A stretch of 38,560 nt of DNA from an uncultured Lysobacterales bacterium (lineage in GTDB: Bacteria > Pseudomonadota > Gammaproteobacteria > Xanthomonadales > Ahniellaceae), in the NCBI GenBank assembly GCA_937924195.1, contig CALDVP010000091.1:1-38560 (forward strand). The letters run 5' to 3'. Shown here one piece after another: positions 1 to 38,560 of the stretch (the first letter of the stretch is position 1; every line of letters starts with the position of its first letter). The position numbers and the translations under genes are program-made. The notes beneath the pieces were generated by a model. The model worked only from the letters and a program-made list of their open reading frames with translations, did no database searches and was not told the origin of the DNA.

Positions 1-162
1 ATGATCGAGAAATTGCGGATGTGTTTCATCTCACAGCGCCAGCCGACTGCGGCCGACGCGACGCGGCGGCTCGGGGGGAATCCGGGAAGCCCGCGATTAT
101 CGCAGATCGCCGCCCGGGATTCGTCGACGACGCGTCTTCGGCCCCGCGTTTCGGAAGGGCCA

Positions 163-194
163 GTGGCGCCGGGACCCGGAGGACCCGGCGCCAC
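163..194 (-). terminator. Hairpin just downstream of degP, possible terminator
   Basis: Perfect 11-bp inverted repeat GTGGCGCCGGG / CCCGGCGCCAC around a 10-nt loop, 11 nt after the degP stop. No strong T-tract, so not a classical intrinsic terminator. Confidence 0.4.
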
Positions 195-205
195 CGCAGC
201 GGTGG

Positions 206-1630
206 TCAGCGGCTCGCTTCCGGACGGATCGCCACGAAAACGTTCGCGTCACCGCGCCGAACCAGCAGCATGATCGCCTGCCCGGCACGGGCCGCGCCCG
301 CAGCGCGCTCGAACTCGGCGACGGTCCGGACGGACTGGTTGCCGACGCGCAGGATCACGTCGCCTGGCTGGATCCCGGCCCTGCCCGCAGCCTGTCCGGT
401 GACGCGTTCGACCAGGACACCGGCATCCACGCCCAGCTGCTGGCGCTGTTCCGCGGTCAGCGCACGCACGGACAAGCCAAGCGCGGCACCCGTGCCGGAA
501 GCGCCGCCGCGCGACCCGGCAGGGCTGGTCCCGGCCGTCGAGCCGCCTCCAAGTTCGGCCACGATCACGGGCACGTTCAGACTGCGGCCGTCACGGAACA
601 CGCCGAGCGTCGCACGGGTCCCGGGCGCAGTCGCACCGACCATCGGCGGCAGTTCGGACGAATCGCCGATCTCGCGGCCGTTGAACGAGGTGATCACGTC
701 GCCGACACGGATTCCGGCCTTCTCGGCGGCACTCCCGGGCTGGATCTCGGCCACGAGCGCACCCGCCGGACGCGGCAGCCCGAGCGCCTCGGCACGGTCT
801 CGGTCGATATTCTGGATCTGCACGCCGATCACGCCGCGACTGACACGACCCTTGGTGCGGAGCTGCTCGACGACGCTCTTCGCGGTGTCGATCGGAATCG
901 AGAACGAGAGGCCGATCGAGCCGCCCGAGGTCGAAAAGATCTGCGAGTTGATCCCGACGACCTCGCCTGCGAGATTGAACAGCGGGCCGCCGGAATTGCC
1001 GCGGTTGATCGCGACGTCGGTCTGGATGAAGGGCACATAGCGCTGATCGTTGCCGAGCGTGCGACCCACCGAGCTCACGATGCCCGCGGTCACGGTCTCC
1101 TCGAGCCCGAAGGGCGAGCCGATCGCGACCACCCACTGGCCGGGCTTGAGCTTGTCGGATTCCCCGAGCGTCGCGGCCGGCAATCCGGTGGCGTCGACCT
1201 TGAGCAGGGCGATGTCGGTATCGCGATCCGAGCCGACCACGGTGGCGACCAGTTCACGACGATCGCGGAGGCGGACGGTGACCTCGTCCGCGCCGTCGAT
1301 CACGTGGTGGTTGGTCAGGATGTAGCCATCGCTCGAGATCACGAAGCCCGAGCCGCCGGAGATTCGCTCGGGCTGCGGTCCGCGTGGCATCCCGGGCATG
1401 CCGGGCATCGGCCCGAAGAAACGCCGGAACAGTTCCGGGATCTCCTCGGGGCTCATCTGCGAGGGATCGTTGGCATCGGCTCGCGTCTTGCGCGCGGTGA
1501 TGTTGACCACGGTCGGCGCATTGCGCTCGACGATGGCAACGAAGTCTGGCAACTGGGCCGGCGCGGCCGGCGCGACCAGCGCCAGCGCGACGGCCATCAG
1601 CACGATCGTGAACGGGGACTTGCTCGTCAT
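206..1630 (-). CDS. degP: DegP/HtrA (MucD)-family periplasmic serine endoprotease with two PDZ domains
   Basis: Signal peptide MTSKSPFTIVLMAVALALVAPAAPA; trypsin-like motifs LTNHHVIDGADE, DTDIALLKV and GNSGGPLF; two C-terminal PDZ domains. Start set at internal Met of the 488-aa ORF. Confidence 0.95.
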   Translation of the reverse strand: MTSKSPFTIVLMAVALALVAPAAPAQLPDFVAIVERNAPTVVNITARKTRADANDPSQMSPEEIPELFRRFFGPMPGMPGMPRGPQPERISGGSGFVISSDGYILTNHHVIDGADEVTVRLRDRRELVATVVGSDRDTDIALLKVDATGLPAATLGESDKLKPGQWVVAIGSPFGLEETVTAGIVSSVGRTLGNDQRYVPFIQTDVAINRGNSGGPLFNLAGEVVGINSQIFSTSGGSIGLSFSIPIDTAKSVVEQLRTKGRVSRGVIGVQIQNIDRDRAEALGLPRPAGALVAEIQPGSAAEKAGIRVGDVITSFNGREIGDSSELPPMVGATAPGTRATLGVFRDGRSLNVPVIVAELGGGSTAGTSPAGSRGGASGTGAALGLSVRALTAEQRQQLGVDAGVLVERVTGQAAGRAGIQPGDVILRVGNQSVRTVAEFERAAGAARAGQAIMLLVRRGDANVFVAIRPEASR

Positions 1631-1951
1631 GGGGTCATCCTTTGGTCGGATCACACTGCAATGGGGCGTCAAGCGGATCGATCAAGGCCCCGAACTGCTG
1701 GGTACCAACGATCGATTCGTGGGTTGATCGGGTGAAGCACGCCGGGATCGCGCGGAGGACTGCGGGTCCGGCATGGGCCCGGACTCGCGCTTTGGATCGC
1801 GCTCGCCGGGGCGACCGCGCGGCGGACCGGCCATCCATGCCCGGATGAGTGCGCCAAACGCGTGGAATACGCCTCGGCGCGCAAGACGGGCGCCCAGTCT
1901 TCACCGGCGGGGCAATCCTCGTCCGTCGAACCACGCATCCACGCCAGCATC

Positions 1952-2827
1952 TCAGTCGGCACGTCGCACCGAACGCGCGATACGTTCGAGGGCGCCCGGC
2001 GGCAGTTCGCCGACCACAACGACGTGGAAACCATCGCCGCTGGCGCCGTAGGCACGCATCAGCGCACGCTGGGCATGGCCGAGAAGCCGCGCCGGACCGG
2101 GCTCGATGTAGACCGAGACGCTGGCAAGGCCATCGGAGAACACGAGGTGTCGACCGGCACCCTCGTGTTCTCTCGCCGCCACCAGCCGGAAGCCCGCAGG
2201 CATTCCGGGGACGGACCACCCGATGAGTTTTGGCTCTGCCGCCGTCGGCGGCGCCGTCGCCCGGGCGGGGCCGGCCGCGAACTCGACCTGGGTGAACATC
2301 GACTGTTCGAGCAATTGACCGGCTGCAGTCAGCACCGCGGAGCCCAGCAGCAATCCGCTCTCGCGCTCCAGCCAGAGGCGATACCCGTAGCGCGCATCGT
2401 CGCGTGGGATGGCGTCGACCACCACGGCCGGGCGCCCTGCGACGCGAGCCTCGCCGGTCAGCGTCAGTCGATAGCTGGCCTCGAGATCGGCGACGGGCCC
2501 GGCGACCAGTGTCGTCCACGGCTCGTCGAGCGCGTCCTCGATTCGGAGTACGCCGGCCGCCGCGACACTCGCCAGCCGACCGCCGGCCCGGACGACTTCC
2601 CGCGGCTCGCCGGTCAGCGTGCGCAGCACGTCCTCGGGCATGCCATCGACGAAGCGACGCTCGACCTCGAGCGCCTGAAGCTGTCCACCGCGCACGTAGA
2701 CGACGACTCCGCGATAGGCGAGTCCGTGCATGGCGCCGTTCATCCGCTGGATCCAGTTCGCAGCGGCCTCGTCGGCCGACGCGACCACCGACCATGCCAG
2801 CGCGGTGAAGAGAAGCGCGGCGCGCAT
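1952..2827 (-). CDS. rseB: RseB/MucB sigma-E regulatory protein
   Basis: 291 aa with signal peptide; WIQRMNGAMHGLAYRGVVVYVRGGQLQALEVER is typical of MucB/RseB; lies between rseA and degP. Confidence 0.92.
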   Translation of the reverse strand: MRAALLFTALAWSVVASADEAAANWIQRMNGAMHGLAYRGVVVYVRGGQLQALEVERRFVDGMPEDVLRTLTGEPREVVRAGGRLASVAAAGVLRIEDALDEPWTTLVAGPVADLEASYRLTLTGEARVAGRPAVVVDAIPRDDARYGYRLWLERESGLLLGSAVLTAAGQLLEQSMFTQVEFAAGPARATAPPTAAEPKLIGWSVPGMPAGFRLVAAREHEGAGRHLVFSDGLASVSVYIEPGPARLLGHAQRALMRAYGASGDGFHVVVVGELPPGALERIARSVRRAD

Positions 2828-2836
2828 CGATCGGAC

Positions 2837-3484
2837 TCAGCGGCTGCCCGACTGGGCCCCGGTGGCCGGACGCGCAGCCGGCCACGCCACCATGTTCACG
2901 TACGGGACGAATCCGGCGCGCGCCGAGGCGGAGCCTCCCGCCGCGTGGCGCAGGAAATACGCTTCGACGGCCGGATCCAGCAATTCGACCGGCGCCGCGC
3001 CAGCGCTCGGCGCGAGTGGCATCGCCCAGGTCTCGCTGACCTGTCGCAGCGGCAGCACCGGTGCCAGGTCCTCGGTGCGCAGCGCGGCCTGCGAGGCCAG
3101 CACCGGAACCGCCGGGGACTGCGTTCCGGCGAGCGGCGTCGAACCGGTCTGCGCGTCGCGTCCTGGTCCCGTGACCATCAACGCCAGCGCGGCGACGCCG
3201 GCTGCGATCGCGCCACCGGCCAGTGGCCGCAGCAGGCGGGTGCGTGCCCGCGGCGGCGCCTCCGCGCCTACGCGCTCGGCGACACGGGTCGCGAAGTCCT
3301 CGCCGACCGGCACCACCCGCTCGCCACGCAGGCAGGATCCGACGAGCGCGTAGCGCGACACGGTGGCCCGCAGCGCGGCATCGGACTCGAGCCGACGCGC
3401 GAGGAAGCGCGCCTCATCGCGTCCGAGCTCGCCGTCGACCCAGGCGGACAACGATTCGCGGTTCTGGTCCTGCATGGTCTTCAT
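2837..3484 (-). CDS. rseA: Anti-sigma-E factor RseA/MucA
   Basis: RESLSAWVDGELGRDEARFLARRLESD is an RseA N-terminal motif; single TM segment (PLAGGAIAAGVAALALMVTG); directly downstream of rpoE. Confidence 0.92.
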   Translation of the reverse strand: MKTMQDQNRESLSAWVDGELGRDEARFLARRLESDAALRATVSRYALVGSCLRGERVVPVGEDFATRVAERVGAEAPPRARTRLLRPLAGGAIAAGVAALALMVTGPGRDAQTGSTPLAGTQSPAVPVLASQAALRTEDLAPVLPLRQVSETWAMPLAPSAGAAPVELLDPAVEAYFLRHAAGGSASARAGFVPYVNMVAWPAARPATGAQSGSR

Positions 3485-3537
3485 TCCTCGTCCTGCGTGA
3501 TCTGTGCCGACTCGGCCCGAATGGGCTCCATCCGGCG

Positions 3538-4134
3538 CTACGTGCCACCGTCCCCGCGCTCGTCGAGCAACGGCTTGATCCGCTGGTCGATCGCATCACG
3601 GGCGCGGAAGATCCTTGAACGCACCGTGCCGATCGGCGAGTTCATCGCCTCGGCGATTTCCTCGTAGCTGAGTCCCTCGACCTCGCGCAGCGTGATCGCG
3701 ACACGCAGGTCCTCGGGCAGGTCGGCCACCGCGGCGGTCACGGCCGACTCGATTTCCTGGCGCAGCAGTTCGCGCTCCGGCGTCGCCGAGTCGCGCATCC
3801 GCAGCGCGGATTCGAAGTGCTCGGCATCGTCGAGCGCGACGTCGTCGGATGGCGGCCGTCGGCCGAGCGACACCAAGTGGTTCTTTGCCGCGTTGATCGC
3901 AATCCGGTGCACCCACGTGTAGAACGCACTGTCGCCACGAAAGTTCCCGATCGCCCGCCACGCCCGGACGAAGACTTCCTGCGCAACGTCCTGGCATTCG
4001 GCCCAGTCGGAGATGTAACGGGACACGACGCCGACGACGCGATGCTGGTAGCGGCGCACGAGCAGATCGAAGGCACGGCGATCGCCGGCCTGCACGCGCT
4101 TGACGAGTTCGATGTCTGGGTCGGTCTCGGCCAT
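3538..4134 (-). CDS. rpoE: RNA polymerase sigma factor RpoE (AlgU-type ECF)
   Basis: DIELVKRVQAGDRRAFDLLVRRYQHRV...DVAQEVFVRAWRAI (sigma2) and LPEDLRVAITLREVEGLSYEEIAEAMNSPIGTVRSRIFRAR (sigma4). Start set at internal MAETDPDIEL. Confidence 0.95.
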   Translation of the reverse strand: MAETDPDIELVKRVQAGDRRAFDLLVRRYQHRVVGVVSRYISDWAECQDVAQEVFVRAWRAIGNFRGDSAFYTWVHRIAINAAKNHLVSLGRRPPSDDVALDDAEHFESALRMRDSATPERELLRQEIESAVTAAVADLPEDLRVAITLREVEGLSYEEIAEAMNSPIGTVRSRIFRARDAIDQRIKPLLDERGDGGT

Positions 4135-4372
4135 CGGCGGCCCGGCTCCTTGCCTTCGAGGGAGTGATGGTTCCGCGGCGGGAACCTCGGCCGTCCGCAT
4201 GGCCGGGCCGCCTCGACCGCGGATCGGCGCCCGAGTTCCCCGCCATCGCACGGGCCGGTCGGTCTCATCGATCGGGCACCCGCCCGCCAGGTGCCCTGTC
4301 GCGTCTGGCGGCGTCGATCAGGCCTCGGATTGTCGCACCCAAGTCTTGCCCCCGGCGAACCAGGGCGAGGCC

Positions 4373-6556
4373 TCAGCGTCGCTCGGCCAACAGGCGTTCG
4401 CGCTCGACGAGCAATTCCTCGAGCGCGGCGACCGGCAACGGTCGGCAGAACAGGAAGCCTTGCAGTTCGTCGCAGCCCTGCTCGCGCAGGAAAGCCGCAT
4501 GCTGTTCGTACTCGACGCCCTCGGCGACTACGTGACGGCCCAGTGAGTGCGCCATGCCGATCGTTGCGCGCACGATCGTCTCGTCGTCGGGGTCGACCCC
4601 GATGTTGCGCACGAACATCTGGTCGATCTTGACGCGGTCGGCGGGAAACCGTCGGATGTAGTCGAGCGAGGCCTGTCCCGTGCCGAAGTCGTCGATCGCG
4701 ATCTGGCAGCCGAGCGAGCGCAGCGCCCTGAGCGACTCGATCAGGTGCGGGATGCGTTTCACGCTGACGCTCTCGGTCACCTCCAGCTCGAGTGTGTCGG
4801 GCGGCAGGCCGGTCTCGGCGAGCACCGCGGTTACGTCGGCGACGAGTTCGTGCCGGCCCAACTGCACGGCCGAGAGGTTGACCGCGACCCGCAGCGGCAG
4901 GCCGAAGCGTTGCTGCCAGGCGCGCGCCTGACGACAGGCCTCGAACAGCACCCAGCGACCGATCGGCACGATCAGCCCGGTTTCCTCGGCCAGCGGGATG
5001 AAGAAGCCCGGCGACACCATGCCCATTTCAGGGTGTTCCCAGCGCACCAGCGCCTCGATGCCGATGATGTCTTCGTCGCGGGCGGAAACCTGTGGCTGGA
5101 AGTGCAGTCTCAGTTCACCGTGGGCCTCGGCCACTCGCAGGCGGGCCTCGAGCGTGGCGCGCTCGCGACGCGATTCGCGCAGGTCGGCGACGAACACGTG
5201 CGTCTGGTCAATGCCGAGACCCTTGCCGGTACGCAACGCGATATCGGCTTGACGCACGAGATCCTCGGCCGACCCGGCATCGTCCGGGAAATGGCAGACG
5301 CCGACGCTGGCCGTCACACGCACCTCCTCGCGCTCTTCGAGGGCGATCGGCTCCGCGAGCGCGGTCCGAAGCTTCGCGGCAACGGTCTCGGCGTCGCCGC
5401 GGACCCGCAGCTCACGCAGGCAGACCGCGAACTCGTCGCCAGCGTAGCGCGCGACGAGATCGGTGCCCCGCACGGTCTGGCGCACGCGGCGGGCGCTCTC
5501 GACCAGGATTCGGTCGGCGAGGTCATGACCGAAGACTTCGTTGACGTTCTTGAAGCGGTCGAGGTTGACCAGCAGCACGGCACAGCGCTCGCCGCTGGTG
5601 CGGGCGCTACGCACCACCTCATGCAACCGCTGGTTGAACTGGGCCCGGTTCGCGAGTCGCGTCAGCGCGTCCCGCTCCTCCATCCGGCGACTCTGCTCGC
5701 GCAACCGCACGAGGCGGAACTCGATGGCGAGCCGCGCCGCGGCGATCCGCAGCAAGTTCCCGACCAGGCTCCCGTCGCGCCATTCCTGCAGGGTCCAGGC
5801 AACGATCGATCCGCGCGCCGAACCGTCCTCGTCGAGTATCGGAACGGCAAGGATTCCCGCGGCCCGGGTCGCGTGCAGCAACTTGGCGACGCCGGCCGCG
5901 TCGGCATCGCGGGTGACCGAGACCATCGCCACACCCCGGCATGCGGCTCGGATCGCGCCCCAGTCGGGCCGACCATCGCCAATGCGCGCGAGTTCGACGA
6001 CGTCGAACGGCTCGGCGTCATCGCCACGCCAACGCGCGACCGCGAAGAAGCTGCCCGGGAACCACTCGGCCAGGCGATCGACGACGGCTGCTGCCGGATT
6101 CTCGGCGGGCGCGAGCAAGGCCGCCGCGCGGCCAAGCAACGCGCTCGGCGCATCCGCGTCGCCGCGATCCGCCCGGGCCCGAGCGAAGGCCACTGCGGCC
6201 CGCCACCCGAGTTCGTGCGGGTCGATCGGCCGGCGGATGGCCTCGATCCCCGCGACCCCCAGTGCCGCGAGACCGGCCCACGCCGACTCGGCGCAGGCGA
6301 GCAAAAGCCCGATCGGATGTTCGCTCAGCGAAATCAATGTGCGCGCGTCGACCAGCGACGTCTTGGCCGAACTCGCGTCGAGCAAGATCAGAGCCGGCCG
6401 ACCCGCCTCCAGCGCTCCCTCGAGCGCCGCCTCGGCATTGGCTGCCTTCACGAACTCAAGGCCGATGCGCCGCGCCCAGTCGGCCACGCGCACGTCGTCC
6501 CCGCGATCGCCGAGCGCGCACAAGACCACGAGTCCTTCGGGCAATGCGCCGCTCAT
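4373..6556 (-). CDS. Bifunctional c-di-GMP signalling protein: receiver-like N-terminus, GAF-like domain, GGDEF (AGDEF) and EAL domains
   Basis: GGDEF domain with RYAGDEFAV and upstream RGTD (I-site-like); EAL domain with IEALVRWEHP, VNLSAVQL, EVTES, DDFGTGQASL, VKIDQMF, VAEGVE. Start ATG at 6556 overlaps the upstream gene stop. Confidence 0.93.
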   Translation of the reverse strand: MSGALPEGLVVLCALGDRGDDVRVADWARRIGLEFVKAANAEAALEGALEAGRPALILLDASSAKTSLVDARTLISLSEHPIGLLLACAESAWAGLAALGVAGIEAIRRPIDPHELGWRAAVAFARARADRGDADAPSALLGRAAALLAPAENPAAAVVDRLAEWFPGSFFAVARWRGDDAEPFDVVELARIGDGRPDWGAIRAACRGVAMVSVTRDADAAGVAKLLHATRAAGILAVPILDEDGSARGSIVAWTLQEWRDGSLVGNLLRIAAARLAIEFRLVRLREQSRRMEERDALTRLANRAQFNQRLHEVVRSARTSGERCAVLLVNLDRFKNVNEVFGHDLADRILVESARRVRQTVRGTDLVARYAGDEFAVCLRELRVRGDAETVAAKLRTALAEPIALEEREEVRVTASVGVCHFPDDAGSAEDLVRQADIALRTGKGLGIDQTHVFVADLRESRRERATLEARLRVAEAHGELRLHFQPQVSARDEDIIGIEALVRWEHPEMGMVSPGFFIPLAEETGLIVPIGRWVLFEACRQARAWQQRFGLPLRVAVNLSAVQLGRHELVADVTAVLAETGLPPDTLELEVTESVSVKRIPHLIESLRALRSLGCQIAIDDFGTGQASLDYIRRFPADRVKIDQMFVRNIGVDPDDETIVRATIGMAHSLGRHVVAEGVEYEQHAAFLREQGCDELQGFLFCRPLPVAALEELLVERERLLAERR

Positions 6557-7071
6557 TCGACCCAGCGTCCATTGCGCAGCCGCAGTGGGGAGCGGCCCGG
6601 CTGATCGAAGATCCGCGTCGCGACCCGTTCGAGCGCGGAATCGAGGCCGATGTAGCGGTCCATCAGCACGATCCGCTTCGGCGCCGCGTCCGGACACCCG
6701 TCGGCGAGCATCTCGCGCAGTCGCATCAGCGCGGCCGAGCCCGGCACCAGTCCCAACGTCGAGACCGGATGGAACAGGTAGATCCCGAAATGCCCGCTGG
6801 CGTGAATGTGGCGGAGCGCGTCGAAGCCGCTACCGGTCCCTGGGACGTGGACACCCGGCTCGCGCAGGCTGCCGATACCGACGCCGGGCACGAAGTGATA
6901 GATCGCCTGGCCCTCGCGCAGCGCGGCCTGCCGGAACTGATCGAGCAACGCCTCGGGGCGCGGCGTCTCGATCGCCACGAGCAGGCCCGGGCTCTCGATG
7001 ACGCGCGCCGTGAGACCCGCGAAAACCGGTCGGCCGGCGAGCGGACTGGACGGGTTGGCGTCGCTGGGCAT
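6553..7071 (-). CDS. Uncharacterised 172-aa protein, possibly a stand-alone Ycf46-type AAA-ATPase N-terminal domain
   Basis: 4-bp overlap (ATGA) with the downstream GGDEF/EAL gene. Pattern SPGLLVAIETPRPEALLDQFRQAA...AIYHFVPGVGI...DALRHIHASGHFGIYLFHPV...KRIVLMDRYIGLDSALERVATRIF follows the order of the N-terminal region of Ycf46-like ATPases; no Walker A seen. Confidence 0.75.
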   Translation of the reverse strand: MPSDANPSSPLAGRPVFAGLTARVIESPGLLVAIETPRPEALLDQFRQAALREGQAIYHFVPGVGIGSLREPGVHVPGTGSGFDALRHIHASGHFGIYLFHPVSTLGLVPGSAALMRLREMLADGCPDAAPKRIVLMDRYIGLDSALERVATRIFDQPGRSPLRLRNGRWVE

Positions 7072-7239
7072 CCGCTAAGTCTGCCGCAAGTCGCGCCAGA
7101 CCGTCGCCGCCAGTGTCGGCGCGACGCGAGTCGACAACGACCCTCACCCGCGCGGACCTCAACGATCACGATGCGTGGATGCACCGTTCGCCCGGTCTGC
7201 GCTACTTTCCGATCGGTGCTGAAACGGAGTACCGAGCCG

Positions 7240-9276
7240 ATGTTCCAGGGCCTGAAGCCGCGCCACTGGCGCACGTCGACCGAACCGGACGGGATCATCG
7301 TCCTTACCCTCGACCGCGCCGGCGAGTCGGCCAACAGCCTTGGCCGCGAAGTGCTCGATGAGCTCGGACTGCTGGTCGAGCGGATTGCGATCGAAACCCC
7401 GAAGGGCCTGGTGATCGTCTCGGGCAAGCCCGGGAGCTTCGTGGTCGGGGCCGACCTCCGTGAGTTCGAAGGCTATGCGAAGAGCGGGCAGGTCGCCGCC
7501 GCGATCGACCGCGGCCACCGCGTGTTCACTCGCCTCGCCGGGCTGCGCTGCCCGACGGTCTGCGCGATCCACGGTGTCTCGATGGGTGGCGGCACCGAGC
7601 TGGCGCTGGCCTGCCGCTACCGAGTCGCCAGCGACGACCCGAAGACCCGAATCGGCCTGCCCGAGGTCCTGATCGGCATCCACCCGGGCTGGGGCGGGCT
7701 CGCGCGGCTGCCGCACCTGGTCGGCGCGCCGAAGGCCTTCGAGATGATGCTGACCGGCCGTGCGCTCAACGCCAAGGCGGCCCGCGCGATCGGCCTCGTC
7801 GACGCCGTCGTGCCCGAGGCCGAGCTGCTGGCGCACGCCAAGCAGCTGATCGCGCGCCCGCCGGCTCGACCGCTCGGCCAGCACCTGATCGCCTGGGTCA
7901 CGAACTGGTGGCCGGTGCGCCAGGTGCTGGCGTCGATGATCCGCAAGCAGACGGCGGCCAGGGCCGACCCGAGGCACTACCCGGCCCCATTCGCGATGAT
8001 CGAGGTCTGGCGCCGCCACGGCGGCAGCGTGCCGGCCGCGCTCGAGGCCGAGGCTCGCTCGGTCGCGAAGCTCGCCGAGACTCCGACCGCACGCAACCTC
8101 GTTCGCGTGTTCTTCCTGCAGGACGCGTTGAAATCCTCTGGCAACAAGGACGGCCACGCGATCCGCAAGGTCCACGTCGTCGGCGCCGGGGTGATGGGCG
8201 GCGACATTGCCGCGTGGTGCGCGCTGCAGGGCTTCGAGGTGACGCTGCAGGACCGTGAACTCAAATACATCGAACCGGCGCTGACGCGGGCCGACGCGCT
8301 CTACGCGAAAAAGCTGAAGACCCCCGAGCGGATCACGCCGGCGCGGGCTCGCCTCAAGGCCGACGTCGAGGGGGCCGGCGTCGCCGACGCCGACCTCGTG
8401 ATCGAGGCGATCTTCGAGAATATCGAGGCCAAGCAGGCGCTCTACGCGGCGCTCGAGCCGCGGATGAAGCCGGGCGCGATCCTGGCCACTAACACCTCGT
8501 CGATCCCGCTCGCGACGCTGCGCGAGAAGCTGGCGCGACCGGAGTCCTTCGTCGGCATCCACTACTTCAACCCGGTCGCGCTGATGCCGCTGGTCGAGAT
8601 CGTCAGGCACGACGCAGTCTCGCGCGAGACCCTCGAACGCACGCAGGGCTTCGTCCGCGGCATCGACAAGCTGCCGATCGTGGTCGCTGGCACGCCCGGA
8701 TTCCTGGTCAATCGGATTCTGATGCCCTACCTGCTGGAAGCGATCCGCGCCCACGCCGAAGGCATCCCCGGCCCGGTGATCGACCGCGCCGCGAAGTCGT
8801 TCGGAATGCCGATGGGGCCGATCGAACTGGTCGACACGGTCGGCCTCGACGTCGCCGCCTCGGTCGGGAAGATCCTCGCGCCCTTCCTCGGCCTCGAACT
8901 GCCGGCCGGCATCGAGGCCAGGCTCGAATCGGGCAAGCGCGGCAAGAAGGACGGCGAGGGCCTGTATCGCTGGGTCGATGGCAAGCCGGTCAAGCCCGAA
9001 GTCCCGAAGGGCTACCGGGCGCCCGAGGATCTCGCCGACCGGCTAGTACTACCGATGGTCAACGAGGCCGTCGCGTGCCTCGCCGATGGCGTGGCCGAGT
9101 CCGCCGACCTGATCGACGCCGGCGTGATCTTCGGCACGGGCTTTGCGCCCTTCCGCGGTGGCCCGCTCCACTACGTCCGCGAAACCGGCCCAGAAGCAGT
9201 GCAGGCGCGTATGCGCAAGCTCGCCGAGGTCCACGGATTTCGTTTTCAGCCCAAGCAGGGATGGGATCGCCTATGA
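7240..9276 (+). CDS. fadJ: FadJ/FadB-type multifunctional enoyl-CoA hydratase / 3-hydroxyacyl-CoA dehydrogenase
   Basis: Crotonase motifs HGVSMGGGTELALACRYRVAS and GLPEVLIGIHPGWGGLARLP; NAD-binding HVVGAGVMGGDIAAWCALQGFEVTLQD; FVGIHYFNPVALMPLVEIV. Start set at MFQGLKPRHWR inside the 1111-aa ORF. Confidence 0.93.
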   Translation: MFQGLKPRHWRTSTEPDGIIVLTLDRAGESANSLGREVLDELGLLVERIAIETPKGLVIVSGKPGSFVVGADLREFEGYAKSGQVAAAIDRGHRVFTRLAGLRCPTVCAIHGVSMGGGTELALACRYRVASDDPKTRIGLPEVLIGIHPGWGGLARLPHLVGAPKAFEMMLTGRALNAKAARAIGLVDAVVPEAELLAHAKQLIARPPARPLGQHLIAWVTNWWPVRQVLASMIRKQTAARADPRHYPAPFAMIEVWRRHGGSVPAALEAEARSVAKLAETPTARNLVRVFFLQDALKSSGNKDGHAIRKVHVVGAGVMGGDIAAWCALQGFEVTLQDRELKYIEPALTRADALYAKKLKTPERITPARARLKADVEGAGVADADLVIEAIFENIEAKQALYAALEPRMKPGAILATNTSSIPLATLREKLARPESFVGIHYFNPVALMPLVEIVRHDAVSRETLERTQGFVRGIDKLPIVVAGTPGFLVNRILMPYLLEAIRAHAEGIPGPVIDRAAKSFGMPMGPIELVDTVGLDVAASVGKILAPFLGLELPAGIEARLESGKRGKKDGEGLYRWVDGKPVKPEVPKGYRAPEDLADRLVLPMVNEAVACLADGVAESADLIDAGVIFGTGFAPFRGGPLHYVRETGPEAVQARMRKLAEVHGFRFQPKQGWDRL

Positions 9277-11513
9277 AGCCTTGGCCTCGTTCGCAGCGGA
9301 TCGTGATGCGAGCACTGGCGATCGGTTGGGCGGCAGTAGCGCCGATGCTCGTGGTTGCCGCCGAGCGCGAACTCGTCCGCCTGCCAGCCGAGGCGGCACG
9401 CGCACTGCCGAACGGCACCCGGGTGATCGACCAGCACGGGGAGATCGCGTTCGTCGAGGCGCCGCCGGGCGCGGCCACGCGCATCGACGGTGCGGTCGTG
9501 GTCGCGGGCGGTTACCGCCTCGACCTGCCAGGCCTGCCGGCGGCCGATCCGCTCGAGTGGGCATCCGGCCCGGACCTCGCGCGCGCTGATCCCGATCAGC
9601 CCGAAATCGGCCTCGTGCAGTTCCGCAGCCCGCCGCGGGCCGAGTGGCTCGACGCGCTCGAAGCCCGCGGCATCGTGGTCGCGCAGCACATCCACCCATT
9701 CACCTATGTGGTCTGGGCGACGCCGGCCGCACTGACCGCCGCGCGCTCGCAGGTCGAGGGCGTGCGCTGGACAGGCCTCCATCCGATCGAGGCCAGGGTG
9801 CAGGCGCCCGGGGCCCGCGCAGCCGGGGTCGATCCGTATCGGCTGCTCGTGCTCCGTGCCGCCGCGGTGCCGATCGACGCGATCGCCGCGACCGGCGCGC
9901 GGGTCCTCGGGCGTTCGGCCACGGACCGGACCTTCGAGGAGATCCTGATCGAAGCACGCGGCGAGCAGCTTGCGGCGCTCGCGGCCGTTCCAGGGGTGCT
10001 CAGCGTGCAAGACCTGCCGACCGATGGCGGCACGCGCGGCGAACTCAGCAGCCAGCAGTTCGCAGGCAACGTCGACGCGTCGAACCAGCCGCTCGCGAAC
10101 TACCCGAACTGGGTGGCCCAGTTCGGCCTGACCGGCGCCGGCGTGCTGATGGCCAACGTCGACAGCGGCGTCGACGAGAATCACCCGGACCTGCGCCAGC
10201 GGATGCGGCCGTGCGCCGGAGTCAGCTGCGGGGGCACGAGCTCCTCGCACGGCACCCACACCGCGGCAATCATGGCCGGCGATGGCAGCAGCGGTGTGCG
10301 CGACTCCCGCGGCTTTCTGCGCGGTCTCGGCGTCGCGTTCGGCGCCAACCTGATCGAGCAATCCTACAGTCCGACCTACACCCAGGCGGGCGGCATGCTG
10401 ACGCTGATGCGGACCTCGGCCACCAATGGCGCGGCGCTGTCCGGGAACAGCTGGGGTCCTTCGGCGACACCGCGCGGCTACGACGCCAACACCCGCCAGG
10501 TCGACGTCGGCGTCCGCGACACCGATCCCGACACGCCCGGCGACCAGCCGCTGCTGTACGTGCTATCGATCATGAACGGCTATGGCGATACCAGCACCCA
10601 GGGCACGCCCGACGAGGCCAAGAACACGCTGACCGTCGGCTCGACCCATTCGCAGGCCGCGAGCACCGGCGCCCCACTCGCCAGTTGGCAGAGCATCTCG
10701 TCGAACAGCGGCCACGGTCCGGCACTCGACGGCCGCCTGATCCCGCACCTCGTCGCGCCGGGCTGCCGCGTCGACTCGGCCTCGACCAGCAACGGCTACG
10801 CGCTGCTGTGCGGCACCAGCATGGCCTCCCCGCACGTCTCGGGCGCCGCCGCGCTGCTGGTCGAGGCCCTGCGCCAGCGCGAGGCGCGCACGCCCAGCCC
10901 GGCGCTGGTCAAGGCCCACTTCGTCGCCAGCACCGTCGACCTCTTCGGCGGCACCGACGCGAATGGCAATCCTCTCACCCGGCGCCCCAACCCGAGGCAG
11001 GGCTGGGGTGCATTGCGGCTGGGCATGGCGCTCGGCGCGATCGACCGCTCGTGGCGCCACGACCAGGCGCACGTCTTTACTGCGACCGGGCAGTCGTGGA
11101 CCGTCGAGCTCGAGCCGCGCGACCCCACCCAGCCGGTGCGCGTCGTGCTGACCTGGACCGACGCCCCGGGCCACGGCACCTGCGCCAGCAGCACTTGCAC
11201 CACCCCGGCCTGGAACAATGACCTCGACCTCGAGGTGCAGCGCGGCGCGACGCTGTGGCGGGGCAACATGTTCGGGAGCGACGGCTGGTCGACGACCGGT
11301 GGCGGGCCCGACCAGCGCAACAACCTCGAAGGTGTGATGCTGCCAGGCGGCAGCCTGGCTGGACCCTTCACGGTGCGTGTCCGGGCCGCCAACATCAACT
11401 CGGACGCACTGCCGAACTCCCCGGGCACGCTGCAGCAGGACTTCGCGCTGGTCTGCGTCAACTGCCAGGTCTTCGATCCGGACCTCGTGTTCCGGAACTC
11501 CTTCGAGCCCTGA
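9273..11513 (+). CDS. Secreted S8 subtilase (KP-43-like), with C-terminal '...FRNSFEP' tail
   Basis: Signal peptide; catalytic motifs ANVDSGVDENHPDL, SSHGTHTAAIMAG, LCGTSMASPHVSGAAALL and oxyanion SGNSWG; C-terminal beta-domain WNNDLDLEV...QRNNLEGVMLPGG. ATG overlaps the fadJ stop. Confidence 0.93.
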   Translation: MKPWPRSQRIVMRALAIGWAAVAPMLVVAAERELVRLPAEAARALPNGTRVIDQHGEIAFVEAPPGAATRIDGAVVVAGGYRLDLPGLPAADPLEWASGPDLARADPDQPEIGLVQFRSPPRAEWLDALEARGIVVAQHIHPFTYVVWATPAALTAARSQVEGVRWTGLHPIEARVQAPGARAAGVDPYRLLVLRAAAVPIDAIAATGARVLGRSATDRTFEEILIEARGEQLAALAAVPGVLSVQDLPTDGGTRGELSSQQFAGNVDASNQPLANYPNWVAQFGLTGAGVLMANVDSGVDENHPDLRQRMRPCAGVSCGGTSSSHGTHTAAIMAGDGSSGVRDSRGFLRGLGVAFGANLIEQSYSPTYTQAGGMLTLMRTSATNGAALSGNSWGPSATPRGYDANTRQVDVGVRDTDPDTPGDQPLLYVLSIMNGYGDTSTQGTPDEAKNTLTVGSTHSQAASTGAPLASWQSISSNSGHGPALDGRLIPHLVAPGCRVDSASTSNGYALLCGTSMASPHVSGAAALLVEALRQREARTPSPALVKAHFVASTVDLFGGTDANGNPLTRRPNPRQGWGALRLGMALGAIDRSWRHDQAHVFTATGQSWTVELEPRDPTQPVRVVLTWTDAPGHGTCASSTCTTPAWNNDLDLEVQRGATLWRGNMFGSDGWSTTGGGPDQRNNLEGVMLPGGSLAGPFTVRVRAANINSDALPNSPGTLQQDFALVCVNCQVFDPDLVFRNSFEP

Positions 11514-11521
11514 GCCGTCCG

Positions 11522-11548
11522 GGGTGGTGCTCGACGCGGGCGCCACCC
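11522..11548. terminator. Hairpin between convergent S8 and S46 genes, possible bidirectional terminator
   Basis: GGGTGGTGC / GCGCCACCC 9-bp stem (one G-U wobble) with 9-nt loop in the 39-bp gap between the two stops. Confidence 0.45.
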
Positions 11549-11552
11549 GCCG

Positions 11553-13769
11553 TCAGCGGCGAGCCGGCTCCGCCAGGCCCAGCTCCTTCAGCAGGGCATC
11601 GGCGCCATCGATCTCGGACAGCACCCAGCCGATATAGCGCGCATCGACGTGGATCGAGCGCGTCATCGCCGAGTCGAAGCGCCAGTTGCTGGCGACGCTG
11701 TCCCAGGTCATGTCGAAGATCAGGCCCACGAGTTCCCCGCGCGCGTTCAACGTCGCCGAGCCCGAGTTGCCGCCGGTGATGTCGAGGTCGGCGAGGAAAT
11801 TGACCGGGACGTCGCCGAGTGACGGGTCGCGCCAACCGGCGCCGGCGCCCGTGCGGATCGCCGTGAGCTGGCGCGCCGGCGCGTCGAACGGCGCCTCGCC
11901 GGTCGCCTTGGCCGCAACGCCGGCAAGCGTCGTGAACGGCAGGTACTCGACCCCGTCGCGCGGACGGTAGCCGCCAACCCGGCCGAAGGTCACGCGCAAC
12001 GTGCCGTTGGCATCGGCGTAGGTCGGCCGTCCCTGCGTTTGGCGCCAGGCGATCAGCGCGCGCACATAGGCCGGCCGGAGCATGAGCTCGTGTCCCGCGG
12101 CTTCCCGGTACTCGCGCTCGATGCGCTCGAGCCCCGGTAGCACCGCGACCGCGAACCGGAGCGCCGGGTCGTTGCTCGCCTCGATCGCGGCGCGGTCCCG
12201 TTCGAGCCATGCCAGGCGCTCGCCGCGATCGAACAGACGGCTGTCGCCGTAGAGCGCATCGAGTCGCGCACGGGTCGGTGCGAGATCCGGAGCATCCCCG
12301 CTGATGCCGAGCCACGCGTCGAGCTCGGGCAGCCGCTCCGCGGCCGGCAGCGCTGCATAGCGCGCGATCCGGTGTTCGAGCAGCACGCGGTCGGCCTGCG
12401 CATCGAAGCGCCGCTCGAAGGTCTCGAGCCGCGCGCGGATGCGTGGCTCATCGCGAATCTGGTAACCCGGCTCGCGCTCGGCTTTCGGGCGGGCGCGATT
12501 GATCGCGAGTCGGTAGAGGTCGAGCGCTGCGGCCAGCACGCTGCCCTCGCGGTTGAAACGCGCACCGACCGGCACGTTCGGCGGTGCGATCCAGCCGACA
12601 TACCAGTCGCGGGCGCGCCGGGCCCGCGACTCGACCACCAGCCGTCGCAAAGCCTCGACCGCGGCACGCTCGCGCTCGTGGCCCGCTCCGCCGAGCCATT
12701 CGAGGAACGCGGCTTCCTCGGCATGCTTCGCCGCCGCGGTGCCTCGGCGCGCGAAGGCCTCGAGCTGGCCTTCGAAGTTCTTGATCGTGTTCTCGAGCCC
12801 GGCGACGACACTCGCGTAGCGCAGGGCGGCGTCTGGCCGGCCCTCGGTCGAGCGTGCGATGAGGTCGACCAGCGCGCGATTCTCGCGGATACCGTTCGGC
12901 ATCGACCAGGTGACCGCATCGTCGAACTCGTCGGCCAGCCGCCAGCGGCTGGTGCGGCCCGGATAGCCCACGACCATCACGAAGTCGCCTTCGGACACAC
13001 CCTGGTTGGCGACCTTCAGCCACGACGACGGCCGGTACGGCACGTTGCGGCGGTCATAGGCGGCCGGCTTGCGGTCGCGCCCGACGTAGGCGCGGAGGAA
13101 GGCGAAATCACCCGTGTGGCGCGGCCACATCCAGTTGTCGACGTCGCCACCGAACTCGCCGATCGACGCCGGCGGCGCGTGGACGAGACGCACGTCCCGG
13201 ATCTCGAGTTGGCGGACGAGCCGGAACGACGCGCCGCCGTGGAAGTTCGCGACCTCGCAACGATAGGGCCCGTCGGCCTCGCACGCGGCGACGATCTCGG
13301 TGATCGCTCGCTCGGCGGCACGGAAGTTGGCCTCGCCGTCGGATCCGGCTGCGGCGATCGCGGCCTGCACGCGCTCGCTGACGTCGACGATGCGGTCGGT
13401 CACGAAGACCCGAAGGTTGGGATCGCCAGCCAGTTCCTCGCTCCGCGAACGCGCCACGAAGCCGTCCCGAAGCAGATTCCGTTCGGCAGTCGAGTGGAAC
13501 TGGATCGACCCGACCACGCAGTGATGATTGGTCGCGATCAGCCCCTCGGGCGAGACGAACGACGCGCTGCATCCGCCGAGGCTCACGATCGCACTCATCG
13601 GATGCGCATCGAGACTTGCGAACGAGGCCGGGTCGCCGTCGAATCCCGCGCCAGACAGTTCGCTTGCGAGCGCTGGCAGTTCGTGAGGCTGCCACATCCC
13701 CTCGGCTGCATCGCAGTGGTGCGAGAACAGCGGGAGCAGCATCAGTACGGTAAGCAGGCTGCGAAGCAT
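11553..13769 (-). CDS. S46-family dipeptidyl-peptidase (DPP7/DPP11-related)
   Basis: Signal peptide; EGMWQPHELP, SPEGLIATNHHC (His), FGGDVDNWMWPRHTGDFAFLR (Asp), ITGGNSGSATLNARGELVGLIFD (Ser). Start set at MLRSLLTVLML. Confidence 0.93.
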   Translation of the reverse strand: MLRSLLTVLMLLPLFSHHCDAAEGMWQPHELPALASELSGAGFDGDPASFASLDAHPMSAIVSLGGCSASFVSPEGLIATNHHCVVGSIQFHSTAERNLLRDGFVARSRSEELAGDPNLRVFVTDRIVDVSERVQAAIAAAGSDGEANFRAAERAITEIVAACEADGPYRCEVANFHGGASFRLVRQLEIRDVRLVHAPPASIGEFGGDVDNWMWPRHTGDFAFLRAYVGRDRKPAAYDRRNVPYRPSSWLKVANQGVSEGDFVMVVGYPGRTSRWRLADEFDDAVTWSMPNGIRENRALVDLIARSTEGRPDAALRYASVVAGLENTIKNFEGQLEAFARRGTAAAKHAEEAAFLEWLGGAGHERERAAVEALRRLVVESRARRARDWYVGWIAPPNVPVGARFNREGSVLAAALDLYRLAINRARPKAEREPGYQIRDEPRIRARLETFERRFDAQADRVLLEHRIARYAALPAAERLPELDAWLGISGDAPDLAPTRARLDALYGDSRLFDRGERLAWLERDRAAIEASNDPALRFAVAVLPGLERIEREYREAAGHELMLRPAYVRALIAWRQTQGRPTYADANGTLRVTFGRVGGYRPRDGVEYLPFTTLAGVAAKATGEAPFDAPARQLTAIRTGAGAGWRDPSLGDVPVNFLADLDITGGNSGSATLNARGELVGLIFDMTWDSVASNWRFDSAMTRSIHVDARYIGWVLSEIDGADALLKELGLAEPARR

Positions 13770-13951
13770 CGCGACTCCTCGGCATGGACGGGCGGCGGTG
13801 GCGCACGGCGTTGCCGCGGCGACCGATTGTCGCGGAATCGCCGTCGTCCCGTGACGCCGTGCAAAGGATCTGCGCCGGTGGCGGTGCCTGATCGACTGGC
13901 GCCCAGCGCAGCCAGCCGAGCGTCCCGATCGACCGGCCCGCCGCAAGGAAA

Positions 13952-13974
13952 AGGCCCGGCGCTGAGCCGGGCCT
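13952..13974 (-). terminator. Intrinsic terminator for ompA
   Basis: Perfect 9-bp stem AGGCCCGGC-GCTGA-GCCGGGCCT; on the minus strand followed by TTTCCTT. Confidence 0.75.
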
Positions 13975-14024
13975 CTCCAGAATCCGGGCCGGGCCGACCA
14001 AAGGCCGACCCGGTGTCGACGCGC

Positions 14025-15098
14025 TTACTGGCGCACGAGTTCCGTGCGACGGTTGCGCTGACGACCCTCACGGGTGTCGTTCGTGTCGATCGGACGGAGT
14101 TCACCATAACCGACCGGACCCGACAGGCGATCCGACGAGATGCCACGGCTGATGAGATAGTCGTAGACCACGCGGGCGCGGCGCTCCGACAGCCTCTGGT
14201 TGTAATCCTCCGAGCCGATCGAGTCGGTGTGGCCACCCACCTCGACACGGACGTTCGGATAGCGGTTCAGCACTTCGACCGCCTGGTCCAGGATCTCCAT
14301 CGAGCCCGGCAGCAGACCGGCCCGGTTGATGTCGCGTTCCTGACCCGGGCGCGGACGATCGAACTCGAACATCACACCCTGCAGGTCGATGACGATCTCC
14401 TGCGGCGGAGCCGGCGGCGGCTCGACCGGAGCCGGTGGCGGCGCGACCGGCGCCGGGGCCGGCGGCGGCGGCGGCGCTGGCGGCTCACCGATCGCCATCG
14501 TCAGACCGAGGGTGAACAGCCAATCGCCGAACTTCTCGGCCCGATAGTCGGGGCTGCCGGCGCCCTGCGCCGGATCACGCAGCGGGGTGCTGCCTCCCAG
14601 CGACTCGCTGTCCCAGTCATAGCGATAGGCGAGTTCGGCGCGCAGACGTACGTTGTCCGTGAAGGCGTTCTGCAAACCAACACCCGCCTGGATACCCGCG
14701 TCCCAGCCATTGTCGACGCCACCGCGGTGGTTGATCGCACCAAGGCCGGCCATCACGTACGGCGCGAACCCTGAGGTGTCACCGAAGTAAAAGCGGAGCG
14801 AGGCCCCGATCATCGCGCTGTCCATCGCATCGTCCGTGCCGCGCACGCGCGTGCCGAGGTTCGTGGCCGAGCGGTTCGTGCGGTCCCAGAAGACGTCGAT
14901 CGAGGTGTTGGGGCTGATGAAGCGGCCGATGCCGACACCGATGAGAAACGAGTTCGAGTCCGCGAGGCGGTCCGAATCGTTGTTCATGCTGCCGATGTAC
15001 GGCGCCACGTACCAGCGGTCGTCGTAGGTTTGCGCCTGCGCGGAGGCGACACCCCCGAGCGTCAGCGCGATCACAGCGCAAAGCGTCTTGCGGTTCAT
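14025..15098 (-). CDS. ompA: OmpA-family outer membrane protein with beta-barrel, proline-rich linker and peptidoglycan-binding domain
   Basis: Signal peptide MNRKTLCAVIALTLGGVASAQA; N-terminal barrel; PPPPPAPAPVAPPPAPVEPPPAPP linker; OmpA_C VRVEVGGHTDSIGSEDYNQRLSERRARVVYDYL. Confidence 0.92.
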   Translation of the reverse strand: MNRKTLCAVIALTLGGVASAQAQTYDDRWYVAPYIGSMNNDSDRLADSNSFLIGVGIGRFISPNTSIDVFWDRTNRSATNLGTRVRGTDDAMDSAMIGASLRFYFGDTSGFAPYVMAGLGAINHRGGVDNGWDAGIQAGVGLQNAFTDNVRLRAELAYRYDWDSESLGGSTPLRDPAQGAGSPDYRAEKFGDWLFTLGLTMAIGEPPAPPPPPAPAPVAPPPAPVEPPPAPPQEIVIDLQGVMFEFDRPRPGQERDINRAGLLPGSMEILDQAVEVLNRYPNVRVEVGGHTDSIGSEDYNQRLSERRARVVYDYLISRGISSDRLSGPVGYGELRPIDTNDTREGRQRNRRTELVRQ

Positions 15099-15160
15099 CC
15101 GAATTCTCCTTGTGGACGGCAATAGCACGCGGACCCAGTCCCGGGCCTCGCGACGGCTGG

Positions 15161-15191
15161 AGTCTAGCACCGACCGCCCGCCAATTAACAA
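15161..15191 (-). promoter_or_regulatory. Candidate ompA promoter
   Basis: Minus strand -10-like TAGACT (15161-15166) and upstream TTGTTA (15186-15191, 19-bp spacer) or TTAATT (15183-15188, 16-bp spacer). Confidence 0.35.
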
Positions 15192-15217
15192 GTCCTTTAC
15201 ACCCGTCCTTCACATCC
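15192..15217. repeat. Two tandem imperfect 13-bp direct repeats upstream of ompA
   Basis: GTCCTTTACACCC followed immediately by GTCCTTCACATCC (11/13 identical), abutting the candidate -35. Confidence 0.6.
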
Positions 15218-15263
15218 GGCGCGGGGGCGGGGACCGCCGCGCCCCCAGGAACGACCATTGCGG

Positions 15264-16712
15264 TCACGGCGCGAGCAGGTCGATGACCTCGTGGACCGCC
15301 GTGTTCTCGAACTGCATCACGTCGTTGACGAGGTCGAGGACCCGTTTGGACCGACGTCGTGGGAGGTGCCCTGCGACCGCGCGCTCGAACTTCTCCAACA
15401 GCCGCGGCAGCCCCTCGACACGCCGCTCGCGATGCCCGAGCGGGCAGTCGATCGAGATCCGCGCCGTCGCGGTGCCATCGTCGAAGAAGACCTGGACCGC
15501 ATTGCCGATCGCGCGCTTGTCGGGATCGAGATAGTCCCGCGTGAAAGCTGGGTTCTCGCGGACCTCCATCTTCGCCCGCAGTTCGTCGATGCGCGGAGCG
15601 AGGGCATCCTGGCCCTCGTAGTCCGTCGACGACAGGCGGCCCGTGAGCAAGGACACGGCGACCATGAACTGGAGACTGTGGTCACGGTCCGCCGGCGCTG
15701 CAAGCGTCCCGGCCCGATCGATCTCGCGGAGAGCTGCCTGCTGCGTCTCGATCACGATGCGGGCGATCCGGTCGACCCGACCGACGACCTCGGCATGCAG
15801 AGCGATCGCGCACTCGACCGCGGTCTGGCCATGCACCTCACCCGGATTCGCGAGGCGAAGAACCACGTTCTCGACCACGTGGCTCCCGAAGCTACGCGCG
15901 AGTTCGAGGCCGCGACCAGCGAGAAGCGCATCGCTCACTCCCCAGGTTGGCGCGCTCAACGCCGTCGGGCTACCCGGCTCCCCGTCGAGCGCGGCGAGCG
16001 CGTGGATCACCGCGCGGCGGCACGCGTCGCCGGCCGCCCATCCCTTGCGCGGGCCGGAATTGGGCGCGTGACGGAAGGTCCGCAGCGTGCCGCCGTCGAC
16101 CCACGCGTTCGATACGGCGGCCACGATGTCCTCCTTACTGCCGCCGAGCAGAGCCGTCGCCGCTGCCGCCGAGGCGACCCTGGCCAGGATCGAATGGTCC
16201 AGCCCCAGGCGCCCGAAGTCATTCTCCATCGCGAGGCAGCCGTGGATCTCGTGCGCCTTGATCGTCGCGGTCAATAGCTCGCGGATGGTCGTGGGTTTGC
16301 CGCCTTCCCGCTGAGCCTTGCGCGATCGCCAGTCTGCGACGGCGAGCATAGCGCCGAGATTGTCCGATGGGTGCACGGCCTCGGTGCCGATGAAGACGTC
16401 ATTGAACTCGAGCCAGTGGATCTGGGTGCCGATCGCGAAGGCAGCCTGTGCCGGGTCGAGCTCGTAGTGCGTGCCGATCACGCGCGCACCGCCGGCCATC
16501 GTGGCACCGGGAATGATCGGCCCCGCGAGCTTGGCGCACTCGGGGAAACGCAGCGCCATCAGCGCGCATGCGATCGCGTCGAGCAGCACGTAGCGCGACG
16601 TCTCGAAGGCCTCGCTCGAGCTCAGGTAGTAATCAACGACGTAGTTTGCGATGTCGACCAGCAGCTGGTCGGCGACAGGACGCTCGTCGGAACGAAGCTC
16701 GTGGCTGTGCAT
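15264..16712 (-). CDS. MmgE/PrpD-family protein (2-methylcitrate dehydratase-like)
   Basis: DAIACALMALRFPECAKLAGP, IHWLEFNDVFIGTEAVHPSDNLGAMLAVADW and AVSNAWVDGGTLRTFRHAPNSGPRKGWAAGDA are PrpD-family motifs. Start set at MHSHELRSDERP. Confidence 0.9.
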   Translation of the reverse strand: MHSHELRSDERPVADQLLVDIANYVVDYYLSSSEAFETSRYVLLDAIACALMALRFPECAKLAGPIIPGATMAGGARVIGTHYELDPAQAAFAIGTQIHWLEFNDVFIGTEAVHPSDNLGAMLAVADWRSRKAQREGGKPTTIRELLTATIKAHEIHGCLAMENDFGRLGLDHSILARVASAAAATALLGGSKEDIVAAVSNAWVDGGTLRTFRHAPNSGPRKGWAAGDACRRAVIHALAALDGEPGSPTALSAPTWGVSDALLAGRGLELARSFGSHVVENVVLRLANPGEVHGQTAVECAIALHAEVVGRVDRIARIVIETQQAALREIDRAGTLAAPADRDHSLQFMVAVSLLTGRLSSTDYEGQDALAPRIDELRAKMEVRENPAFTRDYLDPDKRAIGNAVQVFFDDGTATARISIDCPLGHRERRVEGLPRLLEKFERAVAGHLPRRRSKRVLDLVNDVMQFENTAVHEVIDLLAP

Positions 16713-16850
16713 GGCACTCCTCGATCGCGGCTGGCTGCGCGGACGAAGCGAACGAACGTCCGCTGGCAAATCTGCCTCCGATTGTGGCAGATGCACGCGA
16801 CCGCCTGCGGCGACCCATCTTCCCTGCAGCGATAGTGCCCTTGGGCGGAC

Positions 16851-17984
16851 TCAGACCGCGATGCGGTGCCGCAGGATCGCGCCATGCAGGGAGCGCAGGC
16901 GCCCGAGATCGGCGATCTCGACGTGCTCGTCGACCTTGTGGATGCTCGCGTTCACCGGACCGATCTCGACCACCTCGGCTCCGAGCGGGGCAATGAAGCG
17001 ACCGTCCGAAGTGCCGCCGCCGGTATCGGCGGCGGGCTCGACGCCCAGGACCTCGCGGCAGGCGGCAGTGACCGCCTCGCGCAACGGCCCCGGCGCGGTG
17101 TAAAACGGCGCGCCGGAGAGCTGCCATGCGATCTCATGCTCGACGCCGTGGCGCGCGAGGATCGCCTCGACCCGCTCGCGCAGCGAGGCCTCGCTAGACG
17201 CGGTGCCGAAGCGGAAGTTGAACGAGGCCCGCAACTCGCCCGGGATCACGTTGCCTGCACCGGTGCCGGCGGCGATGTTCGAGACCTGAAACGTGGTCGG
17301 GGGGAATTCGGTGTTGCCCTCGTCCCAGCGGGCCGCCACCAGTTCCGCCAGTGCCGGCGCGACGGCGTGGATCGGGTTTCTCGCCAGCGCCGGATAGGCG
17401 ACGTGGCCCTGCACGCCGCGCACCCGCAGTTCGCCCGACAACGACCCGCGACGCCCGACCCGGATCAGATCACCGAGCCGCCGGCTGGACGAGGGCTCGC
17501 CGACCACGCACCAGACCGGCGAGTCGCCGCGCGCGGCGAGACAACGCACGGCGTGGCGCACGCCGTCGACCGCCGGCCCCTCCTCGTCGGAAGTCAGCAG
17601 GATCCCGATACGGCCGGCGTGCGATGGCTGCGCGCGCACGAAGTCGACGAGGGCCAGCGTCATCGCCGCCAGCGAGCCCTTCATGTCCGCGGCGCCGCGC
17701 GCATAGAGCCGCCCATCGCGGATCTCCGGAGCAAATGGCGGCGAGGTCCATGCCGACTCCGGCCCCGGCGGCACGACGTCGGTGTGGCCGAGGAACAGCC
17801 CGAACGGGCCGCCGTCGCCGTGGACAGCCAGCAGATTGCGGACGCCGCCCGCGTCGAGGCGCTCGATCCGGAACCCGGCCGCGCCGAGGATCGCCGCGAT
17901 GAGGTCCTGGCAGCCCGCATCCTCGGGCGTGACCGAGGGCCGCCGGCACAGATCGATCGTCAGATCCAGAACCTCGTCGATCAT
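16851..17984 (-). CDS. dapE: Succinyl-diaminopimelate desuccinylase DapE
   Basis: LCRRPSVTPEDAGCQDLI, LFLGHTDVVPPGPESAWTSPPF, ARGAADMKGSLAAM, TSDEEGPAVDGV, DTGGGTSDGRFIAPLGAEVVEIGPVNASIHKVDEHV. Confidence 0.95.
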   Translation of the reverse strand: MIDEVLDLTIDLCRRPSVTPEDAGCQDLIAAILGAAGFRIERLDAGGVRNLLAVHGDGGPFGLFLGHTDVVPPGPESAWTSPPFAPEIRDGRLYARGAADMKGSLAAMTLALVDFVRAQPSHAGRIGILLTSDEEGPAVDGVRHAVRCLAARGDSPVWCVVGEPSSSRRLGDLIRVGRRGSLSGELRVRGVQGHVAYPALARNPIHAVAPALAELVAARWDEGNTEFPPTTFQVSNIAAGTGAGNVIPGELRASFNFRFGTASSEASLRERVEAILARHGVEHEIAWQLSGAPFYTAPGPLREAVTAACREVLGVEPAADTGGGTSDGRFIAPLGAEVVEIGPVNASIHKVDEHVEIADLGRLRSLHGAILRHRIAV

Positions 17985-18378
17985 GCGCGGCGCACGCCTC
18001 CGAGCAGGGACTCGTACAGCCGGTCGCTGAAGCCGAAGGTCGGCTGTGCTCCCACGACCAGCACCGGGCGCTTGACCAGCGTCGGATGCTCGCGGATCAG
18101 CAGCAGGTACTCGGGCTCGGAAGCCGGGTTCTTGCGCGCCGGCAGCAGCTCGCGCCAGGTCGCCGAATGGCGGTTGATGAGCCCGTCCCAGCCCACCACC
18201 GCGGCCCAAGCACGCAGCGTCTCCGGCGCGATCCGCTGCGCGCGGTAGTCGATGAAGCGATGCGGCACGCCAAAGCGGACGAGCCAGTTTCGCGCCTTTC
18301 GCGTCGCGTCGCAGCGGGCGAGCCCGTAGAGCACGGCCTCGATCTGGCCGGTCCCGTCCACCGTGTCGAGTTCGACGC

Positions 18379-18382
<4 letters not shown>
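17981..18382 (-). CDS. ArsC/Spx-like thioredoxin-fold reductase family protein (YffB-like)
   Basis: 133 aa; [27 protein letters not shown], ...[11 protein letters not shown]; overlaps dapD and dapE by 4 bp each, the known genomic neighbourhood of this family. Confidence 0.9.
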
Positions 18383-19200
<818 letters not shown>

Positions 19201-19213
19201 CTCTTGTAGCTCC

Positions 19214-21859
19214 TCAGAACGATTGGGCGACGACGGCCGACACCTCGGTCTCGAGATGGGCGAGCAGCGCCGCGCGCACCCGCTCGGTCTCGACCGCATC
19301 GAGCGCTCCATGGACGCCGGTCAGTTCGAAGTAGTCCTCCGCGCGCTCGCCGAAGGTCGCGATTCGCGCGTCATGCACCTGCACCCCGGACTCGCGCAGC
19401 GCCGCCGCGACATGCGCAAGCAGACCGGGACGATCGGCGCAGACCAGGGCGAGTCGCGTGCGGCCGCTCTCGGCCGGCTCGAAGTCGATCCGCGTCGGCA
19501 CGTGGAACTGGCGCTGCCGGCGCGACGCGACGCGGCGGGCAGGTTTCGCGTCGAGCTCCTCGCGGCTCAGCTCGTCGCGCAGACGAAGCGCGATCTGACC
19601 ACGACGCGCGGGGCTCGCGACGGGCGCGCCGTCGGCGCCGAGGATCTGGAAGGTATCGAGAGTATGGCCACAGCGGCTGGTCACGACGCGCGCCTCCAGC
19701 ACCGACAGGTCGAGCCGGTCGAACACGGCGGTGATGGTGGCAAATATGCCGGGCCGGTCGGTGGTGTAGACGAAGACCTCGGTCGAGCCGCGCTCGCGGG
19801 CGTCGCGCACCACCACCAGCGGCACCGCGGGATCGTCGTGCCGCAGGATCGAACGCGTCTGCCAGGCGATCTGCTCGGGCGTATAGCGCAGGAAGCTGTC
19901 GTCCGGGAATTCTTCCCAGAGTGCCTCGACCCGCTCGCGCCCCTCGCCGACCAGCACCAGCGCGGCGGCCCGCGCGTCGCGCACGCGCTCCGACGCGCCC
20001 GCAGGATGCGCCAGCCCGCGCGCCAGCGCATCGCGCGCGGCCTGATGAAGTTCCATCAGCAGCCGGTCGCGCCACGAGTTCCAGAGCTTCGGGCTGGTCG
20101 CGCGGATATCGGCCACGGTCAGGCAATAGAGATGGTCGAGGCGCTCATCGTCGCCGCAGGCCTCGGCAAAACGGCGCACCACCACCGGATCGCCGATGTC
20201 CTGCTTCTGCGCCGTCAGGGACATCAACAGGTGGTTGCGGACCAGCCACGCGACCAGTTCACCTTCGCTGGGCGCAAGACCCAGATTCGCGCTGAAGGCC
20301 AGCGCGTCCTCGGCACCGAGCTCCGAGTGGTCGCCGCCGCGGCCCTTGGCGATGTCGTGGAACAGGCCCGCCAGCACCAGCAGCGCCGGACGGCGCAGGC
20401 GGTGATGCAGCGCATGCGCCAACGGAAACTCCTGCGCCGCCTCGGGCCGCGCGAAAGCTCGGAGGTTGCGGATCACGAACAGCGTGTGCTGGTCCACGGT
20501 GTAGACGTGGAACAGGTCGTACTGCATGTGCCCCGAGACCGATGCGAAGGCCGGCAGCAGGCGGCCGAGTACGCCGTAGCGCGCCATCCGGGCCAGCGCC
20601 TGATCGACCGCCCCCGGATGGTCGAGGATCGCGAGAAAGGCTGCTCGGACGCCGGGTTGCGCGAGGAGCGGCTCGCCGAGGCGCGGCAAGGCCTCGTCGA
20701 TCGCCGTCAGCAGGGCCGAACCGAAGCCGCGGATCGACGGATCGTCGAGCGGCCAGCGGAAGGCCCGCACCAACAGTTCAGGGCGCTCGACCAGGTCGCG
20801 ACCCGGGGCAATGCCAAGACAATCGCCGCAACGCACGAAATCCGCGTCGACCGGACGCGTCTCGATCGCCGTGTCGCGCTCGGCGAAGCGGCGCAGGATC
20901 CGCTCATTGAGCCGGTCGATCGTCATCGCAGCACGGAAGACCGACTGCATGAAGCGCTCGACCCCGGCATTGCCGCCGTCCGGAGCGACGTGCCCGAAGG
21001 CTTCGGCGAGGCGGCGCTGGTGCTCGAACAGCAACCGCTCTTCCGGCCGCCGCGAGCCCGAGTGCAGCGCAAAGCGCACCCGCCATAGCGTGTCGCGGGC
21101 GGCAACGAGCTGCGCATGCTCGGCCGGCAGGATCAGGCCGGCGTCGGTGAGTGCCTCGAGGGTCGGACGCCCGAACCGTCGCCCGCCGATCCACAGGATC
21201 GTCGCGAGGTCGCGCAGCCCGCCAGGCCCCTCCTTGATGTTCGGCTCGAGGTTGTGAGCGGTGTCATTGAAGCGCGCGTGGCGCGCGGCCTGCTCGGCGA
21301 TCTTGGCCGTGGCGTAGCGGTCGGCCGGCCAGAAGTCCGGCGCTGCGAGTTCGTCCGCGAGGTCGCGCGCCGTACTTTGCGAGCCTGCGATCCAGCGCGC
21401 CTCGAAAAGGCTGGTCGCAATCGTGATGTCCGCGCGGCCGGCCTCGCCGCACTCGGCCACCGTGCGAACCGCATGCCCGACCTGGAGGCCGGCATCCCAG
21501 AGCCGTCCGAGGAAGCGCTCGACCGCGCGCGCGATGGCCTCATTGCGACCGGATGGGATGACGATCAGCAGGTCGACGTCGGAGCGTGGGTGTAACTCGC
21601 CGCGTCCAAATCCGCCGACCGCAAACAGCGCCGGCTGCGCCGCGGTGCCGAACTCGGCAGCCCAGGCCGCGAGGACGCCCTGCTCGACCGCCCACGCGCG
21701 TAGCGCCACGAGGCGCGCGATCGGCGCGCCGTCCGCGAAGGCCGCGGCGAGCGCCCGGTCGGCATGTTCGACCGCGACCCGGAGGAAAGAAGCCTCCCCG
21801 CCGGGCCCTTCGGCCGGCCACCAGTGCTCGGCATCCGGCGGTCGGGGCAGGCCGCTCAC
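19214..21859 (-). CDS. glnD: Bifunctional uridylyltransferase/uridylyl-removing enzyme GlnD
   Basis: [22 protein letters not shown] nucleotidyltransferase motif, [26 protein letters not shown] motif, two ACT domains. GTG start overlaps the map stop. Confidence 0.95.
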
Positions 21860-22671
21860 TCGGGAATCCGCTCCCCGGCGTAGGCGGTCAGCACCTCGAA
21901 GCCATCTCGCGTCACCGCGATCGTGTGCTCCCACTGCGCCGACAGCGAGTGGTCGCGGGTCACGACGGTCCAGCCGTCCGGCAGCAGCCGCGTGTGGCGC
22001 GCGCCGGCATTGACCATCGGCTCGATGGTAAAGGTCATACCCTCCTCAAGGACCAGGCCCTCGCCGGGCCGGCCGTAGTGCAGCACCTGCGGCTCCTCGT
22101 GGTAGACCTCGCCGATGCCGTGGCCGCAGTATTCGCGGACCACCGAGAAGCGCTCGGACTCGACCAGTGACTGGATCGCGTGGCCGACGTCGCCGAGCGT
22201 CGCCCCGGGGCGCACCGCGCGGATGCCTGCCCACATCGCCCGATGGGTCACCGCGACCAGGCGCTTCGCCAGGACCGACGGCTCGCCGACCATGTACATG
22301 CGACTGGTGTCGCCGTGGACGCCGTCCTTGATCACGGTGACGTCGATGTTGAGGATGTCGCCGTTCTTGAGCACCTTCGACGGGCTAGGAATGCCGTGGC
22401 AGATCACGTTGTTGACCGAGGTGCAGATCGCCGCCGGGAACGGCACCCGGCCGTGACCACCGCCGTAGCCGACATTGGCCGGGATCGCCTGCTGGTGCTT
22501 GACGATGTGCTCATGGCAGAGGCGGTCGAGTTCGGCCGTGGTGACGCCGGGACGCACATGCGGGCCGATCATGTCGAGTACCTCGGCGGCGAGACGGCCA
22601 GCAACGCGCATGCGCTCTAGGACCTCGGGGCTCTTCGGCCTGACGCGCGGTGTGCGCACGGTGTCCTTCAT
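21856..22671 (-). CDS. map: Type I methionine aminopeptidase
   Basis: [76 protein letters not shown]. Start set at [14 protein letters not shown]. Confidence 0.96.
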
Positions 22672-22846
22672 CGCGGAAATCCTTGGAACGGGGTGGCAGG
22701 CGTCGGGCTGCGGCGAGGCCGGTGGCCGACGCGGCAGGTCGGTGGCGTGTCCGCGCGCAAGCTCGGACACTGGGATTTGGAGCTTAGTGGCCGCGCCGTG
22801 AACGGTCACGTTGGTCCCGGCAACTGGCCCGGGCGCTTGATCCGGT

Positions 22847-22876
22847 TTGCCGACGCCTACCGCCGCACCCTATACT
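22847..22876 (+). promoter_or_regulatory. Candidate rpsB promoter
   Basis: TATACT (22871-22876) with upstream TTGCCG (22847-22852), 18-bp spacer, in the divergent map/rpsB intergenic region. Confidence 0.45.
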
Positions 22877-23151
22877 TTCGATGCTTTGTCGTCGCCCCTG
22901 CGGGGTCGACGACCCTGCGAACGACCGGGACGGTTGCGCCGCCCGGGCGAATCCGGCGGTCCCGCCGGAAATCCACACACGTCATCGTCACTGGCTTCGG
23001 GGTGCCCCGCGTCGTCCGGCCCGTCCATACCGAGGAGGGGCCCGATCGCCCGGGGTCGTCGCCAGCGGATGCGTGGAGGCCACCAACCCCGAGGCGCGTC
23101 CTTCGAACCGGGCCACGGCCGCCCCGCGCCTCAGCAGCCAGGAGTATTGCC

Positions 23152-24015
23152 ATGCCCCAGGTCACGATGCGCCAGATGCTCGAAGCGGGCGTCCACTTCG
23201 GCCACCAGACCCGTTATTGGAACCCGCGCATGGCGCCGTTCATCTTCGGCGCCCGCGGCAAGATCCACATCATCAATCTCGAGAAGACGGTCCCCTTGTT
23301 CAACGACGCGATGAACTTCGTGTCGGGACTCGCGCAGAAGCGCGGCCAGCTGCTGTTCGTCGGAACCAAGCGCTCGGCGCGTGAGGCGATCAAGGCCGAG
23401 GCCATCCGCTGCGGTATGCCCTACGTGGCCCAGCGCTGGCTCGGCGGCATGCTGACGAACTTCCGCACCGTCAAGCAGTCGATCGCAAGGCTCAAGGAAC
23501 TCGAGCAGATGGAGGCCGACGGCAGCATCAACCGCTTCGTCAAGCACGAGGTCCTCTCGCTCAAGCGCGAGCGCGAGAAGCTCGAGGCCTCGCTCGGCGG
23601 CATCAAGAACATGTCGAGCCTGCCGGATGCCCTGTTCGTGATCGACATCGGCCACGAGAACATCGCCGTCGAAGAGGCCCGCAAGCTCGGCATCCCGGTG
23701 GTCGCCGTGGTCGACACCAACTACGACCCGGGCCTCGTCGACTACGCGATCCCGGGCAACGACGACGCGATCCGAGCGGTCCAGCTCTACGCGCGCGCCG
23801 TCGCCGACGCCGTGCTCGAGGGCAAGGCCGCGGCCCCGATCCAGGCCTCGACCGCCAAGGACGAGTTCGTCGAAGTGGATGCCGAAGGCAATCCGGTCGA
23901 TGGCGACGGCGATGAGAAGCGCGGCCGCGGCCCGGCCAAGCGCCCGCCGGCCAAGCGCCCTGCCGGTGCCCGCCGCGGCCCGGCCGGTCGCGGCCCCCGC
24001 GACGCCGCCGACTGA
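23152..24015 (+). CDS. rpsB: 30S ribosomal protein S2
   Basis: [46 protein letters not shown]...[17 protein letters not shown]. Confidence 0.98.
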
Positions 24016-24054
24016 GCCAACCCCCAAATCCCGCAACATCAGGACACACCACCC

Positions 24055-24927
24055 ATGGAAATCACCGCAACCCTGGTCAAGGAGCTGCGCGAACGCTCCG
24101 GCGCCGGGATGATGGAATGCAAGAAAGCGCTGATCGAGAATGGCGGCGACATCGAGGCCGCGATCGAGTGGCTGCGCAAGCAGGGCCTCGCCAAGGCCGA
24201 CAAGAAGGCCAGCCGGATCGCCGCCGAGGGCCGCATCGTGGTCGCGACCGATGGTGCGCGCGCGGTGATGGTGGAGATCAACTCGGAAACCGATTTCGTC
24301 GCCAAGGATGAGAACTTCGTGGCCTTCGCCGATTCCGTCGCGCAGGTTGCCCTCGCTGGCGGCGCGACCTCGGTCGAGTCCCTGCTCGCTGCGACGATGC
24401 CGGTTGGCGGCACCGTCGAGGAGGCGCGCCAGGCCCTGGTCGCCAAGTGCGGCGAGAACGTGCAGGTACGCCGCATGGTGGCGGTCGCCGGTGCCGGGCG
24501 GCTCGCGACCTACGTCCACGGCGGCCGGATCGGTGTCGTGGTCGAGATCGAGGGTGGCAACGACGAGCTCGGCCGCGGCATCGCGATGCACGTCGCGGCG
24601 ATGAACCCGGCCTACCTCTCGCCGGAGCAGGTTCCAGCCGAGATCGTCGCCCGCGAGAAGGACATCGCGCTGGCCCAGGTCAAGGACTCGGGCAAGCCCG
24701 TCGAGGTTCTCGAGAAGATGATCTCGGGCAAGGTTCGCAAGACCCTTTCTGAGATGTGCCTGACCGGCCAGCCGTACGTGATCGACCCGAACGTCACGGT
24801 CGAGGAAGCGCTGCGCAAGGCCGGCGCGAAGTTGCTCGGTTTCCATCGCCTCGCCGTCGGCGAAGGCATCGAGAAGAAATCCGAGGACTTCGCTGCCGAG
24901 GTGATGAAGCAGGCCGGCCTCGCCTGA
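24055..24927 (+). CDS. tsf: Elongation factor Ts
   Basis: [50 protein letters not shown]. Confidence 0.98.
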
Positions 24928-24955
24928 GCTCGCCCGCAGCCGGGAACGCAACGAG

Positions 24956-24982
24956 AAAAGGAGCCCCCGCGGCTCCTTTTTT
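24956..24982 (+). terminator. Intrinsic terminator after tsf
   Basis: AAAAGGAGCC-cccgc-GGCTCCTTTT perfect stem followed by further T residues. Confidence 0.88.
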
Positions 24983-25045
24983 CTGCGCGACCGGCGATCC
25001 GAAATGCCCCAGGTCCCGCCCAAAACCCGACGCCGAGGTGATGCC

Positions 25046-25774
25046 GTGCCGACGAAGACGATCAAGTACAAGCGCATCCTGCTCAAGCTCTCCGGCGAGG
25101 CTCTGATGGGGCGCTTCGACTATGGGATCGATCCTGAGACCATCGGACGCCTGGCCGAAGAGGTCATGGAAATCCGGCGCCTCGGCGTCGAGGTGGCGCT
25201 GGTGATCGGCGGCGGGAACATCTTCCGCGGCGCGGGACTTGCCGAGGGCGGCATGGATCGCGTCACCGGCGACCACATGGGCATGCTCGCGACCGTGATC
25301 AACGCGCTGGCGATGCAGGACGCCCTCGAGAAGCGCGGCGGCTATGCCCGCGTGATGAGCGCGATCAAGATCAACGACGTCTGCGAGGACTTCATCCGCC
25401 GCCGCGCGATCCGCCACCTCGAGAAGGGACGCATCCCGATCTTCGCGGCCGGCACGGGCAATCCGTTCTTTACCACCGACTCGGCCGCGGCGCTGCGCGC
25501 GATCGAGATCGGCGCCGACCTGCTCCTCAAGGCGACCAAGGTCGACGGCGTCTACAGCGCTGATCCGAAAAAGGTGAAATCCGCGACGCGCTTCGCGCAT
25601 CTGTCCTACGACGAGGTGATTGCGCGCAAGCTCAACGTGATGGACACGGCGGCCATCGCGCTGTGCCGCGACCACGGCATGCCGATGCGGATCTACGACA
25701 TGAACCAGACGGGTAACCTCCTGCGGATCGTCCGCGGCGAGACGGTCGGTACCCTGGTCGATCGCGGCGCCTGA
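25046..25774 (+). CDS. pyrH: UMP kinase
   Basis: [74 protein letters not shown] start chosen; an upstream in-frame ATG at 25004 exists. Confidence 0.95.
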
Positions 25775-25866
25775 GAGAAGCAGACGCCCCCTGTCGGCGC
25801 CGCGGGATGTGGTCGCCGCGCCGCTATACTCCACGACCTTTCTGGCGCGACACGGAATCCAGCTCC

Positions 25867-26430
25867 ATGGCCACGATCGCCGACATCAAAAAGGACGCCG
25901 AGACGCGGATGGGCAAGTGCGTCGAAGCCCTCAAGCACGAGCTGCAGCGGCTGCGCACCGGACGGGCGAGCACGGCCCTCGTCGATCACCTCAAGGTCAG
26001 CTACTACGGCAGCGAGGTGCCGCTCAGCCAAGTCGCGACCGTCGCGATCGCCGATGCGCGCTCGCTGACGATCACACCGTGGGAAAAGAACATGGTCGGC
26101 CCGGTCGAGAAGGCGATCCTGGCCTCTGATCTCGGCCTCACACCGACCACGGCCGGCCAGATCATCCGCATCAACCTGCCCGCGCTGACCGAGCAGCGCC
26201 GCAAGGAGTTGGCCAAGCACGTCGCGCACGAAGGCGAAAACGCCAAGGTTGCGATCCGCAACGTGCGCCGCGACGCGATGACCCACGTCAAGGAGCTGCT
26301 CAAGGAGCGCAAGGTCACCGAAGACGAGGAGCGACGCGCCGAGGAGGACATCCAGAAGCTCACCGACAAGTGGGTCAAGGAGGTCGACGGCGTGACTCGC
26401 GCCAAGGAACAGGAGCTGATGGCGCTCTGA
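25867..26430 (+). CDS. frr: Ribosome recycling factor
   Basis: DAETRMGKCVEALKHELQRLRTGRAS, ITPWEKNMVGPVEKAI, RRDAMTHVKELLKERKVTEDEERRAEEDIQKLTDK. Confidence 0.97.
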   Translation: MATIADIKKDAETRMGKCVEALKHELQRLRTGRASTALVDHLKVSYYGSEVPLSQVATVAIADARSLTITPWEKNMVGPVEKAILASDLGLTPTTAGQIIRINLPALTEQRRKELAKHVAHEGENAKVAIRNVRRDAMTHVKELLKERKVTEDEERRAEEDIQKLTDKWVKEVDGVTRAKEQELMAL

Positions 26431-26455
26431 CGCGCGACTCGAGGGCCCGCGCGAC

Positions 26456-27250
26456 ATGCCCATGTCACTCACGAGCGACCCCGCAGTGGTCGCGCCAGCG
26501 ACTGGGCACGCCCCCAAGTCGCTGCCCCAGCACGTCGCCATCGTCATGGACGGTAACGGCCGCTGGGCGGAGCGTCGCGGCAAGCCGCGCAACTACGGTC
26601 ACCGCATGGGCGCGAGCGCCGTTCGCGCGACCGTCGAGCACTGCCTTCGCCGCGGCATCCCGCACCTGACGCTGTTCGCGTTCTCGAGCGAGAACTGGGC
26701 GCGGCCCGCGGGAGAGGTCAGCGCGCTGATGGGTCTTTTCCTGAAGGCGCTCGATCGCGAGGTCGGCCAGCTCGACCAACACGGCGTGCGCCTCGACTTC
26801 ATCGGCGATGCCGATGCGTTCTCGGAACCGCTGCGCGAACGGATGCGGCACGCGGTCGAACTGACGCGCCAGAATACGGCCATCCGGGTCAACGTCGCGG
26901 TCAACTACGGCGGCCGCTGGGACCTTGCCGCGGCTTGCCGCCGACTGGCCGAGCGGGCCGTGCGCGGCGAGCTCGACCCGGCATCGATCGACATCTCTGC
27001 CGTAGCCGCCGAGGTCGCGCTGGCCGATCAGCCGGAGCCGGACCTGTTCATCCGTAGCGGCGGCGACCAACGGATCAGTAACTTCCTGCTGTGGCAACTC
27101 GCCTACACCGAACTCGTATTTACCGAGACACTGTGGCCAGACTTCGGCGCTGCCGATCTCGAGCACGCTTTTTCCGAGTACGCGGCGCGCGAACGTCGCT
27201 TCGGCCTGACCGGTGAGCAGGTTCGCCGTGCAGCACAGGGCGCGCCATGA
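26456..27250 (+). CDS. uppS: Undecaprenyl diphosphate synthase (cis-prenyltransferase)
   Basis: [68 protein letters not shown]. Start could be 26456 or 26462. Confidence 0.95.
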
Positions 27251-28071
27251 CGGAGCTGTCGGCTCGGATCGCGACTGCCTGCGTGCTCGCCCCGGTCGGC
27301 ATTGCGGCCGTGCTGTTACTCGATTCGCCCGGCTTCGCCCTGGTGGTCGCGGCGATCTTCGTTTTTGGCTTGACCGAATGGGCGCGCCTCATCGGCCTCA
27401 CGACCCTCGCCACGCGCGCGCTATTGGTCCTGGTCAACATCGCACTGATGGCCTTTCTGTGGGAGGAACGAAACACCCCCTGGCTGTTGTGGACGCTGAT
27501 CATCGGCATTGCCTGGTGGCCGCTTGCGGCATTGTGGCTGCGGCACTACCACTTCGCCGAGGCCGGCAAGCGCCGCAATGCCGGCCTCAAGGCTGTCGCC
27601 GGGACCCTGATCGTAGTCCCCGCCTGGGCCGCCGCCGTGATGCTGCACCGCAGCGGCGAGCACGGCGAGTGGTGGGTGCTCTACGTGTTGTTGCTGGTAT
27701 GGATCGCCGACGTCGCGGCGTATTTCGCCGGGCGGCGTTTCGGCCGGACCAAGCTTGCGCCGCAGATCAGCCCCGGCAAGACCCGGGCCGGCCTGTGGGG
27801 CGCCCTCATCGGCTCGATCCTGTTCGCGGCCGGAGTGACCCTGTGGCTCGGCTGGGAAGCCCGGCCGGCCGCGGCACTGATCGCGCTGAGTCTCGTCACG
27901 GTGCTGTTCTCGGTCGTCGGCGACCTCTTCGAAAGCCTGATCAAGCGGCACTCGAACGCGAAGGACTCCGGTCACGTTCTGCCCGGCCATGGCGGCGTCT
28001 TCGACCGCTTCGACAGCCTGTTCGCGGCGCTACCGATTTTCGGCGTCGGCAAGATCCTGGTCGGCTTCTGA
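27247..28071 (+). CDS. cdsA: Phosphatidate cytidylyltransferase
   Basis: Multispan membrane protein; C-terminal signature [36 protein letters not shown]. Confidence 0.95.
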
Positions 28072-28079
28072 GCACCACG

Positions 28080-29258
28080 ATGCGCAGCGTGTCGATCCTC
28101 GGTGCGACCGGCTCGATCGGCGCCAGCGCGCTCGATGTGGTGCGCCGGCACCCGGATCGCTTCCGGATCGCGTCGCTTTCGGCGCACCGCGACGTCGATC
28201 GGCTGATCGCGCTCGCAGCGGAGTTCCGACCGGCACGGGTCGCGATCGCCGACGCGGGCCTGATCGATGCGCTTGCCGACGGACTGCGCGAATCTGGCGT
28301 GGACGCGGAAGCCCTCGCCGGACCAGCAGCGCTCGAGGCGCTTGCCTCCGACCCGGCTGCGGACACCATCGTCGCCGCGATCGTCGGCGCCGCCGGACTC
28401 GGGTCGACGCTGGCGGCGGCGCGCGCCGGCAAGCGCATCCTGCTCGCCAACAAGGAGGCCGTCGTCCTCGCCGGCGCCCTGCTGATCCCCGCGCTGGCCA
28501 GCGGTGGCGGCGAACTGTTACCGATCGACTCCGAGCACAACGCGATCTTCCAGTGCCTGCCCCGAGGCTATGACGGCGATCCCGACCGCCACGGCGTCGA
28601 GCGGATCATCCTGACGGCCTCGGGCGGACCTTTCCTGCGCACGCCCGCATCCGAACTCGCCCGCGTCACGCCGGAGGCCGCCTGCGCGCATCCGAACTGG
28701 ACCATGGGCCGCAAGATCTCGGTCGACTCGGCGACGCTGATGAACAAGGGACTCGAGGTCATCGAGGCTCACTGGCTATTCGGCGCTCCGGCCTCCCGCA
28801 TCGAGGTCGTCGTCCACCCCCAGAGCGTGGTCCACTCGCTGGTGGCCTATCGTGACGGATCGGTGCTCGCGCAGCTCGGCCAGCCCGACATGCGCACCGC
28901 GATCGCCTATGGCCTCGGCTGGCCCGACCGGATCGAGGCCGGCGTTGCGGCCCTCGACCTCGCCGCGCTTGCACGCCTCGACTTCGAGGCCCCGGACCGG
29001 ACTCGATTCCCGGCTCTCGATCTCGCCTATCACGCGCTCGAGGCGGGTGGCACGGCGCCCGGGGTGCTGAACGCGGCCAACGAGGTGGCGGTCGATGCCT
29101 TCCTGAATGGTCGAATCGGCTTCGCCGCGATCGCCACGGTGGTGCGGGATACACTCGAGCGCCTCGCGGCCGAGCCGGTGCGTGACATCGACCAGCTCCT
29201 CGCGGTCGATCGCGCAGCCCGGGACGCGGCCCTTCGTTCGATCGCGGAGCGCGCATGA
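28080..29258 (+). CDS. dxr: 1-deoxy-D-xylulose 5-phosphate reductoisomerase
   Basis: [89 protein letters not shown]. Confidence 0.96.
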
Positions 29259-30601
29259 CCGAGTTCCTCGGGTCGGTCGGGTGGTTCGTCGTCACCCTGG
29301 GCCTCCTGATCACCTTTCACGAGTTCGGGCACTTCTGGGTCGCGCGCCGACTCGGCGTGCGTGTGCTGCGGTTCTCGGTCGGTTTCGGCCGCCCGCTGTG
29401 GCGTCGCCACGGGCGCGACGGCACCGAATACGTGATCGCTGCAATCCCGCTCGGCGGCTACGTCAAGATGCTCGACGAGCGCGAGGAGGCGGTGCCCGGC
29501 GCAGCCGCGGCGCAGAGCTTCAACCGCCAACCGGTGTGGGGCCGCATCGCGATAGTGGCCGCCGGCCCCCTCGCCAACATCCTGTTCGCGGTCGGCGCGT
29601 TCTGGCTCATGTTCGTGATCGGCAAGCCGGACTTCCGGCCCATCATCGACGAGCCGTCCGGCATCGCCGCGAGCGCCGGCCTCCGTGCCGGCGACGAACT
29701 GGTAAAGATCGACGGGCGCGAGGTCGCAACCTGGAGCGAGGCGACGATCGCACTCGTCAAGGTCGCGCTGGCCCGCAGCGACGTTGATCTCGAGGTGCGC
29801 GAACCAGACGGCGACCTTCGATCGGCGCGGCTGGCCGTCTCCGGCCTGCCCCGGCACCTCGACGAGCGCGAAGCACTGGCGGCGATCGGCATCCGGGCCC
29901 GTGCACCGATCGCGCCTGCCGTTGCAGGGCGGATCGTGGCCGGGCGACCTGCGGCTGCCGCGGGCCTGCGCCCCGGCGACGCCATCGAGTCGGTCAATGG
30001 CCATCCGGTGGCGGACTTCCGCGCACTGATCGACCTCGTCCAAACCGAGGCGGCCCGCGATCCCCGACTCCAACTCGGGATCCGCCGTGACGGCAACCGG
30101 CTCGACGTGGCGGTGACCGCCGAAGCCGCCGCCGGGCCGGACGGTAGCCCCCGCTGGCTGATCGGCATCGCTCCGCCCGACCTCCGCGATGCGGTGCGTC
30201 GTTACGGATTGCTCGCCGCCCTGCCGGCCGCCGTCGAAGAGACCTGGCGAATGACCGCGACCACCCTCGAGTTTCTCGGCAGGATGTTGGTCGGTCACGC
30301 CTCGCTCGATAACGTCGCCGGTCCGGTCGGGATCGCGCAGACCGCCAACAGCTCGGCGTCGATGGGACTCCCCTGGTTCTTGTCCTTCCTTGCGCTGATG
30401 TCCTTGAGCATCGGCATTCTGAACCTCTTGCCGATCCCGATCTTGGATGGCGGACACCTCCTGTATTACCTTATCGAGCTCGTGAAGGGCAGCCCGGTCA
30501 GCAATCGCGTGATGGTGGTCGGGCAGTACGTGGGGCTCCTGATGCTCGCCGGGCTCACGGGCCTTGCCTTTTACAACGATCTCGCCCGGCTGCTGCCGTG
30601 A
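29255..30601 (+). CDS. rseP: RIP metalloprotease RseP (site-2 protease)
   Basis: [27 protein letters not shown] (HExxH), PDZ domains, [19 protein letters not shown]. Confidence 0.96.
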
Positions 30602-30751
30602 CGGGCGGCCTGCCCTGCCAATAACGCATGTGCGGCCCACGAAGGCCGCGCGGCCGGACCGGAAAGGCTGCCCACCCGGGTCGCATCACTGGTCCGACAA
30701 TCGCCGGACGCAACTGCCCTCCGGGGTGGTGGCGTCCCTGCTGGAGTGACC

Positions 30752-33145
30752 ATGAGACGTCTTGCCGCCCTGCTCTTGCTGGCCGCCCTGGTGGGCAAGG
30801 CCCACGCCTTCGAACCCTTCGTGGTCGGGGACATTCGCGTCGACGGTCTGGCGCGTATCTCGCCCGGCACCGTGTTCACATATTTACCGGTCGAGAAGGG
30901 CGATCGTCTCGACGCCTCCCGCGCCGGTGAGGCCGTGCGGGCCCTCTACCGGACAGGCTTCTTCCGCGACGTGCAGTTGTCGCGCCAGGGCGACATCCTC
31001 GTCATCACCGTGATCGAGCGCCCGGCGATCGCCAAGATCGACATCGATGGCAACAAGGACATCAAGGACGAGGACCTGCTGCGCGTGCTGCGCGAAATCG
31101 GCCTTTCCGAGGGTGAAACCTTCGACCGCCTCGACCTCGAGCGACTGACGCAGGAGCTCGTGCGCCAGTACAACAACCGCGGCAAGTACAACGTCTCGAT
31201 CAAGCCCACGGTCAAGGAGATCGACCGCAACCGCGTCGAGATCAGGATCGACATCGTCGAGGGCAAGGCCGCGCGCATCAGCCACGTCAATCTCGTCGGC
31301 AACGAAACCTTCCCCGAGGACGAGATCCGCTCCGACTGGGAGTCGTCCCCGACCAACTGGCTCAGCTGGTACTCGCGCAACGACCAGTACTCGCGCGAAA
31401 AGCTCTCCGGCGATCTCGAGCGCCTGCAGTCCTTCTATCAGGACCGCGGTTACGTCGACTTCGACATCGAATCAACCCAGGTCTCGATCAGTCCAGACCG
31501 CCGGAATATCTACATCACCGCGAACATCCGCGAGGGCGAGACCTACACGATCTCGGAGATCCGGTTCTCCGGCAACCTGATCCTCTCTGAGGAGGACCTT
31601 CGCCAGCTCGTGATCTCGCAGCCTGGCGAGATCTTCTCGCGGCGCAAGCTCGAGGTGACCTCGGAGGCGATCACGCAGGTCCTCGGGAACATCGGCTACG
31701 CATTTGCCGAGGTGACACCGATTCCGACGCTCGACAAGGAGAACCGCACGGTCGCGGTCAACTTCTTCGTGAACCCGGGCAAGCGGGTCTACGTGCGCCG
31801 CGTGACCTTCGAGGGGAACACGCAGACCCAGGACGAGGTCATGCGGCGGGAGATGCGACAGCTCGAGGGCGCGTGGTTCTCGCAGGCCGCGATCGACCGT
31901 TCCAGGACGCGCCTGCGCCGCCTCGGATTCTTCAGCGAGGTCGACATCTCGACGCCGCGCGTACCCGGCAGCGATGACCAGATCGACGTCGTGGTCAAGG
32001 TCAAGGAGCAAGCAGCAGGAGCCTTCCAGTTCGGACTCGGCTGGTCTCAGTTGCAGGGCCTCGTCACCAGCCTCTCGGTGCAGCAGCGCAACTTCCTCGG
32101 CACTGGCAACAGCGTCGGCGTCGCGATCCAGAACAACTCCTTCCTGCGCCAGTTCGACTTCAACTACTTCAACCCGTACTTCACCGACGACGGGATCAGC
32201 ATCGGCTACAACCTGCGTTACTCCGAGCTAGACCAGTCGAACGCGAACATCGCGAATTACACCACCGACACCGTCTCAGGCAGCGTGCTGTTCGGCGTGC
32301 CACTGACCGAAACCGACACGGTCAGCTTCCAGTTCGGCATCGACCGAAACAAGCTCTCGACCACCGACGGAGCGACTCCCCGGATCCTGATCGACTACCT
32401 GGTCGACAACCTTGGGGACCGCCAACGCTTCCCTTGTCTCGACGTCCCCGACGAGAACGGCAACCTGCCGCCCACCTGCGTCGAACTGGGGCCCTTCCGC
32501 CAGTGGACCGTCAATTCGTGGACGCTCGACGCGTTTTGGGCGCGGGACTCGCGCAACAAGTTCTTCGCGCCGACCCGCGGCGCCTTCCAGCGCTTCGGCG
32601 CGCAGATCGCCCTGCCGGGCTCGGACCTCCAGTACTACCGGCTCTCCTACCGCGGTGGGCGATATTTCCCGCTCAACGGCTCGCTGACGCTGCTCGGTCA
32701 GATCGACCTCGGATACGGCGACGGCTACGGCTCGACGAAGGGTTTGCCGTTCTGGCAGAACTACTACGCCGGTGGCACCGCTGCCGGGGTGCGCGGGTTC
32801 CAGGACAATACGCTCGGGCCTTGCGACGACCAGACGTTTTTCGGGACCTTCTGTCAGCCGCTCGGCGGCGCCTTCAGGACGGTCGGAACCATGGAGCTGA
32901 TCTTTCCGACGCCGTTCGCCAAGCGCGGGCAGGACTCGACCCAGTTTTCCGCCTTCGTCGATGTCGGCAACGTGTTCGAAAACTTCGACGCCTTCGACGC
33001 GAACGAACTGCGCGCCTCGGCGGGCCTCTCGTTCAAGTGGCAGGCACCGGTCGGGCCGATCATCATCAACTTCGCCCGCCCACTGCGAAAGAAGGACGGC
33101 GATCGGACCGAGACGATCCAGTTCAACTTCGGCCAGCAATTCTGA
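30752..33145 (+). CDS. bamA: Outer membrane protein assembly factor BamA
   Basis: Signal peptide; five POTRA-like repeats; barrel with GGTAAGVRGFQDNTLGP (VRGF motif); terminal aromatic beta-signal IQFNFGQQF. Confidence 0.96.
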   Translation: MRRLAALLLLAALVGKAHAFEPFVVGDIRVDGLARISPGTVFTYLPVEKGDRLDASRAGEAVRALYRTGFFRDVQLSRQGDILVITVIERPAIAKIDIDGNKDIKDEDLLRVLREIGLSEGETFDRLDLERLTQELVRQYNNRGKYNVSIKPTVKEIDRNRVEIRIDIVEGKAARISHVNLVGNETFPEDEIRSDWESSPTNWLSWYSRNDQYSREKLSGDLERLQSFYQDRGYVDFDIESTQVSISPDRRNIYITANIREGETYTISEIRFSGNLILSEEDLRQLVISQPGEIFSRRKLEVTSEAITQVLGNIGYAFAEVTPIPTLDKENRTVAVNFFVNPGKRVYVRRVTFEGNTQTQDEVMRREMRQLEGAWFSQAAIDRSRTRLRRLGFFSEVDISTPRVPGSDDQIDVVVKVKEQAAGAFQFGLGWSQLQGLVTSLSVQQRNFLGTGNSVGVAIQNNSFLRQFDFNYFNPYFTDDGISIGYNLRYSELDQSNANIANYTTDTVSGSVLFGVPLTETDTVSFQFGIDRNKLSTTDGATPRILIDYLVDNLGDRQRFPCLDVPDENGNLPPTCVELGPFRQWTVNSWTLDAFWARDSRNKFFAPTRGAFQRFGAQIALPGSDLQYYRLSYRGGRYFPLNGSLTLLGQIDLGYGDGYGSTKGLPFWQNYYAGGTAAGVRGFQDNTLGPCDDQTFFGTFCQPLGGAFRTVGTMELIFPTPFAKRGQDSTQFSAFVDVGNVFENFDAFDANELRASAGLSFKWQAPVGPIIINFARPLRKKDGDRTETIQFNFGQQF

Positions 33146-33173
33146 GGACCGGCAGCTCAGGCGGACATCGGAA

Positions 33174-33746
33174 ATGGCCGCGACGATCGGCGGCAACGCA
33201 AGTCGAGAGGTGGCGCGAGTCCGGCGCATCGCCCGGATCGCGTGCATCATCGTCGCGCTCGGCAGCTTGGTCGCGCCAGTGGGCGCCCAGGGCACGCGGG
33301 TCGGTTACGTCGATATGAAGCGACTGATCGATGCGGCGCCGCAGCTGCAGGCAGGGCGCGCACTGCTGGAGCGCGAGTTCGCCGACCGCGACGCGGCGCT
33401 GCGCGCCGAACAGCAGCGTCTCTCCGAACTCGAAGCACGCCATCGGCGCGAAGCCGGGGTCGTCGACGCCGCGACCGCGGAAGCGCGGGCACGCGAGATC
33501 GACGCGCTGCGCCGCAACCTCGAGCGCACCCGGACACGTCTGCGCGAGGACCTCAATCGGCGCGCCCAGGAGGAATACAAGCGCCGCTGGGACGCGATGC
33601 AGGACGAGGTCACTGCGTTCGCGCGCGAGAGCGGCTACGACCTGATCGTCGAGTCGCCCGTCGTCTATGCCAGCCCGTCGATCGACGTCACCGATGCGAT
33701 CCTCGAGCGATTGCGCCGCGAGCACTCCCGCGGGCAGGACCGATGA
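33174..33746 (+). CDS. skp: OmpH/Skp-family periplasmic chaperone
   Basis: N-terminal hydrophobic signal; RVGYVDMKRLIDAAPQLQAGRALLEREF, charged coiled coil; between bamA and lpxD. Confidence 0.92.
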   Translation: MAATIGGNASREVARVRRIARIACIIVALGSLVAPVGAQGTRVGYVDMKRLIDAAPQLQAGRALLEREFADRDAALRAEQQRLSELEARHRREAGVVDAATAEARAREIDALRRNLERTRTRLREDLNRRAQEEYKRRWDAMQDEVTAFARESGYDLIVESPVVYASPSIDVTDAILERLRREHSRGQDR

Positions 33747-34768
33747 GCCCCGTCACCACCCTCGGCGAGGTCGCCGACCGCTTCGGCCTCGCGTTATCGG
33801 GGGAGCCGGCGGTCGCGATCCGCGGCGTCGCGACGCTCCGCGCGGCCGGGCCTGACCAGCTCACCTTCCTTGCCAACCCGGCCTACCGGGCGCAACTGCC
33901 GACCACGCGGGCGGCTGCGGTCGTCCTGCACGAGGCCGACCGCGATTCGGCGCCTGGCGCCGTGCTGGTTTCGCGCAATCCCTACGCCGACTTCGCGCGG
34001 ATCGCGGCGCTGTTCGAGCCTCCGGTTCCGCGCCACCCGGGGGTACACGAGACCGCCGTCATCGACCCGGACGCGGTGGTCGAGGATGGCGCCAGCATCG
34101 GCGCGCACACGTCGGTCGGCCCGCGCTCGCGCATCGCGCGCGGTGCGATCATCGGACCGGGCTGCGTCGTCGGCGAGGACTGTATCGTCGGCGAGGGCAG
34201 CGAGCTGGTGGCCCGCGTGACGCTGGTGCGCCGCGTGCGCCTCGGACGCCGGGTACGGGTCCACCCCGGTGCGGTACTGGGCGCCGACGGCTTCGGCATC
34301 GCGATGGACCAGGGCGCCTGGGTCAAGGTGCCGCAACTCGGCGGAGTCGTGGTCGGCGACGACTGCGAAATCGGCGCCAACACGACGATCGACCGCGGCG
34401 CCCTCGACGACACGATCCTCGAGGAGGACGTGCGCCTCGACAACCAGATCCAGATCGGCCACAACGTCATCATCGGCGCGCACACCGCGATCGCCGGCTG
34501 CGCGGCGGTGGCCGGGAGCACGCGCATCGGCCGCTGGTGCCTGATCGGCGGCGGTGCCGGCATCGTCGGTCACATCGAGATCTGCGACCGGGTCACGATC
34601 AACGCGATGTCGATGGTCTCGCACAGCATCCGCGAACCCGGCACCTATGCTTCCGGCACCGCGCTGCAGGAAAACGACCAGTGGCGGCGGAACGCCGCCC
34701 GACTGCGCCGCCTCGACGAGTTCGTGCGCCGCGTCAACGCCCGACTGAACCCCAGGAATGAACCATGA
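33743..34768 (+). CDS. lpxD: UDP-3-O-(3-hydroxyacyl)glucosamine N-acyltransferase
   Basis: [48 protein letters not shown]; hexapeptide repeats; [31 protein letters not shown]. Confidence 0.96.
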
Positions 34769-35238
34769 ACGACCCCATTGCCGACGCGCCGGTGACCCTG
34801 CCCTTGGACGTGAACCGCATCATCGAGATGCTGCCGCACCGCTATCCCTTCCTGCTGATCGACCGGGTGGTCGAGTTCGAGTGCGGCGTGCGGCTCGTCG
34901 CGATCAAGAACGTCACCATCAACGAATCGTTTTTCCAGGGACATTTCCCGGGTCATCCGGTGATGCCCGGAGTGCTCATCATCGAGGCGCTGGCGCAGGC
35001 CTCCGGCGTGCTGACCCAGTTGTCGGAGGGCGGGCCACGTCGCGAGGGACGCGTCTACTACCTGGTCCGGGTCGACAAGGCGCGTTTCTCGCGCATCGTC
35101 GTGCCGGGCGACCAGTTGCGACTGGAGGTTCACCAGAAGCGGATGATCAGCCGCATGGGCCTCTACACCTGCTGCGCGACGGTCGACGGCGAGGAAGTCG
35201 CCAGCGCCGAGATCCTCTGCGCCGAGCGGAGGAACTGA
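34765..35238 (+). CDS. fabZ: 3-hydroxyacyl-ACP dehydratase FabZ
   Basis: [50 protein letters not shown]. Confidence 0.97.
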
Positions 35239-35240
35239 GC

Positions 35241-36020
35241 GTGACGGCGCGCATCCACCCAAGCGCCCTCGTCGACCCGTCGGCCCGCATCGCGGACGAT
35301 GTCGAGATCGGTCCGTTCTGCGTCATCGATGCCGGCGTCGAGATCGGCGACGGAACCGTCATCGGCGCCCATTGCGTGATCGAGGGACCGACGCGGATCG
35401 GGCGGCACAACCAGATCCATCCGCACTGCGTGATCGGCGGCGAGCCGCAGGACAAGAAATATGCGGGGGAGCCGACTCGTCTCGAGATCGGCGACCACAA
35501 CACGATCCGCGAGTTCGTCACGATCAACCGTGGCACCGTGCAGGACGACGGCCTGACGCGTATCGGCGACCACAACTGGATCATGGCCTACGTCCACGTC
35601 GCCCACGACTGCAAGGTCGGCAGCCACACGATCTTCGCCAACGCGGCATCGCTCGCCGGGCACGTGCGCGTCGACGACTTCGTGATCCTCGGCGGCTTCA
35701 CGCTGGTGCACCAGTTCTGCCAGATCGGCGCGCACGCCTTCACCTCCATGGGCTCGATCGTCAACCGCGACGTGCCGCCCTTCGTCACGGTCGCCGGCAA
35801 CTTCGCCGAACCCAAGGGCATCAACAGCGAGGGCCTGAAGCGCCGCGGCTACGACAGCGACCGCATCATGTCGATCCGTCGCGCCTACAAGACCCTGTAC
35901 AAGGCCGGGCTGCCGCTCGCCGAGGCGCGCGAGCAGCTGGCGACCGCCGCGCAGTCCGCGCCCGACCTGCGCCTGATGCTCGAGTTCATCGATCGCAGCG
36001 AGCGCTCGCTGATCCGCTGA
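35241..36020 (+). CDS. lpxA: UDP-N-acetylglucosamine acyltransferase LpxA
   Basis: [68 protein letters not shown]-type repeats; GTG start 2 nt after the fabZ stop. Confidence 0.96.
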
Positions 36021-36027
36021 GGCGGGC

Positions 36028-37194
36028 GTGGACGCCGCTCCGACGACTGGCCCTGACGCACCGCGCCCGCTGCGGATCGCGCTGGTTGCCGGCGAAGACT
36101 CGGGCGACCTGCTCGGCGCCGACCTCGCACGGGCGATCGCGGCTCGCGTGCCGAACGTCGAACTTGCCGGTATCGCCGGGCCGCGCATGGCCGCTGCCGG
36201 TGTCGCTGCGTGGTGGCCGTCCTCCGACCTCGCGGTGATGGGGCTCGTCGAGGTCCTCCGCCACCTGCCCCGCCTCCTGCGCCTGCGCCGGGCACTGGTC
36301 GAGCGCGTCGTCGCGTGGCGGCCGGACGTCTACGTCGGCATCGACGCGCCGGATTTCAACCTCGGGGTCGAGCGCCGCCTCAAAACGCGGGACCTGCGCA
36401 CCGTCCACTACGTCTCGCCCTCGATCTGGGCCTGGCGCGAGTCGCGTGCGACCGCGATCGGCGCCTGTGCCGATCGCGTGCTGTGCCTGTTCCCGATGGA
36501 GCCGCCGATCTATGCCCGCCATGGGGTCGACGCGCGCTTCGTCGGCCACCCGCTCGCCGACGCCTTCGCGCTCGAACCCGACCGCGCGGCGGCGCGCGTC
36601 GCCCTCGGAATCCCCGAAGCAGCGCGCGTGCTGGCGGTGCTGCCTGGCAGTCGGGTCGGCGAGGTCGCTCGGCTCGGCGCGATCTTCGCCGACGCCGCGG
36701 AGCGCCTGCGCCGCTCGCATCCGGACCTGGTCGCGATCGCGCCGCTGGCGAACGCGCGCTGCCGCGACGCCTTTGCGCCCTTCGCGGCCGGGATCCAGCT
36801 ATTCGATGGCCGCTCGCATGAAGCCATGATCGCGGCCGACGTCGTGCTGCTGGCCTCGGGCACGGCCGCCCTCGAGGCGATGCTCGCAAAACGGCCGATG
36901 GTGGTCGGCTATCGCATCGCGCCGCTGACGCACTTCATCGTCAAGCGGCTCGGCCTGATGAAGACCGAACGCTATTCGCTGCCGAACGTTCTGGCCGGTG
37001 AGACGCTGGTGCCGGAACTGATGCAGCACGACTGCACGCCCGAACGGCTGGCCGAAGCCGCCGCCCGCCTGCTCGATGACCCCACCGAGTCGACTGTTGC
37101 CCTGGGCCGCTTTCGCGAGCTCCACGAAACCCTCCGCCGCGACGCCAGCGAACGCGCGGCCGAGGCGATCCTCGACCTCATGGAGGCCCGATGA
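36028..37194 (+). CDS. lpxB: Lipid-A-disaccharide synthase
   Basis: [89 protein letters not shown]. Confidence 0.96.
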
Positions 37195-37868
37195 GCGGCC
37201 GCCGCAGCGCGGAGATCCGGCCCTTACGGCCTGCCATCGGTCTCATCGCCGGTGTCGACGAAGCCGGCCGCGGGCCGATCGCGGGGCCAGTGGTAGTCGC
37301 GGCGGTGATCCTCGACCCGGCGCGGCCGATCGACGGACTGGCCGATTCCAAGCGGCTCACGGCCAAGCGACGGGCGATGCTCGACGTCGAGATCCGCCGA
37401 CTCGCGATCGCCCATGCCGTCGTCGTCGTTCCGGCGATCACGATCGATCGCAGCAACATCCTCGCGGCGACACTCGCCGGCATGCGCGAGGCGCTGGCCG
37501 CCCTCACGCCCTCCCCCGTCCACGCCCTGATCGATGGCAACCAGCTGCCGATGGACCTGCCTTGCTCCGCCGAGGCCATCGTCGGCGGCGACGCGCTCGA
37601 GCCCCCGATCAGCGCGGCTTCGATCCTCGCCAAGGTCCATCGCGACCGGCTGCTAGAGGACCTCGACGCGCGCTTCCCCAGCTACGGCTTCGCCCGCCAC
37701 CGCGGCTATCCGACCCCCGAGCACCTCGACGCGCTCGCCCGCCTCGGCCCCTGCCCGGAACACCGACGCAGCTTCGTACCGGTACGGGCCTGCCTCGCCG
37801 GCACCGACCCGTTCGATGCACTGGCGCGCCCGGCAACCCCGGTTCGCCCGCGGGGGACCCGCCCATGA
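37191..37868 (+). CDS. rnhB: Ribonuclease HII
   Basis: [77 protein letters not shown]. Confidence 0.96.
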
Positions 37869-38473
37869 CGATTCATGAGCTGAAACCGCATTTCCAGGCG
37901 CTGCTGCGTCCCCTCGTCCGAAAGCTGGCGGCGATCGGCGTCACCGCCAACGAGGTCACCGTGGCGGCCGCCCTGGGCTCGGTCGCCCTGGGCCTTGGAC
38001 TCGTTGCCGCAGCGCAGGACCACCGCTGGTACGCCCTGCTCGCGCCGTGGCTCTTCGCACGCATGGCGCTCAACGCGATCGACGGCATGCTCGCGCGCGA
38101 GCACGGACAGCAGAGCGCGCTCGGCGCGTGCCTCAACGAGGTCGGCGACGTCGTGTCGGACCTCGCGTTGTGGCTGCCGGTGTTGCTGTGGCCCGCACTC
38201 GACCCGCGGCTCGCGATCGCGTTCGTCGGGCTGCTGGTCCTCACCGAGTTTGCGGGGCTGCTGGGACCTGCGATCGGCGCCTCGCGGCGCTACGAGGGTC
38301 CGATGGGCAAGAGCGATCGCGCACTGGTCCTCGGCGTGCTCGGCCTCGTGATCGCCGCGACCGGCATGCTGCCGGCCCCGTCGATCCTCCTTGCAATCTT
38401 CGCCCTGCTGTTGGCGATCACGAGCTTGCGCCGGATCCGCGCCGCGCTCGCCGAGATGGCACGACCTGATTAG
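37865..38473 (+). CDS. CDP-alcohol phosphatidyltransferase-family membrane protein
   Basis: Motif [30 protein letters not shown] matches the CDP-AP signature with Asn at two usually Asp positions; multispan hydrophobic; start overlaps the rnhB stop. Confidence 0.88.
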
Positions 38474-38484
38474 CCCCGAAGCTC

Positions 38485-38523
38485 AGCGACGCAGTGAGGG
38501 TCGCGGCTGACCCTCTCGCTGCA
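38485..38523. other. Inverted-repeat hairpin in intergenic DNA at the window edge (terminator or dispersed palindromic repeat)
   Basis: GAGGGTC-gcggct-GACCCTC with flanking CAGCGA...TCGCTG complementarity; followed by GGCC-GGAA-GGCC. Confidence 0.4.
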
Positions 38524-38560
38524 AGGCCGGAAGGCCATGGTGTGTCCAGTGGGCAGCTTT

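Follow-up and report, generated by a model that had tools for sequence, protein, structure and literature searches.

A stand-alone, Walker-less homologue of the Ycf46 N-terminal domain encoded with a GGDEF/EAL enzyme in Lysobacterales: a probable partner in c-di-GMP turnover

A soluble protein of 172 aa, encoded directly ahead of a GGDEF/EAL gene in an uncultured Lysobacterales bacterium, is almost certainly homologous to the first N-terminal domain of Ycf46-type AAA proteins and is probably a dedicated partner of the co-encoded c-di-GMP enzyme. The stretch of DNA that was analysed, hereafter the window, comprises 38,560 nucleotides (GenBank assembly GCA_937924195.1, contig CALDVP010000091.1), and its relevant features are collected in Table 1. 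How Ycf46, a protein conserved among cyanobacteria and plastids, works is poorly known; the protein described here corresponds to the Ycf46 N-terminal half as one small, soluble domain and has an evident candidate partner, which opens the Ycf46-type N-domain to biochemical tests. Moreover, c-di-GMP signalling gains an unnamed family that accompanies one GGDEF-EAL enzyme in all 92 genomes that have this enzyme and, elsewhere, occurs beside a second GGDEF enzyme.

Table 1. Features of the window around the small gene and its partner enzyme.
Feature	Position	Strand	Basis
rpoE-rseA-rseB-degP-like cluster, downstream	206..4131	-	Pfam Sigma70_r2/r4, RseA_N, MucB_RseB, Trypsin_2+PDZ; rpoE start inferred
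GGDEF/EAL enzyme, 727 aa: receiver-like (uncertain)-GAF-GGDEF-EAL	4373..6556	-	Pfam, co-inheritance
EAL domain; EALVR, NLS, EVTES, DDFGTG, K, EGVE and Q motifs intact	4439..5143	-	Pfam 9e-73
GGDEF domain	5222..5674	-	Pfam 2.7e-37
GGDEF signature, reading AGDEF	5429-5443	-	sequence
RGTD, inhibitory-site-like motif of the enzyme	5459-5470	-	sequence
GAF domain, about residues 136-288 of the enzyme	5693..6151	-	predicted structure, Foldseek; no Pfam match
Stand-alone Ycf46-N-like (Walker-less, AAA+-like) protein, 172 aa	6553..7071	-	ORF and translation, homology, AlphaFold
ATGA stop/start overlap of the small gene and the GGDEF/EAL gene	6553..6556	-	sequence
C-terminal motif RLRNGRWV, predicted beta-hairpin	6559..6582	-	alignment and AlphaFold
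Divergent FadJ-type enoyl-CoA hydratase/3-hydroxyacyl-CoA dehydrogenase	7240..9276	+	Pfam

The initial annotation of this DNA, which gave no strand, had described the small ORF by four quoted segments, and these are all present in the minus-strand frame at 6553-7071. The ATGA junction that it reported is likewise found in the sequence, since the TGA of the small ORF occupies 6553-6555 and the ATG of the GGDEF/EAL gene 6554-6556. The GC content by codon position (73/51/87%), the dN/dS of 0.20 against the nearest relative, the family median dN/dS of about 0.11 (41 closer pairs) and the existence of homologues together identify a real protein-coding gene rather than a chance frame in GC-rich DNA. 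Homologues were found in 33 of 61 related genomes in the first genome search and in 210 genomes of a 300-genome sample from the order, the latter count including full-length Ycf46-like matches. The Walker A P-loop of the AAA+ ATPase superfamily is missing: the window protein has no such motif (G/A-x4-G-K-S/T), as the initial annotation had noted, and neither has any other member of the family alignments, which comprise 25 and 42 rows. By a crude motif count, the Walker-B Asp is present in 9 of 9 counted Ycf46-like N-domains, in 14 of 37 Lysobacterales stand-alone rows and in 8 of 19 other stand-alone rows. In the 42-row alignment R164, L165, R166, G168, R169 and W170 are invariant, and R70, R87, R164, R166 and R169 are invariant or nearly so. 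The C-terminal motif to which most of these positions belong reads RLRNGRWV in the window protein, as opposed to RLRDGRWV in most relatives, is specific to the Lysobacterales family, and contains strands predicted by AlphaFold at residues 164-166 and 169-171.

The connection with Ycf46 emerged in the 61 related genomes, in which one weak search match turned out to fall at the beginning of a Walker A-containing AAA protein of 494 aa; this protein served as the query for collecting a set of such AAA proteins from other genomes. We take them to be Ycf46-like from their layout, from family knowledge and from the ycf46-annotated phage matches described below, and not from a reference Ycf46 sequence. 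When 25 stand-alone proteins were aligned by hhalign to the N-terminal region of the Ycf46-like set, the match had a probability of 98.6% and E=5e-16 over 131 colinear columns, and a repeat with 7 Ycf46-like rows gave E=1.2e-16, whereas decoys, made by shuffling or reversing the columns or taken from unrelated families of the same loci, remained at E>=0.027. Conversely, the small family showed no similarity to the AAA domain of the Ycf46-like proteins in the same kind of comparison (E=0.41). In genome searches the family HMM also recovers full-length Ycf46-like frames of about 490-600 aa, with E-values of 1e-8 to 1e-17. Pfam, NCBIfam and PHROGs hold no family model for the window protein, and a PDB sequence search with it returned nothing significant; scattered matches of single members fell in unrelated families and were treated as chance.

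The small protein and the Ycf46-like AAA proteins (COG0464 type, including plastid and cyanobacterial Ycf46) thus have in common a colinear N-terminal alpha/beta domain without Walker A. On the Ycf46 side the alignment ends near column 140 of 230, and the helical region that follows (about residues 140-228), between the N-domain and the AAA domain, has no counterpart in the small protein. Accordingly, the original suggestion that the protein follows the N-terminal half of Ycf46 holds for the first ~135 residues but not for the helical second part of that half, while its remark that the ATPase half is missing stands, the ORF stopping right after the N-domain. Because this catalytic half, the C-terminal AAA ATPase with Walker A and B motifs, is absent, the small protein does not belong to the Ycf46 ATPases. 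Conversely, the Lysobacterales protein has, beyond the aligned part, a C-terminal RLRDGRW hairpin, which distinguishes it from the Ycf46-like proteins.

The predicted structure is in agreement with this relationship. With 42 homologues, AlphaFold2 yields a model of the small protein with a mean pLDDT of 86.8 and a pTM of 0.79, in which an alpha/beta domain (residues 16-155) is followed by the short RLRxGRW hairpin. Foldseek matches in the PDB are almost all AAA+ large subdomains and are weak (best E 8e-3, TM ~0.5), and a search of predicted viral proteins gave three ycf46-annotated entries as its top matches (best E 3e-4), in an output that leaves the aligned domain of these proteins unspecified. 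As judged from the predicted fold and these weak PDB scores, the small protein may have the ASCE-type alpha/beta core of AAA+ proteins, without a Walker A motif. Its model resembles the large (alpha/beta/alpha) subdomains of, for example, Rubisco activase (6z1f) and a DNA polymerase III gamma-related protein (2gno), but it differs from them in lacking the small helical subdomain as well as Walker A. The prediction did not point to a different known fold, the outcome that the initial annotation had named as grounds for abandoning the Ycf46 assignment.

That the stand-alone family is an old lineage of its own is indicated by a tree of 63 sequences, in which the Ycf46 N-domains group together (100/100) to the exclusion of all stand-alone proteins, the most divergent rows not being reliably placed. 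Recent truncation of a local Ycf46 gene, considered as a source of the small gene, was rejected on the basis of this clade. Fusions of the domain to GGDEF were also sought among a few long frames: no true one was found, the inspected cases being read-through from upstream in a different frame.

The association with the GGDEF/EAL gene is nearly without exception in the order. Among 80 named loci, all from Lysobacterales or from MAGs titled only Proteobacteria, the GGDEF/EAL gene is directly downstream on the same strand in 75 of the 75 with enough sequence, and the overlap or gap between the two genes is at most 26 nt in 76 loci by automatic start choice; the pair is equally present in 28 of 28 checked loci with room, which span seven families of the order. 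In a sample of 300 genomes, in which orthologues of the enzyme were called at a cut-off of 1e-125 (all have E<=1e-152, with nothing between), the enzyme occurs in 92 genomes. In every one of these the small gene precedes the enzyme gene in the same orientation, and the two matches are no more than 1.1 kb apart. Only three genomes from enzyme-carrying families have the small gene without the enzyme, and their contigs end there; more divergent pairs in families f6 and f8 fall below the enzyme threshold and have the same arrangement. Homologues never standing beside GGDEF/EAL genes, the second outcome that the initial annotation had named as a refutation, was thus not what the survey found. Gene order and co-inheritance show a functional linkage of the small gene and the enzyme, not binding, and families with such a degree of linkage are usually functional partners.

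The enzyme itself is predicted to act in c-di-GMP turnover, as both the GGDEF and the EAL domain are recognised by Pfam and the EAL motifs are complete. Its GGDEF signature is AGDEF, embedded in RYAGDEF in 76 of 76 orthologues and preceded in the window's copy by an RxxD motif; in other bacteria, some variants with AGDEF are active. Of the receiver-GAF-GGDEF-EAL layout proposed at first reading, the last two domains are certain, the GAF domain is placed by predicted structure, and the receiver is left with a low-confidence model and no Pfam match. Most orthologues of the enzyme have an additional PAS-like domain, assigned to PAS where Pfam detects it, that separates the receiver-like region from the GAF region; this domain appears to be missing from the window's enzyme and from 6 of the 76 orthologues, all of which are shorter.

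Stand-alone homologues are also found in other gammaproteobacterial families, in a second context. In 12 of 20 such loci the small gene is directly preceded, in the same orientation, by a GGEEF gene (product about 305-350 aa), and the remaining 8 homologues have no GGDEF neighbour; the more distant flanks of stand-alone homologues contain no GGDEF frame in 104 kb. Since many of the GGEEF loci share gene order, they represent largely one inherited association and not 12 independent ones. The N-terminal part of the GGEEF protein has no detectable relation to the GAF region of the window's enzyme, so that what the two partner enzymes share is the GGDEF domain; a common sensor domain, considered as an alternative, was not detected by this comparison. 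Genomes judged to be Pseudomonas-like by their size and gene content keep the GGEEF orthologue and have no small gene at the locus, which indicates that this cyclase can do without it; at these loci (L234-L238) the GGEEF gene adjoins an rluB-type pseudouridine synthase frame. By its size and its GGEEF signature the GGEEF partner presumably resembles the PA3177-type cyclases. The PA3177-type cyclase of Pseudomonas has a mass of 34.4 kDa and a GGEEF signature (PMC5702645). The window's partner, in contrast to these cyclases, is a different, GGDEF-EAL enzyme.

Other neighbours were observed at single loci of this second context. A gene for an MshEN-T2SSE protein (a type II/IV secretion ATPase with a c-di-GMP-binding-type domain; L223, 7381-9165, plus strand) is divergent to the stand-alone homologue in one locus without a GGEEF gene and in a close relative of the same family, and a REC-DUF3369-HD response regulator (L225, 7358-8917, minus strand) is convergent to the homologue in another such locus, beside a CheW gene. 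From family knowledge, we take both neighbours to be c-di-GMP related.

We propose the following course of events. A soluble, stand-alone, Walker-less protein would be translated together with the GGDEF/EAL enzyme encoded directly after it and would most likely bind this enzyme; once bound, it may act as a non-catalytic partner that sets the activity or the location of the enzyme, and c-di-GMP turnover would be tuned by the small protein through its enzyme. As a whole, this mechanism of a co-translated Ycf46-N-like partner that binds and tunes the GGDEF/EAL enzyme has, in our judgement, slightly better than even chances of being right; binding, modulation and the direction of the effect are its inferred parts. 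In the literature searched, no link of Ycf46 or of its N-domain to c-di-GMP was found, an absence that counts as weak evidence.

Three other explanations bear on the same observations. The small protein could be a c-di-GMP receptor that binds the product or the substrate of the enzyme and acts downstream, leaving the enzyme itself unregulated. The conserved arginines R70, R87, R164, R166 and R169 and the Arg-rich RLRDGRW hairpin would suit such a role, as would the association with cyclase-type and GGDEF-EAL-type genes and, in one family, with the MshEN-T2SSE gene; AAA+-type c-di-GMP receptors, such as FleQ, do exist. However, Pfam and NCBIfam find no PilZ, MshEN or other known receptor domain in the window protein, and the hairpin is missing in the GGEEF-linked homologues, whose matches stop before it, so that we regard a receptor as unlikely. 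A simple co-regulated neighbour in a sigma-E stress operon, with a role unrelated to c-di-GMP, is an unlikelier account still: a sigma-E gene does follow in the window and in 66 of 66 named loci with room, but the GGDEF/EAL pair persists in several families (f4, f6, part of f11, f10) that have no sigma-E cluster or a divergent one, and a second GGDEF-linked context occurs elsewhere. The pair being constant and the sigma-E cluster variable, the enzyme is the core neighbour of the small gene.

The clear homology to the Ycf46-type N-domain could also mean that the small protein works with a full-length Ycf46 AAA ring, as subunit or adaptor, and that the c-di-GMP enzyme is the client or input. Many genomes with the small gene have a second match to the family model, and several of these matches are Ycf46-type frames; yet several complete small-gene genomes (e.g., G020, G044 and G050) have one match only, and among the best candidates scored in the window's genome (87% complete) none is a full-length Ycf46-like protein at E<=1e-60, which makes this the least probable of the alternatives, with a low chance of being correct. 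Compared with these accounts, a dedicated partner of the GGDEF/EAL enzyme is the reading that we prefer.

On a broader scale, it may tentatively be considered, at rather less than even chances, that a widespread and uncatalogued pseudo-AAA family, sister to the Ycf46 N-domain, constitutes a dedicated gammaproteobacterial c-di-GMP module that accompanies at least two different GGDEF enzymes and possibly senses c-di-GMP or GTP in a degenerate nucleotide site. By extension, if this were true, the Ycf46 N-domain itself may sense a nucleotide or a second messenger.

Lastly, on the other side of the small gene, 70 of 71 named loci have the divergent FadJ gene. Further along the window, an S8 subtilisin-family protease (9269-11513, plus strand) ends in DPDLVFRNSFEP, possibly a sorting-type C-terminal motif, and an ORF at 14025-15191 (minus strand) has an outer-membrane-protein-like N-terminus and, by eye, an apparent OmpA-type C-terminal domain.
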